Below are positions 1 to 64,000 of a DNA stretch of 64,000 nt, one piece after another. The notes beneath the pieces were generated by a model. That model made no database searches, was not told where the DNA came from, and was given only the letters and a program-made list of their open reading frames with translations. The stretch lies in NCBI RefSeq assembly GCF_000024785.1, contig NC_013441.1, positions 3,596,001 through 3,660,000 of the forward strand, given 5' to 3'. Both the position numbers and the translations under genes were made by a program. This DNA comes from Gordonia bronchialis DSM 43247. Its GTDB lineage: Bacteria; Actinomycetota; Actinomycetes; Mycobacteriales; Mycobacteriaceae. Numbering within the stretch: position 1 is the first letter of the stretch; the number at the start of each line of letters is the position of its first letter.

Positions 1-515
1 ACACGACCGACACCACCGACGAGACGGCAGCTGCCACCACCGAGGACGGGGCGGTCCCGTCCACCGAGGCCGATCGCACCACTTTGTCCATGTCGCTTCT
101 GATGACACCGGACATGGCGAACTTCGCCGGCAATGTCCACGGTGGCACTCTGCTCAAACTGCTCGATCAGGTCGCGTACGCGTGCGCGAGCCGCTATTCG
201 CGGCGCTACGCGGTGACGTTGTCGGTGGACCGGGTCATCTTCCGCGAACCGATCCGGGTCGGTGAACTGCTCATCCTGTCGGCGTCGATCAACTACACCG
301 GTCGCACCTCGATGGAGGTGGGCATTCGGGTGGAGACCGAGAACATCCACACCGGCGTGCGCCGCCACACCAACAGCTGCTATTTCACGATGGTCGCCAC
401 CGACGACGACGGCAAACCACATCCGGTACCGCAATTGTTGCCGCGCAACGACATCGAGGTGCGGCGCTACCAACAGGCGCAAGAACGCCGGAATGCACTG
501 CGATCGGCACGCTGA
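1..515 (+). CDS. Hotdog-fold acyl-CoA thioesterase (5' end outside window)
   Basis: The reading frame is open from the first bases of the window, so the start lies upstream; the ATG at position 84 is probably internal. The visible product has the YciA/BACH-type hotdog pattern: a PDMANFAGNVHGGTLLKLLD helix segment with the HGG turn and catalytic-type Asp, then strands ending in a VATDDDGKPHPVPQL-like motif. The family hydrolyses acyl-CoA to free acid and CoA in the cytoplasm. The acidic, Thr-rich stretch before the domain looks like a linker, so the full protein may carry an extra N-terminal region. Substrate chain length cannot be read from the sequence. Confidence 0.85.
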   Translation, partial: TTDTTDETAAATTEDGAVPSTEADRTTLSMSLLMTPDMANFAGNVHGGTLLKLLDQVAYACASRYSRRYAVTLSVDRVIFREPIRVGELLILSASINYTGRTSMEVGIRVETENIHTGVRRHTNSCYFTMVATDDDGKPHPVPQLLPRNDIEVRRYQQAQERRNALRSAR

Positions 516-531
516 GCACGGCGGCGCGGAA

Positions 532-2065
532 TCAGCCGCTCGGCGATCGCCGCGATCCCGGCTGCTGGCGCGGCATCCGGTTCGGCGGAACCGGATACGG
601 CACCCCGTGACCGAGCGTCCCGGTGGCCACGTTGGGTCCACAGACCAGGAGCGAATTCTTCGCGGCCGGAACCGGATCGCCGAATCGCGGACGAGCCGCA
701 TTCGGCCGCCGCGCGAAATCGAAGGCCGAGGACATATCACCGACGACGCGCCGGCGCCACGGTGTCAGGTTGGGGACCTCGACCCCGAACCGCTTCTCGA
801 TCAACCTCAACTGCGACGTGTGGTCAAAGGTCTCCGATGCCACCAGACCGCCGCGGCTGTAGGGCGAGATGACGAAACACGGCACACGATAACCGAGGCC
901 GATCGGCCCGCGAATTCCCTTGGACGACTTCACCGCGTTGATATTGGGGACACTCACGTACTCCCCCGCGGTTCCCGGCGGCGCCGTCGGTGGCGTCACG
1001 TGGTCGAAGAAGCCGCCGTTCTCGTCGTAGCTGATGATCAGCGCGGTCTTCCCCCACACCGCGGGATTGGACGTGAGGATGTCGAGGAGTTGGACCACCC
1101 CGACGGCCCCGAGTGCCGCCGGCAGCGCCGGGTGTTCACAGGTGATGGCCGACGGGATGACCCAGGACACCTTGGGCAGGCGGTCAGCTTTGACGTCGGC
1201 GGCGAATCCCTGCGGGTAGACCGGGTCGATGCCGCGCCTCGCCAGTTCCGACCGCGGGTCGCGCGCCTGCCGGAAGCACCCCATCATCCCGTCCAGGATC
1301 ACCGACGAGACCGGACCGATGTCGCGGTTGTTGTAGATCTTCCAGCTCACCCCGGCGTCGCGCAGATTCTCCGGCATGGTTCGCCACGAGTACACGAACT
1401 TCGGTATCAGCGTTGGTGTTTCGAGCAGGGGTCCACCGTGGTGACCGTCCGGGTCGATAGATGCGCTCATCCAGTACAGCCGGTTGGGATCGGTGGGCCC
1501 GAGCACCGAGCAACGGTAGTTGTCGCACAGTGTGAACGCTTCTGCCAGTGACCGGTGCACGGGGATGTCGGCGCGCTCGTAGTACCCCATCAGGCGGGCG
1601 CGTTGGCCGGGCCCACCGAGCGCACCGACATGGGCAGCCATCCGTCGTTGCGGCCGTGATTCCAGGCGGCGTGCATGCCCGCCCAGGAGTGGTCGGGGTC
1701 GTTGATGCAGTCCCCGTCGAGGTTGGCGTCGTGGCGGGTGTCGAGCCGGAACGGCAGGGTGTACCCGCTGCGGGTCGGGCCCTTGCCGGGCGCCCACCCG
1801 TACTGCTTGAACGCCGGCGACTCCTCGCCGAAACCCCGGACGCCGGAATAGGTTCCGAAGTAGTGATCGAAGGACCGGTTCTCCTGCATGAACAGGACGA
1901 TGTGCTCGATGTCGGCGAGCGATCCGGTACCCGCGGGGTCGGCCGACGCGTAGGCCTTGTCGATGATCGGCGCAGCCCAGGACGTCAACAGCGCACCGCC
2001 GCCCGCGGCACTGACCGGGCGATGAACTCACGGCGGGACAACCCCGCGAACAACCCCTGCGACAC
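532..2065 (-). pseudogene. Secreted phospholipase C / phosphoesterase, two frame breaks
   Basis: Three consecutive frames join into one phosphoesterase-family protein of about 510 residues. The N-terminus has a Tat motif (SRREFIAR), then the family signature [20 protein letters not shown], then [24 protein letters not shown] and a C-terminal SPYSRGG block. These are hallmarks of mycobacterial-type PlcA-D enzymes, which cleave phospholipid head groups outside the cell. The frame changes near 2018 (just after the Tat motif) and near 1605 (between GPANAP and [10 protein letters not shown]). Each fits loss of one base. The start chosen is a GTG before the Tat motif. The enzyme would be intact if both breaks are base-calling errors; as written it is non-functional. 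Confidence 0.8.
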
Positions 2066-2172
2066 GACGCGACCTCCCGCTCCACCCCGGTGCAGCGCAC
2101 CGCCGGCGCGAGTCATCCTACGGTTAGCGGGCCGCTCGCACGTGCCGAACACCGCCGGCTCGTGTCAGAGCA

Positions 2173-2610
2173 CTAGTGCGTGTCTGTTTCGCCCTTGTCG
2201 GTCTCGCCCTCGTCCGTCTTGGCGACGGGGGTGTCGAGGGCGCTCACCGCGATGCCGTACGGCAGGAATCGCACGCGGCGTGCCGGATCGGTGTTGGCCT
2301 GATTGGCGCGCAGGGCGTCGAGCTCCGTCGCGAAGACCTGTTCCACCCGGGCGCCACCGTCGTCGTCGATGACGAAAACCGCCCATACTCCCGAGCCGGT
2401 GTCGCCGGTGGTTTCCGGTTCGGCTCGGCGCCGCGTGCGGGTGCGACCGTCGTCGAAGAGCGCCGACCACGCACCCGCGCCCGCCTGTCCCTCGAAGAGC
2501 TTGCCGAACACGTCGCGCAGACCGTCGGACGCCTCCCGTGCGAATCGGTCGAAATCCTCCGGCCCGAAGTTGAACGGACCCCCGCCGGGACTGCCACTGT
2601 TGTCTGCCAT
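2173..2610 (-). CDS. Conserved hypothetical protein, acidic, DNA-free cytoplasmic type
   Basis: The product has 145 residues. The start chosen is the ATG giving MADNSGSPGGG, preceded by a purine-rich ACAGGTAG stretch; the longer upstream extension is Arg/Trp-rich and looks non-coding. The N-terminal part (FNFGPEDFDRFAREASDGLRDVFGKLF) predicts an amphipathic helix. The middle (VWAVFVIDDDGGARVEQVFATELDALRANQ) resembles a small alpha-beta domain, and the tail is acidic (Asp/Glu/Thr-rich). No signal peptide or membrane segment is visible. I do not recognise a function. It lies between the phospholipase gene and the divergently transcribed M19 dipeptidase. Confidence 0.6.
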   Translation of the reverse strand: MADNSGSPGGGPFNFGPEDFDRFAREASDGLRDVFGKLFEGQAGAGAWSALFDDGRTRTRRRAEPETTGDTGSGVWAVFVIDDDGGARVEQVFATELDALRANQANTDPARRVRFLPYGIAVSALDTPVAKTDEGETDKGETDTH

Positions 2611-2766
2611 CGGTCTACCTGTCTGTCGTGCTCGGATACCGCTGAACCCAGTGTCCCCACAATGCGGGTTGTGCGCCACCCACCACCGCCCACCTGCACC
2701 GTCCACCCATTCGGCGCGGGTGTCGTATTTGCACCCAGCCTGGGAGAAACCCGGCAACCGCGAGGA

Positions 2767-4733
2767 ATGTCTGGCATTCTTCCCCGCGTGCATACGGGGG
2801 TTCGTGGTGCCGGGGTCGTCACAGCGGTGGCATGTGTGCTGTCGGTCCTCGCCGCCGTCGTCACGTCGGCGACCTGGTCACCGGCGGCCGCGGCGCCGAC
2901 GACACGCGAGCGCATCGACGCCCTCGCGGGCACGTGTGTGTCGCTGCATCTGCCCGACGGCAGGCCCCTCGGCGACGCGAGTGCGCCGTTCTCGGTGCGC
3001 GCCGCCGGCGGTGGTCGTTTCCTGTTCTACGGGCGTGACGCCCGGCTGCTGACGGCCACCCCGTCGGGCCCGCCGACCCTCGTGAGGACCCCGACGATCC
3101 CCGCGATCTGGTCGGTGCGTCCGGCGTCACCCTGATCTCCGCCTCGCCGCGGCCGCGCACCCTGGTCGGCGTCCGCGTCACCCCTGCCCGTGGGTGCCGG
3201 CCGTTCCCCGACGCCGAACTCGGGGTCGTCGGCGCACCGTTCACCGGAACCGGGCCCGACGGCAACCTGCGCGGCTGCGTCGACGCGCACGCCCATCTCA
3301 TGGCCGAGCAGTTTCTCGGTGGCGAACTGCACTGCGGCGCGCCGTACAGTCCGCTCGGGGTGGACGTTGCACTGCGCGACTGCCCCGACCACGGGCCCGC
3401 CGGGGTGCTCGCCGTCTCCGAACAGGTTTTGAGTCGTCCCGGCCCGCACGACACCGTGGGTTGGCCCACCTTCCGGGACTGGCCGCGGTGGGATTCCCTG
3501 ACCCACGAGCAGACCTACTACCGGTGGATCGAACGCGCGTGGCGCTCGGGTCTGCGGATGATCCAGAACTACTACGTCCAGAACCGTGTGCTGTGCGAGA
3601 ACTATCCGCTCCGCGATCAGCCGTGTGACGAGATGACGTCGATCCGCATCCAGCACCGCATGCTCCTCGGACTGCAGGACTACATCGACGCACAGGCCGG
3701 CGGACCGGGTCGGGGTTTTCTGCGCATCGTCGCCACCGCCGCCGACGCGCGACGGGTCATCGCGCAGGGGAAACTCGCCGTCACCCTCGGTATCGAGGTG
3801 TCCGAGCCGTTCGGCTGCCGGTCCGTCGACGGCCGGCCGCGCTGCGACCGTGGCGCCATCGATCGCGGTCTCGATGAGCTGAACCGGATGGGTATCCGGC
3901 AGGTCATCCTGACGCACAAGTTCGACAACGCGCTCGGCGGAACGCGTTTCGATCAGGGCGCCACGGGTGTCGCGCTCAACGCGGGCCAGTTGCTGTCCAC
4001 CGGACATCCGTGGACCGTCGAACCGTGTCCGACGCATCAGCACGACAATCCGGTCGTGGGCTATCGGCGGGGCGTCTGCAATGTGTACGGCCTGACCGAA
4101 CTCGGCGCGTACACGGTGCGCGGCATCATCGCCCGCCGGATGGTGATCGATGTCGACCACCTGAGTGTGAAGTCCGCGACGTCCGTCCTCGACATCGTTG
4201 CCCGCCAAGGGTATCCGGGGGTGGTGTCGTCGCACACCTGGACCGACAAGAGCAACTACCGTCGCATCCTGGCCGCCGGTGGGATCGTCGGTCTGTTCGC
4301 CACGCCGGCCGAGGCCGAGGCCGGCGAGGTCGGCCGCCACGGCGACATGCCACCCGATTTCATCTCGGCATGGAAAAACCTTCGTGACCAACGTGATCCA
4401 CGCTTCTTCTTCGGTGTCGGATTCGGGCCCGATATGGGCGGACTCGGAAAGCAGGCGCATCCACGACCCTCCGCGTCGAGCAATCCGGTCCGCTACCCGT
4501 TCACCGGCGCCGACGGACACACCCGAATCGGCCGGCAGGTCACCGGCACACGCGTCTTCGACGTCAATCGGGACGGAACGGCCCATTACGGCCTGCTGCC
4601 TGATTGGATCGAAAGCCTACGGATTCAAGCGGGACCCGACGGTCCGCAGTTGATGTCGGACCTGTTCCGGGCGGCCGAGGCCTACGTGCGGATGTTCGCC
4701 CGCGTCGAGGCCTACCGGGGTCCGACCCGATGA
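2767..4733 (+). pseudogene. Secreted membrane-dipeptidase-like (peptidase M19) protein, one frame break
   Basis: The product would be about 655 residues. An N-terminal signal sequence (VVTAVACVLSVLAAVVTSA, then SPAAAAP) leads into a long domain with metal-ligand-like motifs: GCVDAHAHLMAEQF, a His-rich PTHQHDNP loop, VIDVDHLSVKS and SSHTWTDKSNY, as in renal dipeptidase-like M19 hydrolases. The frame shifts near 3066 (in GTCGGGCCCGCC), consistent with one missing base; downstream the frame is open to the end. Its TGA overlaps the ATG of the next gene (ATGA), so dipeptidase, MFS and PLP-lyase genes form one operon. The substrate is unknown. The start could instead be a GTG 21 bases downstream. 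Confidence 0.75.
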
Positions 4734-6124
4734 CGACAGGAGGGACGTCCGTGGCGGGCAGGGACATGACCGGGACGGGTCGGCAGTCATCCGCCGACGG
4801 CGCGTCGCCGGCGCGGCTGCCCACCGCGACCGTGGCGTCGTACGCGGCGGGCAGCGTCGGGACCGGCGGTTTCGGCGTACTGCCCGGACTCGTACTCGCC
4901 TACTACCTGACCGACACCCTCGCGGTTCCGGCCGTGCTGGCCGCGATCGTGGTCCTGATCCCGAAGATCATCGACGTCGCCATCAATCCGATCATCGGCG
5001 CGCGCAGCGATCAGGCGTTGGCGCACAGCGGAACCCGCAGTGCCGGCATGATCGCGGGCGCGATGGCCCTCGTGCCCCTGTTCATCCTCACCTTCGCCGC
5101 CCCCACCGCGCTGCCCATGCCCGTCGCCGCCGCATGGGTACTGATCTTCTTCTCGCTCAGCGCGGTGGCCTACAGCTTGTTCCAGGTACCGTTCGTCGCG
5201 CTGCCCGCCGAACTCACCCCCGACTATCACGAACGGACCCGGCTCGTGGCCACCCGCATCGTGGTGCTGGCCGCCACGATCCTGGTCATCGGGGCGGGCG
5301 GTCCCGCGATCCGCGACGCGGTGGGAGGTGCCGTCGGGTACCTCGCGATGGCAATCGCCGCCGTCGCGGTGATCGCGGGCGGAATGCTCGTCACCGGATT
5401 CGGTGCGGCACGCCGTTCCCGGCAGGTGACTGCGCGCCCGTCGTCGGGCGGTCACCGGGACGCGCTGGCGGCGATTCGAGAGACGCCGCGGTTCCGGAAC
5501 CTGTTGGTGATCTACGTGATCCAGGCGCTCGCCAGCGCCATCATGCTCGCCGGCGCCCCGTACATGGCGACCTACATCTTCGACGACGCGACCGTGCTCA
5601 CCGTCTTCTTCGTGGCGCTGGTGGCCCCGGCGATCGTGGTGATGCCGCTGTGGTCACGTCTGGGCCGGTCACGGGGCAAGGAGACCGGACTCACCGTGGC
5701 GTCGTGTCTGTTCATCGTGGGTGCGGCCGGCGCCATCGGCGCCGCCTGGGGTCCGGGATGGTGGGTGTTCGCGGCGGTGGCCCTGGCCGGCGTCGGTTAC
5801 GCCGGAATGCAGACCTTCCCACTGGCCCTGTTGCCCGACGTGATCGACGAGCACGCGCAGCGTGTGGGCTCCGACCGGGGCGGTGCCATGTCCGGCCTGT
5901 GGACCGCGTGTGAGACAGTCGGACTGGCACTCGGGCCCGCGGTGTATCTGCTGATCCTCGCGGCCACCGGGTTCGTGTCATCGGCGGGTGAGGTGGCGGC
6001 TGATCAACCAGGATCGGCGCTGGTGGGCGTGGTGGTGGGATTCTCGCTGGTCCCGGCCGCACTCGTCGCGTCATCACTGCTGCTGATGCGGACGATCCGG
6101 GCCGGCGCACGGAAGGCCTTGTGA
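4730..6124 (+). CDS. MFS transporter, GPH/melibiose-symporter-like (MFS_2)
   Basis: The product has 464 residues and about 12 hydrophobic segments. Cytoplasmic loop motifs are of the glycoside-pentoside-hexuronide type: an INPIIGARSDQ loop after helix 2, and LPAELTPDYHERTRL between helices 4 and 5. The ATG overlaps the stop of the M19 gene and the last base pairs overlap the following GTG, so translation of the three genes is probably coupled. It likely moves a small metabolite handled by the neighbouring hydrolase or PLP enzyme, but the substrate cannot be inferred from sequence. Confidence 0.85.
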   Translation: MTTGGTSVAGRDMTGTGRQSSADGASPARLPTATVASYAAGSVGTGGFGVLPGLVLAYYLTDTLAVPAVLAAIVVLIPKIIDVAINPIIGARSDQALAHSGTRSAGMIAGAMALVPLFILTFAAPTALPMPVAAAWVLIFFSLSAVAYSLFQVPFVALPAELTPDYHERTRLVATRIVVLAATILVIGAGGPAIRDAVGGAVGYLAMAIAAVAVIAGGMLVTGFGAARRSRQVTARPSSGGHRDALAAIRETPRFRNLLVIYVIQALASAIMLAGAPYMATYIFDDATVLTVFFVALVAPAIVVMPLWSRLGRSRGKETGLTVASCLFIVGAAGAIGAAWGPGWWVFAAVALAGVGYAGMQTFPLALLPDVIDEHAQRVGSDRGGAMSGLWTACETVGLALGPAVYLLILAATGFVSSAGEVAADQPGSALVGVVVGFSLVPAALVASSLLLMRTIRAGARKAL

Positions 6125-7605
6125 CGGTGGCGAAGACGAGTTCGGGACGGACACCCGGCGACATCCTGCGCGCACTCGACACGTTGCGTGAGCAAGACGC
6201 CCCCACGCACGGCGGCCGCGTGCTGTCCTACGTCTACGATTCGGGACGGGCCGAACTCGATGAACTCGCCGCAGCCGCCATCGCGCGCGTGCAACCCGTG
6301 AACGGCCTCGATCCCACCGTCTTCCGTTCCGTCGCGGCACTGGAATCAGATCTGATCACCTTTGGCCGCAGCGTCTTTCACGCTCCCGACGCGGTGGGTA
6401 CGGTGACCTCCGGCGGCACCGAGAGTTGTCTCCTGGCAGTGCGGGCGGCCCGCGACCACGCCGGTTATGCCCCCGGTAGCGGTTCGATGGTGGTGCCGAC
6501 CACCGCGCACGCCGCTTTTCTCAAAGCGGCCGAGTTGCTCGGTGTCCGGCTCATCCGGCTCAGCGTCGACCCACACACCACCACGCCCACAGCGGAATCG
6601 GTGGCCGCCGCCGTCTGCGACGACACCTTCCTGCTGGTGGCCTCCGCCCCGAACTATCCGACCGGATGCATCGATCCCATCGAGGTCTTCGGTCGGGTCG
6701 CCCTCGACGCCGGTATCGCGCTGCACGTCGACGCGTGCCTCGGCGGTTTCGCCCTGCCGTGGTGGGGCGCGGACACCGAGCCCTTCGACTTCCGGGTTCC
6801 GGGCGTGACCAGTCTGTCGGCCGACCTGCACAAGTACGGGTACACACCCAAGGGTGCGTCGCTGCTGTTGCATGCCGATGCCGACCGGCATCGCGCCCAG
6901 TACTTCGCGACCACCGACTGGCCGGGCTACCCGGTGGTGAATCCCACACTGCTCGGCTCGCGCTCGGCCGCGGGGGTGGCGTCGTCGTGGGCCATCACCG
7001 AATACCTTGGTACCGAAGGCTTTGCGTCCCTCGTACACACCACGCGGGCGGTGACCGAACGCATCGGTGCCGCCATCGCCGCCATCGACGGTCTGCGCGT
7101 CCTGGGTGCGCCGACGGGACCGGTGTTCGCGGTGGCCGCCGATCCGGGTGGCGGTGACGCGGTGGATCCGCACCGATGGGCCGCCGCGGTGGCCCGTCGC
7201 GGTTTCGCCCTGCAGATGCAGCCGGCCTTCGTCCAGCCCGACGGGACCGCGCTGCCACCGACCACACACCTGACGATGACACCGGTGACCGCCACGGTCG
7301 CTGACGAACTCCTCGGCGCGTGCCGGGCCGCGGCCGACGAGGTACGCGGTGTGCCGGCGGCTCCACCGCCCACGGCATTGGCCGAGTTGGCCGCCGCGTT
7401 CGATTCCGGTGCGGTGACGGTGGCCGACGTCGCGGCACTGAGCAGTGACGAGGTGGGCGCCGCGCTGGTCGCGGCCGGGATCGACCCGGCCGATCACACC
7501 GGCGAGCTGGACATGTCGACGATCATGGCGGCGGTGGCGACGCTGCCGCGAGCGGTGACCGCCCGGATGCTGACCGAGTTCCTCGCCCGGTTCACCAATC
7601 CGTGA
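6121..7605 (+). CDS. PLP-dependent group II decarboxylase / sphingosine-1-phosphate-lyase-like enzyme
   Basis: The product has 494 residues. Features of the group II decarboxylase fold are clear: a cofactor phosphate loop TSGGTESCLLAVRAAR, the HVDACLGGFALPWW Asp that contacts the pyridine ring, and the Schiff-base lysine in SADLHKYGYTPKGAS. The HKYGY context matches sphinganine-1-phosphate aldolase-type lyases better than amino-acid decarboxylases. It starts with a GTG overlapping the stop of the MFS gene (GTGA). The last 100 residues (after the C-terminal domain) are Ala-rich. Role inferred: PLP-dependent C-C cleavage of an amino alcohol phosphate or similar; the real substrate is unknown. 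Confidence 0.8.
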   Translation: MTVAKTSSGRTPGDILRALDTLREQDAPTHGGRVLSYVYDSGRAELDELAAAAIARVQPVNGLDPTVFRSVAALESDLITFGRSVFHAPDAVGTVTSGGTESCLLAVRAARDHAGYAPGSGSMVVPTTAHAAFLKAAELLGVRLIRLSVDPHTTTPTAESVAAAVCDDTFLLVASAPNYPTGCIDPIEVFGRVALDAGIALHVDACLGGFALPWWGADTEPFDFRVPGVTSLSADLHKYGYTPKGASLLLHADADRHRAQYFATTDWPGYPVVNPTLLGSRSAAGVASSWAITEYLGTEGFASLVHTTRAVTERIGAAIAAIDGLRVLGAPTGPVFAVAADPGGGDAVDPHRWAAAVARRGFALQMQPAFVQPDGTALPPTTHLTMTPVTATVADELLGACRAAADEVRGVPAAPPPTALAELAAAFDSGAVTVADVAALSSDEVGAALVAAGIDPADHTGELDMSTIMAAVATLPRAVTARMLTEFLARFTNP

Positions 7606-7611
7606 ACGGCA

Positions 7612-8661
7612 TCAGGCTTCTCGGCCCGCCGCCCAGTCCAGTACCCGCTCCGCCGACCACGTGGTCACAATCCGTTCGGGTGGGATCCCGAACTGTTCGG
7701 CGCGTTCGGCACCGAGCACCTTGAACTCGAGTTGCCCCGGGGCGTGGGCATCGGAGTCGATGGCGAACAGGCAGCCGATGTCGCGGGCCAGCTCGATGAG
7801 ATCGTCGGGCGGATCGACCCGTTCCGGCCGCGAGTTGATCTCGACAGCGGTGTCGTGTTCGGCACAGGCCTCGAAGACCCGCCTGGCGTCGAACCGGGAT
7901 TGCGCCCGCGCCCCGCGACCGCTCAGCACTCGTCGGCCGGTGCAGTGACCGAGCACGTTGACGCGCGGATCACTCACCGCCGCAGTCATTCTCGCCGTCA
8001 TCGGGCCCGGCTCCATCTTCAGTTTCGAATGCACCGACGCGGTCACGATGTCGAGCCGGTCCAGCATCTCGTCGGACTGATCGAGGGAACCGTCGTCGAG
8101 GATGTCGACCTCGATGCCGGTCAAGAGCCGTAGCTCGTCGAGTTGGTCGTCGAGGGCCCCGATGTCGGCGATCTGCTGTTCGAGTCGTTGGGCACTGAGT
8201 CCGTTCGCGATCGTCAGCCGTGGCGAATGATCGGTGATCGCCAGCCAGTCCTGTCCGAACGCAGCTGCGGCAGAAGCCATCTCCCATAGCGGCGCGCCAC
8301 CGTCACTCCAATCGGTGTGCGCATGGAGGTCACCGCGGAGCGCGGTGTAGATACCCTGCCCACGTTCGGTCACGGGCTTGGCGTCGGACTGCAGGACCGC
8401 CAGGTAGGACGGCAGGTCACCGGCGTCGGCCTCGACGATGACGCGCGCCGTCTTGTCCCCGATCCCGCGCACGTCGGTCAGCGAGCCGGCACGCGCCCGC
8501 TGCCGCAGTAGTTCCGGGTCCATCGCCGCGGCCACCGCGGCGGCGCGTCGGAATGCCTCCACCCGATAGGTACTTTCCCGTGCTCGTTCGAGCAGCCACG
8601 CGATCCGCGTCAGCGCCGTCACCGGGTCGACCGGCGCGGTGAGCGGGTCGAGGGGCTTCAT
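7612..8661 (-). CDS. PHP-domain phosphoesterase with HhH segment (PolX C-terminal type)
   Basis: The product has 349 residues. The N-terminal 90 residues include a helical segment (TRIAWLLERARESTYRVEAFRRAA) and a helix-hairpin-helix (LTDVRGIGDKTARVI). The rest is a PHP metal-dependent hydrolase with DLHAHTDWSDG, AITDHSPRL, GIEVDIL, ASVHSKL, LGHCTGR, EINSRPER and SDAHAPGQLEF motifs, i.e. a full set of His/Asp ligands. This is the architecture of standalone relatives of DNA polymerase X C-termini. The start at MKPLDPLTAP overlaps the stop of the upstream small membrane protein gene (ATGA). The longer upstream reading is Arg-rich and rejected. Confidence 0.85.
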   Translation of the reverse strand: MKPLDPLTAPVDPVTALTRIAWLLERARESTYRVEAFRRAAAVAAAMDPELLRQRARAGSLTDVRGIGDKTARVIVEADAGDLPSYLAVLQSDAKPVTERGQGIYTALRGDLHAHTDWSDGGAPLWEMASAAAAFGQDWLAITDHSPRLTIANGLSAQRLEQQIADIGALDDQLDELRLLTGIEVDILDDGSLDQSDEMLDRLDIVTASVHSKLKMEPGPMTARMTAAVSDPRVNVLGHCTGRRVLSGRGARAQSRFDARRVFEACAEHDTAVEINSRPERVDPPDDLIELARDIGCLFAIDSDAHAPGQLEFKVLGAERAEQFGIPPERIVTTWSAERVLDWAAGREA

Positions 8662-8840
8662 TCCTGCGTCCTGTGCTCCTCGGATGTGCTGCCGGCGGAT
8701 TCGTATCGTCGATGCAGCCGCTCGCGGACGTCGTCGGCGGTGTAGGCGTTGCGTTGTCGCTGATCGCGCACCACCAGGGCTCCTCCGGTGGCGACCCCGA
8801 CCGCGCCGGCGAGTCCCAGCCATTTCCACACGTTGCGCAT
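8658..8840 (-). CDS. Small membrane-anchored protein
   Basis: The product has 60 residues: an N-terminal hydrophobic helix (WLGLAGAVGVATGGALVV) followed by a charged tail (RDQRQRNAYTADDVRERLHRRY). It overlaps the PHP gene by the ATGA arrangement, indicating a bicistronic unit and supporting that both are real. The function is unknown; it could be an accessory or anchor protein. Its start lies close to the divergent start of the papain-like amidase gene. Confidence 0.65.
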   Translation of the reverse strand: MRNVWKWLGLAGAVGVATGGALVVRDQRQRNAYTADDVRERLHRRYESAGSTSEEHRTQE

Positions 8841-8875
8841 GTACCGAGCCTATCCCGGTGGACTACGCTGCATCC

Positions 8876-9583
8876 GTGCATCCCACCCGCGATTCGGCCG
8901 GTATCACGCTCGACGAAGCCCTCGACGCGACGCGGACCGGCGACATCTGGCTGTTCCGCGGACATTCGGGTCCCGACCGGGCCATCCGGACGCTCACCAA
9001 CTCGCCGGTCAATCATGTGGCGATGACGGTCGGGCTCGATGACCTGCCGCCGCTGCTCTGGCACGCCGAACTCGGCGATCGGCTCACCGACGTGTGGACC
9101 GGCTCCAATCATCGCGGCGTTCAGTTACACGACGCCCGAGAGGCGCTGGAGCAGTGGATGATCCGTTACGAGCAACGTTGCTGGATCCGGCAGCTGACGC
9201 CGGAGGTGTCCGCGGCCGCGGAGGACGATCTGCTGCGCGTGATCGCCCGCCTGGACGGGACGCCGTTTCCGTCCACCGCGCGGCTCGCCGCCCGCTGGTT
9301 TCGAGGCCGGATTCCGACCAGCGTCGATGTGGTACGCGGTATCCCGTATCTCGACCGCAAGGCCCGCGAACGGCGCGCCCGCAAGGCCGGCGCCGAACGC
9401 GAACAGGTGGGTCTGGAAGCCGCCTACTGCGCGGAGGTCGTGGCGATCACCTACACCGAGATGGGCCTGCTCGACGCCGACAAGGAATCGAATTGGTTTG
9501 ACCCGGGCCGGTTCTGGAGCGGTGATCGCCTTCCGCTGGCTGCACCGTTCCGGCTCGGCGACGAGGTCGCCGTGCACCGGTGA
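8876..9583 (+). CDS. Permuted papain-like (YiiX/YebB-type) amidase
   Basis: The product has about 235 residues. The order of motifs is that of circularly permuted NlpC/P60 enzymes: GDIWLFRG at the start, then the catalytic-type His in SPVNHVAMTVG, and much later the nucleophile-type Cys in LEAAYCAEVVAITYTEMGLL. The family hydrolyses amide or thioester bonds, often in cell-wall peptides or lipids. No signal peptide is seen, so a cytoplasmic or peripheral role is likely. The start is uncertain: GTG at this position gives VHPTRDSAG; another in-frame GTG lies 18 bases upstream. Confidence 0.7.
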   Translation: MHPTRDSAGITLDEALDATRTGDIWLFRGHSGPDRAIRTLTNSPVNHVAMTVGLDDLPPLLWHAELGDRLTDVWTGSNHRGVQLHDAREALEQWMIRYEQRCWIRQLTPEVSAAAEDDLLRVIARLDGTPFPSTARLAARWFRGRIPTSVDVVRGIPYLDRKARERRARKAGAEREQVGLEAAYCAEVVAITYTEMGLLDADKESNWFDPGRFWSGDRLPLAAPFRLGDEVAVHR

Positions 9584-9599
9584 CCGCGGGTCGCCCGGG

Positions 9600-10706
9600 T
9601 CAGGCCATCGTCGACTCGACCTCGGCGCGACTGCGGTGCGGGTCGCTTCCGAGCACGTACGACGGCAGCGTATGCGGCACGGACGTACCATCGGCCACAC
9701 GTCTTCTGGCCGCAGTGAATTCGGGTGCCTCACCCATACTCGCGTGCAGACCGTTGATCGCACTCCACACCGCACTGCGCCGGGCTCGTCGTTCCACCGG
9801 GTTCGGTGGCCGGTACTGAACCAGCTGGGCGGCCCACCACGGCATGGTGTCGCGGATGGCCCAATCGACCGCGGCCTGAGCGGGATTGGTGAGATTGGCG
9901 CCGGTGGCCATCGCGCTGCCGTGGGTGAGCGCCAGGCGCGGGAGGTAACCTTCGAGACATTCGAGTGTCTCGGCCTTGGTGGCGGGGAGATCGGTACCGC
10001 CCAGAGCGTGTCCGACGCGGACGAATTCGCCGTAGTAGCAGTCCAGATCGTCGCCGCGCAACGGCCTCGGGTGATAGATCTCGTGGGCGGTGGCAATACC
10101 CCAGACGACGGTGGCGTAGTTCCAGCGCAACCAGTGCGGATCGTCGGCGTCATAGGGAAGTCCGTCGGGCCGAACACCTTTGATGGTGTGATGCATGGCC
10201 CGCACCGTGCGGGCCAGACGATCGGCGGTGTCGGTGGTGCCATAAGCGGTGCCGATGAAGAAGGCCAGCGAATGGCCCAGGCGGACATTGGCCCCCGCCG
10301 GGTCGATCCGCCCCATCGTCTCGATCCGGCCCGAACCATCCACCGGCGTCTTGGCCACCAGGCGCGAATGATGCATGCCCATCCAGAAGATGCTCGGGTC
10401 CAGACGTTCCATGTACGACGCGCACTGCAGCCCGAAGATGAGTGCGGGCGTGTGGGAATGCACGTACCAGGTCGCCGAGTCCGGGCCGAACCAGCCCGGA
10501 TCGCCGACCGGGTCGTCGAAGCTCATCCCGCGGAAGAACTTGGATTTCACGTGCTCGTCGAACTTGTCGTTGAGCCACTTGCCGATGTACTGATGCGGCA
10601 GGTCGAACGGCAGCTGGATTCGGGGTCCGGGAATTCGGGGCGCGGGTATATGGGACACGGGAAGCCGGGGGGACGGGATTCTCACGACCGGCATGGTCAA
10701 CGACAT
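9600..10706 (-). CDS. DUF2236 / MpaB-type oxygenase family protein
   Basis: The product has 368 residues. Family features are visible: the PDSATWYVHSH block, GHSLAFFIGTAYGT, HPRPLRGDDLDCYYGEFVRVG and an ALTHGSAMATGANL segment. Proteins of this family (latex clearing protein and fungal MpaB relatives) bind heme through a conserved His and cleave C=C bonds in isoprenoids, or act as oxygenases. The start is supported by a strong AGGAGG six bases upstream. The N-terminus is Pro/Ile-rich (VRIPSPRLPVSHIPAPRIPG), unusual for a targeting signal. It is divergent from the TetR gene, whose product probably controls it. Confidence 0.85.
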   Translation of the reverse strand: MSLTMPVVRIPSPRLPVSHIPAPRIPGPRIQLPFDLPHQYIGKWLNDKFDEHVKSKFFRGMSFDDPVGDPGWFGPDSATWYVHSHTPALIFGLQCASYMERLDPSIFWMGMHHSRLVAKTPVDGSGRIETMGRIDPAGANVRLGHSLAFFIGTAYGTTDTADRLARTVRAMHHTIKGVRPDGLPYDADDPHWLRWNYATVVWGIATAHEIYHPRPLRGDDLDCYYGEFVRVGHALGGTDLPATKAETLECLEGYLPRLALTHGSAMATGANLTNPAQAAVDWAIRDTMPWWAAQLVQYRPPNPVERRARRSAVWSAINGLHASMGEAPEFTAARRRVADGTSVPHTLPSYVLGSDPHRSRAEVESTMA

Positions 10707-10737
10707 CGGACACCTCCTGGTGACGGGTGTCTCCAGA

Positions 10738-10753
10738 GTACCGTTTTGGGTAC
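10738..10753. promoter_or_regulatory. Candidate TetR operator
   Basis: A perfect inverted repeat GTACC-gttttg-GGTAC sits between the divergent DUF2236 and TetR starts. TetR repressors usually bind such short palindromes in the shared promoter. That this regulator binds it is inferred. Confidence 0.45.
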
Positions 10754-10806
10754 ACCCGTGGCCAGACTTTGTTGGTGGCGTGCCGGATGAGCCGTATGCT
10801 GGGACG

Positions 10807-11421
10807 ATGTCGTCGAGAGCCGATGCGGCGGTGCCCAGTACCTCCAGGTGGGCCGGGGTCCGGATGGCCGATCGTCGTGCCGAGCGCCGCACCGCGCTCA
10901 TCAGAGCGGCCTTCGACCTCTTCGGCACCTCGGGCGTGTCGGCCCTCTCGGTCCGCTCGGTCTGCCGCGCATGCGGGTTCAACTCGCGCTATTTCTACGA
11001 GAGTTTCCGCGACACCGACGAGTTGCTCGGCGCGGTGTACGACGAGACCGCCGCCGAGTTGGCTGTCGAGATCGAACGCCAGACCAGCTCGGGCGACGGG
11101 ACGGTCCGCTCGCGCACCCGCGCCGGCATCCGCGGCGTCCTGGAGTTCGGGTCGGCCGATCCCCGCCGCGGCCGCATCCTGTTCACCGAGGCCCGCGCGA
11201 ATCCGGTACTGGCACAGCGCCGTGCGCAGACCCAGGATCTGTTGCGGGAACTCGCCCTGGCCGAGAATCGGCTCCATGAGGCCGATCCGATGACCAGCAG
11301 CGTGCGGGCCGCCCTGTTCACCGGAGCGATGGCCGAACTCGCCCAGCAATGGTTGGCCGGCAATCTCGGCGACGATCTCGACGCGGTGGTCGACGTCGCG
11401 CTGCGCCTGCTGCTCGACTGA
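10807..11421 (+). CDS. TetR-family transcriptional regulator
   Basis: The product has 204 residues. The N-terminal HTH (RRTALIRAAFDLFGTSGVSA, then LSVRSVCRACGFNSRYFYESFRDTDELLGAVYD) has the family pattern with the recognition helix ending in RYFYESF. The C-terminal ligand domain is helical (VLEFGSADPRRGRILFTEA, ALFTGAMAELAQQWLAG). It is divergent from the DUF2236 gene with an inverted repeat between them, so it is likely a local repressor of that gene and of itself. The ligand is unknown. Confidence 0.88.
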   Translation: MSSRADAAVPSTSRWAGVRMADRRAERRTALIRAAFDLFGTSGVSALSVRSVCRACGFNSRYFYESFRDTDELLGAVYDETAAELAVEIERQTSSGDGTVRSRTRAGIRGVLEFGSADPRRGRILFTEARANPVLAQRRAQTQDLLRELALAENRLHEADPMTSSVRAALFTGAMAELAQQWLAGNLGDDLDAVVDVALRLLLD

Positions 11422-11425
11422 CTGC

Positions 11426-12678
11426 TCAGGCGGCCGGCGGGCGCACCCTGGCCAGTTCCCGGACCCCGGTCGGTCCCACGCCCCGATCGATCGCGAGAAT
11501 CAGTGCGGCACATCCGATGCCAGACAGGACCAGGCTCGACGCGAACAGCACCGGATAGCCCGCCAGATCACCGACAATGCCGCCGGCGACGCCCGCGATC
11601 CCCTGCACCACCACCACAGCGCACGCCAGCAATGTGTAGTCGGCGCCGGCGTGGTCGCGTTCGGCGGCATCCATCATGAGCGTGAAGACCGCCACGGTGG
11701 CCGCACCGCCGAGGAGGTGCTCGGACAATGCGGCCGCCACGATGAGGCCGAGACCACCGGCTCCCGACGCCGCCAGCAGATACAGGCCGATACTCGCCGT
11801 CTGGGTGACACCACCGATGAGCAGTGCTCGGCGCCGACCGAACCGGTAGGCCAGCCAGCCGCCTAGGCCCCACCCAGCGCCCCCAGCGAACTCAACGCAC
11901 CTTTGATCAGCGCGATCTGGCCGTCCGTGAGTCCCTCGTCGACCATGAACGGGCCGACCACCGCCGATCCCATGGAGTCGCCGAACTTGAATCCCCCGAC
12001 CAGCACGATGAACACCAGCATCCCGGGCCGGCGTAGCCGGGCCCACCACGCCGGCCGACCCGACGACGTGGGTTGCGGTCGGCGTGAACCGCGGATCGAG
12101 GTCAGCCCGCGTAGCCACCACACCGGGATCGTGGCCGCCAGGAGCAGGATCGCCATCGCGATGAACAGGACTCGCCATCCGGCCAGCGAGAACAGCCAGA
12201 GCAGTCCGCCACCGCCGACGATCATCCCGATCCGGTAGGCCCCGACCTGAATCCCGTTGCCCAGCCCGCGTTGTGCCCCGGACAGCAATTGCACGGCAAG
12301 GCCGTCGGTCGCGACATCCTGCGTCGCCGAGAGCAGGTTGATCACCGCGATCCCGATGAACAACCATGTCATCGTCGACGAGAGGTCGAGCATCGCCATC
12401 CCCAGAGCGACCACCACCGAGGCGAGTTGCAGGACGATCAGCCACTGTCGGCGGGTGCCGTGCCGGTCGACGAAGGGAGCCCAGATGAACTTGAGCGCCC
12501 ACGGCCCGAACAGCACGCCGGTCGCACTGATCTCGGTCAACGAGTATCCCGAGCGGCGCAACACCACGGGCACGGTCCCGGTGAAGAAGCCGTACGGCAG
12601 CCCCTGCGCGAAGTAGAGCGCACCGAGCGCGACGACAGTGCCGGCCGCGATGGTGGCCGGTCGCTGTGCGGAGGTCAT
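11426..12678 (-). pseudogene. MFS transporter, AmpG-like, one frame break
   Basis: The two halves in neighbouring frames make one 12-helix MFS protein. N half: ALYFAQGLPYGFFTGTVPVV, with the motif LKFIWAPFVDRHGTRRQW typical of AmpG muropeptide permeases and relatives, and LSATQDVATDGLAVQLL. C half: LAYRFGRRRALLIGGVTQT, LAASGAGGLGLIVAAALSEH. The frame changes at about 11869 in a GGGTGGGG tract, fitting one missing G. If this is a sequencing error, the gene is intact and would import a peptidoglycan fragment or a siderophore-like solute. The start taken is ATG of MTSAQRPATI; an ATG ten codons upstream is possible. Confidence 0.8.
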
Positions 12679-12730
12679 GGCGACATCGTCGCAGACGGGT
12701 GGTGTCACCGCTCACGGCGCCGCGCCGGGC

Positions 12731-14629
12731 TCAATGATGGTCGTGGTCGTGGGAACCCGGCGCGGGGACCTCGGGGCCGTGACCGGCTCCCGGCCGCACC
12801 ACCCGGATACGCTGCATCATCTCGTTGTCCTCATGGTCGGTGAGGTGGCAGTGCCACACGTATCCCTGCAGCTTCTCCCCGTTGAGACCGGTGAACACAA
12901 CGTCCGGGTCGAACCCGATCTCATCGGCCCGCGGCCATCGAACGACGATGCGGGTGACCTGATTGGGCGGGCACCGCACCGTGTCCTTCCAGCCGAATTC
13001 GTAAGGGGCGGGGGCGAACATGGGGCTCGTTCGGTACCGGTCGGGGTCCGGCGTCCAGCGTGTGCCGAACAGCGGTGGCGGGTTCTCGGCGAGATAGCGC
13101 ACCTTGTCGAAATCCCAGCGGCCCACGACGCGGAACTGCACGAGGTGCAGATGCATCGCGTGGGCCTGCATGGTGGCGTCGGCGTTCACCAGATCCCAGC
13201 ATTCGGTGGTGCCCTGTTCGGCGTGCTCGAAGTCGCGGGTGTGGAACCCGACGTTGTTCAGGTTCATCGTGAGCACGCTCAGCCACGACAGATTCCGGGG
13301 ATTGAGCGTCACGTTGAGTGTGGCCACACGGTGCCGGTCGTGGCCGGTGTGTCGTGGCGGCAGGACCGCCGGCCGGGCCGGTCCACCCCGCAGGCGCTGC
13401 GGCACGTGGCGGTAACGGCCCCGGCGCGGGCCGACGTCGAAGCGCATGACCGACCGGATCATGGTGGCGCCGTTGACCTGTCCGGCCCACGAGATCGGCA
13501 TCGTGTTGATCAGCTCCACCCGCTCCCCCGCCGCCTTGGCGCCGAAGTCGACGAGGATGTCGTAACGCTCGGCAGCCCCCACGTTCAGCGCCCGCACGAG
13601 AATCGGCGCGTCCAGCAGTCCGCCGTCGGAGCCGATGACCCAGAACGGAGAGCCATCGGAGAGCGCGAGGCGGTAGTCGTTGAGCTGACTCGCACTCAGC
13701 ACCCGGAACCGGTAGAGGCCGCGGTCGACACTCATCCGCGGCCAGGCTTTTCCGTTGACGACCATCGTGTCACCGCACATACCGCCCGACCAGTGGCCCG
13801 GTGCGACGGTGGGTGTGTTGTCGTAGCGCAGGTGCCCGTTGGGATAGAACAGCTTGTCGCACATGATGAGTGCGGTCTCGTACTCGCCGGCCGGAAGACC
13901 GAGTGGGTTGCCCGGCTCGCCGGTGTCCCACTCGTCACGCACGTGGTAATGCCCGGTCAGCCCGGCATAGATCGACAGCCGCGTGGTACCCATCGAATGG
14001 TCGTGATACCAGAGCGGAGCCGCATGCGGCGGATTGGTGAATGGATAGGTCACCGACCTGCCCAACCGGAACGGCGACGTCGGAAACCCGTCTTGGGCAG
14101 GATGATTCGGCGCAACGTGCAGATGAAGCACCAGCGGTGGGCGGTGCCGGTCGAGTTCGGACACCCCGTGCAGCGACGGGTCCACGTCGATGGCCATGGG
14201 ATGGGTGCGCATCTGGTTGACGAAGGTGATCTGCGGCTGCTCGCCGGCACGGGTCTCGATCGTCGGCCCGTGGTGGGGCAGCCCGCCGAATCCGACGCTC
14301 GGCGCGGGGTCGAGATCACGATGGAAGCGGTGCAGCGCGCCGGCCGCCACCAGTCGTCGCGGGGACTCGATCCGCGGGAGACGCGGCAGTTCGTCGACGA
14401 CGCGCGTCAGCGGCGGCGAGCGGTAGGTGAAGAACGGAATACCGGGAACCATCGGCTGCTCGTGGTTGAGCGGAGGCGAATATGGCTGCGGCACAGCCGA
14501 TGCTGCACCCGGGACCACCGCCAGCACCCCGGCGGCCCCGGTTGCCTGCAGCAGCGCGCGTCGGGTGAGTGCACTGCGCAGTCCCCGGTCCGCGTCGGAC
14601 CCCGTCTGTTCGCTCATCTGACCAACCAT
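12731..14629 (-). CDS. Tat-exported multicopper oxidase
   Basis: The product has 632 residues and is unbroken. The N-terminus is a Tat-like leader (TRRALLQATGAAGVLAVVPG, then AASA). Copper ligands are all present: the first pair in HLHVAPNHP, WYHDHSMGT in domain 1, then HAMHLHLVQF, and the type-1/type-3 motif YVWHCHLTDHEDNEMM near the C-terminus. The tail is His-rich (SHDHDHH), perhaps binding metal. The family oxidises phenols, metals (Cu(I), Mn, Fe) or bilirubin-like substrates with four-electron reduction of O2. The layout with VLHLHVAP rather than the usual N-terminal HWHG resembles the CotA/phenoxazinone-synthase-like branch. The second ATG 12 bases downstream is an alternative start. 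Confidence 0.85.
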   Translation of the reverse strand: MVGQMSEQTGSDADRGLRSALTRRALLQATGAAGVLAVVPGAASAVPQPYSPPLNHEQPMVPGIPFFTYRSPPLTRVVDELPRLPRIESPRRLVAAGALHRFHRDLDPAPSVGFGGLPHHGPTIETRAGEQPQITFVNQMRTHPMAIDVDPSLHGVSELDRHRPPLVLHLHVAPNHPAQDGFPTSPFRLGRSVTYPFTNPPHAAPLWYHDHSMGTTRLSIYAGLTGHYHVRDEWDTGEPGNPLGLPAGEYETALIMCDKLFYPNGHLRYDNTPTVAPGHWSGGMCGDTMVVNGKAWPRMSVDRGLYRFRVLSASQLNDYRLALSDGSPFWVIGSDGGLLDAPILVRALNVGAAERYDILVDFGAKAAGERVELINTMPISWAGQVNGATMIRSVMRFDVGPRRGRYRHVPQRLRGGPARPAVLPPRHTGHDRHRVATLNVTLNPRNLSWLSVLTMNLNNVGFHTRDFEHAEQGTTECWDLVNADATMQAHAMHLHLVQFRVVGRWDFDKVRYLAENPPPLFGTRWTPDPDRYRTSPMFAPAPYEFGWKDTVRCPPNQVTRIVVRWPRADEIGFDPDVVFTGLNGEKLQGYVWHCHLTDHEDNEMMQRIRVVRPGAGHGPEVPAPGSHDHDHH

Positions 14630-14701
14630 CCGCGGGCGGCGTGCGTCGTCACACCGTTGCTGACGAAGTGTAGGACAGGGTTACTGGTTCTGCTTTCAGT
14701 T

Positions 14702-15201
14702 TCAGGAATGGTCTCGGCGGCACACCGAATCCAGCAGCACGGCGGCGATCGCCTCGATGCCGGCCTGATCGGCGTCGTCGAACCGGGCGGGCACGGGACT
14801 GTCGAGGTCGAAAACCCCCAAGAGCTCGCCGTCCCGGATCAGCGGCACGACGAGTTCGGACCGGCTCGCGGCGTCGCAGGCGATGTGGTCGGGCACGGCA
14901 GGGCGTCGTCGACCCGCTGGGTGGTGGCGGTGCGTGCGGCGGCACCGCACACTCCCCGATCGAGCGGGATGCGGACGCACGCCGGCTTGCCCTGGAAGGG
15001 TCCGATGACCAGTTCAGTACCGTCGAAGAAATAGAAGCCGACCCAGTTGAGTTGCGGCAGTGAGTGATACACGAGTGCAGAGACGTTCGCGGCATTCGCG
15101 ATCAGATCCGTCTCCCCGGCCACCAGCGCCTGGGCGGACTCGATGAGCTCGTCGTATCGATGTCTCGTCGAGCCGGCCAGCACAGGGATTTCGAAACTCA
15201 T
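14702..15201 (-). pseudogene. Free methionine-(R)-sulfoxide reductase (GAF domain), one frame break
   Basis: Joined across one frame change this is a 166-residue GAF protein. It has LPQLNWVGFYFFDGTELVIG, RIPLDRGVCGAAARTATTQRV, then HIACDAASRSELVVPLIRDG and GVFDLDSPVPARFDDAD. The cysteines in GVCG and ACDAASRSE are the catalytic and resolving residues of fRMsr enzymes, which reduce free Met-R-sulfoxide. The frame shifts near 14897 in CCCTGCCGTGCCC, fitting one lost base. The ATG gives MSFEIPVLAG. Confidence 0.8.
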
Positions 15202-15385
15202 CCCACCAGTATTGCGGCTGCCGGCACCGTCCAGCGCCGGGACGCTGGGTTGCGCGCACGCCGATGCGAATATCGCCGCACCGTCACGCTCGACGGGCGA
15301 TGCCCGGTCCGGGCAGGTGAACGCGCAGACCCGCGCGGATGTGTCACCATCACTATGACCGGAGCAGTCCGAAGAAAGTGCGGCG

Positions 15386-16728
15386 GTGGCAATCGAACGT
15401 CGTCTCAGCGCAGTGCTGTCGCTGCTCGCTGTCACCGCTCTGACGGTTCTGCTGGTGGTTATCCTGTTCCGTGGTGGCCTTCGATTCTCCTGGGTCTGGG
15501 TGGCCTTGCGCTCACCGTGGCGGGTGCTTGGTGGGCCATCACCGAGCGCACCTCCCGACGCACTGTCGGAATCATCGCCGGGCTCGCCGGGGTCGCGATC
15601 ATCGGTGGGGCGCTGGCGCTCGTGCTGACGGGCGCCGAGCGGTTGCTGATCGGACTGGGCATCGCGGTGGTCCTGCTGGCATGTGCTACGGCGTGCGCGC
15701 GGTTCGCCGTGCTTCCCGATCTGCACGCACTGGATGCCGAACGCGTCGCTCGGCCGCCGTCGAAAGCGGTTCTCATCTGTAACCCCAGATCCGGCGACGG
15801 CAAGGTCGGCAAGTTCGGGATCATCGCCGCCGCAGCCGAACTCGGCGTGCGCACGATCGTCTTGGAGGCGGGCGACGATCTGGAACAGCTGGCCCGCGAC
15901 GCGGTCGCCGACGGCGCCGACTGCCTCGGGATGGCCGGTGGTGACGGTTCGCAGGCCCTCGTCGCGTCGGTCGCCGTCGAACACGACCTCCCGTTCGTCT
16001 GCGTCAGCACTGGCACCCGCAACCACTTCGCGCTCGACCTCGGGCTGGACCGCGACGATCCGGTGTCGACGTTGCGCGCCTTCGCCGATGGCGTCGAACG
16101 CCGAGTGGACTATGCGACGGTCAACGACCGGCTGTTCGTGAACAATGTGTCACTCGGCGTGTACGCGACCGTCGTCGCCCAGGAGTCCTACCGCGCCGAC
16201 AAAGCACGTACCGCGGCCTCGATGCTGCCCGAACTCCTCGGCCGCGATGCCCGGCCGTTTGATCTCCAGTTCACGACGCCGGCCGGCGACGAGGTCGACG
16301 GGGCGTTCGTGATCCTGGTGTCCAACAACCCCTATGCGACCAGCTTCTCCCCCGACGCGGCGACGCGGCACCGCCTCGACACCGGTCGGCTCGGGGTGAT
16401 CGCCGTGTCGAGCGCCACCGGCGCCGACGCGGTCGCGCTGATGACGCTGTCGGCGATCGGCCTGCGTCGCTCGAGTCCGTTCTGGCACGAGTTCACCGCG
16501 CGAGCATTCGAGATCCGCTCGCGCGGCGGCCGCGCGGACGCCGGGATCGACGGCGAGGCGGTGCAACTCGATACTCCGCTGGTCTTTCGCAGCCATCCCA
16601 AGGGATTACGGCTGTTGGTCCCGGCCGGTAACCGGGCCGTCGCGGCCCGGCGGCAGGCGCGTGATGTTCATGTTCGTACGCTGGTGCAGATCGCCGCCGG
16701 CCGCACACCGGGCAGCCCGTGCCGGTGA
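15386..16728 (+). pseudogene. Membrane diacylglycerol-kinase-like lipid kinase, one frame break
   Basis: The N-terminal 110 residues hold about four hydrophobic segments (SLLAVTALTVLLVVILF; then ILLGLGGLALTVAGAWW, IIAGLAGVAIIGGAL, LLIGLGIAVVLLACA). The rest is a DAGK catalytic domain with LICNPRSGDGKVGKFG, GMAGGDGSQALVASVA (the nucleotide-binding GGDG) and STGTRNHFALDLGL. The frame changes near 15470 inside the first loop, consistent with one missing base. The GTG start is chosen because the first helix begins right after it. Likely role: phosphorylation of a membrane lipid. This architecture is common in mycolata next to other envelope genes. Confidence 0.75.
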
Positions 16729-16736
16729 GGCGGGTG

Positions 16737-17714
16737 TCAACTGCGTTCGCGCATCACCCCGGCGTGCCGAATGGTGCCGGAAAGACCGGGTAGTTCCTTC
16801 GGCGTCGTCCAGGTGCGCAACCCGTCGGCGCTGTCGGAGTACAGGTACTTGCCACGGGTGTAGGCGTCCAGATACATCCGCCAGCTGCCGTTGGGCAGTT
16901 GGACGACCGCGGGGCCTTCGACCAGGTGGCCCCAATTACCCGGCGCCACAAAGCGATAGGGTCCCGTCAACGACGCCGCGACGGCGTGCTGGATGGTCTT
17001 CTTTGTCTCGTTCTTGAGCAGCGCGTGATAGGTCGGCCCCACCTTCACGATGGTGGTGTCGATGTGGTCGGCCTAGATTCCGCCGAGCGGCACCGGCAGA
17101 CCCCAGATCCGCAGTCCCGGGTCCAGAGCCGTCATCACGTAGGGAACAAAGCCGCCGCCCGTCGACATGGAGAGGATGACGCTGACCCGGCCACCCTCCA
17201 CGAACCATTCGGGTGCCCACGCCTTGGTGGTGAACGGTGAGAGCGACGGTCCGTCACTGGAACCGGCCGACCCCGACGAACCCGGCCCGCTCGAGGAGCC
17301 CAGACCCCGTCCGTCACCCGTACCCGGCAGGAAGGCGCAGCACAGCGGCACCGGCCAGCTATAGAGGAACGTCCAGTTCACCCGATCCCGACTGCGCGCG
17401 AAGCCGATGTTCGCGCCGTCGACCGTGGTGTAGGTGATGTAGTACCACCCGTCGGTGTGGTGGAAGATGCTCGCGTCACGCACCCGCCCCGACGGCGGCG
17501 TGTAGGCGTTCTTCCGCAACACGCGGTAGTGGGTACCGTCGTCGGACTCGTAGACATCCATCGAACGATCGCTGGCGTTGCTGAAGGCGACCATGGTGTA
17601 CCGCCAGCCCGTGGGGGCGGCGGCGCCGCTCCCCTGGGCGGGAATCATCAGTCCGGCGGCAGCCAGGAGTGCAACCATCACGACGGAGAAAACGACACGC
17701 CTGTTGAACTTCAT
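16737..17714 (-). pseudogene. Secreted GH43-like beta-propeller protein with an in-frame TAG
   Basis: One frame runs through the whole gene (325 codons) except for a TAG at 17073-17075. Upstream: a signal peptide (VVFSVVMVALLAAAGLMIPA), RYTMVAFSNASDRSMDVYES, RDASIFHHTDGWYYITYTT, TKAWAPEWFVEGGRVSVILS. Downstream: YHALLKNETKKTIQHAVAAS, GPAVVQLPNGSWRMYLDAY, YLYSDSADG. The repeated W-Y-Y-T/ W-R-M-Y strands and the WAPEW motif fit the five-bladed glycoside hydrolase 43/arabinanase-like fold, suggesting an arabinan or galactan target. A Gly/Ser/Pro linker lies mid-protein. The stop separates two well-preserved halves, so it is recent or an error. Confidence 0.7.
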
Positions 17715-17749
17715 GCGGGCAGTATGGCCGACATCAGGCGTATCATCCA

Positions 17750-18340
17750 TCACTTCTGCCACTTGAGTCCCAGATTGTCATCGACGAGCAGGGCGTGATA
17801 TCGATCGTCGACACCGATCTGTGCCTGGATCTCCCGAATCGCAGTGCCCAGGATGCCCCGCGACAGCAGGCCGATGCTGAGTGGGCCGGCGGAATCGGCG
17901 CCCAGGGGCGGGAGCGTTTGCAGGATCGACCGTTCGTCGTCGGTCAACTCGGCCAGCTGCCACCCGATCTCGGCTTCGACCGCTTCCCGGTCACCGGGGT
18001 GGGCCAGCGACACCGCCTTCACCGCGTAGGCCGCCGCCCCGAGCGCGTGCGCACCCATGTGCGCGACCGCGGACGCCTGGGCCACCGACCGTGCTGCCGC
18101 TGCTCCCGCCGCGGTGGTGGCGGCCCCGGCGGCCTTTACCGCGATCATTCGCTTGCCGATCTCGGCGGCGGCGGTGCTGTGCCCGGCGCTGTAGTCGCGC
18201 GTGCGTGCCACCGCATCCCGGATATCGGCCATCGCGCCGGCGTCGCCGTCGAACAGCGGGAGTACCCGCTCGGCACAGGCGATCGCCCACCGGGCGAGCA
18301 CGCGGCGCTCGGCATCGTCGAGGGTCTGGATCGAGGTCAT
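17750..18340 (-). CDS. Putative Imm5-type immunity-like helical protein
   Basis: The product has 196 residues. The N-terminus (AERRVLARWAIACAERVLPLF) followed by DIRDAVARTRDYSAGHST and Ala-rich helices (AAGAATTAAGAAAARSVAQ, AHMGAHALGAAAYAVKAV) matches the family often labelled putative immunity protein or (wrongly) exonuclease SbcC. These are all-helical proteins found beside, but also far from, toxin genes. No toxin partner is seen next to it. The start is an ATG preceding SIQTLDDAER; the longer upstream reading is of non-coding composition. Confidence 0.6.
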   Translation of the reverse strand: MTSIQTLDDAERRVLARWAIACAERVLPLFDGDAGAMADIRDAVARTRDYSAGHSTAAAEIGKRMIAVKAAGAATTAAGAAAARSVAQASAVAHMGAHALGAAAYAVKAVSLAHPGDREAVEAEIGWQLAELTDDERSILQTLPPLGADSAGPLSIGLLSRGILGTAIREIQAQIGVDDRYHALLVDDNLGLKWQK

Positions 18341-18461
18341 CAATCTATCGTCCCCTGCCGTCGCCCCCGCGTCTGCCGTGGCCACCAGTTCACGTCCAGG
18401 GTGATCGCGGCACACACGAGACCGCGTTGCTCGACGCCACGCGTCGGCGCCGATCGCCGGG

Positions 18462-18809
18462 TCACGGCAGTGAGAGGAAGTCTCGCAGCCACTGATCGAC
18501 CTCTCGCATCGTGTCGCTGTCCACGACACCGATGATCGCGTGAATCCGTTCGCGCGCAATTGTTCTCGGCTGTTCGGTCATAGCGAATGTGGGCCGCTGC
18601 GGCGTGAACTCGTTCCCACGCAGGCGCACGTGATTCGGCCATCCGCGGTCCGTGGTGGTTGCGGGAAGAATGATCGCAAGACTATCGGCTTGGGCGAGAA
18701 AGATGTCGCTGGACACTACGAGCGCGGGACGGCGCCCGGCCTGCTCGCGCCCACGAGCGGGATCGAGTTCGACCCAGCACACCGTTCCTCGCCGAAGCTC
18801 AGCGGACAT
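18462..18809 (-). CDS. mazF: MazF/PemK-family endoribonuclease toxin
   Basis: The product has 115 residues. The N-terminal RRGTVCWVELDPARGREQAG and RPALVVSSDIFLA motifs, the LPATTTDRGWPNHVRL strand and the TFAMTEQPRTIARERI segment (with the usual EQ-R-I pattern) place it in the MazF family of mRNA interferases. It overlaps the antitoxin gene by 11 bases and follows it, the standard order. It is predicted to cleave RNA at a short motif when released from MazE. Confidence 0.9.
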   Translation of the reverse strand: MSAELRRGTVCWVELDPARGREQAGRRPALVVSSDIFLAQADSLAIILPATTTDRGWPNHVRLRGNEFTPQRPTFAMTEQPRTIARERIHAIIGVVDSDTMREVDQWLRDFLSLP

Positions 18810-19029
18810 CGTCGTCGGCGCTCAGCGCGGTGTCCCAGCGGCGAAACTCGTCCCAGTAGTCGGCGTCCGCGCCGCGAAATGCGCGACCGAAAGCTTCCAT
18901 TCGCTGACGACGTTCGTATCCATCGAGCAGGTTCTCGATCAGCCGGGCTGCCGTCATCCCACGCGCCTCGGCGTCACGGTTGATGCGATCACGCAGTTCA
19001 ACCGACACTTTGATGGTCGTCGTCGCCAT
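18799..19029 (-). CDS. mazE: MazE-type ribbon-helix-helix antitoxin
   Basis: The product has 76 residues. The N-terminal TTTIKVSVELRDRINRDAEARGMTA is a ribbon-helix-helix DNA-binding domain. The acidic, Trp/Phe-containing tail (FRGADADYWDEFRRWDTALS) would wrap around the toxin. The gene directly precedes and overlaps mazF. Palindromes just upstream of the start suggest autoregulation by the complex. Confidence 0.88.
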   Translation of the reverse strand: MATTTIKVSVELRDRINRDAEARGMTAARLIENLLDGYERRQRMEAFGRAFRGADADYWDEFRRWDTALSADDDVR

Positions 19030-19038
19030 GCCGCACAG

Positions 19039-19068
19039 TCTACCGATTGGTAGACGACTGCGTCTACC
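19039..19068. promoter_or_regulatory. MazEF operator (overlapping inverted repeats)
   Basis: Three half-sites are arranged as two overlapping perfect palindromes: TCTACC-gatt-GGTAGA, and GGTAGAC-gactgc-GTCTACC. They sit 10 bases upstream of the mazE ATG, where RHH antitoxins bind as stacked dimers. Binding is inferred. Confidence 0.65.
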
Positions 19069-19074
19069 AGACTT

Positions 19075-19200
19075 ATCACCAGGGCTTGTTCATGGCCTCG
19101 ACGGCAAGCTCAACCAGCAGGAGGTCAAGCCCTCAGTCGGGTCGGCCGCTGACCCGTGGTGCTCGAGTTCGGAGTTCAACTCGTCACGCAAAGCGTCCAC
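19075..19200 (-). pseudogene. Small coding remnant upstream of mazEF
   Basis: A short coding-like stretch: DALRDELNSELEHHGSAADP in one frame, followed in the next frame by LLLVELAVEAMNKPW and a stop. Joined, they read as a plausible 41-residue C-terminus. It lies directly downstream of the GyrI-like remnant on the same strand. Not recognised; a weak call. Confidence 0.25.
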
Positions 19201-19207
19201 GTCGTCT

Positions 19208-19504
19208 TCACGCCCGCTCGATCGGGAACCACAGCTCACACGTGGCCGTACTGAAATCCTCCGCACGCTCCAGGATCGCCACGATCGACGGTCCCGGGCG
19301 CAGTCGCCATGGGTTGGACGGGAACCACTCCGTCGCCGATGCCGCGTACGCTTCCTGCAGTCCGGCCGGGTGCGGCCCCGACGTGCGGAAGGCGACCCAT
19401 GCCCCGGCATCGAGGTCGATCACGTCGAGATCGGTGGGAACCTCGGCGTCGGCGCCGACCGCCACGCCGAACAGATAGGTGAGCTCGCTACCCTCCCGAT
19501 AATC
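19208..19504 (-). pseudogene. GyrI-like effector-binding domain, N-terminus missing
   Basis: About 98 residues read as a C-terminal AraC/GyrI effector-binding domain: LTYLFGVAVGADAEVP, DAGAWVAFRTSGPHPAGLQE, ATEWFPSNPWRLRPGPSIV, ending TATCELWFPIERA. The usual beginning of the domain and any HTH part are absent. The frame runs backwards into the opposite-strand methyltransferase remnant without a plausible start. This suggests a deletion whose breakpoint lies near 19500, next to the palindrome TCCCGAT-A-ATCGGGA. Confidence 0.5.
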
Positions 19505-20323
19505 GGGACCGCCGTACGCACCGCACTGTGGCGCGCCCTGCACATGCTGGTCGACCAGTCCCCACCCGTCCTCGCCGACACGCTCGGGCTGCGGATCGCC
19601 GATGTCGACGACTCGTGGAGGCAGCGTCCGGATATGGATCCGGTCCGGATGAGTACCAACCGGGCGTCGATCGTGGCCCGCTCGCGGCTGGCCAAGGATG
19701 TGGTAAGCGCTTCGGGGGCAACGCAATACGTCATCCTGGGGGCCGGGCTGGACACCTTCGCACAGCGGCACGACGGCCCGACGCAAGTCTTCGAGATCGA
19801 CGCGCCCGCCACCTCGGCCTGGAAGCGGGACCGGCTCGATGCACTCGGACTGCGCGCCGCGGAACGGCTACACCTGGTGCCCGTCGATTTCGAGGCCGGC
19901 GAGTCGTGGCTGGACCAGGTGGTCACCGCGGGCCTCGATCCGGCGATACCCACCGTGGTGTCCATGCTGGGCGTGACGATGTACCTGAGTCGGGAGGCCA
20001 TATCGGCGACGTTGTGCGCCGCCGCGACGCTGGCCGCGGGCTCGACGATGGTGTTCAGCTACTCGCGCCCGATCGAGATGGCACCGGCCTAGATCCGCCC
20101 GATCCTGCAGGGCGCAGCAGACGGGGCGGCGGCGTCCGGACACCCGTGGCTCAGCCTGCTGTCGCCCGACCACGCGGCCGCGCTGGCGTACGAAGCCGGC
20201 TTCGGCGACGTGGCGATCGTGACCTCGCAGGATCTGCACGACCGCTACTTCGCCGAGCGCGGCGATCAGCTCAGTCCGGTCGGCGGCGAAGACCTGGTGA
20301 TCGCCACCGTGAGCACGGCGTGA
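19496..20323 (+). pseudogene. SAM-dependent methyltransferase (LCMT-like), 5' truncated and with in-frame TAG
   Basis: The reading matches the leucine-carboxyl-methyltransferase-like family expanded in mycolata: ALWRALHMLVDQSPPVLADTL, NRASIVARSRLAKDVV, YVILGAGLDTFAQR (SAM-binding), VFEIDAPATSAWKRDRL, VVSMLGVTMYLSREAI. A TAG at 20090-20092 interrupts the frame. The same frame then continues with HPWLSLLSPDHAAALAYEAG and ends in VIATVSTA before TGA. No start codon precedes the conserved N-terminal block; the frame meets the truncated GyrI-like gene instead. With both a lost start and a stop this one is more likely a genuine pseudogene than the single-frameshift genes. Confidence 0.65.
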
Positions 20324-20360
20324 GGGGTCGCCGGCCACCGATCGCGACCCTCGCCTGGAC

Positions 20361-20519
20361 ATCAGCCCGGCAGATCACACACCAGAAGATGGAAGGCGCC
20401 TCCGCCGTCCCCCCGCGCTTGTCGTCGATCTGAGGAAAACCCGCTGCGCGAATACCCGCTGCGAGTTCGTCGATGGGTCGCAACCGGAATCCATGCGTTC
20501 CGCAGCCGAACAGCCTCAT
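20361..20519 (-). pseudogene. Methyltransferase C-terminal fragment
   Basis: About 50 residues (RLFGCGTHGFRLRPIDELAA, then GIRAAGFPQIDDKRG and PSIFWCVICRA) resemble the last helix-strand-strand of a class I methyltransferase. The rest of the protein is missing. The vapC stop overlaps its first codons. Likely a relic of a second methyltransferase gene; similarity is by eye only. Confidence 0.35.
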
Positions 20520-20932
20520 GCGGTCGGCGCGACGTACTCAAACTGCAAGTCTGTCACCCGCGCTATGTAGCCAAAGTCATGGTCCGCCGCCAGGACTGTC
20601 GCGTCGTTAACGATGCCGTACCCCGCAATGATGATGTCTAACGATCCGGCCGCACGAACCATCCCCGCATTCCACAGCGCGCTTTGGATATCCAGTACCA
20701 GTGACTCGTCAGGGGCGCGTTCCAGGGGGAACCCCAATGAGATCTGCTCACGGTACCGAGCATGATCCTCGGGCGTACGGGCGCTATGACAAAACTCTAG
20801 GACCTGCGGCGGGCAGGTGACGAACAAGTCCGCGGGCGCACGCTCGATGCGCCGCAACCGGTCCGTGATCTTCGGGTCACCGGTGGCCAATCTCGCCCAG
20901 ACGGAGTTGTCGACGAGGTAGTCGGTCATCAA
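20516..20932 (-). CDS. vapC: VapC-family PIN-domain ribonuclease toxin
   Basis: The product has 138 residues. PIN acidic residues are in place: DYLVDNSVWARL (first Asp), QVLEFCHSA (Glu), AAGSLDIIIAGYG (Asp) and AADHDFGYIA (Asp). The ATG overlaps the vapB stop (ATGA). Expected activity: Mg-dependent cleavage of tRNA or rRNA when not bound by VapB. Confidence 0.92.
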   Translation of the reverse strand: MMTDYLVDNSVWARLATGDPKITDRLRRIERAPADLFVTCPPQVLEFCHSARTPEDHARYREQISLGFPLERAPDESLVLDIQSALWNAGMVRAAGSLDIIIAGYGIVNDATVLAADHDFGYIARVTDLQFEYVAPTA

Positions 20933-21144
20933 TGCTCGGGCTCGTCCGGTGGAATTACCGGCGCCCCTAGTCCTTCCGGCAAGTCATTGAGCGCGGCGAT
21001 ACCCTCGATCATGGTCCCCTTCTGCTTAGACGCGATGAGCCTCCTCAGCGCAAGGTCGAGCACAGCCCGATTGGATCGCTCCCCCGTCAGCTCCCTGGCC
21101 CGCTCGATCAATGCGGGGTCCAGATCGACACTTGTAACCGCCAT
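20929..21144 (-). CDS. vapB: VapB-family antitoxin
   Basis: The product has 71 residues. The N-terminal half (VTSVDLDPALIERARELTGE, then RSNRAVLDLALRRLI) is the type-II VapB/MtVapB DNA-binding pattern. The tail (LNDLPEGLGAPVIPPDEPEH) is acidic/Pro-rich and would occupy the PIN active site. Upstream is an AT-rich promoter with a perfect 14-bp palindrome. Confidence 0.9.
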   Translation of the reverse strand: MAVTSVDLDPALIERARELTGERSNRAVLDLALRRLIASKQKGTMIEGIAALNDLPEGLGAPVIPPDEPEH

Positions 21145-21171
21145 GTGACACCTCCCCAGATCTTATATATC

Positions 21172-21185
21172 GAAGTATATACTTC
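21172..21185. promoter_or_regulatory. VapBC operator palindrome
   Basis: GAAGTATATACTTC is a perfect 14-bp palindrome 28 bases upstream of the vapB ATG, in the most AT-rich patch of the area. This is the expected place for VapBC autorepression; binding is inferred. Confidence 0.6.
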
Positions 21186-21379
21186 TCGTGGTGGGAGTCG
21201 GCACCTGATCATGCTCGCGTGCCGTTGCCGCTCGGGAATCCCACGCTGGACGGGCCTACTATGCCCGCAAGGCGCTGGGAACCGTCGGCAGGCGTGCCCG
21301 AGTCGGCGAGACATGTATGTGTACAGCCTGATTGAGCCCACCGCCGCGCCATAGTGCGCCGACGCTGAACCGAGGTCAA

Positions 21380-22459
21380 CTACACGTTGAACCGGAACTC
21401 CACAACATCCCCGTCGGCCATGACGTAGTCCTTGCCCTCCATCCGCACCTTGCCCGCGGCCTTGGCGGCGGCCATCGACCCGGCGGCGTCGAGGTCCTCG
21501 AAGGAGACGATCTCGGCCTTGATGAAGCCCTTCTCGAAGTCGGTGTGGATGACCCCGGCAGCCTTGGGCGCGGTGTCACCCCGATGGATCGTCCACGCGC
21601 GAGATTCCTTGGGGCCGGCCGTCAAATAGGTCTGCAGCCCGAGGGTGTGGAAGCCGGCGCGGGCCAGCGATCGGAGTCCGGGTTCGTCCTGCCCGATGGA
21701 GTCGAGCAGTTCCTGCGCGTCTGCATCGTCGAGTTCGAGCAGTTCACTCTCCACCTTGGCGTCGAGGAAGACGGCGTCCGCGGGTGCGATGGCGGCCTTC
21801 AACTCCGCCTTGCGGGCATCATCGGTGAGCACGCTCTCGTCGGAGTTGAAAACGTACAGGAACGGCTTGGTGGTCATCAGGTGGAGTTCGCGGACCGCCG
21901 TGTGGTCAAACGAATCCTTCTGCGAGAACAGGGTTTTGCCCGAGTTCAGGATTTCCTGCGCCTTCTGCGCGGCGGCCACGGTCTCGGCGAGGTCCTTGTT
22001 CTTGCGGGCGTCCTTCTCCAGCCGCGGCAGCGCCTTCTCCAGGGTCTGGAGGTCGGCAAGGATCAGTTCGGTCTCGATGACCTCGATGTCGGAGAGCGGG
22101 TCGACGCGGCCGTCGACGTGCACCACGTCGTCGTCGGCGAAGACGCGGACGACCTGACAGATCGCGTCGGCCTCACGGATGTTGGCCAGGAACTGGTTGC
22201 CCATCCCCTCGCCCTCGGAGGCGCCCTTCACGATGCCGGCGATGTCGACGAAGGACACCGTCGCGGGCAGGATGCGTTCGCTACCGAAGATCTCGGCGAG
22301 CCGCTCGAGACGGCTGTCCGGGAGCTCGACGACCCCGATGTTCGGCTCGATGGTGGCGAACGGGTAATTCGCCGCCAGCACGTCGTTACGGGTCAGCGCG
22401 TTGAACAGGGTCGACTTGCCGACGTTGGGCAGGCCGACGATTCCGAGGGTGAGACTCAC
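21380..22459 (-). CDS. ychF: Redox-regulated ATPase YchF (Obg-related)
   Basis: The product has 359 residues, full length for the family. P-loop GLPNVGKSTLFNALT; the switch region PFATIEPNIGVVELPD; DIAGIVKGASEGEGMGNQFL; the NxxE nucleotide-specificity motif (in the stretch LYVFNSDES) in place of NKxD, which gives ATP preference; coiled-coil insertion (LEKDARKNKDLAETVAAAQK); C-terminal TGS-like domain (LQTYLTAGPKESRAWTI, then DFEKGFIKAEIVSFEDL). It is a ribosome-associated ATPase involved in translation and stress response. It sits just downstream of the AI-2E-family exporter. Confidence 0.95.
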   Translation of the reverse strand: MSLTLGIVGLPNVGKSTLFNALTRNDVLAANYPFATIEPNIGVVELPDSRLERLAEIFGSERILPATVSFVDIAGIVKGASEGEGMGNQFLANIREADAICQVVRVFADDDVVHVDGRVDPLSDIEVIETELILADLQTLEKALPRLEKDARKNKDLAETVAAAQKAQEILNSGKTLFSQKDSFDHTAVRELHLMTTKPFLYVFNSDESVLTDDARKAELKAAIAPADAVFLDAKVESELLELDDADAQELLDSIGQDEPGLRSLARAGFHTLGLQTYLTAGPKESRAWTIHRGDTAPKAAGVIHTDFEKGFIKAEIVSFEDLDAAGSMAAAKAAGKVRMEGKDYVMADGDVVEFRFNV

Positions 22460-22510
22460 GGGCGCCCAGTCTATCGGTCGGGGCCGCGGAGACTTCCGGG
22501 GACGTCGGCG

Positions 22511-23791
22511 TCAGGCCGGTTCGGCGGTGCCCGGGTCGCTACGAGGAGCCTCATCCGGCGGGTCCTCGTCGCGCACCTCACCCGCGTGGGCGGTCACCGG
22601 AGTGCCTTCGGGCGGCAGGGTTTCGCCTGCGCGCTCGGCGATCTGCTCGTTGAGGTAGCGCAGGACCACCGCGATGGCCGCCACCGCGGGAACGGCGAGG
22701 AAGGCCCCGGTGATCCCGAAGAGCGTGCCGCCCAAGGTGACCGACAGGAGCACGATCACCGCGTGCAGATCCATCGACTTGGACTGCAGCCACGGCTGCA
22801 GCACATTTCCCTCGAGTTGCTGCACGGCCAGGATGATGGCGAGCACGATCAGCGCCGAGGTGAGCCCATTGGAGACCAGCGCGATCAACACGGCCAGTGC
22901 CCCGGCGACGAACGCACCGACGATCGGGATGAACCCGCCGAGGAACGTGATGACGATCAGCACTCCAGCCAGCGGGATGTCCAGGATCACCAGGCCGATA
23001 CCGATGAGCGCGGCATCGACAAAGCTGACCAGCGCCTGGGTGCGGATGAAGCCACCGAGGCTGGCCCACATCCGGTTGAGCACCTCGCCCACATGCGATC
23101 CGGTGGGCTTACCCAGGTTGCGGGCGAGCCACGGTACGAACTTCGGCCCGTCCTTGAGGAAGAAGAACACCAAGACCAACGCGCTGAAGATGGTGACCAG
23201 CAGCGAGGTCGCCGTACCGACGCCGCTGAAGACGCCCTGCGCGATCGTCGACGAACTGGACTGCAGCTTGTCGGTGATGGTGTGCACGACGTTGTCGAGT
23301 TGTTCGTCGCGCACGTTCAGCGGCGGACCCTGCACCCAATCCTGGAGCTTCTTGACACCGTCGGTCGCCCGGTTCGCGAGGTCCGGTGCCTGGTCGACGA
23401 CCGACGGCACGATCGCGCCGATCACTCCCGCGAACACGCCCACCGCGACCAGCATCATGACCACCGACGCCGCTGCGGGCGGGACCCCGTGATTGCGCAT
23501 CCAGCGCACCGGTGGCCACAGGATGGTGCACACGATGATGGCCAACAGAATGGGCAACAGGATCACCCACAGCTTGGCGAGCAGCCACATCACCACCCAC
23601 AGCGTGGCCACGACGAGGATGATCTGCAGGCCGACGAGTGCACTCGAACGCAGACCGGCCATCATCACACTCGTCCGCGACGGGTAGGTGCGGGCGGAGT
23701 CGGGTGTGCCGACGGAATCGGTGGCGGAATCGGGAGCGTGCGCGTTGTCCGGGTTCTCGGATGAACCGAAACCGGCGGGCGTGTCTGTCAC
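22511..23791 (-). CDS. AI-2E family transporter
   Basis: The product has about 426 residues with 7-8 hydrophobic segments (LVGLQIILVVATLWVVMWLL, ILLPILLAIIVCTILWPPV, AASVVMMLVAVGVFAGVIGA, GVLIVITFLGGFIPIVGAFV). The family motif FIPIVGAFVAG is clear. The N- and C-termini are polar and low-complexity. Family members export small molecules (autoinducer-2, others Na+/H+ antiport). The GTG start gives VTDTPAGFG with GAGG eight bases upstream; an ATG 18 bases further up is an alternative. Confidence 0.85.
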   Translation of the reverse strand: MTDTPAGFGSSENPDNAHAPDSATDSVGTPDSARTYPSRTSVMMAGLRSSALVGLQIILVVATLWVVMWLLAKLWVILLPILLAIIVCTILWPPVRWMRNHGVPPAAASVVMMLVAVGVFAGVIGAIVPSVVDQAPDLANRATDGVKKLQDWVQGPPLNVRDEQLDNVVHTITDKLQSSSSTIAQGVFSGVGTATSLLVTIFSALVLVFFFLKDGPKFVPWLARNLGKPTGSHVGEVLNRMWASLGGFIRTQALVSFVDAALIGIGLVILDIPLAGVLIVITFLGGFIPIVGAFVAGALAVLIALVSNGLTSALIVLAIILAVQQLEGNVLQPWLQSKSMDLHAVIVLLSVTLGGTLFGITGAFLAVPAVAAIAVVLRYLNEQIAERAGETLPPEGTPVTAHAGEVRDEDPPDEAPRSDPGTAEPA

Positions 23792-23828
23792 GACTCGATC
23801 CTCACACACCCGGGTCGATCACGGAATT

Positions 23829-23867
23829 CGTAGTAGAAGGTCATCCATGGCGTGACCATCTACTACG
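23829..23867. terminator. Hairpin between hypothetical gene and AI-2E transporter gene
   Basis: A 15-bp inverted repeat with one mismatch (CGTAGTAGAAGGTCA / TGACCATCTACTACG) and a 9-base loop. It follows the stop of the upstream minus-strand gene and ends 38 bases before the transporter GTG. It could end the upstream transcript or act as an operator for the transporter; there is no T-run. Confidence 0.45.
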
Positions 23868-23887
23868 AGGTGCGGAACACGCGACGA

Positions 23888-24178
23888 TCAGTGACGACGG
23901 AAGCGCTTCTCGAGGTAGCGCACCAGCGCGTTCATCGCCTCGAGTTCCAGCACGAGCGGAGTCGCGTCGGCCACCGACTCCGTCTCGGGCCGGTGGGCCG
24001 TCGGTGCGGGTTCGCCGGGCGCATCCTCGACGACAGCGCCGGAGCCCGATGGTGCGGCGACGAGTCGACGCCGCTGCAGCCGGCCGTCGGCGCGCTCGTC
24101 CGCGCACGCTCGTCTGATGGTGTCGGGCCCGTAGAGACCCATCATGAACTCCAGCCCCCACGCCGGGAACTCGGACAA
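23888..24178 (-). CDS. Small conserved hypothetical protein
   Basis: The product has 96 residues. The N-terminus MSEFPAWGLEFMMGLYGPDT is followed by a basic stretch (RLQRRRLVAA), a Pro/Glu/Ala-rich linker and a C-terminal helix (VLELEAMNALVRYLEKRFRRH). No signal peptide. Function unknown. Divergent from the alkA gene, upstream of the AI-2E exporter gene on the same strand. Confidence 0.55.
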   Translation of the reverse strand: MSEFPAWGLEFMMGLYGPDTIRRACADERADGRLQRRRLVAAPSGSGAVVEDAPGEPAPTAHRPETESVADATPLVLELEAMNALVRYLEKRFRRH

Positions 24179-24343
24179 AGGCAGGTCCGACGTGCGGCCG
24201 CCGTGGTGATTCGCCCCGAAAATCGGGCATCATATGGTGCCAGCGAATGTTATCTGCGTCACGATTTTCGTCCACTCGGTGGGACTCGCGGCGATGTCCG
24301 ATTCCCGCCAGCACACAGGCGCGGCAGCTGACACAGTGGAGTC

Positions 24344-25924
24344 GTGACCATCGATCTGGAGACCACCGAGAGCGTCGCGCCGACCACGGACCTCGACTTC
24401 GACCGCTGCTACCGCGCGTTGTGCGCACGTGATGCACGATTCGACGGACAGTTCTTCGTCACCGTGTCCACCACCGGGATCTACTGCCGGCCGTCCTGCC
24501 CGGCACAGACCCCCCGGCCCCAGAACGTCTCATTCGTGCTCACCACGGCGACCGCGCAACAACGCGGGTTCCGGGCCTGCCGCCGATGCGCCCCCGACGC
24601 CGTGCCCGGTTCGCCGCGCTGGAATGCGGGCGCCGACACCGCATCCCGGGCGATGCGGCTCATCGCCGACGGCGTGGTGGAACGCGAAGGAGTCGGCGGA
24701 CTGGCCGGACGCCTGCGCTACTCCCCGCGCCACCTGACGCGGGTCCTCACCGACAACCTGGGCGCCGGACCGCTGGCTCTGGCCCGCGCACATCGAGCGA
24801 CCAACGCGCGCATCCTCATCCAGTGCACGACGATGCCGATGGCCGATGTCGCCTTCGCCGCCGGGTTCGCCAGTGTCCGCCAGTTCAACGACACCGTCCG
24901 CGCCGTCTTCGGCCTGACCCCCACGCAACTTCGGCGTCTGCGGGCCGCAACGCGTTCGGCCGCCGCGCCGATCGCCAGACCGGACGCGGACGGCATCACA
25001 TTGCGGCTGGTCTATCGTCCGCCGTATCGGTGGTCGTGGATGCGTTGGTTCCTCGGATCGCATGCCGCTGCCGGCGTCGAATCCGTCATCGACGATGATC
25101 CCGACGCCATCACACCGGCGACGCGGTGGCGCTATCGGCGGGTGCTGGATCTGCCGCACGGGCCCGCCCTGGCCGTCGTCGAACCGTCGACCGAGGAGAC
25201 CGGACCGCCCTTCGTCCGACTCACGTTGCACCACATGGACATGCGCGATCTCGGTGTCGCGGTGAACCGCATCCGACGCCACCTCGATCTCGACGCCGAC
25301 GTCGCCACCGCCGAGGACGCCCTGCGGCATGATCCGGCGTTGCGTCCGCTCATCGATGCGGCACCCGGACTGCGCCTGCCCGGCAGCCTCGATCCGGCCG
25401 AGACGATCCTGCGCACGATGATCGGCCAGCAGATCAGCGTGGCCGCCGCACGCACCCACATCGACGCCCTCGTCGCCCGGCTCGGCACTCGTGTGCCCTG
25501 GCCCGACGAAGCCGACCTGCCCCCATCGGCCGTATTCCCTTCTGCCACATTCCCTTCTGCCACCGCCATCGCCGAACACGGCCATCAGGTTCTGCGCGGT
25601 CCGCGGCGGCGGATCGAGTCCATCGTCGCCGTGGCCGCGGCACTCGCCGACAAGACGGTGGAACCGCATCCGGGGTTGGCTGCGTCTGACTTACGTGCCC
25701 AACTACTCGAACTACCCGGCATCGGCCCCTGGACCGCGGCGCTCGTCGCGATGCGCGTGACCGGCGATCCCGACATCGCACTCACCGACGACCTCGTCGT
25801 CAAGCAGGCGATGACCGAGCTGGGCATCGACATCCGGTCGGTGCCGAGCTGGTCGCCGTGGCGGTCCTACGCATCGATGCATCTGTGGCGCCACCGACTG
25901 GCCGGCTCCGGCGCCGTGATCTGA
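24344..25924 (+). CDS. alkA: Ada-AlkA fusion: DNA-3-methyladenine glycosylase II with Ada Zn and AraC domains
   Basis: The product has 526 residues with four parts in order. First, an Ada zinc domain (residues about 10-85) with TGIYCRPSCPAQ and CRRCAPDA: four Cys, the first able to accept a methyl group from phosphotriesters. Second, an AraC-type HTH pair (RYSPRHLTRVLTDNLGAGPL; MADVAFAAGFASVRQFND). Third, an AlkA N-terminal domain (LRLVYRPPYRWSWMRWFLG). Fourth, an HhH-GPD glycosylase with the hairpin LLELPGIGPWTAALVAMRV and catalytic Asp in IALTDDLVV. This is the actinobacterial sensor-plus-repair version of the adaptive response. It is followed 42 bases later by ogt, probably in one operon induced by methylation damage. 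Confidence 0.93.
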   Translation: MTIDLETTESVAPTTDLDFDRCYRALCARDARFDGQFFVTVSTTGIYCRPSCPAQTPRPQNVSFVLTTATAQQRGFRACRRCAPDAVPGSPRWNAGADTASRAMRLIADGVVEREGVGGLAGRLRYSPRHLTRVLTDNLGAGPLALARAHRATNARILIQCTTMPMADVAFAAGFASVRQFNDTVRAVFGLTPTQLRRLRAATRSAAAPIARPDADGITLRLVYRPPYRWSWMRWFLGSHAAAGVESVIDDDPDAITPATRWRYRRVLDLPHGPALAVVEPSTEETGPPFVRLTLHHMDMRDLGVAVNRIRRHLDLDADVATAEDALRHDPALRPLIDAAPGLRLPGSLDPAETILRTMIGQQISVAAARTHIDALVARLGTRVPWPDEADLPPSAVFPSATFPSATAIAEHGHQVLRGPRRRIESIVAVAAALADKTVEPHPGLAASDLRAQLLELPGIGPWTAALVAMRVTGDPDIALTDDLVVKQAMTELGIDIRSVPSWSPWRSYASMHLWRHRLAGSGAVI

Positions 25925-25966
25925 CCGGGCACACCGACAACCAACATCCCCCCAGAGGAGACCAAG

Positions 25967-26527
25967 ATGACCGCAACCGAGCTCGACGACACCGCCACCG
26001 GATCGGACACCCGCGCCCGGACCGCAGACTGGGTGACGCTGTCCACCCCCGACGGCCCGTTCACCGTCATCGCCGACGACGCCGGACGGGTTCTGGCCTC
26101 CGGCTGGACCGACGACCCGGGCTATCTCGCGGTGCTCGTCAGCCCGTCGCTGCGCCCCGCCACCCTGCGCGCCGGACGTGATCTGAGCGCCATCACCGAC
26201 GCCGTGACCGCCTACTACGACGGCGACCACGAAGCACCGGATGCCGTGGAGGTGGTGCAGCGGTCGGGCCCGTTCCTGGAACGGGCGTGGGAGGCGTTGC
26301 GGACGGTACGCCCGGGTGAACCCGTCACCTACACCGCACTCGCCGCGCTGGCGGGTGGGCCGCTGGCCGTGCGGGCCGCCGCCTCGTCATGTGCCCGCAA
26401 CGCCGCGGCGCTGTTCGTCCCCTGCCACCGGGTCCTGCGCAGCGACGGCACCCTCGGCGGCTTCCGGTACGGACTCGAGATCAAGCAGTCGCTGCTGAAC
26501 CGGGAGGCGCTGGACCGGGAGGCGTGA
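25967..26527 (+). CDS. ogt: Methylated-DNA-protein-cysteine S-methyltransferase
   Basis: The product has 186 residues. The active-site motif LFVPCHRVLRSDGTLGGFRYG contains the acceptor Cys, and the RAWEALRTVRPGEPVTYTALA helix is the winged-helix DNA-binding part. A small N-terminal domain precedes it. The ATG has GAGGAG seven bases upstream. It repairs O6-methylguanine by suicide transfer. The position behind the Ada-AlkA fusion gene fits a shared alkylation regulon. Confidence 0.93.
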   Translation: MTATELDDTATGSDTRARTADWVTLSTPDGPFTVIADDAGRVLASGWTDDPGYLAVLVSPSLRPATLRAGRDLSAITDAVTAYYDGDHEAPDAVEVVQRSGPFLERAWEALRTVRPGEPVTYTALAALAGGPLAVRAAASSCARNAAALFVPCHRVLRSDGTLGGFRYGLEIKQSLLNREALDREA

Positions 26528-26596
26528 GCCCGCCCGACCGCTCGCCGCGGCCCTCGGCACCGAAACTGTCGGGGGTCGACGGCACCATCTACAGAT

Positions 26597-27787
26597 GTGA
26601 TCGCAACAGCTGTGGCTCTCGTGGTGGGTGTTCTGCTCGGCGCCGTCGTGGGTTGGTCGGTGCATGCCGCCCGAACCCACGGCGCCGTCGCGGCGGCGCA
26701 GGCCCAGGCCGACGCACTGCGACAGTCCCGTGAGGACGTGGCGCAGTCGTTGTCCTGGGCCACCGAGGACGCCGCCCGCAGGCAGTCGTCGGCGATCGGT
26801 TCGCAGGTGAACCACATCGTCGAGCCCCTCCGATCAACGCTCACCGCGCTGGCTGACGAACTGCGCCGGGTGGAACACAATCGAGTGGGCGCCTACGCCG
26901 GGCTGACCGAGCAGATGCGCGGCATGCACGCGGCGTCGATGGCCCTGGGTGACCAGACCCGCCAACTCGCCAACGCGCTGCACAGCTCGCACGCGCGTGG
27001 CCGGTGGGGTGAGATCGCCCTGGAGCGCGTGGTGGAACTGGCCGGGATGACCCGGCACTGCGACTTCAGCACGCAGGTGTCTGCGCAGTCCGCCACCGGA
27101 ACGGTCCGCCCCGACCTGCTGGTCCACCTCGCCGGGGGCCGGACCATCGTCGTCGACGCCAAGGTGCCCCTTGACGCGTATCTGCGTGCCGCGGAGGTCA
27201 CCGACCGCGCCGAGGCACAGCGTCTGCTGGCCGACCACGCCCGGGCGGTGCGCTCCCACATCACCAAACTGTCGGCCAAGGCGTACTGGACCGCCTTCGA
27301 CAACACCCCGGAGATGGTGGTGCTGTTCCTGCCGGCCGAGGCGGTACTCGAAGCCGCCGCGCGCGCCGACGCCGAGCTGATCGAGTACGGCTTCGGACGC
27401 AACGTGGTCATCGCGACCCCCACCACTCTCGTCGCCCTGCTGCGCACCGTCGCGCTGGGCTGGCGGCACGATGCCATGGCGCGCGATGCCGCGGTCATCC
27501 ACGAACTGGGTCTCACCCTGCATCAGCGCCTCCACAGCGTCCTGGGCCACCTGGAGAGTGTCGGCTCGTCACTGCGTAAGACCGTCGAGTCCTACAACAG
27601 TGCGGTCGGCGTTGTCGAGAACCGGCTGGGCGTCACCGCCCGCCGATTGGCCGAACTCGAGGGGCTCGGACGTGACGACGAGCCACCGGCACCGGCCGTG
27701 ATCCACACCACGTGCCGGTCGCCGAGCACGACGCCGGACCCGACACCATCGTCGGGCGTTGAAGGATTTCCGCGCGCGAACCGGTAG
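26597..27787 (+). CDS. rmuC: DNA recombination protein RmuC
   Basis: The product has 396 residues. N-terminal membrane helix (AVALVVGVLLGAVVGWSVHA), then a coiled-coil region (AAQAQADALRQSREDVAQSL through LADELRRVE), then the RmuC nuclease-like domain: GRWGEIALERVVELAGM, RPDLLVHLAGGRTIVVDAKV (PD-(D/E)xK-like core), ALGWRHDAMARDAAVI. It limits DNA inversions and may act as a nuclease. GTG start. The next gene (DUF6542) follows by 9 bases. Confidence 0.92.
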   Translation: MIATAVALVVGVLLGAVVGWSVHAARTHGAVAAAQAQADALRQSREDVAQSLSWATEDAARRQSSAIGSQVNHIVEPLRSTLTALADELRRVEHNRVGAYAGLTEQMRGMHAASMALGDQTRQLANALHSSHARGRWGEIALERVVELAGMTRHCDFSTQVSAQSATGTVRPDLLVHLAGGRTIVVDAKVPLDAYLRAAEVTDRAEAQRLLADHARAVRSHITKLSAKAYWTAFDNTPEMVVLFLPAEAVLEAAARADAELIEYGFGRNVVIATPTTLVALLRTVALGWRHDAMARDAAVIHELGLTLHQRLHSVLGHLESVGSSLRKTVESYNSAVGVVENRLGVTARRLAELEGLGRDDEPPAPAVIHTTCRSPSTTPDPTPSSGVEGFPRANR

Positions 27788-27796
27788 CGTGACCAT

Positions 27797-28687
27797 GTGC
27801 CTTCCCCACAACGAGCCGGAGCATCGCTGCCGCTGGATCAGCAGTCGGTGCTCCCGACCGTGCGCGGCCTGCCCTGGTGGGGCGCAGTTCTGCTGGCCAC
27901 CGGCCCCACCGCACTCGGCGCCGTGATCGACGCGACCAGGAACGAGAGCCTGGGCGCCACGTACAACTTCTTCTACCTCGTCGGTTGTGTGGCTGCTGCG
28001 CTCGCAGTCCGGCGCCGTGCACTGTTCACGGCCGCCGCGCAGCCGCCGCTGATCGCGTTCGTGGTCAGCATCGTCACGCTGTATCAGCTGCATTCGCAGC
28101 AGGCGTCGTCGAACACCCGCAGTCTGATCGTCAAGGTGCTCATCCCGATCGCGACGAACTTCCCCTGGATGGCCGTCACCTTCCTGATCACCCTCGCCCT
28201 CGTGCTCACCCGCTGGTACCTGACCCGTAGTGAGGCCGAACGGGCCCGCCGACGACCCGGCACCCGTCGGGCCTCGAAAAGGTCGAAGCCGACGACCGCC
28301 GAGTCCGACGGTGAGACCACCGCCGGTAAGAGCCGTCCACGTTCGCGCACCCGCGGTGCCGGGGAACGACCGGCGCCGGGAACCCGCGCCAAGTCATCGA
28401 CCGCGCAGCGGCCACGTAGCGCGGCGCGCCCCAAACGCATACCGCCTCGCACCGAAGCCGCCGACGCCCCGAGCGCCGGTCGGCCGGAGGACACGACCGC
28501 GGCCGGCACGCCGGTTCCCCCGCGTCCCAAGCGTGCGACCGCCGGGCAGGTGCTGCGCGAGGCGGGCCGTCAGATCGAGGGCGAGAACGCCCGTCCGTCG
28601 GTTGCGGCCGACCTTGCTCCCTACGAATCGAGCACCGAGGCCGCGCGCGGATACCCGAATACCCGGGCCCGGAACCGCAGCAGCTGA
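27797..28687 (+). CDS. DUF6542 membrane protein with long basic tail
   Basis: The product has 296 residues. The first 145 hold four hydrophobic segments (LPWWGAVLLATGPTALGAVI, NFFYLVGCVAAALAV, PPLIAFVVSIVTLYQL, IPIATNFPWMAVTFLITLAL), the DUF6542 domain conserved in mycolata. The remainder is a disordered Arg/Pro/Ala/Thr-rich tail with net positive charge up to IEGENARPSVAADLAPYES. Such tails may contact nucleic acid or anionic lipid. It follows rmuC closely, a conserved actinobacterial pairing as far as I recall. Function unknown. Confidence 0.75.
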   Translation: MPSPQRAGASLPLDQQSVLPTVRGLPWWGAVLLATGPTALGAVIDATRNESLGATYNFFYLVGCVAAALAVRRRALFTAAAQPPLIAFVVSIVTLYQLHSQQASSNTRSLIVKVLIPIATNFPWMAVTFLITLALVLTRWYLTRSEAERARRRPGTRRASKRSKPTTAESDGETTAGKSRPRSRTRGAGERPAPGTRAKSSTAQRPRSAARPKRIPPRTEAADAPSAGRPEDTTAAGTPVPPRPKRATAGQVLREAGRQIEGENARPSVAADLAPYESSTEAARGYPNTRARNRSS

Positions 28688-28705
28688 GCGGGAGTCAGGC
28701 GCCGC

Positions 28706-29251
28706 TCACCGCCCGGCCAGCCACTGCCCGAGTCGACGGGCGGCGGCATCCACCAGTTCCGGCCACTGCATCGCACCCTCGTCGGCACTGTCGGTGACGA
28801 CCTTGACCAGCCGGCACCCCACCCCGAATTCGGCACTCACATGGGCGATGGCGCAGCCTTCCATGTCCACGAGGTCGGCGCTGCGGGCCAGTACCGCGCG
28901 ATGGGCGGGATCGGCCACAAAGGTGTCGCCGGAGGCGAGGACCGTCCCGTCGCCGTCGGGTAACTCCCAGCGGTCGGTCATCTCGTAGCCCATCGCACGC
29001 AGCGCCGCGCTGCTGATGTCATGTTCGATCACCGCCGACGGTAGGAACAGCCCCGCGTGATGGTCGTGCAGCGCGCCCGCTGTCCCGATATTGATCACCT
29101 CGCGGACCGGGTCGCCGACCGACAGTTCACGGGCCAGCGCCGTCGCGGCACGGACCTTGCCGATCCCGGTGATGAGCAGACGCGAACCGGGGGGCACATA
29201 CCGTGCCTCGCTGCGGGTTGCCGAGACGATCAGGACGCTGTTGACAGACAC
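28706..29251 (-). CDS. MTA/SAH-nucleosidase-like (PNP/UDP phosphorylase superfamily) protein
   Basis: The product has 181 residues. Superfamily motifs: SATRSEARYV at the N-terminus, ITGIGKVRAATALAREL, INIGTAGALHDHHAGLFLPS, LVDMEGCAIAHVSAEFGV (ribose-binding Met-Glu) and VVTDSADEGAMQWPELVD (the catalytic-type Asp). It is short for a full 230-residue MTA/SAH nucleosidase; the futalosine hydrolase branch is similar. It likely cleaves a purine or modified nucleoside. GTG start. Confidence 0.75.
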   Translation of the reverse strand: MSVNSVLIVSATRSEARYVPPGSRLLITGIGKVRAATALARELSVGDPVREVINIGTAGALHDHHAGLFLPSAVIEHDISSAALRAMGYEMTDRWELPDGDGTVLASGDTFVADPAHRAVLARSADLVDMEGCAIAHVSAEFGVGCRLVKVVTDSADEGAMQWPELVDAAARRLGQWLAGR

Positions 29252-29275
29252 CGGCCGATTATCGCCTGCCGTCGG

Positions 29276-30052
29276 TCAATTGCGGCGCCCGGCCAGTTCC
29301 AGCGTGGCCCGCGCCGCACGGCCCAATTCGACTCCGTAGGACGGTCCGTGACCGGCAGCGTGCACGGCGAGCGGATGAAGCTGATGCAGGGGCACGCGGC
29401 CGCGCCACCCGTCGACGAGCGGACGGGCCGACGTGTAGGCGTCGAGAATGGTCTCGAGCAGCGGACACCCGAACAGGGCCAGCATCGCCAGGTCGGTCTC
29501 GCGATGCCCGCCGTGGGCAGCCGGGTCGATCATCACCACGCCGGCCGGCGTCCACATCACGTTCCCGCTCCACAGGTCGCCGTGTATGCGGGCGGGTGGG
29601 TCGTCGTCGTCGAAGACGCCGGCGGCGATCAGCTCGCACGCGGCCCGCACATCGTCGTCGTCGGCTGCGGTGAGGTTGCGTGCCCGCACCGCCGGCTCGC
29701 GATAGGGCAGGACTCGCTCATTCGCGTAGAACGCCCCCCAGCTGTCGTATTCGGTTGAGCTGAGCCGACGCCGGCCGATGAACTGCCGGCCGTGGTAACC
29801 CGGCGGCGGCGAACCGAACCGCGCCGCCCCGGCATCGTGCATCCGGGCCAGCGAAACCCCGAACCGTCGCGCGGCATCGACGGTCGGCCGCGCCCCCGAC
29901 AACCGCACGAGTTCGATCGAGTCGTCGGTGACCGCGAGCACCTCCACCACCGGCGCCCCGGCCTGCGCCAGCCACCGCAAACCGGCGGCTTCGGCGGCAA
30001 AGAAGTCCGGATCGGCATCGGGCCGCCCGGACTTGCGGAAGGGTTCGCTCAA
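29276..30052 (-). CDS. Fructosamine kinase family protein
   Basis: The product has 258 residues. Kinase-like aminoglycoside-phosphotransferase fold: DFFAAEAAGLRWLAQAGAPV, the catalytic loop ARIHGDLWSGNVMWT, the metal-binding MIDPAAHGGHRETDLAMLAL and the FGCPLLETILDAY segment. These match fructosamine 3-kinases, which deglycate Amadori products by phosphorylation. I start it at a TTG overlapping the stop of the SDR gene (TTGA). The longer upstream reading only mirrors the SDR gene. Confidence 0.85.
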   Translation of the reverse strand: MSEPFRKSGRPDADPDFFAAEAAGLRWLAQAGAPVVEVLAVTDDSIELVRLSGARPTVDAARRFGVSLARMHDAGAARFGSPPPGYHGRQFIGRRRLSSTEYDSWGAFYANERVLPYREPAVRARNLTAADDDDVRAACELIAAGVFDDDDPPARIHGDLWSGNVMWTPAGVVMIDPAAHGGHRETDLAMLALFGCPLLETILDAYTSARPLVDGWRGRVPLHQLHPLAVHAAGHGPSYGVELGRAARATLELAGRRN

Positions 30053-31005
30053 CCCGCGTCCGTCGGGGTGGTGTCGTCGGCGGTCCGCGCGGCGCGCGCC
30101 TCGATGGCCCGGCCCGTCACCCGGGCGAGATGGTCGAAGCGGTCGTTGGCGATCCGCATCACGATCTCGTAGGGCAACGCGAATTTCCTTGCCCACCAAT
30201 AGCCGAACCGGATGTCGAAGGATGTGTAGACGAGGAACCGATTCTTGCGGATGCCCTTGAGGATTGCCTCGGCGGCCTTGTCCGGGCTCACCGCGACCTT
30301 GTGGAACTGGTCGATCTGTTTCTTGACGCGCGGGTCCTCACGATCCACGCCCACGATGTCGACGGTGTTGACCAGCGGGGTGTCCACGCCGCCCGGGCAC
30401 ACCAGCGACACCCCGATGTGGTGGCGCCGCAGATCGAAGCGCAACACCTCTGAGACGCCCCGGATGCCGAACTTGCTGGCGCTGTAGGCGGCGTGCCACG
30501 GCAGCGCGAGCAGTCCCGCCGCCGACGAAACATTCACCAGATGTCCACCGTGTCCGCGTCGAACCATTTGCGGCACAAAGCATTCGATGATGTGGATCGG
30601 ACCCATCAGGTTGACATCGACCATGGTGCGCCAGTGCCGGTGTTGCAGATTCTCCACCGTGCCCCACGCCGACACCCCGGCGATGTTCATCACCACGTCC
30701 ATCGTGCCGACCTCGGCGTCGACCTGTGCGGCGAAGTTGCGGACCCAGTCGTAGTCGGACACATCACCGGCGAGGTGGTACAGCACGGTGCCGTCGGAGC
30801 GGTTGATGTCGGCGACCACCTCGTCGAGCCGGTCGGCATGCAGGTCGGTGAGCACGAGTTCGGCACCTTCGGCGGCCGCCGCGCGCGCGGTGGCCTCGCC
30901 GATTCCGCTTGCCGCACCGGTGATCAGCACCTTGCGGCCACGCAGTGTCGGCACCGGCGTGTCCATCACCAACAGATCTCTCACATGCAGATCGCGCAGT
31001 CGCAT
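30049..31005 (-). CDS. Short-chain dehydrogenase/reductase
   Basis: The product has 318 residues. Rossmann loop VLITGAASGIGEATARAA, NAG analogue (NIAGVSAWG), catalytic VSSAAGLLALPWHAAYSASKFG with Ser/Tyr/Lys, and PGGVDTPLVNT after the active site. The C-terminus (FGYWWARKFALPYEIVMRIANDR) is hydrophobic, possibly membrane-associated, as in many mycobacterial SDRs acting on lipids. It precedes and overlaps the fructosamine kinase gene. An internal ATG (MDTPVPTLRG) 39 bases downstream is an alternative start. Confidence 0.88.
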   Translation of the reverse strand: MRLRDLHVRDLLVMDTPVPTLRGRKVLITGAASGIGEATARAAAAEGAELVLTDLHADRLDEVVADINRSDGTVLYHLAGDVSDYDWVRNFAAQVDAEVGTMDVVMNIAGVSAWGTVENLQHRHWRTMVDVNLMGPIHIIECFVPQMVRRGHGGHLVNVSSAAGLLALPWHAAYSASKFGIRGVSEVLRFDLRRHHIGVSLVCPGGVDTPLVNTVDIVGVDREDPRVKKQIDQFHKVAVSPDKAAEAILKGIRKNRFLVYTSFDIRFGYWWARKFALPYEIVMRIANDRFDHLARVTGRAIEARAARTADDTTPTDAG

Positions 31006-31037
31006 GGCCCGACCCTATCGCCTCGATGCCCGGCCGA

Positions 31038-32081
31038 TCAGCCGATCGGGAGCTTGCCGCCGAAGAGTCCGTACACCACGGTGAGCATCGCCTTGAGCAC
31101 CTGCGCGGACACGTCCTGACCCTGTCCGAGGAGCAGCGCGATGATGGCCGCCGGGTCCTTGGTGGCGAGCAGTTGCTGGATGAACGGGATGACCGAGGCC
31201 AACCCGTTGCCGTCGTCGGCCTGCGGGGTGGTGGTGGATGGCGGGGTCGTGGTGGAGCCGGGCGCGGGCGCCGCCCCGCCGCGCGCGTAGGTGAGAATGC
31301 CGTCGGTGATCGCCATTGCGTACTTCACCTGCCCGTCGCGCTTGGACAGGTTCGCCGCCTCGGTCGGATTGGACAGGTTGCCCATCTCGATGAAGACGGC
31401 CGGCGCCTTGGTGAGGTTCACCGCGGCGATGTCCGAGCGCGTCTGGATTCCGTTGTCGACACCGGCATAGTTGGCGGGCGGGAAACCCGCCTTGACGAAG
31501 GCGTCACGCATCGTCGTCGACGCCTTGCGTCCCTCGCCGGACTGCACGCGGTTGACCGTGGCATCCGGGATCGGCAACGACGGCACGATCATGTGGAAGC
31601 CCTTCTTCCCGGCGTCGGCCCCCACCGCGGTGGAGTCGGCGTGCAGACTGACCGCGACGACGGCGCCGGATCGGCTCGCGGCCGCGGCCCGCTGGTCCAC
31701 GCAACCACCCCAGCCGGTGTCGTCGGGCCGGCTCAGCACCACTCGGGCGCCCTGGCTCTCCAGGCCGGCCTTGACCAGCTGGGTGATCTGCCAGTTGACG
31801 GTGTGTTCCTTGGCCCCGTTGACCCCGGTCGCGCCGCTGGTCTGGCAGTCCTTCTTACCGCCCCGTCCGTCGGGGACCTGGGCGCTGAGGTTGTGTCCGG
31901 CGGCCGAGCCCTGGTGGCCGGGGTCGAGGAAGATCGTCTTGCCGGCCAGCGCGGTCCCCCGGTCGGGGGCCGCATGCGCCGGTGAGGCACCGGTCACCGA
32001 CGCGACGAGCGTCGTACCGGTCAGCAACGCGACGGTTGCGGCGGCGAGCGAGAGTCGGCGTGTGCGTCGTTTCTGGGTCAT
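31038..32081 (-). CDS. Secreted N-acetylmuramoyl-L-alanine amidase (Amidase_3, Ami1-like)
   Basis: The product has 347 residues. Signal peptide (LSLAAATVALLTGTTLVASV, then TGASPAHA). Amidase_3 zinc ligands: IFLDPGHQGSAAGHN (His), AKEHTVNWQ (Glu), AVSLHADST (His) and the catalytic Glu in VFIEMGNLSNPTEAA. The C-terminus is a Thr/Pro linker with a polar tail. The enzyme cleaves the stem peptide from muramic acid during daughter-cell separation, as Ami1 (Rv3717) does in mycobacteria. Confidence 0.9.
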   Translation of the reverse strand: MTQKRRTRRLSLAAATVALLTGTTLVASVTGASPAHAAPDRGTALAGKTIFLDPGHQGSAAGHNLSAQVPDGRGGKKDCQTSGATGVNGAKEHTVNWQITQLVKAGLESQGARVVLSRPDDTGWGGCVDQRAAAASRSGAVVAVSLHADSTAVGADAGKKGFHMIVPSLPIPDATVNRVQSGEGRKASTTMRDAFVKAGFPPANYAGVDNGIQTRSDIAAVNLTKAPAVFIEMGNLSNPTEAANLSKRDGQVKYAMAITDGILTYARGGAAPAPGSTTTPPSTTTPQADDGNGLASVIPFIQQLLATKDPAAIIALLLGQGQDVSAQVLKAMLTVVYGLFGGKLPIG

Positions 32082-32255
32082 CGCAGTATCGGGCGACGGG
32101 CACGGCTACGCCCCTGGATCGCCCCACTCCCTTCACATCAAGAACATGGGCCACTCTAGCCACAGAATCAACAGTGAAACAGGGCGTGTCAGATTTGACG
32201 AATCGTCGACCAGGCACAACGGGATTTCGTTAGGGAGATGTGACCTGCGGTCGCG

Positions 32256-33281
32256 TCAGGCGGGCAGATACCGCGCGATCGACAGGATGCCGTGCTCGTC
32301 GTCGGGGTCGTCGGGGCCGACGACAACGTCCTCGAGCCGCCGCCGAACCTCGTCGGGGTCGAGTCCGCTCCCAATCGCCACCAGCGTCGACGACGGCGTC
32401 TCACCTTCCCATCGTTCGCGGTGGACCCGCACGAAGCCACCCACCGCATGCACCACGAACTTCTGGCGATAGCGCGGGACATCGAAATGCACGATTCCCT
32501 TGACGCGGAAACAGCCATACGGCGGACGTTCGAGAAACGCCGCGAGCCGGCGCGCGTTCATCGGCACCCGGGATTCGAAGCTCACCGACTGATAGTCCGC
32601 GTGCAGATGATCATGGCGGTGTTCGTCGACGATCAGCTCGTCGAGCGCCAGTTGTTGGGGCCCGTCGGCGTCCGCACGTCGCTCGGTCACGTCGAAGAGC
32701 AGAGCCGGATCGATCGCCGCGTCGACCGTGGCGACGAGCGGCGCCGACGGGTTCACCGCGCGCAGTTCGGCCCCGAGGCGGTCCAGGGTCGACCTATCGG
32801 CCAGATCGGCTTTGTTGAGCAGCACCAGATCGGCGATCGCGACGTGCCCGCCGAGTTCCGGGTGGCGGTCGCGGGCGGCATCGGCGTGTACCGCGTCCAC
32901 CACGTAGACCAGCCCGCCGTAGCGCAGACGTGGGTCGGTGAGTCCGGTAACCATGCCGATCAACGCCTTGGGCTCGGCGATCCCGCTCGCCTCGATGAGA
33001 ATCGCGTCGAGCTGCGCCGACGGCCGCGCCAGGGTGGCGAGCGCATCGGCGAGTCCGTCCCGGTCGACCGCGCAGCACAGACACCCGTTGCCCAGACTCA
33101 CCGTCCCGTCGGCCTGCCCGGCGACCAGGAGGGCGTCGATGTTGACCGCGCCGAAGTCGTTGACCAGCACCCCGATCCGTGTGCCCTCGGCGCGCGCCGA
33201 CCGCAGCACGTGGTTGAGCAGCGTCGTCTTACCCGAGCCGAGATATCCGGCGATCACCACCACCGGCACCGACGACGTCAT
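32256..33281 (-). CDS. G3E GTPase, CobW/ZNG1-type metallochaperone
   Basis: The product has 341 residues. P-loop [17 protein letters not shown], the metal-binding GNGCLCCAV (CxCC) motif, [22 protein letters not shown] for guanine, a His-rich patch ([12 protein letters not shown]) and the CobW C-terminal domain ([20 protein letters not shown], then RVKGIVHF). It likely delivers zinc to a target enzyme under limitation, though nitrile hydratase or cobalamin roles exist in the family. It overlaps trhO (ATGA). A zinc-free L36 paralogue elsewhere in the window also points to a zinc-stress response. Confidence 0.9.
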
Positions 33282-34123
33282 CGGGCGTAGCAGTCCGGGC
33301 AGATCACCGCCAGCTCACGTCCCACGTGATCGGGATGATTGGCGATGTGCGAGGTCGGCTCCCCACATTCCGAACACGTCCCGATCACCTTGGCGTGATC
33401 GGAGAAGTCCACGCTCATCCGGTTGTCGAAGACATAGAGCGATCCCTCCCACAGACCGTCGTCGCCGTACTCCTGCCCGTACCGGACGATGCCGCCGTCG
33501 AGTTGATACACCTCCCGGAACCCGCGGAGGCGCATCAGCGAGCTCAACACCTCACAGCGCACTCCCCCGGTGCAGTAGGTGACGACCGGGCGGTCCTTGA
33601 GATGGTCGTAGGCGCCGCTGTCGAGGAGCGGCACGAAATCCCGGGTGGTCTGCGCCGGCGGGGTCACCGCGCCGGCGAACCGGCCGACCCGGGCCTCGAT
33701 CTCGTTGCGCCCGTCGAAGAAGACCACGTCGTCACGGCGCTCGACGAGTTCGTGCACCTGCGCCGGCGTCAGCTTTGTTCCACCGTCGACCACGCCGTCA
33801 TCGTCGACCTTCACCTCGTCCGGCACGCCGAAGGTGACGATCTCGGGGCGCACCCGCACGCTCAGTCGGGGAAAGTCGTCACCCGTTCCGTCGGACCATT
33901 TGATGTCGGCATCAGCGAACCCCGGATATTCGCGAGTGGCCCTGACGTACCGTTTCACCTGGCCGATGTCGCCGCCGACCGTACTGTTGATCCCGTGACG
34001 TGACACGATGATTCTGCCGCGCACACCGAGCGATGAGCAGACGCTGAGCTGCCATAGCCGGATCGCCTCTGGGTCGGGCAGCGGCACGAACACGTAGAAC
34101 AACACGATCTTGGGGGTCGACAC
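33278..34123 (-). CDS. trhO: tRNA uridine(34) hydroxylase TrhO (rhodanese domain)
   Basis: The product has 281 residues. N-terminal UPF0176 domain ([36 protein letters not shown]), rhodanese core with the active Cys in [18 protein letters not shown], and a C-terminal CSECGEP / CPDC pair of CxxC motifs likely binding zinc. It hydroxylates uridine 34 of tRNA using O2 and prephenate-derived donors. I place the start at a GTG (VSTPKIVL). A divergent lipoprotein gene begins two bases away, so the two start regions abut. Confidence 0.9.
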
Positions 34124-34124
34124 A

Positions 34125-34916
34125 GTGCAAGGGTACGGACACCCGTCGGGTCGTCGACGGCTGCGGCCGACCGTCGCTGCGAGGTTCCTCGGCGCATGCG
34201 TCGGGGCCGGCCTGGCCCTGTCGGCGTGCGGCCTGTCCACCGGAACCGACCCGTCCCGTATCGTGCTGCCGCCGACCGATGAGCTCTCGACCGAGACCGA
34301 GGCCCCCTCCACGACCAGCACGACGACGACCAGCCGCGAGGAGCGGGCCGCGAATCTCCCGAATTGGACGATCGGGCGCATCGTGTCGCTTGCACCCCGG
34401 GTCGAGAATTCGCGATTCCACCAGGGTGCGGTCACCGAGGGTTCGGCTTTGGAGGACACGTCAGGTTTTCATTTCTCGACTCCGGACGGCGCCGCGCAGT
34501 GTTCCACCGGAACCAACGGTATGGCGACACTCGCATGCCGGATCAACGGTGATCCGGCCGGGTCACGGCCGTCCGACGCGCCATCGAACTGCGACTGGGC
34601 GGGCAATCTCGTGACGCTGGACTCCGACGGTCCCGAACACGGAGCGTGTGCAAACGAGTATCCGGTGCTCTACCGCAGCACCATCGTGGACTACGGACAC
34701 ACCATTTCGATCTCCCGATTCTCCTGTCTCGTGGAGACGGCCGGTATGTTCTGTCTCGAATCCCGCTCTCAATCCGGATTCTCGGTCACCACAACGGGAT
34801 ACCACACGATTTTCGCCGCGGATCGCGCCCCGGAATCGCTCGTCGGTTTGTCCGACGACACCTCGTCGAGTCCTTCGGATGATTCGACGACGACCACCAC
34901 GTCACCCACTCGCTGA
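34125..34916 (+). CDS. Lipoprotein of unknown function
   Basis: The product has 263 residues. The signal sequence [20 protein letters not shown] has a lipobox (LSAC). A Thr/Ser/Glu-rich linker follows ([18 protein letters not shown]), then a compact domain with paired cysteines ([61 protein letters not shown]). The domain resembles small secreted mycobacterial proteins with a GxxF-CxxE pattern; function unknown. The tail is Ser/Thr/Asp-rich. The GTG chosen starts two bases from the divergent trhO start. Confidence 0.65.
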
Positions 34917-34983
34917 TCGAACACAATTCGTTCATCACCGCGAATTGGGCACCACTCTCAGCAATTGCTCATCTGAATGACGC

Positions 34984-34989
34984 TATGCT
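34984..34989 (+). promoter_or_regulatory. Candidate -10 box of lsr2
   Basis: TATGCT (TAnnnT) followed by G lies about 94 bases upstream of the lsr2 ATG. No convincing -35 is seen at 16-19 bases; the upstream DNA is AT-rich (AATTGGGC, CAATTGCTC), which Lsr2 itself favours. Weak call. Confidence 0.3.
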
Positions 34990-35082
34990 GTCATCCGTGC
35001 GAATGACCGCGCCCTGGGTATCGGGTTGTTCGCGTCGGGTGCCGGGGAGAACACCCTTCACGTACTTCAGGAAGAGGAATTC

Positions 35083-35412
35083 ATGGCAAAGAAGGAAATC
35101 GTCCAGGTCATCGATGACATCGACGGCAAGGTGCTCGACCAGTACGAAACCGTCAAGTGGGGGCTCGACGGGAAGTCATACGAATTCGACACCTCCGCCA
35201 AGCATGCGCAACAGTTCCGCGACACTCTCGCCAAGTACATCACCGTGTCTCGTCCCTCCGGCCGTGTGCCGAAGAGGGTGACCGTCACCGGCGGACGGAA
35301 CAAGGAAACCACCAAGGCAATTCGCGAATGGGCGATCCAGAACGGCTACGACGTCAGCGATCGCGGACGTATCCCGCAGAGCATCATCGAGGCCTTCGAA
35401 GCAGCACACTGA
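35083..35412 (+). CDS. lsr2: Lsr2 family nucleoid-associated protein
   Basis: The product has 109 residues. N-terminal oligomerisation domain (IVQVIDDIDGKVLDQYETVK; WGLDGKSYEFDTSAKHAQQF) and a C-terminal DNA-binding domain (ETTKAIREWAIQNGYDVSDR, then GRIPQSIIEAFEAAH), with the RGR AT-hook-like triplet. The linker lacks the long RGR-rich stretch of mycobacterial Lsr2. Lsr2 bridges AT-rich DNA and silences acquired genes. The ATG is preceded by GGAAGAGGA. Confidence 0.95.
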   Translation: MAKKEIVQVIDDIDGKVLDQYETVKWGLDGKSYEFDTSAKHAQQFRDTLAKYITVSRPSGRVPKRVTVTGGRNKETTKAIREWAIQNGYDVSDRGRIPQSIIEAFEAAH

Positions 35413-35459
35413 ACCCGCGGTAGCCCGGTCACCGCGCCGGGTTGTCGAGGCTGATCCAT

Positions 35460-35496
35460 CGAATAGGCCCGTCGCATCACGCGACGGGCCTATTCG
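35460..35496. terminator. Strong hairpin after lsr2
   Basis: A perfect 16-bp stem (CGAATAGGCCCGTCGC / GCGACGGGCCTATTCG) with a 5-base loop, 47 bases after the lsr2 stop. No T-tract follows, as is common for actinobacterial terminators. Confidence 0.75.
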
Positions 35497-35546
35497 CGTG
35501 ATCGACCCCTCTGGTATCACGCGGCCGTACCTCACAGAATGGAGAC

Positions 35547-38003
35547 ATGGCATCTTCCACCTCGAGCACTGCCGCGTCCACGATCTCCACCCAGACCCGT
35601 CCCGAAACCGCCGAATTGCGTCTCGCCCTCGTCTGCTACGGCGGGGTATCGCTTGCCGTGTACATGCACGGCGTGACCAAAGAACTGTACAAATTGGTGC
35701 AGGCCTCGCGCGCCCTCGACGCTCGAGATGATCCGTCACAGGCGGAAAATCCATTCCCCTCCGACGACACCACCTCGGTCTACTTCGACACCCTGAAAAC
35801 ACTCGCCGACCGGCAGCATCCGTTGTCGGTGAGTATCGACATCGTCGGCGGTACGTCCGCGGGCGGAATCAACGGTGTTGCCCTGGCCAAGGGCATCGCG
35901 CTCAACGCCGACCAGGAGGGTCTGAAGAAGGTGTGGATCTCCGGGGGCGATCTACGACAACTCCTGCGGGCGCCCCGCCGGTTGCCACTCGTCCTGCAGA
36001 CCGCGTGGGCGGCATGGAACAGCGCGCGGCATGGGCAGTCGCTGCTGAAGTCCGAACTCATGTCCGAGCTGCTCCGAAAAGCGTTGCTGGACATGGACCC
36101 CGACGATGACAAGCCGAACTCACCGGCGACGCTCATTCCGAAGGGCGGCAATCTGTCCCTGTATGTGCAGACGACCGATCGGCAGGGTTTCGACATCACG
36201 GTCCCCACCGGCATCGGCGGCGCGAGCCAGCGCGACCGGTGGTACTCGCAGGTCCTGCAGTTCTTCGCCTCCCACGAGGATCGCGAGCAGTTCGCCGCGC
36301 AGTACACGCGCACGTTGGCGTTCGCGGGACGCGTCAGTTCGTCGTTTCCGGCCGCCTTCGCCCCGGTCAGCGTCGAAGGGTTCGCTGGTGAACTCATCGC
36401 CGAATGCCGGCCGGGTGAGTGCACAACGGTGCACGGCCAGCAGGTGTTCCGTTACGACTATGCGGAAAACGGTTACACCGCCGACGAGCGCCTGTTTGTC
36501 GACGGCGGACTCCTGAACAACTCGCCGTTCGATCTCGTCATCGACACGATCGCCGCACAACCGGCGTCGCGGAAGGTGCTCCGCGAGTTGGTCTATATCG
36601 AGCCGGATCCCGCTCGACCTCTCGATGACGGTTCGGTCGACGATTCCAGCGGCGCCAAGTCCGGGTTCTTCGGAAATCTCTTCGCCCTCAAGGCTCCGGC
36701 GACCAGTCACAGCTTCGCCGGCGAGCTCATCGCGCTGCGTGACCTCAACCGGAAAATCGTGGAAATCGGCACGATCGCCGACCTGCAAATGGATGAGATC
36801 ACCACCGACATCGTCGCCGAGATCGACGACGTCGCGCAGGACAACAACGTCGCCGACGCCGGCTTTGTCGAAAAGCTCGGCAATCAGGCGTTGGCCAAAG
36901 AGATCTCCGACCGCCTGCACTGCAAGAACGAAAAGGCCATGGGCGCAACCTGGAACACCTATCAGCGTCTCAAGGCCGTGTCGATCGCGCATCGGATCGC
37001 GACGGCGATCAACAAGAGTCAGAAGCTGCCTCCGCAATCGAGCACGGCGACCTTCGTGACCGCGGTGATCACCGAATGGGTTCATCAACTCCCCGCGTTT
37101 CGCGAGTCCAACGAGAAGGATCTCGGCGAGTTCCTGCAGGCGCTCGATACGCCCTACCGCGAACGACGACTGCTGTTCATCATCGCCGGGATCAACGAGC
37201 TCTACGGCACCGACGCCCCCGCGGATGTGCTCAACAAGCTGAAGGCGCAGGCCTGGGAGAAACTCTCCGCCACCAAGGCGGCGCCGGACACTGTGGTCGA
37301 GAAGCTCGCGGACTCCGGCCTCGTCGCCACGCTCAGTAGGTTCGTGACCGCAGTGCAGAAGGGCCGGCGAGCATCGGCACCTTTCGAGGATCCGGCCGCG
37401 TGGGCAGCGCGCGAATCTGCGATGATCGAAGACTTCGTCGGCAAGTACCGCGTGGCGATCGCCGCCGAGATCGGCGACGGCAGCACCGACCTCTGGCAGG
37501 CCTTCGCCAGCACTCTGGCGGGCGGCCCCATCGGCTCCACCGAGGAGAGCTCCGAGCAGAACCTGACTCGTCTGGCCAGCCGATACCTCGGGTTCCCCCG
37601 TTGGGACGCGATCCTGTTCCCCATCACCTCACTGTCCGAACTTCCGCAGTTCTCGCCGATACCGGTGTCGCAGTTCAGCCCGATCGCCGCGACCGCCCTG
37701 GCGCCCGAGGGGGAAGACGCGCGCAAGGAGTTTTTCGCGACCAAGCTCGCCGGGTTCGATCTCGCGCACTTCGCCGCCTTCCTCAAGACCGAGTACCGGG
37801 AGAACGATTACCTGTGGGGCAGGCTCGACGGTGCCGAACTGATTCTCGACCTGCTCAACCGGCGCATCGACGACGAGGGATCGCGGTATGTGCCGCTCGG
37901 CGACGCCTTCCGCGCCATCCTTGCCTCGGAGAAGGGACTCAAGGGGGTCGCGAAACTGCGCAAGGAGCTCGCCGGTCGCGTCGCCGAGAGATTCCCGTCC
38001 TGA
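35547..38003 (+). CDS. Patatin-like phospholipase (large, DUF3376-type)
   Basis: The product has 818 residues. The patatin domain occupies about residues 25-350: oxyanion loop ALVCYGGVSLAVYMHGVTKE, nucleophile SIDIVGGTSAGGINGVALAK (GTSAG), and catalytic Asp in DERLFVDGGLLNNSPFD. The remainder is a long helical region (PYRERRLLFIIAGINELYGT; TRLASRYLGFPRWDAILFP) as in actinobacterial patatin-like proteins with a C-terminal DUF3376. No signal peptide. Likely a lipid acyl hydrolase; the substrate is unknown. Confidence 0.88.
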   Translation: MASSTSSTAASTISTQTRPETAELRLALVCYGGVSLAVYMHGVTKELYKLVQASRALDARDDPSQAENPFPSDDTTSVYFDTLKTLADRQHPLSVSIDIVGGTSAGGINGVALAKGIALNADQEGLKKVWISGGDLRQLLRAPRRLPLVLQTAWAAWNSARHGQSLLKSELMSELLRKALLDMDPDDDKPNSPATLIPKGGNLSLYVQTTDRQGFDITVPTGIGGASQRDRWYSQVLQFFASHEDREQFAAQYTRTLAFAGRVSSSFPAAFAPVSVEGFAGELIAECRPGECTTVHGQQVFRYDYAENGYTADERLFVDGGLLNNSPFDLVIDTIAAQPASRKVLRELVYIEPDPARPLDDGSVDDSSGAKSGFFGNLFALKAPATSHSFAGELIALRDLNRKIVEIGTIADLQMDEITTDIVAEIDDVAQDNNVADAGFVEKLGNQALAKEISDRLHCKNEKAMGATWNTYQRLKAVSIAHRIATAINKSQKLPPQSSTATFVTAVITEWVHQLPAFRESNEKDLGEFLQALDTPYRERRLLFIIAGINELYGTDAPADVLNKLKAQAWEKLSATKAAPDTVVEKLADSGLVATLSRFVTAVQKGRRASAPFEDPAAWAARESAMIEDFVGKYRVAIAAEIGDGSTDLWQAFASTLAGGPIGSTEESSEQNLTRLASRYLGFPRWDAILFPITSLSELPQFSPIPVSQFSPIAATALAPEGEDARKEFFATKLAGFDLAHFAAFLKTEYRENDYLWGRLDGAELILDLLNRRIDDEGSRYVPLGDAFRAILASEKGLKGVAKLRKELAGRVAERFPS

Positions 38004-38095
38004 TCTGATCAGCGCGAGGCAAAGGGTGGTCGCGTCGGTCATCCGAGGCTTGACTGTGCGTGTTTGCATCCGAACTCGCACCAAAGGACTCATCG

Positions 38096-39465
38096 ATGAC
38101 CCGACAGCTCCACCTCGGCGGTTTCCTGATCGCCTCACCGGTCACCCATTCGCACGCCGCGTGGCGTCACCCGGTTCGGAGACAGACTATTTCGGCCCTG
38201 ATCACTATCACCGGGTCGGCCGCATCCTGGAGCGTGGGAAGTTCGACTTCGCCTTCTTCGCCGACCTGCTCGCCGCTCCCGACCGGTTCGGGGGTGATCA
38301 GACCGAACCGTTCCGACGCGGCACCCAGGCCGCGGCCACCCTCGATCCCAGCCTGGTGGCGGCCAGCCTCGCCGCGGTCACCTCGCGTCTGGGTATCGCG
38401 GTCACCAAGTCCGCCACCTACTTTCACCCCTACGAACTGGCGCGGGTGTTCGGTTCGCTGGACCATCTGACCCGCGGTCGCATCGCATGGAACATCGTCA
38501 CCTCCCTGACGCAGGCCGAGGCACGCAACTTCGGGCACGACGCTCACGTCGGGCACGAGGAACGCTACGCCCGCGCCGAGGAGTTCGTGTCCACCGCGAT
38601 CAAGCTGTGGTCGAGCTGGGATGCCGATGCGGTGACCGCCGACAAGGAGTCCGGCATCTGGGCCGATCCGTCGAAGATCCATCCGGTGGATCACGCCGGT
38701 GCGCACTACCGCACCCGTGGTCCGCTGAATCAGCCGCGCTCGCCGCAGCATCGTCCGGTGCTGATCCAGGCCGGATCATCCGAGACCGGCAAGAACTTCG
38801 CGGCACGCTGGGCGGAGGCCATCTTCGAGATCGACCCGACGCCGGAGGGACGTCGCGCCTACTACGACGACGTCAAGTCACGAGCGGTGAACTTCGGCCG
38901 AAATCCCGACCACGTCAAGGTCTTTCCGTCGTTCATCCCGTTCATCGGGGAGACCGAGTCGATCGCCCGGGAGAAGCAGGCCTTCCACAACGAACTCGCC
39001 GACCCCATATCGGGCCTCATCACGTTGTCGGTGCACACCGACCACGATTTCTCGCAGTACGACCTCGACGCACCGGTCGAGGACGTGCAGGTCACCGGCA
39101 CGCAGGGTCTGTTCGCCGTCGCCCGCCGGTTGAGCGAACGCGACAACCTGACCCTGCGCGACATCGGCAGACTGTACGCGCAGGGCGTGCTGCTCCCCCA
39201 GTTCGTCGGTACCGCAACGGATGTGGCCGATCAGATCGAGGCCTCGTTCACCGGGGGTGAGGCCGACGGGTTCATCGTGTCCAGCGCGCAGACGCCGGGA
39301 ACCTTCAACGACTTCGTGGACTACGTGGTCCCCGAACTCCAGCGCCGTGGACTGTTCCGACGCGACTACGAGGGCTCCACTCTCCGTGAGCATCTCGGCC
39401 TCGGCGACGCGCACGACGACCTGCCCGCCGACATCCGTGGGGACGCCCACCAGATGGCCGGATAG
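38096..39465 (+). pseudogene. FMN-dependent monooxygenase, NtaA/SnaA/DszA family, one frame break
   Basis: The N-terminal 26 residues (LHLGGFLIASPVTHSHAAWR) are in one frame and the rest in another; the shift near 38169 in CACCCGGTTCGG fits a missing base. Joined, it is a full-length luciferase-like monooxygenase: YFGPDHYHRVGRILERGKFD, FAFFADLLAAPDRFGGD, GIAVTKSATYFHPYELARVF, GRIAWNIVTSLTQAEARNFG and VLIQAGSSETGKNFAARWAE. Such enzymes use reduced FMN to open dibenzothiophene sulfone, nitrilotriacetate or similar compounds. The adjacent ssu operon suggests a sulfur-scavenging role. ATG preceded by AAAGGA. Confidence 0.82.
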
Positions 39466-39472
39466 CTCCTGA

Positions 39473-39591
39473 CACCGACGAAAACTCGGGGAAGGGTTTC
39501 CTTCCCCGAGTTCTGGTTGCGTCCCCGAGAAAGTACTCGCCGACGAAACCAAGACTCGGGGAAAGAATTCCCTCCCCTGATTCTGGTCAAC
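39473..39591. repeat. Two tandem terminator-like repeats
   Basis: Two roughly 50-base units about 65 bases apart share CGACGAAA, ACTCGGGGAA, a TTCC palindrome centre and TTCTGGT. The first is a perfect hairpin and the second an imperfect one. They separate the monooxygenase gene from the L36 promoter and may insulate the Zur-controlled transcript. Confidence 0.5.
39483..39512. terminator. Terminator hairpin after the DszA/NtaA-like gene
   Basis: A perfect 13-bp stem (AACTCGGGGAAGG / CCTTCCCCGAGTT) with a 4-base loop, 17 bases after the monooxygenase stop. Confidence 0.7.
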
Positions 39592-39616
39592 GGCTGGGCG
39601 ACGACCCCAGGGCACT

Positions 39617-39635
39617 AACGATAACGGTTATCGTT
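39617..39635. promoter_or_regulatory. Zur/Fur-type box upstream of L36 paralogue
   Basis: AACGATAAC-G-GTTATCGTT is a perfect 19-bp palindrome centred on one G. It lies next to a TACACT -10 and 13 bases before the rpmJ-like ATG. The 9-1-9 shape and ATAAC core are those of Fur-superfamily boxes. With a zinc-free ribosomal paralogue downstream, Zur is the likely ligand; this is inference. Confidence 0.7.
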
Positions 39636-39648
39636 TACACTAGGCGGC

Positions 39649-39771
39649 ATGAAGGTACGCAACTCCGTCCGGTCCCTCAAGAACAAGCCCGGCGCCCAGG
39701 TCGTCCGCAGACGCGGACGGATCTTCGTCATCAACAAGAAGGAACCCCGGTTCAAAGCACGGCAGGGCTGA
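39649..39771 (+). CDS. rpmJ: Zinc-free (C-minus) 50S ribosomal protein L36 paralogue
   Basis: The product has 40 residues. [20 protein letters not shown] followed by [20 protein letters not shown] is the L36 type B/YkgO sequence. The zinc-binding cysteines of the housekeeping L36 are all absent. Such paralogues replace zinc L36 under zinc starvation and free the metal. A 19-bp Zur-like palindrome covers the promoter, and the 5' leader would be very short. The last 20 bases overlap the convergent ssuD 3' end. Confidence 0.92.
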
Positions 39772-40876
39772 GCTGTCGCGGTCGATCAGACGCACGCTCG
39801 GCAAGCACGGGCAGCACCCCTTCGGCAAACCAGTACGCCTCCTCGACGTGCGGGTACCCCGACAGGATGAAGTGCGAGAAGCCCTGCTCCTCGTATTCGC
39901 CGACGAGATCGGCGACCTCGTCGTAGCTACCCACCAGGGCGGTGCCCGCGCCGCCACGGATCAGGCCGACGCCGGCCCACAGGCCGGGATGGATCTCGAG
40001 CTGATCGCGTCGGCCGCCGTGCAGTTCGGCCATTCGGCGCTGCCCCGTCGAATCCGACGCCGAGTGCAGCGCGAAGGCCGTGGCGATCTCGTCGTCGGAG
40101 ATGCCGGCCAGGAGACGATCGGCCACCCGCCAGGCCTCCGCGGAGGTCTCCCGGGCAATGACGTGTAGTCGGACGCCGTATTCGAGTGTGCGTCCGCGTG
40201 TTTTGGCCCGGCGCGCCACCTCGTTGATCTTGGCGCCGGCCACCTGCGGTGGTTCGCCCCAGGTGAGGTACACCTCGGCGTGATCGGCCGCCACAGTCAG
40301 GGCGGGGTCCGATGAGCCACCGAAGAAGACCGTGGGACGCGGCTGGGGCGGCTCAGGGATGAAAGCGCCGTCGATGGTGTAGAACTCGCCGGCGAAGTCC
40401 ACGGTCTCGCCGTCCCACAGCCGCGTGACCACCTCCAGGAATTCCGCGGTCCGGGCGTATCGCCGGTCGTGGTCGACGCGGTCACCGAATCGGCGTTGTT
40501 CGATCTCGTCCCCTCCGGTGACGATGTTGACATCGATTCTGCCACCGGTGAATCGCTGCAGCGTCGCAGCCTGCTGGGCGGCCAAGGTCGGGGAGATCAG
40601 CCCGGGCCGGAAGGCCACCAGAAAGCTGAGCTTCTCGGTGTGTTGAGCCGCCGCGGCGGTGGTGAGCCAGGCGTCCTCACACCATGTCCCCGTCGGTGTC
40701 AGCACGCTCTCGAAGCCGAGCCGATCCGCGGTCCGTGCGACGTCGACCAGGTAGGGCAGGTCGGGGGCGCGGTATCCCGGTGGACGCCGTTTGGTTGCCG
40801 ACGCATGCGAGGCGCCGACGATGTCGCGGCTATCGCCGGCGGTCGGGAGAAACCAGTGAAAATGACTGTGCGACAT
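39752..40876 (-). CDS. ssuD: FMNH2-dependent alkanesulfonate monooxygenase
   Basis: The product has 374 residues. SsuD family features: [20 protein letters not shown] at the N-terminus, [60 protein letters not shown] and [20 protein letters not shown]. It releases sulfite from alkanesulfonates using reduced flavin. It is the last gene of the ssuCBAD unit, 14 bases after ssuA. The flavin reductase partner is not adjacent. Confidence 0.93.
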
Positions 40877-40890
40877 GGTCGAATCCCGCC

Positions 40891-41940
40891 TCACGGTTGC
40901 TGGGGCGCCACGAAGTACGGCGTCAGTGCCTCGTTGTAGCGCTTGTCGGTGTAGTCGGCGAAGTTGATGCCACCCTGTATCTGGCCGGAGTCGGTGAACG
41001 CATCGGCGAGCTTCTGCTGAGATGCGATCACGGCGTCAGTCAGTTCGATCGCCGGCCGCAGACTGCGACCCTGTGCCGTCGCCGCTGCACGGGGATCGAT
41101 GCCGATGGCCGCGGCGTATCGCCGAGCCCATTGCGCCGGGTTGGCCTTGGCCCAGGCGCTCGCCTTCGCGATGTGGATGACGAGCTCACGAATCGCGGTG
41201 TTGCGTTTGGGATCTGCCAGTGCACCGTTGGCCGCGATGCCGAATCCGTAGCCATTGGACACGCCCTGCGCGGTGATCAGCGTCTTGGCATGATCCTGTA
41301 GCTGCACGATGGCGGTGTAGGGATCCCAGATCGCCCAGGCGTCGACCGCTCCGGTGGTAAAGGCCGACCGCGCGTCCGCCGGTTGCAGGAACACCGGTTC
41401 GACGTCTTTGCCCGCTCCGAACATGAGATTGGCCTTCTGCAACTGCAGCAGGAGGTGTCCATGAGCCGAACTCCCCTTGGCCACGGCCACTTTCTTGCCC
41501 TTGAGGTCGGCGACCGAGCGCAACGTCGACGACGCGGGAATCAGGATCGCGTCCCCGGAGGCGTCGTTCGAGTAGGCCGACACGACCTTGACCTTGGCGT
41601 TCGACGCCGCACCGAAGATCGGCGGGGTGTTACCGGTGACCGCGAAATCGATCTTGCCCGCGGTGGCCGCCTCGATCTGCGGTGGCCCGGAGGTGAACGT
41701 CGAGAACTTCACCGCGAACGGCAGTTTCTCGAGTTCGCCGGATGCACGCAACAGAGCTTCCGTACCACCCTTCTGATCTCCCACCTGCAGGGTCAGATCG
41801 GCGAGCTGGCTGACATCGACCGTCGAGTCAGACACGGTCTCGGCGGCATCCTCACGCTGGACACAGCCGGCCAGGGTCAGGGCAATCAGCATGGTCGCGA
41901 TCGCCGCGACGGCGGTACGCAGAGCAGACTTCATTGTCAT
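40891..41940 (-). CDS. ssuA: Aliphatic sulfonate ABC transporter substrate-binding lipoprotein
   Basis: The product has 349 residues. Lipoprotein signal ATMLIALTLAGCVQREDA with lipobox LAGC. Periplasmic-binding fold: LTLQVGDQKGGTEALLRASG, VKFSTFTSGPPQIEAATAGK, IDFAVTGNTPPIFGAASNAK and VDAWAIWDPYTAIVQLQDHA, as in SsuA/TauA. It captures sulfonates for SsuBC. The ATG is chosen for GAAGGAAG seven bases upstream; a TTG just before and an ATG just after are alternatives. Confidence 0.92.
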   Translation of the reverse strand: MTMKSALRTAVAAIATMLIALTLAGCVQREDAAETVSDSTVDVSQLADLTLQVGDQKGGTEALLRASGELEKLPFAVKFSTFTSGPPQIEAATAGKIDFAVTGNTPPIFGAASNAKVKVVSAYSNDASGDAILIPASSTLRSVADLKGKKVAVAKGSSAHGHLLLQLQKANLMFGAGKDVEPVFLQPADARSAFTTGAVDAWAIWDPYTAIVQLQDHAKTLITAQGVSNGYGFGIAANGALADPKRNTAIRELVIHIAKASAWAKANPAQWARRYAAAIGIDPRAAATAQGRSLRPAIELTDAVIASQQKLADAFTDSGQIQGGINFADYTDKRYNEALTPYFVAPQQP

Positions 41941-41965
41941 CAATGGTCTTCCTTCAGAAGGGTGT

Positions 41966-42742
41966 TCACGAATCGGCTACGCCGAGCGCGATCAGGAGCT
42001 GGGCGCGCAGACCGGCCAAGTCGGTGCGGTCGTCGCCTCGCCGGGGCTCGGGAACGGCACGGTCGGAGACGATCCGTCCATCTGCGAGTACCACGACACG
42101 GTCGGCGAGGCGCAGCGCCTCGTCGACGTCGTGGGTCACCAACAGCGCGCCGAAGCCGTTGGTACGCCACAGGTTCAGCAACAGATCGTGCATGCTCCGT
42201 CGGGTCAGGGCGTCCAGCGCGCCAAACGGTTCGTCGAGAAGCAGGAGTCGTGGCCGCGTCACCAACGCCCGGGCGAGTGAGACTCGTTGTGCCTGACCAC
42301 CGGAGAGCTGCGCCGGCCAGGCCTGCGCCTTGTCTCGCAGACCGACCTCGACAAGCGTCTGGAGGGCGCGTTCCCGGGTTGCGCTCTTGCCGACCCTCTC
42401 GCGCGTCAAGCCGAAGCCCACGTTCTGAATCACGGTGCGCCACGGGAACAGTCGGGGTTCCTGGAAAGACACCGCCGGGAAACCCGCGGTACGAACGGAC
42501 CCTGCATCGGGTTCGGCGAGGCCGGCCAGCAGACGCAACAGCGTCGACTTCCCGCTACCGCTTCGACCGATGAGTGCGACGATCTCGTCGTTGCCGACCG
42601 TCAGCGACACGTCGCGCAGCACCACCGTCGAACCGTAGCTCAGGCCGACGCCGGTCACCTCCGCGGCTGGACCGGACACCGATCCGACGGAGGCGTCCTG
42701 TGTTGTGGCAGCAGCTGTTTCGTGGCTGATCGTCTGAGTCAT
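41966..42742 (-). CDS. ssuB: Aliphatic sulfonate ABC transporter ATP-binding protein
   Basis: The product has 258 residues. Walker A ALIGRSGSGKSTLLRLLAG, Q-loop VSFQEPRLFPWRTVIQNVGF, signature LSGGQAQRVSLARAL, Walker B LLLLDEPFGALDALTRR, His switch LVTHDVDEALRLADRVVVLA. These are typical of SsuB/TauB. It lies between ssuC and ssuA in one operon. Confidence 0.94.
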   Translation of the reverse strand: MTQTISHETAAATTQDASVGSVSGPAAEVTGVGLSYGSTVVLRDVSLTVGNDEIVALIGRSGSGKSTLLRLLAGLAEPDAGSVRTAGFPAVSFQEPRLFPWRTVIQNVGFGLTRERVGKSATRERALQTLVEVGLRDKAQAWPAQLSGGQAQRVSLARALVTRPRLLLLDEPFGALDALTRRSMHDLLLNLWRTNGFGALLVTHDVDEALRLADRVVVLADGRIVSDRAVPEPRRGDDRTDLAGLRAQLLIALGVADS

Positions 42743-42761
42743 CCCCGTTTGCCTCCTTCGC

Positions 42762-43604
42762 TCATTGTCGTCGGTATCGGGTGGTGTATCGCTCCAGTGC
42801 GCGCACGATGGCGTCGGTGATCAATCCCATTGCGGCATAGACGATCAGGCCGAAGATGACCTGGTCGATGCGCAGGAAGTCACGCGCGTTGTTGATCAGG
42901 TACCCCAGGCCCGAGGTGGCCGCGATCTGTTCGGCGACGATCAGGCTCAGCCATGCAATGGCCAGCGCCTGCCGCAATCCGACCAGAATCTGCGGCATCG
43001 CTGCCGGGATGATCAGCTCACGGATGGTTGTGATTCGCGAAAAGCCCAGTACCCGAGCAGTTTCCACCAGCCGCCTATCGATCTGGCGGATGGCACCGGA
43101 GGTGTTGAGATACAGCGGCAACATCGCACCCAACGCCACCAGCAGCACCTTGGGCACTTCGCCGATCCCGAACCACAGTATGAACAACGGGATCAGACCG
43201 AAGAGTGGCAGCGCTCTGATCGCCTGCATGTTGGGGTCGACCACGGCATCGGACAACCTGTTCAACCCGACCAGCACGCCGAGCCCGACGCCGACGATCA
43301 CCGCGACGGCCAATCCGATTGCCGCGCGCTGCGCAGACGCCCCGATCGCGTCCACGAGTTGCCCGTCGACCAGCAGTTCCCATCCGGCCTGGGCGATCAG
43401 CGACGGCGCAGGCAACTTGTCCTGCGGCAAGATTCCCAGCGCGCTGCCCACCTGCCACAACACCAGGACCGCCAACGGTGAGCACACCCGGATACCGGTG
43501 TAGATGCGGTCGCGGCGAACCGATCTGTCGGATCGCGTGGCCGTGGACTGCGCACCGACCTCACCGACTGCAGTGGTCCCCGGGCTCGAAGTATGTTCGG
43601 CCAT
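42762..43604 (-). CDS. ssuC: Aliphatic sulfonate ABC transporter permease
   Basis: The product has 280 residues with about six membrane helices (PLAVLVLWQVGSALGILPQD; AAIGLAVAVIVGVGLGVLVG; FGLIPLFILWFGIGEVPKVL; SLIVAEQIAATSGLGYLI; IFGLIVYAAMGLITDAIVRA). The EAA-type loop is ELIIPAAMPQILVGLRQALA. It is first in the ssuCBAD operon. The N-terminal 35 residues are polar and variable. Confidence 0.92.
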   Translation of the reverse strand: MAEHTSSPGTTAVGEVGAQSTATRSDRSVRRDRIYTGIRVCSPLAVLVLWQVGSALGILPQDKLPAPSLIAQAGWELLVDGQLVDAIGASAQRAAIGLAVAVIVGVGLGVLVGLNRLSDAVVDPNMQAIRALPLFGLIPLFILWFGIGEVPKVLLVALGAMLPLYLNTSGAIRQIDRRLVETARVLGFSRITTIRELIIPAAMPQILVGLRQALAIAWLSLIVAEQIAATSGLGYLINNARDFLRIDQVIFGLIVYAAMGLITDAIVRALERYTTRYRRQ

Positions 43605-43751
43605 GGGGATCGACCGTATGGCGTCCCGGACCTCGAGCCCACCGTTGGATTCACGCTGACCGAATCGATCAGGACTACCGTTCGGTTCGCGTACCGGTGC
43701 GCGAACGCTGCCGCCTCGAACGGGCCGGTGGCCACCCCATAGGCTGGCTTC

Positions 43752-44690
43752 GTGACCGCCGACTCCCACCCGCAGGCGACCACCGGCACCCTGTGCGGCG
43801 TCGGCGCCTACTCGGTGTGGGGTCTGTTCCCGCTCTACTTCCATCTGCTGATCCCGGCAAGCGCGTGGGAGATCCTGGGCAACCGGATCGTGTGGACGAT
43901 GCTGTGTTGCGTGGTCGTCCTCGCGGCGTTGCGCCAGTTCGGCTTTGTCCGTGGGCTGTTGGCCGACCGTCGGCGACTGGCCATGACCGCCGCGGCCGGT
44001 GTCGCCATCGCCGCCAACTGGGTCATCTACGTGCAGGCCGTCGTCACCGGGCACGTCACCCAGGCCTCACTCGGATACTTCCTCAATCCGCTGTTCACCG
44101 TCGCACTCGGCGTTCTCGTTCTCCGAGAACGGTTGCGGCCATTGCAGGTCGCCGCTGTCGTCGTCGGACTGGTCGCGTGTATCTACCTGGCCGTCGACGA
44201 CGGACATGTGCCGTGGATCGCGCTGAGTCTGGCGTTCAGCTTCGGTCTCTACGGCCTGATCAAGAACCGCGTCGGCGGACACCTGACGGCGCTGCAGGGG
44301 CTGACCACGGAGACGGTGCTGCTCACACCGCCGGCGGCGATCATGCTCATCGTGCTCGCGGTACGTGATGAGAGCACCTTCACCACCGAGGGCTGGGGGC
44401 ACACTCTGCTGTTGATGAGCACCGGAGTGGCGACCGCCATCCCGTTGCTGCTGTTCGCGGCTGCGGCCAGCCGCATCCCGCTGGTGTCGGTGGGACTGTT
44501 GCAGTTCATCACCCCGGTGCTGCAGCTGATCTGCGGCGTCGCAATCCTCGGTGAACACCTCAGCCCCGGACGATGGGTGGGGTTCGGGATCGTGTGGCTG
44601 GCGCTGGCCCTGCTCAGCATCGACGCCGTCCGCGAGGCAACCCAGACACGCCGTCTGACCCGACGGCGCATCGACGGCACCGCCATCTGA
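43752..44690 (+). CDS. rarD: RarD-type EamA-family permease
   Basis: The product has 312 residues with ten hydrophobic segments. RarD hallmarks: GVGAYSVWGLFPLYFHLLIP, ASAWEILGNRIVWTMLCCVV, AANWVIYVQAVVTGHVTQAS, LGYFLNPLFTVALGVLVLRE. Family members are linked to chloramphenicol sensitivity and solute export; the substrate is unknown. GTG start; divergent from ssuC. Confidence 0.9.
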   Translation: MTADSHPQATTGTLCGVGAYSVWGLFPLYFHLLIPASAWEILGNRIVWTMLCCVVVLAALRQFGFVRGLLADRRRLAMTAAAGVAIAANWVIYVQAVVTGHVTQASLGYFLNPLFTVALGVLVLRERLRPLQVAAVVVGLVACIYLAVDDGHVPWIALSLAFSFGLYGLIKNRVGGHLTALQGLTTETVLLTPPAAIMLIVLAVRDESTFTTEGWGHTLLLMSTGVATAIPLLLFAAAASRIPLVSVGLLQFITPVLQLICGVAILGEHLSPGRWVGFGIVWLALALLSIDAVREATQTRRLTRRRIDGTAI

Positions 44691-44728
44691 ACCGTGGTCC
44701 CTTGACGGGTGACCCACACCCGTCCTAC

Positions 44729-44748
44729 ATTTAACCGAGTTGTTAAAT
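44729..44748. promoter_or_regulatory. ArsR-type operator
   Basis: ATTTAAC-cgagtt-GTTAAAT is a perfect 7-bp inverted repeat 17-36 bases upstream of the ArsR start. Such AT-rich palindromes over the promoter are typical ArsR targets; autorepression is inferred. Confidence 0.6.
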
Positions 44749-44764
44749 GATCCGAAGGTGTCAC

Positions 44765-45106
44765 ATGGCCGCGACCGATCAGCTCAGCGTCGTCTTCTCG
44801 GCACTCGCCGACCCCACTCGGCGGGCGATCCTGGCCGAGCTGGCCGAGCGTGATGCCACGGTCACCGAGCTCACCGCACCTCTTTCCATCTCGATGCCGG
44901 CGGTCTCACGACATCTGAAGGTGCTCGAACACGCCACACTCATCTCGCGGTCACGGTCGGGAAAGTGGCGCGCGAGCCACCTCGAGGCGGCGCCACTGCG
45001 TGAGGCAGCCGACTGGATCGAGCGCTATCGGAAGTTCTGGGATACCTCCCTCGACCGCCTCGACGCCCATCTGGCCGCCATGCAGACCAACCGCGAGGAG
45101 ACATGA
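44765..45106 (+). CDS. ArsR-family regulator
   Basis: The product has 113 residues. Winged HTH: VVFSALADPTRRAILAELAE, VTELTAPLSISMPAVSRHLK and LISRSRSGKWRASHLEAAPL. No metal-binding CxC is present, so it is of the non-metal SdpR-like type commonly paired with an SRPBCC protein. The start has GAAGG upstream. An earlier ATG 18 bases upstream overlaps the operator and is rejected. The stop overlaps the SRPBCC start. Confidence 0.9.
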   Translation: MAATDQLSVVFSALADPTRRAILAELAERDATVTELTAPLSISMPAVSRHLKVLEHATLISRSRSGKWRASHLEAAPLREAADWIERYRKFWDTSLDRLDAHLAAMQTNREET

Positions 45107-45597
45107 TGTACACCGGTCGCCCACAGATAGCGATATCGCGCGTCTTCGACGCGCCGCGATCGCTCGTCTATCGGGCCTTCACCGATCCGGACCACTTCGT
45201 GTCCTGGTGGGGTCCGACCGACAACGTGCTGCCGCGCAGCGAGATTGAGTTCGACATCCGCTCGGGTGGCTACCAGCGATGGACGGAGTTCTCATCTGCG
45301 GATCCCGACGTCCGGGTTCAGGTCCGCGTCGACCTCACCGACGTCACCGACGGCGAACTGCTCGACGGCCTGATGGCGGTCTCCGGCCGACTCCCCGACG
45401 GGTTCGCCCCGTTCGAGACCAGGCTCCGAGTGGAGTTCTCCGACGAGACCGACGGGCGAACCCGCCTGTCCATCAGTCAGTGGCTGCCCCGCCAGGTGAC
45501 GGGCGGTGCCGAGCAGGGATGGCGAGAAGCGCTGACCAAGCTTGCAGCCGCGTTGAGTGCCACCCCCTCATCCCCTCAGAGCAATGGAGCGCAGTGA
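45103..45597 (+). CDS. SRPBCC (AHSA1-like) domain protein
   Basis: The product has 164 residues. ISRVFDAPRSLVYRAFTDPD followed by HFVSWWGPTDNVLPRS is the Aha1/CalC N-terminal signature, and the C-terminal helix (EQGWREALTKLAAAL) closes the hydrophobic pocket. Such proteins bind small lipophilic ligands. It is translationally coupled to the ArsR gene. The partner DHFR-like gene follows at once. Confidence 0.88.
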   Translation: MMYTGRPQIAISRVFDAPRSLVYRAFTDPDHFVSWWGPTDNVLPRSEIEFDIRSGGYQRWTEFSSADPDVRVQVRVDLTDVTDGELLDGLMAVSGRLPDGFAPFETRLRVEFSDETDGRTRLSISQWLPRQVTGGAEQGWREALTKLAAALSATPSSPQSNGAQ

Positions 45598-45598
45598 C

Positions 45599-46159
45599 AT
45601 GGCCAAGCTGATCTATGTGATCAACATGTCCCTCGACGGCTACATCGAGGACGCCACTGGCGCCTTCAACCTGTATCCGCACGACGACGAGGTGTTCGCG
45701 ACCTACACCGAACTCACCAATCCGGTGGGTACGTTCCTCTACGGCCGTCGGCTGTACGAGACGATGGCGCCGTGGGAGACCGAGCCTGCGCTCGCCGCGC
45801 AGTCCGACCTCACCGCCGCCTTCGCGACCGTGTGGCAGGCAGCCGACAAGGTGGTCTACTCCACCACCCTGACCGCGTCGTCCACCACCCGAACCCGGAT
45901 CGAGCCGCGCTTGGACCCGGCGTCGGTACGCGAGATGAAGCGAACGGCCACAGCCGATCTCACCATCGGAGGCGCCAACCTGGCCGGACAGGCATTCGAC
46001 GCCGGGCTGATCGACGAGTGCCAGTTGTTCGTCTGGCCCAGCATCATCGGTGGCGGAAAGCCCGCACTACCGACCGGCACACGCCGGGACCTGGAACTCC
46101 TCCAAGAGCGCCGATTCGGCAACGGCGTCGCTCTTCTCCGATATCGTGTCCTGACCTGA
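45599..46159 (+). CDS. Dihydrofolate-reductase-like (RibD C-terminal) protein
   Basis: The product has 186 residues. AKLIYVINMSLDGYIEDATG, GTFLYGRRLYETMAPWETE, DLTIGGANLAGQAFDAGLID and FVWPSIIGGGKPALP fit the RibD_C/DHFR-like fold. The family uses NADPH; here it is an accessory member of the ArsR cluster, function unknown. ATG directly follows the SRPBCC stop. Confidence 0.85.
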   Translation: MAKLIYVINMSLDGYIEDATGAFNLYPHDDEVFATYTELTNPVGTFLYGRRLYETMAPWETEPALAAQSDLTAAFATVWQAADKVVYSTTLTASSTTRTRIEPRLDPASVREMKRTATADLTIGGANLAGQAFDAGLIDECQLFVWPSIIGGGKPALPTGTRRDLELLQERRFGNGVALLRYRVLT

Positions 46160-46191
46160 GGCCACCACTGCTGTCAACCAGGAAGGCCGGT

Positions 46192-46692
46192 GTGACTCAC
46201 TCTGACGCTTTCGACGAGATCACGGCGGCCATCAACTATCCGATGTTCGTCGTGACAACCCGACACCGCGCTGAACGCTCGGGCTGCCTCGTCGGGTTCG
46301 CGACGCAGACCAGCATCGACCCGCCACGTTTTCTCGTGGGCATCTCGCAGGCCAACCACACGCACGGTGTTGCCGCAAACGCCGAACATCTTGCTGTGCA
46401 TCTGATTCCGCGGGACCATCTGGAGTTGGCGACTCTGTTCGGTGGCACCACCGGCGACACGACCGACAAGTTCGCCCGGTGCGCCTGGTCGGACGGGCCG
46501 CACGACCTACCGATCCTCGACGACGCCGCCATGTGGTTCGCCGGACGGATACTCGAGCGCATCGACATGGGCGACCACACGGGATTGCTGATCGAGCCCG
46601 ACGCCGGCGAGGTCCGGACCGAGGCCCGCGGCCCCGAAGCCTGGGTTCGCTTCGCCGATACCAAGGACATCGAACCGGGACACGACGCGTGA
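46192..46692 (+). CDS. Flavin reductase family (FMN-binding split-barrel) protein
   Basis: The product has 166 residues. YPMFVVTTRHRAERSGCLVG, FATQTSIDPPRFLVGISQAN, HTHGVAANAEHLAVHLIPRD and FGGTTGDTTDKFARCAW match flavin reductase-like domain proteins. It could supply reduced flavin for one of the two FMN-dependent monooxygenases encoded 6-8 kb away; this is inference. GTG start with AGGAAGG upstream. Same strand as the DHFR-like gene. Confidence 0.8.
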   Translation: MTHSDAFDEITAAINYPMFVVTTRHRAERSGCLVGFATQTSIDPPRFLVGISQANHTHGVAANAEHLAVHLIPRDHLELATLFGGTTGDTTDKFARCAWSDGPHDLPILDDAAMWFAGRILERIDMGDHTGLLIEPDAGEVRTEARGPEAWVRFADTKDIEPGHDA

Positions 46693-46699
46693 ATCACCC

Positions 46700-46756
46700 T
46701 GCAGCCGAACATCATCGCCGTATTTTTGAGCCACCTGGTGACTCAAAATACGGCGA
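46700..46756. repeat. Hairpin repeat, copy A
   Basis: This and the copy at 47446-47503 share a near-identical 57-58 base unit. It folds as a long hairpin (ATCGCCGTATTTTTGAG / CTCAAAATACGGCGAT, one bulge) with a nested CACCTGGTG tip. It lies between convergent genes and may work as a bidirectional terminator. Confidence 0.7.
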
Positions 46757-46806
46757 TCATGGCGTGTGCGGGTCGGCTGTTCGATCTCCGACACGAGACA
46801 CTCGAA

Positions 46807-47169
46807 TCAGGAGAAAGCGGTACGCACCAGACCTGCGATCTTCTCCAGGGTGACGTCATCGATCTCGTCGAGGTACCAGGCCGACGGTCGCAGCGTGCTG
46901 CCGGCTTCGCGTTCCACCGTGGCCTTCTCCGACAAACCCAGCGACATCACACCGTCGTCGAGCCGGAAGAACACCAGCACCGGTGTACTGCGCCCGGTGG
47001 CATAGCCCGGCATTCCGTACCAGATGCGTGGTTTGACCTTGGGTCCGGCGTTGAGAATCGTCTCGTGCAGACGCGCGCCGATCGTCGCATACGGTTCCGG
47101 AAAGGACGCGATCTTGTCCGAGACCGCCTTCGCATCCTTCGCGGTCTTGTCGGTCTTCACACTGGGCAT
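46807..47169 (-). CDS. DUF1801 (YdhG-like) domain protein
   Basis: The product has 120 residues. The pattern PYATIGARLHETILNAGPKV, KPRIWYGMPGYATGRSTPVL and VFFRLDDGVMSLGLSEKATV is DUF1801 (iron-chaperone frataxin-like fold). Function unknown. It is flanked on both sides by copies of the same hairpin repeat. ATG gives MPSVKTDKTA; the upstream extension is Arg-rich and rejected. Confidence 0.85.
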   Translation of the reverse strand: MPSVKTDKTAKDAKAVSDKIASFPEPYATIGARLHETILNAGPKVKPRIWYGMPGYATGRSTPVLVFFRLDDGVMSLGLSEKATVEREAGSTLRPSAWYLDEIDDVTLEKIAGLVRTAFS

Positions 47170-47508
47170 GGTTGCCCACCTTTCTCTCGCGCCGCGTTCG
47201 CGGCATGGTGAACTCAACCGCCCCCGGTTGGGGCCGGTTGGGCAATCTCCAACGCGGACGTGTCCTGACCGTGATCAGTCCTCTCCGCGAATGTGTCAGA
47301 CGAGCACTTCGTCATCGACTGCGCGAGGGCACCTATGGTGCCACCGACGAGGATATCAGGCGCTTCCGCGACACGGCCGGCATCCGGTGTTTGCGGCGCG
47401 GGCTACTCACCCCGCAACTCGGCGTGAGGAATGGATGAATCCTCGTGCAGCCAAGCATCATTGCCGTATTTCTGAGCCACCTGGTGACTCAAAGATACGG
47501 CGAACTCC
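47170..47508. other. Intergenic region with hairpin repeat copy B
   Basis: No convincing gene is seen in these 339 bases. A plus-strand reading (VLTVISPLRECVRRALRHRL, DEDIRRFRDTAGIRC) has some coding look but no recognisable domain. The last part holds the second hairpin repeat. Confidence 0.5.
47446..47503. repeat. Hairpin repeat, copy B
   Basis: Copy of the unit at 46700-46756, differing at a handful of positions and with one extra base. Arms GCCGTATTTCTGAG / CTCAAAGATACGGC pair with two mismatches. It lies just past the stop of the ABC-F gene on the other strand. Confidence 0.7.
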
Positions 47509-49173
47509 TCACCGCTCGGTGACGCGCCCGCCCTCGACGCGCCAGTGCCGGTCGACGTGCACATTGGCCAGCATCCGACGGTCGTGTGTCACCAGCAGCA
47601 GTGCACCGTCGTAGGAGGCGAGTGCCGATTCCAGTTGTTCGATCGCGGCAAGGTCGAGGTGATTGGTCGGCTCGTCGAGCACCAGGACATTGGTGCCGCG
47701 GGCTTGCAGCAACGCCAACGCCGCCCTGGTGCGCTCCCCCGGCGACAGCTCGCTCACCGGCCGGTTGACGTGGTCGGCGCGTAACCCGAACTTCGCGAGC
47801 AGGGTGCGGACCTCGGCGCTGGTGAAGTCGGGGACGAACTCCTCGAAGCGCTCGGCGAGCGGCCGCGGACCGGTGAAGTGCCGACGCGACTGGTCGATCT
47901 CCCCGATCGCGACGTTGGCACTCAGACGCGCGTCGCCGCTGTCGGGTTCGAGATCGCCGAACAGCAGACGCAACAACGTCGACTTGCCGGCGCCGTTGGG
48001 CCCGGTGATCCCGATCCGCTCCCCTGCGTTGACCTGCAGCGACACCGGACCGAGAACGAAGTCTCCCCGTCGCACAACGGCATCGCTCAGCGTGGACACC
48101 ACAGAACTGGATCGCGGCGCGGAGCCGATCGTGAACTCGAGGACCCACTCTTTGCGTGGTTCGACGACCTCCTCGAGCCGCGCGATCCGGCTCTCCATCT
48201 GCCGAACCTTCTGCGCCTGCTTCTCGCTGGACTCACTGGCCGCACGCCGGCGATGCTTGTCGCTGTCCGGGGCTTTGCGGATCGCGTTGCGCACGCCCTG
48301 ACTCGACCATTCACGCTGCGTCCGGGCCCGGGCCACCAGGTCGGCTTTGCGTTCGGCGAACTCCTCGTATTCCTCACGCCGATGGCGTCGGGCGACCTCC
48401 CGTTCTTCGAGGAAGCTGTCGTAGCCACCACCGAAGACGGTGTTGGTGTGCTGCGCGAGATCGAGTTCGAGCACGCGGGTCACGCTGCGTGACAGAAACT
48501 CTCGGTCGTGGGATACCAGCACCACACCACCGCGCATCCCCTGCACGACCTCCTCGAGACGCGCCAGACCGTCGAGGTCGAGATCGTTAGTGGGCTCGTC
48601 GAGCAAGACGACGTCGAACCGCGAACACAGCAGCGCGGCAAGCCCGACACGCGCCGCCTGCCCGCCGGACAGGTCCGTCATGAGCGCGGATTCGGGTGCG
48701 GGCGTGCCGGTTTCGAGTCCGAGATCGACAAGTGTGGCGGCCAGACGTTCGTCCAGGTCGGGTGCGCCGGTCGCCAGCCAGTGATCGAGGGCGGCGGAGT
48801 ACACGTCGGCCAGATCGTCGGGATGGGCACCGTCGGGCGGGTCGGCCAGCGCGGCGGCCGCCGCATCCATCGCCGCGGTGGCCGCGGCGCATCCGGTTCG
48901 CCGAGCGACGTAGGCGCCGACCGTCTCCCCCGTCACGCGGGCATGCTCCTGGGGCAGCCACCCGACGAAAGCATCAGCCGGAGCACGCGTCACGGTGCCC
49001 TCCAGCGGAGCGAGATCCCCGGCGAGGACCCGTAGCAGCGTCGTCTTGCCGGCCCCGTTGGCTCCGACGACGCCGACGACGTCCCCCGGTGCAACGGTGA
49101 GATCCAGATGGTCGAAGAGGACCCGGTGGGCGTATCCGCCCGCGACGTCTTTGGCGACGAGTGTTGCGGTCAC
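47509..49173 (-). CDS. ABC-F family ATPase
   Basis: The product has 554 residues and two ABC domains without membrane segments. Domain 1: GVVGANGAGKTTLLRVLAGD, LSGGQAARVGLAALL, VVLLDEPTNDLDLDGLARLE. Linker: a long charged coiled-coil (RRHRREEYEEFAERKADLVA; ESSEKQAQKVRQMESRIARL). Domain 2: GITGPNGAGKSTLLRLLFGD, LSPGERTRAALALLQ, VLVLDEPTNHLDLAAIEQLE. ABC-F proteins act on the ribosome E site, some giving antibiotic protection. It lies 1.5 kb from erm. GTG start directly after the upstream stop. Confidence 0.9.
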   Translation of the reverse strand: MTATLVAKDVAGGYAHRVLFDHLDLTVAPGDVVGVVGANGAGKTTLLRVLAGDLAPLEGTVTRAPADAFVGWLPQEHARVTGETVGAYVARRTGCAAATAAMDAAAAALADPPDGAHPDDLADVYSAALDHWLATGAPDLDERLAATLVDLGLETGTPAPESALMTDLSGGQAARVGLAALLCSRFDVVLLDEPTNDLDLDGLARLEEVVQGMRGGVVLVSHDREFLSRSVTRVLELDLAQHTNTVFGGGYDSFLEEREVARRHRREEYEEFAERKADLVARARTQREWSSQGVRNAIRKAPDSDKHRRRAASESSEKQAQKVRQMESRIARLEEVVEPRKEWVLEFTIGSAPRSSSVVSTLSDAVVRRGDFVLGPVSLQVNAGERIGITGPNGAGKSTLLRLLFGDLEPDSGDARLSANVAIGEIDQSRRHFTGPRPLAERFEEFVPDFTSAEVRTLLAKFGLRADHVNRPVSELSPGERTRAALALLQARGTNVLVLDEPTNHLDLAAIEQLESALASYDGALLLVTHDRRMLANVHVDRHWRVEGGRVTER

Positions 49174-49590
49174 TCACGCCACCTGCGGTCGTCGTCGTAC
49201 CTGGCTGCGGTAGATGACGCAATCGAACAATGCCGACTGGATGATGACATCGGCGTGGAAGCTGTCAAGATCCAGCGGTCGCACATGCGGCTCGCGAATG
49301 AGGAAGTCATGCGACGCCGGACCGACGGTCTCGGCGTCGAGGACAAACGTGTCGCCACCGACCTCGGTGATGGTCGCCGTCGTCGCACCGTCCCAGGATC
49401 GGATGTGGGCCCAGTGCCGAATCCCGCAGCCCTCGATCGCCTCGATGAGGAGCCGGGCCACATACTCGTCGAAAACCTCAGTGGTGAGAGATCGCGCCGT
49501 CCGCACCGCAATGAGCGCGCTGCGATATGACACGCGGTGGCGTCGTGCATATTCGCGGGCCGCCCGCTTTTCGGCTGCATTGCTGGTCAT
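49174..49590 (-). CDS. Hypothetical protein next to ABC-F gene
   Basis: The product has 138 residues. A basic N-terminal helix (SNAAEKRAAREYARRHRVSY) resembles an HTH-like or nucleic-acid-binding segment. The rest (VARLLIEAIEGCGIRHWAHI; ATITEVGGDTFVLDAETVGP) looks like a compact alpha-beta domain. The stop abuts the ABC-F GTG with no gap, so the two are likely co-translated. Not recognised. Confidence 0.6.
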   Translation of the reverse strand: MTSNAAEKRAAREYARRHRVSYRSALIAVRTARSLTTEVFDEYVARLLIEAIEGCGIRHWAHIRSWDGATTATITEVGGDTFVLDAETVGPASHDFLIREPHVRPLDLDSFHADVIIQSALFDCVIYRSQVRRRPQVA

Positions 49591-49828
49591 GACCACGTAA
49601 TCCGTTCTACGGCTCTGCCCGCGTTCGCACCGTATCGGATGAAAGCCACCAGACGGCAACGTCCTTCGCAGATCCGGCGGACCTTGCCCTCAACGCCGGT
49701 ATCCGAAAGAACGCGGGTCTTCGGTATCCGGCTCGGGAGGCTATGCGAGTAGCACTGGGCCTGAGTCTAGCCCACCAGCGCAGGCGGACAGCCCCAGCAC
49801 GGATGTGTGCTCTCCATCGGCCGAGGAT

Positions 49829-50413
49829 TCACGAACGCTTGATGTAGAGGCCCGACCAACCCGAGATCGATCCGGTCACGGTGATGACCGGTCCTCCGCG
49901 CTCCGACGGGGCCCCGGCCTTGTCCTTGATGGAGGACCACCCCGACCGCGACAGATCCGGGTAGCGGATCTCCTGGGTGCGCCCTAAGCGGACCTTCACA
50001 CTCGACGCCGAGACCTGGAGTTCCAAGTCCATGAGTGGCACACGAAACACGGCGTTGCTGAAGTCGAGGTCGGCGGTCCCCATCGAGCCGGTGACGAGTA
50101 TGCGCGGCGGCACCTCCCAAACACCCCTGCGGCGCACGGTCTGCCAGTTCACGTCGAGCTGCATCGGCACGCTCGTCGCTGGTCGCGCGAGAGCTGCGGC
50201 CGGCTCGTCGGGAAACAGTGAGGCCGCGGTCGGCAGGCCGTCGACGGTAACGCGCAGCTGGCCGCGTGTGCGCGCGGCATAGACCGCACCCGACCGGTCC
50301 TCGAACGCGGTGACGTCGAGATACCCCGACGAGAAGGCATCGTTGAGCAGTCCGATGGCACGTTCCCGTTCTGGGTTCCCTACCAAGATGTCGTCTTTGT
50401 CGGTTTCGCCCAT
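49829..50413 (-). CDS. DUF1707 domain protein
   Basis: The product has 194 residues. NPERERAIGLLNDAFSSGYL followed by DVTAFEDRSGAVYAARTRGQ and LRVTVDGLP is the DUF1707 SHOCT-like domain. The second half (VTGSMGTADLDFSNAVFRVP; LMDLELQVSASSVKVRL; VITVTGSISGWSGLYIKR) is a beta-rich adhesin-like DUF2154-type region. No transmembrane helix is obvious. Function unknown. Divergent from the erm leader. An ATG 9 bases upstream is an alternative start. Confidence 0.85.
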   Translation of the reverse strand: MGETDKDDILVGNPERERAIGLLNDAFSSGYLDVTAFEDRSGAVYAARTRGQLRVTVDGLPTAASLFPDEPAAALARPATSVPMQLDVNWQTVRRRGVWEVPPRILVTGSMGTADLDFSNAVFRVPLMDLELQVSASSVKVRLGRTQEIRYPDLSRSGWSSIKDKAGAPSERGGPVITVTGSISGWSGLYIKRS

Positions 50414-50500
50414 GGTCAACATGGTAGGGGTGGCCGGCACTGGCCGGCCGGGCTCATGCCGCGGGCAGAAAACCTGTCGCGGACGATGCCCGCAAACGAC

Positions 50501-50506
50501 TACCGT
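50501..50506 (+). promoter_or_regulatory. Candidate -10 box of the erm leader transcript
   Basis: TACCGT (TAnnnT) ends 7 bases before the leader-peptide ATG at 50514. If used, the RNA would be essentially leaderless, as is common in actinobacteria. An AGAAAACC stretch upstream could serve an activator such as WhiB7; that is speculation. Confidence 0.4.
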
Positions 50507-50513
50507 CGCCGCC

Positions 50514-50582
50514 ATGGGAACGCTCTACAGTGCGCCGTCGTCGGCGCGCAACACGAACATGGGTCGGCTGCGTCGCGCCTGA
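50514..50582 (+). CDS. Putative macrolide-sensing leader peptide of erm
   Basis: A 22-residue ORF (MGTLYSAPSSARNTNMGRLR, then RA) ends with TGA inside the loop of a perfect 9-bp hairpin. It contains Arg-Leu-Arg at residues 18-20, the arginine-X-arginine type motif at which macrolide-bound ribosomes are known to stall in ErmDL-type leaders. The 3' codons overlap the 5' arm of that hairpin, so a ribosome paused on Leu19 would open it. It lies 136 bases ahead of the erm GTG. Translation and stalling are inferred. Confidence 0.55.
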   Translation: MGTLYSAPSSARNTNMGRLRRA

Positions 50583-50647
50583 CGGCGCGACGACTCATTG
50601 TCTTTCTCGCGCCGTCGACCGAGATGTCCATGCACCTCGGCCGCGAG
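50532..50647 (+). promoter_or_regulatory. Candidate attenuator: ladder of mutually exclusive hairpins
   Basis: Six segments can pair with their neighbours: A GCGCCG (50532-50537), B CGGCGC (50542-50547), C CGTCGCGCC (50571-50579), D GGCGCGACG (50584-50592), E CGCGCCGTC (50608-50616), F CGCGAG (50642-50647). A:B, C:D and D:E (through GACGGCGCG at 50581-50589) are perfect. B:C pairs over six bases, and E:F pairs CTCGCG with CGCGAG. Adjacent pairings exclude each other, the layout of translational or transcriptional attenuators. Confidence 0.5.
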
Positions 50648-50717
50648 ATCATCGCCGTGTGCGGTTCATTCGCCGCTGCTGGGTTGCGCCACGTCACGAT
50701 CCACGCTGGAGCGCACC

Positions 50718-51479
50718 GTGCCCACTTCCTCGTCACATGGCGGACGCCATGAGCTCGGACAGAACTTCCTCGTCCACCAGCCCACCATCCAACGCATCGT
50801 CGATCTCATCGACGCCACCGACGGGCCCATCCTCGAGATCGGCTCTGGCGGTGGCGCGCTCACCGCGCACCTGGCCGCCCTCGACCGGCCGCTGACCGCC
50901 ATCGACATCGACGCACGCCTCATACATTCTCTGCGACAGCGGTTTCCACACATCAACGCGCTGCATGCCGATGTGCTCACCCACGTCATCGACGCGCCGG
51001 TGGTCGTGGGCAACATTCCGTTCCATCTGACCAGCGCCATCCTGCGACGACTCCTCGGCCATGACACGTGGACCGATTCCGTTCTGCTCGTGCAGTGGGA
51101 GGTGGCACGACGCCGAGCGGGGGTCGGGGGTGCCACCATGATGACGGCGCAAGCGGCGCCGTGGTTCGACTTCGCGCTACACGGCCGTGTTCCGGCCCGC
51201 GCCTTTCGACCGGCGCCCACCGTCGACGGCGGAATCCTCACCATCGCACGCCGTCGCCGGCCGCTGATCGATCCCCGCGACCGACGTCGCTACGAACGTT
51301 TCGTCGGTGACGTCTTCACCGGCCGGGGCCGTGGCATCGCAGCGATCCTCCGTCGCCACGCCGACGGCCGGCGGGTCGCCGACGCCTTGCGTCGCTCCGG
51401 AGTCGGACCATGGGCGTTGCCACGCGATCTTGATGTCGCACAATGGGTTTCGCTGTGGACCACCATCGGTAAACGATGA
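50718..51479 (+). CDS. erm: Erm-type 23S rRNA (adenine-N6) methyltransferase
   Basis: The product has 253 residues. Erm signatures: GGRHELGQNFLVHQPTIQRI at the N-terminus, ILEIGSGGGALTAHLAALDR (SAM-binding), TAIDIDARLIHSLRQRF, the catalytic VVVGNIPFHLTSAILRRLLG, and VQWEVARRRAGVGG. It is closest in style to the chromosomal Erm of mycobacteria and Rhodococcus, which methylates A2058 and gives MLS resistance. The GTG start has TGGAG six bases upstream. A long structured leader precedes it. KsgA is a distant alternative, but the GRHELGQNFL start favours Erm. Confidence 0.9.
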   Translation: MPTSSSHGGRHELGQNFLVHQPTIQRIVDLIDATDGPILEIGSGGGALTAHLAALDRPLTAIDIDARLIHSLRQRFPHINALHADVLTHVIDAPVVVGNIPFHLTSAILRRLLGHDTWTDSVLLVQWEVARRRAGVGGATMMTAQAAPWFDFALHGRVPARAFRPAPTVDGGILTIARRRRPLIDPRDRRRYERFVGDVFTGRGRGIAAILRRHADGRRVADALRRSGVGPWALPRDLDVAQWVSLWTTIGKR

Positions 51480-51524
51480 TCGCGGGACCGTGCGGGTCAC
51501 TTCAATGGGTCGGCCGCGTTGTTC

Positions 51525-52243
51525 TCACCGCGGAAAGGAGCACACGCTGTTCGGACGGCGCGATGCGATGCCACCGGGAAGTTGACGACGCGCTGCGCGT
51601 TCGGCCGCGGCGTGTGTCGGCTGGGCGCCGCGCGGAACGTAGACGTGGGTGTCGGGGCCGGCCTGCACATAGCGACTCTCGACGTCGGCCATCCGCAACC
51701 GCGGATTGTCCGCGAAGGGGTGGCCGGCCGGAACGGCGAGTCGCTGCGACTCGCTCATGAGTGGCTCGTGATCGAGACTCGTGGTGTCGAACGGTTCGAC
51801 GACGATCGCCACGTCGGCGTCACCGGAACGCAGCAGCCCGGCCTGCTCGCGCCAGCCGGTGAACGCGATCTCGACGGGAACCGCCGCGTGCTCAGCGCGG
51901 TACACCGCGAGCACATCCTCCAGCAGGCCGCCTTCGACATCCGCTTTCACGGCGAGGACCAGTGGACTGTCCGCGGCGTCCGCCCGTCGTCGGGCACGGT
52001 TCGTCGCGGCGTCGAGTGCGAGGAGTGCGTCTCGCACATCCCCGAGCAACGATGCACCCGGCTCGGTGAGGACGACATGCCGGGTCGTGCGCTCGAACAG
52101 GCGAACCCCGAGTTCGGCCTCGAGTCCGGAGATGGCGCGGGACAGGGCGGCGCGATGCCCACCCGCTCGGCGGCCCGCGCGAAGTTGAGTTCCTCGGCGA
52201 CCGCAACGAAGTAGCGCAGCGGCCGAGACTCCACCTGATTCAT
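51525..52243 (-). pseudogene. LysR-family regulator, one frame break, short C-terminus
   Basis: The HTH starts in one frame (RPLRYFVAVAEELNFARAAE, then RVGIAPP) and continues in the next (LSRAISGLEAELGVRLFERT, then TRHVVLTEPG). The change near 52155 in GCCGCCCTGTCCC fits one missing base. The substrate domain follows (PLVLAVKADVEGGLLEDVLA; LLRSGDADVAIVVEPFD). The total, about 240 residues, is 50 short of a normal LysR, so the C-terminus may be lost too. Divergent from the NmrA-like gene, which it would regulate. Confidence 0.75.
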
Positions 52244-52312
52244 ACCTTCAGGGTAATGACCAGGTCCGAGCCGGTCCTTCTCATCGTGACGCCGCCGCGC
52301 CAGCATCGAATC

Positions 52313-53187
52313 ATGATCGTGATAGCCACTCCCACCGGCACCATCGGCGCCGCAGTTGCCGAATCCCTCAACGCCGCCGGCCAGGCGCTACGACTGATCG
52401 TTCGCGACCCCGCCAAGCTCCCGCCGCGCCTAACGCAGCACGCCGAGGTGGTGGTGGGCTCCCACAATGACCCGGCCGTGCTCGATCAGGCCCTCACCGG
52501 AGCCGATGCCTTGTTCGTCGTGGTACCGCCGGATTTCCGGGCCGACGACGTGACGGAGTACTACCTCGGCTTCGCACGGCCGATCGCCGACGCCGTCCGG
52601 GTCTCCCGCGGGTCGTCGCCGTGTCGTCGTTGGGTCGGGGCTTCACGCAACCCGCAGGCATGCTGTCGGCGGCCTGGGCGATGGACGGCGTCCTCGAATC
52701 CAGCGGCGCCGCCTACCGGTCGCTACAGGCGGCGTTCTTCATGGAAAACCTTCTCCACCAAAGCGATTCGATCACCACCGGAACGTTCACGATGACGGCC
52801 GATCCGGATTCCGAGGTCGCCACCGTGGCCTGCAGCGACATCGCAGACGCCGCGGCCACGTTGCTCAGCGATGCGACGTGGACCGGGTCGCAGGGCATAC
52901 CGATCCGGGACCCGCACGATCACACGCCCCGTCAGCTGGGGCAGATCATGTCCGAGGCGCTGCGACGATCCGTCGTCTATCGGCAGAGCACGTTTGCCGA
53001 GTACCGCGAATCGTATGCAGCCCACGGGGCGAGCCCGGCAACCGTGCAGGGCCTCGTCGAGATGGCCGAGGCTCAAGCCGCCGGGGTGTATCCGCCCGCT
53101 GACGGCAATGGGAACGGCACGACGTTCGCCGAGTGGTGCGCGACGGTGCTGACCAGGGCGGTCACAGCTCCCGCGGCGTCGAGGTGA
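52313..53187 (+). pseudogene. NmrA-like NAD(P)-binding protein, one frame break
   Basis: First frame: MIVIATPTGTIGAAVAESLN, AGQALRLIVRDPAKLPPRL, ADALFVVVPPDFRADDVTEY. Second frame: RVVAVSSLGRGFTQPAGMLS, YRSLQAAFFMENLLHQSDSI, TVACSDIADAAATLL, PRQLGQIMSEALRRSVVYRQ. Together they form a complete NmrA/atypical SDR without a catalytic Tyr-x3-Lys, a redox-sensing or isomerase-like type. The frame changes near 52605 in TCTCCCGCGGG, fitting one lost base. Divergent from the LysR gene, itself frame-broken. Confidence 0.8.
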
Positions 53188-53306
53188 CCGCACTCACCTT
53201 GTTGGGGCGCACTCGTGGCGGCACCGGCCACGGTGTCGATTCGCGCAGGTAGCCAACCGCCTGTTCACCGACCATTGCAGCACGGGATAAGTGCAACACT
53301 GGTCCA

Positions 53307-53552
53307 GTGGCAAACCTGACGATCACCGTCGACGATGAGACATTGAAGCGGGCACGCATCCGCGCCATCGAGCGCGGCGAATCGGTGAATCGGTATCTCG
53401 CACAACGCCTTGCCGAGTACGCGGCAAGCGCCAGACGCGAGCGCGCGGTAGCCGACTTCGTTGGCCTCTCGCGCGAGCTGAGCGGAACCTCGGGCGGTAC
53501 CGGATGGACCCGCGAAGAGCTCTACGACGCCGCAACCGAAGCCGATCGGTGA
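53307..53552 (+). CDS. VapB-like ribbon-helix-helix antitoxin
   Basis: The product has 81 residues. LTITVDDETLKRARIRAIER, then GESVNRYLAQRLAEYAA, is an RHH domain. The C-terminal part (SGTSGGTGWTREELYDAATE) is the typical toxin-binding tail. GTG start. Its last codon overlaps the start of a broken PIN toxin gene. Confidence 0.82.
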   Translation: MANLTITVDDETLKRARIRAIERGESVNRYLAQRLAEYAASARRERAVADFVGLSRELSGTSGGTGWTREELYDAATEADR

Positions 53553-53770
53553 CCCTCTTCCTCGACACCAACCTCATCGCCTACCAATTCGACGACAGCC
53601 TTCCCGGGAAGCAGTTGCGCGCGCGAGAGGTGTTCATCGCGGATGCCACCAACGCCGTCACAGCGCCCAGGTCCTCATCGAGTTGCATTCGGTACTCACC
53701 CGCAAGCTGGGGCGGACGCGGGACGAAGTCGCGCGTGTCCTCGATGCTCGGGCAGACGGCGAGCGAATGA
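53549..53770 (+). pseudogene. Truncated PIN-domain toxin
   Basis: Starts as a VapC (TLFLDTNLIAYQFDDSLPGK, then REVFIADATNAVTA). After a frame change near 53666 (ACAGCGCCCAGG, one base missing) it continues QVLIELHSVLTRKLGRTRDE, then VARVLDARADGERMT, and runs into the 3' end of the Fic gene. The last two PIN aspartates are absent, so the toxin is dead even if the frameshift is an error. The antitoxin may now act as an orphan. Confidence 0.7.
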
Positions 53771-53792
53771 CGCCAGGCCGTCGCCCGGATAG

Positions 53793-55079
53793 TCACCCCC
53801 CGCCCAGTTCGAGAAGCGACATGCCCTGCTGGGTGAGCCGAAAGCGCAACGGTTTCCTCGTCACCGTTTCAATGATCCCGGCGTCGTCCAGGCGCTGCAG
53901 CCGTGGGCGGGCGAACTGATTTGATCGACCCATCGCGTCGGCCAGGGTGCTCATCTTGACGGCGCGGTTTGGATCGATGTGGTGAGCCTGGCCCAGGGTG
54001 AACAGGATGGAAGCGATATCGCCGGACTCCACGGGCGGCGGCGACTCTCGATCGAGTCCGACGTTCAGCGGAAACTGTTCATCCTCGACCAGAACGCTGA
54101 CCCGAACCGCAAGCGTCTCGATCTTCTGTCGACGTTCGGAAAGGTCCAGCAACAGGCGATGTTGCGCCTCGCCGATGAGCTCGAGCATCTCGATCAGGAA
54201 TGGCGTCAGATCTCCGCGGTTCAGCGGATTCTCCGTGTCAGTGAACGCCCGGTAGTAGCGATCCTTGTTGTCGGCGACCGTCGCCGACAGCGCCAGGCTC
54301 GCATAGGGCGCCAATACCTGCCGGAGGTCCAACGCAAGGAGGTAGCGCCCGGTCCGGCCGTTACCGTCGTAGAACGGGTGCGTGTATTCGAAGATGAAGT
54401 GCGCGGCCACGGCCCTGATTAGCCGGGGAACCGACTCGTCGCGGCCTTGGCTCAGCATCAGCACGAGCGCGTCGTCGATTGCCGACTCGGGCACGACGCC
54501 GGTGTGCACGATTCTGGTTCCTGACTCGACCGACACCGAACCTCGCCGGAACCGAACCCCGTCGGGGGCGTCTTCGTCACGTATCTCACCCGCGGTTACC
54601 GCGTCATAGACAGTACGGACATCGTCGAGTGTCTGTGGGCTTTCGGCCTCGTCGTTACCGATGTCGAGGTAGAGCCGCACCATCTCCGTGAATCGCTTGC
54701 TCGCGGTAGGTCGCTCCGCCCGGACCGCCTTGATCGCCGCGCTGATCTCCTTCCGAGTAGAGCGGACCTGTTCGATCTCGTTGGTCGCCTGGATCTCGTC
54801 GATCACCATTCGCTGCAGGTAGTGGTGCTGCGCCCGGCCTGGTAACCCATCCCACTCGGCCTGGATCTTCGGTTCGAAGCTCATGATCCGTTCGATCAAC
54901 GCGGCGACTTCAGGTGTCATCAGCGCGAACATCGAAGACTCGCCGATCATCATGTCCCAGTGGATCGAGGCGGGCGAGTCTCGGCGAGCTCGCTCCTCGG
55001 CGTCGGCACCGACCCGATCCCGTTGGTGAAAGATCGACTTCAACGTTCTATACGGCACCTGATGTGTCTCCGTATCCAC
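53793..55079 (-). CDS. Fic-family AMPylase/adenylyltransferase-like protein
   Basis: The product has 428 residues. The active-site motif FEYTHPFYDGNGRTGRYLLA is intact (His, Asn, two Arg). An N-terminal IQATNEIEQVRSTRKE segment resembles the inhibitory (S/T)xxxE helix of class II Fic proteins, so it may be self-inhibited. The C-terminal 100 residues hold a winged HTH-like domain (AVKMSTLADAMGRSNQFARP; LQRLDDAGIIETVTRKPLRF). Start: ATG of MDTETHQVPYR. Genomic setting is accessory DNA beside an IS element. Confidence 0.9.
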   Translation of the reverse strand: MDTETHQVPYRTLKSIFHQRDRVGADAEERARRDSPASIHWDMMIGESSMFALMTPEVAALIERIMSFEPKIQAEWDGLPGRAQHHYLQRMVIDEIQATNEIEQVRSTRKEISAAIKAVRAERPTASKRFTEMVRLYLDIGNDEAESPQTLDDVRTVYDAVTAGEIRDEDAPDGVRFRRGSVSVESGTRIVHTGVVPESAIDDALVLMLSQGRDESVPRLIRAVAAHFIFEYTHPFYDGNGRTGRYLLALDLRQVLAPYASLALSATVADNKDRYYRAFTDTENPLNRGDLTPFLIEMLELIGEAQHRLLLDLSERRQKIETLAVRVSVLVEDEQFPLNVGLDRESPPPVESGDIASILFTLGQAHHIDPNRAVKMSTLADAMGRSNQFARPRLQRLDDAGIIETVTRKPLRFRLTQQGMSLLELGGG

Positions 55080-55534
55080 CGTCGTTAACCGCGTGTCGTA
55101 GCTAACCTATTTTATGCAGAACCCAATCTAGATCAAATAGGCTTTGTGCAAGAGGCTGCTTGTATGACCACCATCGGCTGCGCATCGCCAGCCCGGGCCT
55201 CCCTGTATTGGCAGTCGTTGCTCCCGCGCGTTGGTGCATTCTCGGCACATTGCGGGAATTCGAAAAGACTAAGACCAGGTCAGAAACAGTGTCTGACCTG
55301 GTCTTTCGATTGTGGAGGTAGCGCGACAGTGCTCGAACCTTGCCCCCTCCCTGCAACGGGCCACATCGTCCCACCGGATGATTCGACGTCGGCCCAGGTC
55401 AGCGGCGACTTCGCGGGAGTTCGCGCAGCGTCTGCCGTGCCCGGTACCGCGTCTCACGGAGGCGATGCTGGACGAGGCGGAGCGCCGTTACAGGTCCGGT
55501 GAGATCCTGCGGTTGATCGCGGGCGATCTGGGGG
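55080..55534. other. Gene-poor stretch between Fic and IS element
   Basis: Contains an inverted repeat CCTATTT...AAATAGG near the Fic promoter (about 55106-55142), a perfect 14-bp terminator hairpin, a short sequence at 55310-55348 loosely resembling a tRNA 3' end followed by a terminator, and a recombinase-like HTH fragment cut by the IS. No complete gene is seen. Confidence 0.5.
55271..55305. terminator. Perfect terminator hairpin
   Basis: Arms AAGACCAGGTCAGA / TCTGACCTGGTCTT (14 bp) with a 7-base loop, followed by TC. It would end transcripts on either strand. The gene it once served is not evident. Confidence 0.7.
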
Positions 55535-55537
55535 TGA
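55440..55537 (+). pseudogene. Recombinase/transposase HTH fragment cut by IS3 element
   Basis: PRLTEAMLDEAERRYRSGEI, then LRLIAGDLGVNR, resembles the C-terminal HTH of serine recombinases or an IS transposase N-terminus. The open frame stops being meaningful at the left IS end. Its continuation is not found beyond the right IS end, so flanking DNA was lost. Confidence 0.35.
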
Positions 55538-55561
55538 ACCGTCCTGGATCGGATAGAGACC
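55535..55561. repeat. Left terminal inverted repeat of the IS3 element
   Basis: TGAACCGTCCTGGATCGG followed by ATAGAGACC. Pairs with the end at 56844-56870, differing at four positions. Confidence 0.85.
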
Positions 55562-55565
55562 TGGT

Positions 55566-56495
55566 TCAGGCCACCTCCGCCACGGAGGCGACGCTGTCAC
55601 GATAGCGCGTCTCGTACTCGACGGGTGAGCAGTAGCCCAGCGAGGAGTGCAGCCTCTCGGCGTTGAACCAGTGCACGTAGGCGGCGGTCTCTCGTTCGAC
55701 CTCGCCGCGGTCCTTCCAGGCGCGGCCGGTGTCGATCAGTTCGGTCTTGTACAAGCCGATCGCCGACTCCATGAGCGCGTTGTCGAGCGCATCGCCGACC
55801 GATCCTATGGATCCGGTGATGTTGGCCTCGGTCAGCGCAGCGGTGAATGCCAACGATGTGTACTGACTGCCCGCATCGCTGTGATGAACCAAACCGGTTG
55901 CGGTGAAGTCGAATCCGGATCGGCGGCGGGCGAACAACGCTTGCTCGACAACACTCGTCACCAACGGTGTGTGCTTGCTCGCCATGACTCGCCACCCGAG
56001 GATGCGTCGCGAAAACACATCCACGAGGAACGCGACGTAGACAAACCCCGCCAATGTCCACACATACGTGAAGTCGGCCACCCACCACTGATCCGGATGT
56101 GTCGGTGTATCCCATTGTCGTTCAACATGATCAGGGAATCGTGACGCCCTATCGTCTCGGTGGGTCGTGGTGGTGCGATGGCTGCCGCGTACAGCACCGG
56201 AGATGCCGCAGATCCCCATCAGCCGGCCGACCTGATCACGACCCATCACGTGACCGGCGCGCCACATCGTGTGATACATCTTGCGCACCCCGTACACACC
56301 GCGATTCTTCTCGAACTGCTGGTAGACGGCATGAGCGGCGTAGGCCTCCTCGAGCATCGCTGCCGAGACCAGGCCACGCTGCTTGTGGGCATAGTAGGTG
56401 GATGGGGCAATCTGCATTCCGTACTCGGTGAGTACCCGGCAGATCGGATCGACCCCGAACCTGTCCCTGTGATCGTCGATGTACTCGACGCTCAA
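55566..56495 (-). CDS. IS3-family transposase OrfB (DDE, rve)
   Basis: The product has 309 residues. HTH_21 part (FEKNRGVYGVRKMYHTMWRA, then GHVMGRDQVGRLM), then the integrase core with the DDE triad: WWVADFTYVWTLAGFVYVAF (D), GLVHHSDAGSQYTSLAFTAA (D), and the Glu in HWFNAERLHSSLGYCSP region preceded by NALMESAIGLYKTELID. It lies in the -1 frame relative to OrfA and may be made as an OrfAB fusion by frameshifting near a 5-T run, or start on the TTG overlapping the OrfA stop. Confidence 0.92.
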   Translation of the reverse strand: MSVEYIDDHRDRFGVDPICRVLTEYGMQIAPSTYYAHKQRGLVSAAMLEEAYAAHAVYQQFEKNRGVYGVRKMYHTMWRAGHVMGRDQVGRLMGICGISGAVRGSHRTTTTHRDDRASRFPDHVERQWDTPTHPDQWWVADFTYVWTLAGFVYVAFLVDVFSRRILGWRVMASKHTPLVTSVVEQALFARRRSGFDFTATGLVHHSDAGSQYTSLAFTAALTEANITGSIGSVGDALDNALMESAIGLYKTELIDTGRAWKDRGEVERETAAYVHWFNAERLHSSLGYCSPVEYETRYRDSVASVAEVA

Positions 56496-56818
56496 CGAAG
56501 TCGGCGGTCGATCTCCGCCGCGGCGAAAAACGCCGACGCCGTCTTCAAAATCTCATTGGCTCTGCGCAATTCGGAATTCTCACGACGCAGCTCACGCACC
56601 TGAGCATCCAACTCCCCACTGGTCGTACTCACCCCCGAGGAGACCACCGGCGTGTCCTTCTCGATCCAGTTACGCAGCGTCGCCTGATTGATATCGAGCA
56701 TCTCGGCGACATGCCGGCGCGCCGCCGACTTCGACCCGCCCACCTCGCCGAGCCGATCCTGATACATCCGCACGGCACGCTCACGCGTCTCCTGGTCAAA
56801 CTTCCGTGGTGCTCCCAT
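56492..56818 (-). CDS. IS3-family transposase OrfA (HTH)
   Basis: The product has 108 residues. GAPRKFDQETRERAVRMYQD, KSAARRHVAEMLDINQATLR and NWIEKD are the HTH; LDAQVRELRRENSELRRANE is the leucine-zipper-like region ending in ILKTASAFFAAAE. Complete and intact. Confidence 0.92.
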   Translation of the reverse strand: MGAPRKFDQETRERAVRMYQDRLGEVGGSKSAARRHVAEMLDINQATLRNWIEKDTPVVSSGVSTTSGELDAQVRELRRENSELRRANEILKTASAFFAAAEIDRRLR

Positions 56819-56843
56819 AACAGCATTCTCCTGGTGAGATCAC

Positions 56844-56870
56844 GGTCTCCACCAGACCCAGGACGGTTCA
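56844..56870. repeat. Right terminal inverted repeat of the IS3 element
   Basis: Reverse complement reads TGAACCGTCCTGGGTCTG, then GTGGAGACC. Partner of the repeat at 55535-55561. Confidence 0.85.
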
Positions 56871-56914
56871 TACTCTCGGCGTGTACCCCGGCCAGTCACC
56901 CGAGAGGCAGCACA

Positions 56915-57472
56915 ATGATCAACCTCAATCTTGTCGACAAGTACCCGGTCGGCCCAGGCACCCGCGTCGGCGAGGACCCGTCGATCTGGAACCGAACATG
57001 GGCGGGATACGACCCACACGCCACCGACGCCGTGAACTTCGAACAGAACAGGGGCGTGTGGAAGATCGCGCACAGCAAGGGCAATCGCGAGCGGATAACG
57101 ACGATGAGCCTGAGCCACGTCATCAAGATCATCGCCGAGGTCGACCACATCGAGGACATCCCCCTTCACGGCGGCGGAGTAAAGCAGGCAGTGGTCGCCG
57201 CGCGCGTCCGCGGCCCCGGCGATCCCGACTACGACCGCCTCATCGACACCACCATCGACCCCTTCCGCAACCCCGTGCGCTACCTGCCCGACGACGCTGC
57301 CGACTCAATCTGCCTGTGCGGCTGCGGAGCTGAGCTATCACGAGGGCGGCGCTGGGTGCCCGGTCACGATCAGCGCGCGCTCCATGATCGCGTCACCCAG
57401 GGATGGGGCTCAGTCGAGCGATTCATCCGGTGGTACGACGACGAACATCGGCGACCGTCCACCGTCCACTGA
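56915..57472 (+). CDS. Hypothetical protein with C-terminal CxCGCG zinc-ribbon-like motif
   Basis: The product has 185 residues. The N-terminal half (RVGEDPSIWNRTWAGYDPHA; ERITTMSLSHVIKIIAEVDH) is unrecognised. The C-terminus (SICLCGCGAELSRGRRWVPG, then HDQRALHDRVTQGW) is a CxCGCG...GxxxxPGHD pattern found in several actinobacterial and phage proteins, possibly zinc-binding. ATG with GAGAGG upstream. First gene right of the IS element. Confidence 0.6.
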   Translation: MINLNLVDKYPVGPGTRVGEDPSIWNRTWAGYDPHATDAVNFEQNRGVWKIAHSKGNRERITTMSLSHVIKIIAEVDHIEDIPLHGGGVKQAVVAARVRGPGDPDYDRLIDTTIDPFRNPVRYLPDDAADSICLCGCGAELSRGRRWVPGHDQRALHDRVTQGWGSVERFIRWYDDEHRRPSTVH

Positions 57473-57611
57473 CTTGAACTCGACCGGCCCGTCGGCACCT
57501 GACTGTGACTCATCCCACCGCTAGCGAGTCGACAACCCCGAATATGTCGGTACAGACCGCGACAATGTGGGGCATCATGGGGCAGACCACTCGCGGAAGT
57601 GAGGGCAGACG

Positions 57612-58355
57612 TTGGCTGGCGAGGGTGACATCACCGTGGACCTGGAGGGCGAAGCGCTCGACCCCCGGGCGGTCGCTGATGCCATCGAACAGATCGAGAG
57701 TCTCGTCGCCAGCATCAACGACGGTGACGACGCACGGCTGATACTCACCAACCTGCGGGGCGGAAGCGCCCACATATCGATGGTGGCCGCAGACTCGCCG
57801 CTGGACACGCTCGCCGACGGTATCGAGGAACTGCGCGGCGGCCCTGTGTCTCCGCGCGGCTGGACTCGCGACACCCTCCTCGCAACGGTGGGGCTGGCCA
57901 AGGTGTCCGCGCGGCGCGGCGTGGAGTCAATCAGCCTGCGCATCGGTGACGCGGTATCCGCCATCGACGGGGTAATCCAGTCGAACGCCGAGGCCGCGCT
58001 CGCACCCTCATCGCGCGGGCTGGGCTCTGTGCGCGGCCACCTGTACCGCTACACCAATGACCGGGGCCGACGCTCTGCCGGTCTACGACGGGCCGATACC
58101 GGCGAAGCAATCGATCTCCGGTTCGCTGCCGAGGACGCAGATCAGGTCCGTAAGCACCTGGAGCAGCAGGTCGAGGCATGGGGAGAGATCGCCCGCGACG
58201 CAACGGGCCATATCGCGTACGTGACCGTCGAGGGCATCGAGCCCGTCGCCGGTCCACATGAGCCCGCGCCGACGAGCGAGGGCCGAGGGCTGTTGGGAAG
58301 TGACTGGCTCGGCGGTGCCGATCCGGCCGAGTGGGTGAGGATGATGCGTGGCTGA
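57612..58355 (+). CDS. Unknown protein paired with a PIN nuclease
   Basis: The product has 247 residues. The N-terminal part (ALDPRAVADAIEQIESLVAS; DARLILTNLRGGSAHISMVA) looks like a helix followed by a beta hairpin with a GSA turn. The middle (GVIQSNAEAALAPSSRGLG, then SVRGHLYRYTNDRGRRSAGL) and end (GHIAYVTVEGIEPVAG) suggest a beta-barrel-like domain. It overlaps the PIN gene by 8 bases, so translation is coupled. It is not a known VapB type: much longer and without an evident RHH, AbrB or Phd motif. TTG start. Confidence 0.6.
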   Translation: MAGEGDITVDLEGEALDPRAVADAIEQIESLVASINDGDDARLILTNLRGGSAHISMVAADSPLDTLADGIEELRGGPVSPRGWTRDTLLATVGLAKVSARRGVESISLRIGDAVSAIDGVIQSNAEAALAPSSRGLGSVRGHLYRYTNDRGRRSAGLRRADTGEAIDLRFAAEDADQVRKHLEQQVEAWGEIARDATGHIAYVTVEGIEPVAGPHEPAPTSEGRGLLGSDWLGGADPAEWVRMMRG

Positions 58356-58866
58356 CAAATTGACGCGGGTCGCGGTCGATACCTCGGTGATCCTCGACTT
58401 CCTGATCGCAGACGACAGGGCGAAGGCCGACCGTGCCGAGCACCTGCTCAAAGGCCACAATGACCGCTACACCGTCCTGCTACCCGCCATCGTCATCGCC
58501 GAGATCGCCGGTGCGCCAACAGTTCGCGGTCACCACCTACCCAAGGACGACCGCAAGGAGCGGATCGCCAAGGCGCTCGGCTGGATCAGACGCTCGAACT
58601 TCATGGTCGCCGAGCTATCAGAGCGTACCGCCCGGCGGGCCGCCGAGATTGCCGTCGAGCACCAGCTCAAGGGGCCGGACGCCTCAGTTCTCGCCACAGC
58701 AGAGCAATGGGGCTGCACCCACCTCTACGCTAGCGACGGTGACCACACGAAGTGCGACGGGAAGTCTGGCTTCAAGATCAGCGAGCCCGACGACCCTCCA
58801 CCACCCGAGCTGACCCTGGAGACCGAACTCCAGCGTCGGGCCGACGAGGGTCAGGACGACGACTGA
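58348..58866 (+). CDS. PIN-domain nuclease (VapC-like)
   Basis: The product has 172 residues, somewhat long for VapC. Acidic residues are all present: TRVAVDTSVILDFLIADD, VLLPAIVIAEIAGAPTVRG, LKGPDASVLATAEQWGCTHL and YASDGDHTKC. The tail is Pro/Glu-rich. It overlaps the preceding unknown gene and is followed by a strong terminator, so the two form a closed two-gene unit, possibly a toxin-antitoxin or an RNA-targeting defence pair. Confidence 0.8.
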   Translation: MADKLTRVAVDTSVILDFLIADDRAKADRAEHLLKGHNDRYTVLLPAIVIAEIAGAPTVRGHHLPKDDRKERIAKALGWIRRSNFMVAELSERTARRAAEIAVEHQLKGPDASVLATAEQWGCTHLYASDGDHTKCDGKSGFKISEPDDPPPPELTLETELQRRADEGQDDD

Positions 58867-58882
58867 CCAACCCCCGAACACA

Positions 58883-58914
58883 CGAAGACCCCCATGGCCT
58901 CATGGGGGTCTTCG
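58883..58914. terminator. Terminator after the PIN module
   Basis: Perfect 14-bp stem CGAAGACCCCCATG / CATGGGGGTCTTCG with loop GCCT, 16 bases after the PIN stop. Confidence 0.8.
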
Positions 58915-58998
58915 CATCGCTGCTTCCGCACAGCACACCGGTGAGGAGTAATCACCTGTGCCCGAGTCTATCTCGGTTCGAACACTGTGGGTGGGCTC

Positions 58999-59220
58999 TC
59001 AGACCTCAGCGCCGAGCATCTTGATCAGCGCCGCCGTGGGCACACGGACCCGGCGCGAGCCGAGCTTGATCACCGGCAACCGGCCCTCACGGGCCATCTC
59101 GTACCCGTAGGCACGGCTCACCCCGAGGTAGGCGGCGGCCTGTCCGACACTGAGAGTCGGCGGCCCACTACGCAATTCGTCAATCGTCGCCGTGCTGATC
59201 TGTTCACCGTGTGCGGTCAT
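58999..59220 (-). CDS. Excisionase-like HTH DNA-binding protein
   Basis: The product has 73 residues. TLSVGQAAAYLGVSRAYGYE, then MAREGRLPVIKLGSRRVRVP, is the MerR-like/excisionase HTH_17 fold. Placement opposite to and near the integrase fits a recombination directionality factor. The start is probably the ATG of MTAHGEQIST; upstream ATGs extend it by 2-21 residues. Divergent from the gene at 59276 with a shared promoter. Confidence 0.82.
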   Translation of the reverse strand: MTAHGEQISTATIDELRSGPPTLSVGQAAAYLGVSRAYGYEMAREGRLPVIKLGSRRVRVPTAALIKMLGAEV

Positions 59221-59259
59221 GTACATAAGCGTGAGGGCTTGCTCGCGGAATGTCCAGGT

Positions 59260-59265
59260 TATAGA
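59260..59265 (+). promoter_or_regulatory. Candidate -10 box of the integrase operon
   Basis: TATAGA ends 10 bases before the ATG of the next gene, implying a leaderless or near-leaderless transcript for the three-gene integrase unit. Confidence 0.45.
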
Positions 59266-59275
59266 GTTCGCATTC

Positions 59276-59803
59276 ATGAGCACTCACCGAGAACTCCCCC
59301 AGCGCGGCGACGTGGTGTCCGCGCACCGAGGCGACGACGGCCGCACCGAGATTCGGCTCCACGACCTCCCGTTCACCTTCCACGTGCAATCCGGCACCGA
59401 CGCCGACGGCCCGTTCATCCGCGAGCTGACTGTGACCGCCGATGAGGGCGCGGCCGTGGACTATCACGCGCTGCGGACGATCCCGGCCCGTCGGCTGGCC
59501 TACACAGCGGTGCAGACCGCCGCCCGCGAGCTGCTGTGTGACCTGGGCGTGGAAGCCGTCGGCTACACCCTCGATGAGTCCGCCCGGCCCGACGACGCCG
59601 ACCCGCGCGTGTGGGAGGTCTCCCAGCGCGCCCTGATCGCGGTGTCAAACGGGCTCCCGGTGCGCGCCACCGTCGCTGAGGAGATGCATCTGACCAAGGC
59701 GACCGTCGACCGGCTCATCAAGAAGGCCAAGGACGCCGGATACCTCGACGCCGCCGACCTCCCCAAACGCCCCCAGCCACGACAGAAGGACGCCACACGA
59801 TGA
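59276..59803 (+). CDS. HTH protein in integrase operon
   Basis: The product has 175 residues. The first 110 (DVVSAHRGDDGRTEIRLHDL; PFTFHVQSGTDADGPFIREL; RELLCDLGVEAVGYTLDESA) are unrecognised. The C-terminus (ALIAVSNGLPVRATVAEEMH, then LTKATVDRLIKKAKDAGYL) is a clear winged-helix HTH. Its stop overlaps the integrase start (ATGA). Likely a regulator of, or partner in, recombination. Confidence 0.7.
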   Translation: MSTHRELPQRGDVVSAHRGDDGRTEIRLHDLPFTFHVQSGTDADGPFIRELTVTADEGAAVDYHALRTIPARRLAYTAVQTAARELLCDLGVEAVGYTLDESARPDDADPRVWEVSQRALIAVSNGLPVRATVAEEMHLTKATVDRLIKKAKDAGYLDAADLPKRPQPRQKDATR

Positions 59804-61176
59804 GCACGGAGAGCACCCGCAAGCGCCGCGCCGAACCGATCAGCAAGCGCACCGCCTCCAACGGAGCCGTGTCGTATGAGTTCCGCGTCGATGTCGGCGC
59901 GAAGCCGGACGGCTCCCGCGACCGGCGACGGTTCACCTACCGGACGCTGGCCGAAGCGCGCCGTGAGTACCGCCGGATCACCACTGAGGTCGCGGCGGGC
60001 ACCTACTCCAAGCCCACCACGATGACCGTCGATGAGGCGTGCGACGCGTGGCTGGCCGGTCGTCGTGGAGTCAGGCCGGTCACCCTGGAGGGCTACGCCA
60101 CTAGCCTCAAGCCCGTGCGACGGTTCCTTGGCGGGAAGAAGGTCCAGGCGCTCACCAAGGACGACGGCGACGCGCTGGTGTCGTGGATGCTCACCGGCGG
60201 CCGACAGAGCGTGAAACACACTGTGCCGCATAGCCTTCCTAGCCGGATCGTCGCGTTGGTCGAGAAGCATCCCGAGGGCATCACCGCCGCACAGATCGCG
60301 GCGGCGTTCCCCGGTCAGGACACGGCCACACGGCTTTCCGATCTCGCCCAGCGAGGGCGTGTGATCCGGCTGCGCCGCGCGGTCTACGGACCCGCTGAAC
60401 CTCATGAGACCAACGACGAACCGCGCGGCGGGGTCAAGCCGGTGACGGTCCGCTCGACGCTCACCGTGTTCACCATGGTCGTGAAGTCTTACGTCGATCA
60501 GGGTGTCCTGCCGCGCAACGTCATCGCGTTGGTGGAGCGGCCCGCCGACCCCATCGGAGAGACCGACGATGAGGTAGTCACGGCGAAGTCGTGGGCGCTG
60601 ACCGACGCTGAGGCGTTCCGCGCCGCCGTCGCCAATCACCGCCTGTACGCCTGCTGGCTGCTCTCGATCTACGGCATGCGCCGATCCGAGGTCCTGGGCC
60701 TGAGGTGGTCGGCCATCGAGGGCGATGTCCTCCATATTCGGCGGGGCCGTGTGGCGCTGGATTCGGGCCGCACCGACGAAGGGCTGCCGAAGTCGCGCAG
60801 GTCACGCCGGGACCTCCCGTTGCCCGCCGATGTCGTCGCCGCCCTCCAGGCGCTCAAGCGTCGGCAGAAAGCTGAGGCGCTGGCGTTGGGCACCGGGTGG
60901 GACGAGGACCAACTCGTCGCCACGCGCGAGGACGGCGCGCCGGTCTCACCGGAGTGGTGGAGCGATGAGTTCCAGCGCATCCGCGAGCGGGCCGGTCTGC
61001 GGCGCATCCAGCTCAAGGGCCTACGCAACACCTCGGTGTCGCTGATGCTCGACCGTGGGCTCCCGGTCCACGTCGTCGCCGCGTGGCACGGTCACTCACC
61101 GGCGATGAGTCTGGCCGTCTACGCCGACGCGAAGGCCGACGAGTTGCGCGCCGCCGGTGGTTCACTGTTCGGATGA
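59800..61176 (+). CDS. Tyrosine recombinase (integrase) with inserted winged-helix segment
   Basis: The product has 458 residues. An arm-binding-like N-terminus (SYEFRVDVGAKPDGSRDRRR, FTYRTLAEARREY) is followed by the core-binding domain (VDEACDAWLAGRRGVRPVTL). The catalytic domain has Arg in YGMRRSEVLGLRW, then KGLRNTS (Lys where the usual HxxR His stands), WHGHSP and the Tyr in SLAVYADAKAD. Between core-binding and catalytic parts an extra segment (SRIVALVEKHPEGITAAQIA, then AAFPGQDTATRLSDLAQRGR and VIRLRRAVYGP) reads as a winged helix. It follows and overlaps the HTH gene, and overlaps the GIY-YIG gene. Confidence 0.88.
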   Translation: MSTESTRKRRAEPISKRTASNGAVSYEFRVDVGAKPDGSRDRRRFTYRTLAEARREYRRITTEVAAGTYSKPTTMTVDEACDAWLAGRRGVRPVTLEGYATSLKPVRRFLGGKKVQALTKDDGDALVSWMLTGGRQSVKHTVPHSLPSRIVALVEKHPEGITAAQIAAAFPGQDTATRLSDLAQRGRVIRLRRAVYGPAEPHETNDEPRGGVKPVTVRSTLTVFTMVVKSYVDQGVLPRNVIALVERPADPIGETDDEVVTAKSWALTDAEAFRAAVANHRLYACWLLSIYGMRRSEVLGLRWSAIEGDVLHIRRGRVALDSGRTDEGLPKSRRSRRDLPLPADVVAALQALKRRQKAEALALGTGWDEDQLVATREDGAPVSPEWWSDEFQRIRERAGLRRIQLKGLRNTSVSLMLDRGLPVHVVAAWHGHSPAMSLAVYADAKADELRAAGGSLFG

Positions 61177-61682
61177 GCAAGCACCCCAACGGCGGCGACC
61201 TGCCGTTTGAGATCGACCTCTCGCTGTTCTCGGGCTGGGTCCGATTCAGTGAACTGCCGAGCACCGACGTACCCCGTGGGCCAGGCGTCTATGTCGTGGT
61301 GCGGCCCACCGACACACCCCCTCAGTTCCTCGATGTGTCACCGGCAGGCCACTTCAAAGGCATCGACCGCACCGAGCCCGTCGCCGCCCTCCAGGATCGC
61401 TGGGTACCGGAGAGCCGTGTGATTTACATCGGCAAAGCCAACGCCGGAAAGACCGGGCGTCGCGGACTCCATGTGCGCCTGAGCGAGTACCGCCGATATG
61501 GGGCCGGTGAGCCCGTGGCGCACACCGGTGGCCGCCGTGTCTGGCAACTCGCCGATCACGCCGACCTTCTCGTCGGCTGGCGCGAAACATCGGACGCCGA
61601 CGCCGCGCCGACCGAGAGCGCCATGATCGCCGCGTTCCGTGACCACCACGGCCGTCTGCCCTTCGCCAACGGGCGGCTCTGA
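61173..61682 (+). CDS. GIY-YIG nuclease-like protein
   Basis: The product has 169 residues. RGPGVYVVVRPTDTPPQFLD carries the GIY-like strand, VIYIGKANAGKTGRRGLHVR the YIG strand with the following Arg, and TESAMIAAFRDHHGRLP the metal-binding Glu. The family cuts DNA. It is co-translated with the integrase (ATGA overlap). It could help integration, act as a homing-type nuclease, or serve in defence; I cannot tell which. Confidence 0.65.
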   Translation: MSKHPNGGDLPFEIDLSLFSGWVRFSELPSTDVPRGPGVYVVVRPTDTPPQFLDVSPAGHFKGIDRTEPVAALQDRWVPESRVIYIGKANAGKTGRRGLHVRLSEYRRYGAGEPVAHTGGRRVWQLADHADLLVGWRETSDADAAPTESAMIAAFRDHHGRLPFANGRL

Positions 61683-61731
61683 GGCCCACTGTCGGGCCAC
61701 TGAAACTCCTTGGCCCGCTGTTGGCCCACTG
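61683..61731. repeat. Four near-identical 9-bp repeats between integrase operon and tRNA
   Basis: GGCCCACTG, GGGCCACTG, GGCCCGCTG and GGCCCACTG occur in direct orientation. Such short direct repeats near an integrase gene are typical arm-type binding sites in att regions; binding is inferred. Confidence 0.5.
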
Positions 61732-61762
61732 AGGCTCTGAGGCGGGCTACCCCGGGAACAAC

Positions 61763-61794
61763 AAACCCCCTCCGACGCAGGTCGGAGGGGGTTT
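61763..61794. terminator. Terminator next to tRNA-Ala
   Basis: Perfect 14-bp stem AAACCCCCTCCGAC / GTCGGAGGGGGTTT, loop GCAG. It follows the tRNA 3' end (minus strand) and the GIY-YIG operon (plus strand), so it can serve both. Confidence 0.85.
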
Positions 61795-61801
61795 CTTCTT
61801 G

Positions 61802-61874
61802 TGGAGCTAAGGGGACTCGAACCCCTGACCCCCACACTGCCAGTGTGGTGCGCTACCAGCTGCGCCATAGCCCC
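61802..61874 (-). tRNA. tRNA-Ala (GGC anticodon)
   Basis: The minus strand folds as a cloverleaf: acceptor GGGGCTA / TAGCTCC, D arm GCGC..GCGC, anticodon stem CCACA / TGTGG with loop CTGGCAG (anticodon GGC, alanine), variable GGGTC, T arm AGGGG-TTCGAGT-CCCCT, discriminator A. No encoded CCA is apparent. The 3' end faces the integrase, making it the probable integration site. Confidence 0.93.
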
Positions 61875-61993
61875 GTATGCGGTTATCGAGTGCCGGTGAC
61901 CGGCGCTCCGCCCTCAAGAAGGGCACTGGCGAAATTACACCATCGCAGCGATGGCAACCAAATCCCCAGAGCGGGCCGCAACCATGTTCGATG

Positions 61994-62740
61994 TCAGGAG
62001 TTGTTCGACCCGGTGATGTCGGTCAGCCAATTGGTGTTCGACGTGTCGACGGGTTTGCCGTCGTGCAGGACCGCCGGGGTGCCGGTCTGATCGCCGAGCA
62101 CGGTGTGCAGCTGATTCCACGACTCCTCGCCCTTGGCGTGCGCTTCGTCGACCTTGGCGCCGTCGGCGATGCACTTGGTGGTGGCGGCGTCGGCGCCCTG
62201 CTCACCGGCAATGCGGGCGAGATCGGCGTTGCTGAGGTCGCTGCCCCCATTTTCCTTGGGCTGGACGGCGTAGATCGCCTCGAGGAACTTCCCGAACACC
62301 TGCGAGTTGCCGGTGGCGGCGACGCAGGTCAGGGCACCGCCGGCGCGTGACGAGTAGTTGCCCGACGCCGACGCCTCGTCGAGGAAGTGCAGCGAGTGGT
62401 AGCGGACACGCAGCTTGCCGTCGGTGATCGCCGTGCTGATCTGCGGACCGTAGGCCTTCTCGAACTGGGCGCAGTACGGGCAGAGTGGGTCGATGAAGAT
62501 GTCGATGGTCGGCGCCGACTCCGGACCGGCGATCATGGTGGCGTTCGCGGCGAGCGCGGCCTGGTCGGCATCGCCCTTGTCGCGCTGGCTCCAGTACACA
62601 CCGAAGATGACGAGCGCCGCGACCACCAGGATCGCGAGGCCACCGAGGATGTAGGTCGTCCGGCTCGAGTTGGCACTCGGCTGGTACTTCGACTTCGTCG
62701 TCTTGGGCACCGACGCCCCGGATTTCCGCTTGTCGCTCAC
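61994..62740 (-). CDS. Membrane-anchored DsbA-family thiol oxidoreductase
   Basis: The product has 248 residues. N-terminal membrane anchor (YILGGLAILVVAALVIFGVY), then a DsbA-like thioredoxin fold with active site DPLCPYCAQFEKAYG, the VRYHSLHFLD strand and the cis-Pro loop TGTPAVLHDGKPVDT. It resembles Rv2969c of M. tuberculosis, which forms disulfides in exported proteins. It is transcribed towards the tRNA. Confidence 0.92.
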   Translation of the reverse strand: MSDKRKSGASVPKTTKSKYQPSANSSRTTYILGGLAILVVAALVIFGVYWSQRDKGDADQAALAANATMIAGPESAPTIDIFIDPLCPYCAQFEKAYGPQISTAITDGKLRVRYHSLHFLDEASASGNYSSRAGGALTCVAATGNSQVFGKFLEAIYAVQPKENGGSDLSNADLARIAGEQGADAATTKCIADGAKVDEAHAKGEESWNQLHTVLGDQTGTPAVLHDGKPVDTSNTNWLTDITGSNNS

Positions 62741-62901
62741 TCACTACCTCGCTCTGACGACCCGATTCCGATGTCACGACACCGGCCCGTGTGGCCACGA
62801 GCCGGATAACCCGACTCTAACGCTCATGCTTAGGAAAACTCTGGGGACACGGGTCATGCCCGGGTGCACCGACGCCGGCGCCGGTGGGCAAGAATGTTCC
62901 G

Positions 62902-63984
62902 ATGGGCTGGGGAACGACGATGCTGCGCCGCGCCATGACATCGACGGTGCTGATCGTCAGCCTGGTGGCCGTCGCCGCCTGCACCGTGGACGGGACACTT
63001 GTGCCGGTCGGTGCTGACGCAACCCAGCAGCCACAGGTGCCCGAGACCGCTGCCGCCGCGGCGACAGCGCCCGGCGCCCGCACGCTCATGGCACGTATTC
63101 GCGCGGCCGATCCCTGTCTCGGGTTGGACCAGACCTACCCTCGACGGTTCGGCAGCGTCGTCCGCGAGACGCAGCAGAAGGCTCAAGGATCTCACGGCCT
63201 GTCAGGTGGTTGCTTCCAACGATCCGGGGACACCGCAGGTGCGGTTCCGGGTGACCTTGGGTACCGACCTGGCGGTGCAGGACCGCGTCGGGATGATCAC
63301 GGAGCGGGTGGGCTCGCACACGGTCTTCCGCGAGCCTCGACAGAACCCCGAATCCAATTCGTGCGCATATCGAATCCGTTCGAGGACAGCGGTTTCGGTG
63401 CAACAGTGGAGGTCACCAGGTTCATCGAGGGACGCGGCTCCGATCAGGCGGCGTGGCCACAGTCGTGCGCAAGCCTGAAGGAGTACCTGGGGATCACGGC
63501 GGACAAGATCGTCGCGCTGACGCCGCGGGGCGCCGTCCCGCCACCGCCGTCGTTGCTGGGTCGCGATCCCCGTGCGGACCTGGTCCTATCTGCGGTGAAA
63601 GCGAACTTCAACGGTTGGCGAATCCTTCCTGTCGCCTACTACCCCTACTCGTGCTACGTCACCGCGATGCGCACACCGACCCTCGGCGTGACCACCCGGC
63701 TGGCCTTCGAGCGAGACGCCGAGCAAGTCGGCGATTCCCGTGAGCGAGACCAGGTCGCCGGCCTACCCGCCCAGTTCTATGAGTCCACTCAGAGATGTTC
63801 GGTGGTCGTGCTGTTCCGCCGCGCGACCAACCCTGCGGCCTGGGATGCCCACAACATCTCGGTGGAGCTCGGCGACCCCCGGCCAGGTGGCGAGCCCGCT
63901 CTGGACCTCGATGCCGCCGACCTGCCGGACTACTGCGCACCGGTACGTGATATCGCGACGGCACAGGTGTTCTCGCTGCGGTGA
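62902..63984 (+). CDS. Lipoprotein with two compensating frame changes
   Basis: Signal VLIVSLVAVAACTVDGTL has a lipobox (VAAC). The start of the domain (MARIRAADPCLGLDQTYPRR) and the long C-terminal part (FGATVEVTRFIEGRGSDQAA; VLSAVKANFNGWRILPVAYY; YESTQRCSVVVLFRRATNPA) share one frame. Between about 63179 and 63365 the meaningful reading is another frame (LKDLTACQVVASNDPGTPQV, GMITERVGSHTVFREPRQNP). One extra and one missing base would explain it. The paired cysteines suggest a secreted DUF3558-like protein of unknown role. An ATG 36 bases downstream is an alternative start. Confidence 0.6.
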   Translation: MGWGTTMLRRAMTSTVLIVSLVAVAACTVDGTLVPVGADATQQPQVPETAAAAATAPGARTLMARIRAADPCLGLDQTYPRRFGSVVRETQQKAQGSHGLSGGCFQRSGDTAGAVPGDLGYRPGGAGPRRDDHGAGGLAHGLPRASTEPRIQFVRISNPFEDSGFGATVEVTRFIEGRGSDQAAWPQSCASLKEYLGITADKIVALTPRGAVPPPPSLLGRDPRADLVLSAVKANFNGWRILPVAYYPYSCYVTAMRTPTLGVTTRLAFERDAEQVGDSRERDQVAGLPAQFYESTQRCSVVVLFRRATNPAAWDAHNISVELGDPRPGGEPALDLDAADLPDYCAPVRDIATAQVFSLR

Positions 63985-64000
63985 TGCCACGCACCTGAGG

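Follow-up and report, generated by a model that had tools for sequence, protein, structure and literature searches.

The erm gene of Gordonia bronchialis DSM 43247 follows a short open reading frame that carries an Arg-Leu-Arg (R-L-R) motif, which raises the question of whether its expression responds to macrolides through an arrested ribosome. A preliminary description of the window, i.e. the whole 64,000-nt stretch of DNA that was analysed, had read the locus as an erm attenuator. This first reading is supported by the comparison of related loci reported here, and we estimate at roughly 70% the probability that a macrolide-inducible attenuator controls erm. What the comparison supports is the upstream ORF (uORF), its R-x-R motif, the spacing to the -10 box and to the stop codon, and the alternative helices; by the same evidence, the locus appears to belong to a conserved family of actinobacterial R-x-R erm attenuators.

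Leader, promoter and erm gene at the locus

The leader and the gene that follows it comprise these features:

50469..50472, + strand: AAAA, candidate WhiB7-type AT-rich box, 28 nt 5' of the -10 box (sequence)
50501..50506, + strand: -10 box TACCGT (TANNNT), 7 nt 5' of the leader start codon, a spacing kept in relatives
50514..50582, + strand: leader ORF, 22 codons, MGTLYSAPSSARNTNMGRLRRA (translation; predicted to be leaderless from relatives)
50565..50573, + strand: codons R18-L19-R20, predicted stall site (P site Leu19, A site Arg20; R-x-R conservation, analogy with ErmDL)
50718..51479, + strand: erm, 23S rRNA methyltransferase, 253 aa, GTG start (NF000499, 247.8 bits, cut-off 212)

Translation bears out the 22-codon ORF with R-L-R at codons 18-20 that had been described, and places its TGA stop codon at 50580-50582. 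Transcription is predicted to start at 50513/50514; a consensus promoter scan found no consensus promoter or -35 element at this leader. As for erm, it probably starts at the GTG at 50718, with GGAG at 50708-50711, which fits the alignment of the relatives. The downstream frame begins at a TTG at 50598 in the ORF list, and such a start would run through the spacer. The product scores above the curated cut-off of the broad Erm model and below that of every named Erm allele model tested, the nearest alleles being Erm(46), Erm(55) and Erm(38) (288.4, 279.4 and 272.9 bits against cut-offs of 503, 525 and 800, respectively; other models scored lower). About 1.3 kb from the erm leader, the opposite strand encodes an ABC-F ribosomal-protection-like protein (47509-49173, - strand; NF000355, 379.2 bits, cut-off 380), making two putative ribosome-protection factors in the window.

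The R-x-R leader is conserved upstream of actinobacterial erm genes

Within the genus, 6 of 59 genomes contain a match to Erm, one match being partial and interrupted by an internal stop. The counts are 61 of 401 for a sample of the family, 29 of 394 for a sample of the class, 79 of 295 for the genus of genome G507 and 10 of 23 for the genus of genome G189, with overlap between these samples. Among 36 named loci, close Erm relatives (56-65% identity) belong to Microbacterium, Leifsonia, Agrococcus and Amycolatopsis, and the remaining 28 are distant (25-32%). Forty plasmid records also match Erm, including Corynebacterium (11), Prescottella (8), Rhodococcus (5), Cutibacterium (5) and Dietzia (2). 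The 205 loci were reduced to 162 distinct upstream regions by removing those with less than 44% identity or fewer than 140 bits, seven duplicates and one short region.

In 151 of the 162 regions, a uORF of 10-25 codons carries R-x-R close to its C-terminus and is preceded by a TANNNT -10 box, the box being sought 4-10 nt 5' of the uORF start and TTG starts being allowed. Taken separately, an R-x-R uORF occurs in 153 regions and a uORF with TANNNT at that distance in 156. Dinucleotide shuffles yielded 41.8 and 12.2 per 162, respectively, and 2.0 with both on one ORF; the corresponding counts were 57, 17 and 1 on the reverse strand of the 162 regions, and 32, 3 and 0 in DNA further upstream (160 regions). 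The preliminary description had held that such an attenuator on a leaderless mRNA in a mycolata chromosome would be notable. The leader is not peculiar to that setting, as Microbacterium, Leifsonia and Amycolatopsis loci share it.

The middle residue of the motif is Asp in 82 of the 151 leaders, Leu in 24, Ile in 17, Gly in 11 and another residue in 17, and the third residue of the motif is the third from the C-terminus in 127. The distance from the -10 box to the start codon is 7 nt in 109 leaders, 6 in 35, 8 in 5 and 10 in 2. Start codons are ATG (123) or GTG (28), and never TTG. Leaderless initiation in mycobacteria was found to require ATG or GTG (PMC4633059). Exclusive use of these two codons at a fixed spacing from the -10 box, with no room for a Shine-Dalgarno sequence (SD), fits leaderless transcription, and the earlier guess of a leaderless mRNA is thus backed by a -10 box at 6-8 nt in 149 of 151 cases. 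The leader mRNA is very probably leaderless, judging from these spacings.

Eleven of the 162 regions lack the full call of leader and -10 box. In five Corynebacterium-type loci (L081, L083, L084, L087 and L091), the leader start is present and R-P-L replaces R-x-R, as in the L083 leader MLISGSVFMRPLTNR; for the other four this was judged by eye. L048 and L107 have the R-x-R leader and no TANNNT. By eye, the leader frame is disrupted in L077, and the region of L113 appears shortened and has no R-x-R. No R-x-R/-10 leader was called in the upstream regions of L010 and L058. In L077, L113, L010 and L058, erm may be constitutive or otherwise regulated. Outside the 162, R-x-R leaders that follow a TANNNT box at 7 nt were also seen in four loci with more distant Erm proteins (L096-L099, 35-39% identity).

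Nine leaders are poly-alanine peptides (L059, L060, L061, L062, L065, L067, L076, L093 and L095), e.g. MSSSAAAAAAAAVVDRGRI. With a run of Ala codons before R-G-R, they might also be sensitive to alanine supply.

The nearest Erm relative of the G. bronchialis protein, that of L039, shares 85% protein identity with it. Between the two loci, the leader is identical at 64 of 69 positions (93%) and the non-coding spacer at 127 of 135 (94%); the figures are 75% for third codon positions of erm, 40 of 50 (80%) for the 50-nt promoter and 89 of 102 positions for the next 110 nt upstream of it. The L039 leader ends in RLRLA, and its RNA has a better arm 5 (by eye) and one mismatch in the A:B helix defined below.

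A candidate WhiB7-type promoter in part of the family

WhiB7 acts through an AT-rich motif just 5' of the -35 element, as reported in PMC3905903. Between -34 and -27 relative to the -10 box, a run of four A/T is found in 25 of 38 same-family non-coryne-type loci (control windows 1, 2, 1, 1 and 0), in 2 of 11 same-family coryne-type loci (controls 1-4) and in 17 of the remaining 102 (controls 0-2). The AAAA of G. bronchialis lies at a matching distance. Its genome encodes five WhiB-domain proteins, one of which has EPWGVWGG and the C-terminus RKRPRGRPRKTAA, and which we take to be WhiB7.

It could be argued from this that WhiB7 alone controls erm at the promoter and that the uORF is a passive translated leader which senses no drug. 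The WhiB7-like protein and the AT-rich box 5' of the -10 are consistent with such a view, and erm is described as a member of the mycobacterial WhiB7 regulon (PMC3905903, PMC10727445). However, it leaves the conserved R-x-R, its distance to the stop codon and the covarying exclusive helices described below unexplained. Moreover, the A/T box is found in only the above-mentioned 17 of 102 loci outside the family, yet leader and RNA persist there. Control by WhiB7 alone is therefore quite improbable, and we retain the attenuator, to which WhiB7 probably adds a transcriptional layer in Mycobacteriales.

Conserved, mutually exclusive RNA helices

The RNA segments of the leader and spacer in G. bronchialis are as follows:

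50530..50549, + strand: 8-bp hairpin early in the leader (first half), including one U-G pair (base-by-base check)
50571..50579, + strand: arm 1 (A), partner 50584-50592 (base-by-base check; stem with the stop codon in its loop in 136 of 151 leaders)
50580..50592, + strand: stop codon and arm 2 (B), of which 50580-50590 can pair with arm 3 (alignment, base check)
50605..50617, + strand: arm 3 (C), 50607-50617 pairing with arm 2 and 50605-50611 with the outer part of arm 4
50619..50623, + strand: D1, inner part of arm 3, partner D2 (D1:D2 99.0% paired with compensatory changes, 85 sequences)
50632..50648, + strand: arm 4, comprising D2 (50632-50640) and the outer part H (50642-50648) (alignment)
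50679..50690, + strand: arm 5 (E), anti-SD (alignment and base-by-base check)
50708..50714, + strand: arm 6 (F), GGAGCGC, containing the erm SD (E:F 99.0% paired, 85 sequences)

Three perfect pairings, said to exclude one another, had been described at this locus. The one around the stop codon stands as described, with nine perfect pairs (50571-50579/50584-50592) and a 4-nt loop that holds the stop codon. The pairing of arms 2 and 3 exists and excludes that hairpin, one of its 11 pairs (50580-50590/50607-50617) being U-G. The hairpin early in the leader (50530-50537/50542-50549) also exists; it too contains a U-G, and it overlaps neither of the other two, so that there is no geometric exclusion. 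Its 5' arm, GCGCCGTCG, is identical to 50609-50617 of arm 3 and could thus compete for arm 2, which would have three possible partners. As a general part of the leader this hairpin was rejected, since GCGCCG is found in only 27 of 96 MG-type leaders. The region 50513-50720 folds more stably than chance (z = -2.26; 3 of 200 shuffles as good), as the preliminary description had suggested checking. The leader ORF, the R-L-R motif and the hairpins are real.

Across the 151 leaders, a perfect stem of at least 5 bp with the stop codon in its loop is found in 136 (shuffled 12.6) and a third arm of at least 8 bp in 130 (shuffled 24.0), these shuffles preserving base composition only. Such conservation could mean that the RNA matters and the peptide does not, the Arg codons arising as a side effect of a GC-rich stem: the last codons of the leader overlap arm 1, CGC and CGG suit such a stem and, as noted above, shuffled upstream regions already yield an R-x-R uORF in 41.8 of 162 cases. 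Nevertheless, the first Arg of the motif lies outside the 1:2 core and is kept through different codons (CGC 97, CGG 38, AGG 10 and CGT 6), L063 and L072 have R-x-R with hardly any stop stem (the 151 leaders having been selected for R-x-R), and the ATG or GTG starts lie at a fixed spacing from the -10 box. An RNA without a functional peptide is barely plausible in view of these features, and we consider leader peptide and RNA together as parts of the attenuator.

Two alignments were built. A1 comprises 85 of the 93 loci that passed the filters (L203 was out, having no GGAG; L009, L062, L067, L071, L076, L108, L131 and L150 were left out). A2 comprises 38 more divergent sequences, from Mycobacteriales, coryneform and other loci, out of 44 short-type loci (L088, L089, L092, L111, L112 and L126 were left out). 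In A1, the OFF set of helices is A:B, D1:D2 and E:F, and the ON set is B:C and D2:E. OFF and ON cells are paired at 97.8 and 96.9%, with 45 and 41 cells changed on both sides (shuffled 16.1 and 5.5). The covariation scores are 0.128 for OFF and 0.132 for ON (shuffled 0.088 and 0.097), neither being reached in 500 shuffles, which do not remove the relatedness among sequences. The number of pair types was reached by 177 of 500 shuffles for OFF, i.e. not above chance, and by 15 of 500 for ON, a moderate signal.

The two sets meet in shared segments, as D1:D2 and D2:E share D2, and D2:E and E:F share E. Over the 85 sequences, D2 maintains pairing with both of its partners, covarying with D1 (A-U 46, G-C 39) and with E (C-G 38, U-A 30, U-G 12). 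One segment with two exclusive conserved partners is the best evidence of a switch that the alignment offers. The E:F helix, which would hide the erm SD, shows changes on one side only, and A:B shows no compensatory change in A1 (paired fraction 0.955 versus 0.954 in the permuted control). As for the outer 3:4 helix, C:H, no specific covariation of H was found in the 85 sequences. It forms in 84 of 85 but is equally common when H is swapped between rows (84.3), and its mean of 8.32 pairs versus 7.83 after swapping (maximum 8.18) does not support C:H covariation beyond composition.

A2 follows a similar scheme, with 91.0% of OFF and 92.9% of ON cells paired and changes on both sides in five OFF and four ON pairs. 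Its scores were reached by 2 of 500 shuffles for OFF and none for ON, and its OFF pair types by 64 of 500; the ON set slid by three columns scores 0.094 versus 0.102 in register. Four C:H pairs are 100% paired in A2 and, being nearly invariant, carry little information. RNAalifold on the 85 sequences gave the ON helices and, weakly, arm 1 paired to arm 6. In the family register, the A:B, B:C, D1:D2 and C:H helices of G. bronchialis are intact, and its arm 5 is imperfect (D2:E 8 of 9 pairs, E:F 5 of 7).

The switch is therefore larger than first described, with six arms that reach the erm SD. It is likely, from these alignments, to operate as a relay in which 1:2, 3:4 and 5:6 pair in the OFF state, hiding the SD, and 2:3 and 4:5 in the ON state. 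In five loci with short spacers (60-63 nt; L057, L063, L066, L072 and L074), the third arm seems by eye able to pair with the SD flank, and these loci possibly have a four-arm version.

Among the 59 genomes of the genus, a strict-filter search with an RNA model of A1, which included G. bronchialis and two relatives, found the element in three, in every case directly 5' of erm, and missed the other three erm-bearing genomes. With Rfam, no leader match at the gathering threshold was found in six relatives, and two sub-threshold matches lie near the G. bronchialis leader. An ordinary TPP riboswitch (RF00059) occurs at L128:567-658, elsewhere than the leader.

Folding calculations

Equilibrium folding with ViennaRNA showed no release of the SD on stalling, the mean unpaired fraction over the 85 sequences being 0.05 for the free RNA and 0.05 for the stalled one; it rose by more than 0.2 in one sequence and fell in two. 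For G. bronchialis it goes from 0.03 to 0.26 with a stalled ribosome, and an equal rise is obtained if the ribosome is placed on the last codon or if the RNA 3' of arm 2 is folded alone, so that the effect is not stall-specific. In the minimum-energy fold of this RNA, the first codons of the leader are base-paired to the SD region. The D2:E helix forms with and without stalling (means of 7.05 and 6.37 expected pairs over the 85), and on stalling, 21 of the 85 sequences gain more than one D2:E pair and 6 lose more than one.

The preliminary description had proposed that a stall frees arm 2 to pair with arm 3. Conservation of the alternative helices agrees with this, but the folding of the G. 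bronchialis RNA forms C:H instead. With the ribosome on R-L-R and the RNA cut at arm 5, the expected pairs are 6.74 for C:H, 0.01 for B:C and 0.00 for D2:E; at full length they are 4.80 for C:H and 2.23 for B:C. The free RNA already favours B:C over A:B (7.78 versus 0.14). Averaged over the 85 sequences, with the ribosome at R-x-R and the RNA cut at arm 5, B:C has 5.81 expected pairs and C:H 0.56. Switching at equilibrium is thus not supported by the folding of the 85 or of the G. bronchialis RNA. The relay logic is likely but energetically unsupported, and the coupling of its two halves rests on that logic and on co-transcriptional order, not on energy.

Proposed mechanism, and transcription attenuation as an alternative

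Transcription would begin at or next to the leader AUG, and ribosomes would load on a leaderless mRNA, as the conserved spacing suggests. In the absence of drug, the leader would be read through, arms 1:2 and 3:4 would pair, and arm 5 would mask the erm SD in arm 6. A drug-bound ribosome is predicted, by analogy with ErmDL, to stall at R-L-R once Leu19 has reached the P site and Arg20 the A site. As the distance from the P site to the leading edge of a ribosome is usually about 16 nt, the stalled ribosome would end approximately at the end of the stop codon, cover arm 1 and spare arm 2. Arm 2 would then take arm 3, arm 4 would take arm 5, the SD would be freed and the methylase made. We infer the stalling, the folding order, the coupling of the two halves and the translation of erm as the regulated step.

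Alternatively, regulation might bear on transcription, as in ermK, which is controlled by transcription attenuation: a hairpin between leader and erm would end transcription, and a stalled ribosome would prevent termination. In three of the 151 loci (L080, L082 and L120), a GC-rich spacer hairpin seems by eye to be directly followed by a T-run, terminator-like and unlike the remaining leaders, and actinobacterial whiB7 uORFs are described as using a Rho-independent terminator (PMC10727445). Against this, there is no + strand terminator-like site in 50380-50800, 10 of 151 spacers have six T in 7 nt, and arm 5 has the SD as its conserved partner. An intrinsic terminator between leader and erm was accordingly rejected for G. 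bronchialis, and we regard transcription attenuation as unlikely, compared with an attenuator acting on erm translation. A terminator-like stem with a T-rich tail lies on the - strand (50495-50477, region 50483-50492), near the upstream region of the divergent ORF.

Comparison with known systems

Translational attenuators with exclusive hairpins that hide the SD are classical in staphylococcal ermC and ermA, the latter with six segments. The proposed actinobacterial relay shares the hidden SD with both and the number of segments with ermA. In contrast, ermC and ermA use other stall motifs and their own SD, and ermA has two leader peptides.

With regard to the peptide, the closest parallel is ErmDL, the leader of ermD, which also has R-L-R in a short leader before erm. 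In its arrest at the +X+ motif, the P site contains Leu7 and the A site Arg8, and the motif is reported to be largely dispensable for erythromycin (PMC8298421). The likeness lies in the peptide motif and the predicted stall position. The ErmDL motif occupies codons 6-8, whereas here the third residue of the motif is mostly the third from the end and the mRNA is predicted to be leaderless.

Several named resistance genes have leaders of the same kind. That of Corynebacterium erm(X), whose product is approximately 45-50% identical to G. bronchialis Erm, shows the same design, with MLISGTAFLRLRTNR or ...RLRSNR, TATAAT 7 nt before the ATG, and GCCGGGCGG...GCCCGGC arms. This leader is known, and translational attenuation was suggested for it in PMC3350403, whose accessible text does not mention a leaderless start or six arms. 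Among the Erm(36), Erm(55) and Erm(46) leaders, MGSPSIAVTRFRRF and MGITSVAVIRIRRF have TANNNT 6-7 nt upstream and similar arms; in Erm(46) of R. pyridinivorans (L214), the leader is present and EFR replaces R-x-R. In six plasmid records, an R-x-R leader with TANNNT 6-7 nt upstream precedes Erm(36), Erm(50), Erm(51), Erm(55) and Erm(X). The gene tables of these records, which are incomplete, list no leader CDS. The Erm(50) and Erm(51) leaders (L216 and L217) have 25 codons and R-L-R mid-peptide, which implies another position of the ribosome footprint relative to the hairpins. Such leaders are easily overlooked, as they are ORFs of 10-25 codons without an SD.

A 2024 survey found that erm uORFs and palindromes are not universally conserved and proposed independent origins (PMC11264731). 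The actinobacterial Erm clade points the other way, with one design in 151 of 162 loci. A broader reading, to which we give slightly less than even odds, is that one ancestral leaderless R-x-R six-arm attenuator, whose uORF starts at nucleotide +1, travels with a clade that includes Erm(36), (50), (51), (55) and (X), under a WhiB7-type promoter in Mycobacteriales. The shared design predicts inducible expression for named resistance genes in Micrococcus, Cutibacterium, Mycobacteroides and Corynebacterium. Leaderless loading may also be part of the sensor, as drug-bound ribosomes could start on a 5' AUG without an SD.

Ribosome-sensing uORFs for drug resistance are known in actinobacteria from whiB7/wblC (PMC10727445, PMC4128351). 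These differ from the erm leader, as whiB7 is described as having a Rho-independent terminator and, in mycobacteria, a uORF that follows an SD (PMC10727445, PMC4128351). If the broader reading is correct, Mycobacteriales would sense the drug twice, in transcription by the whiB7 uORF and on the erm mRNA by the erm leader.

In the literature searched, mostly outside subscription journals, we found no paper that describes a single leaderless design with six arms across actinobacterial erm genes, and nothing on erm with Gordonia or on arrest peptides with actinobacteria. A 2009 review in Mol Microbiol reportedly covers erm leaders, and individual examples of such leaders may already appear in it. 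The R-x-R arrest motif was already known from ErmDL; what the comparison adds is a recurring, predicted-leaderless design across actinobacterial erm genes, which makes leaderless arrest-peptide sensing directly testable.
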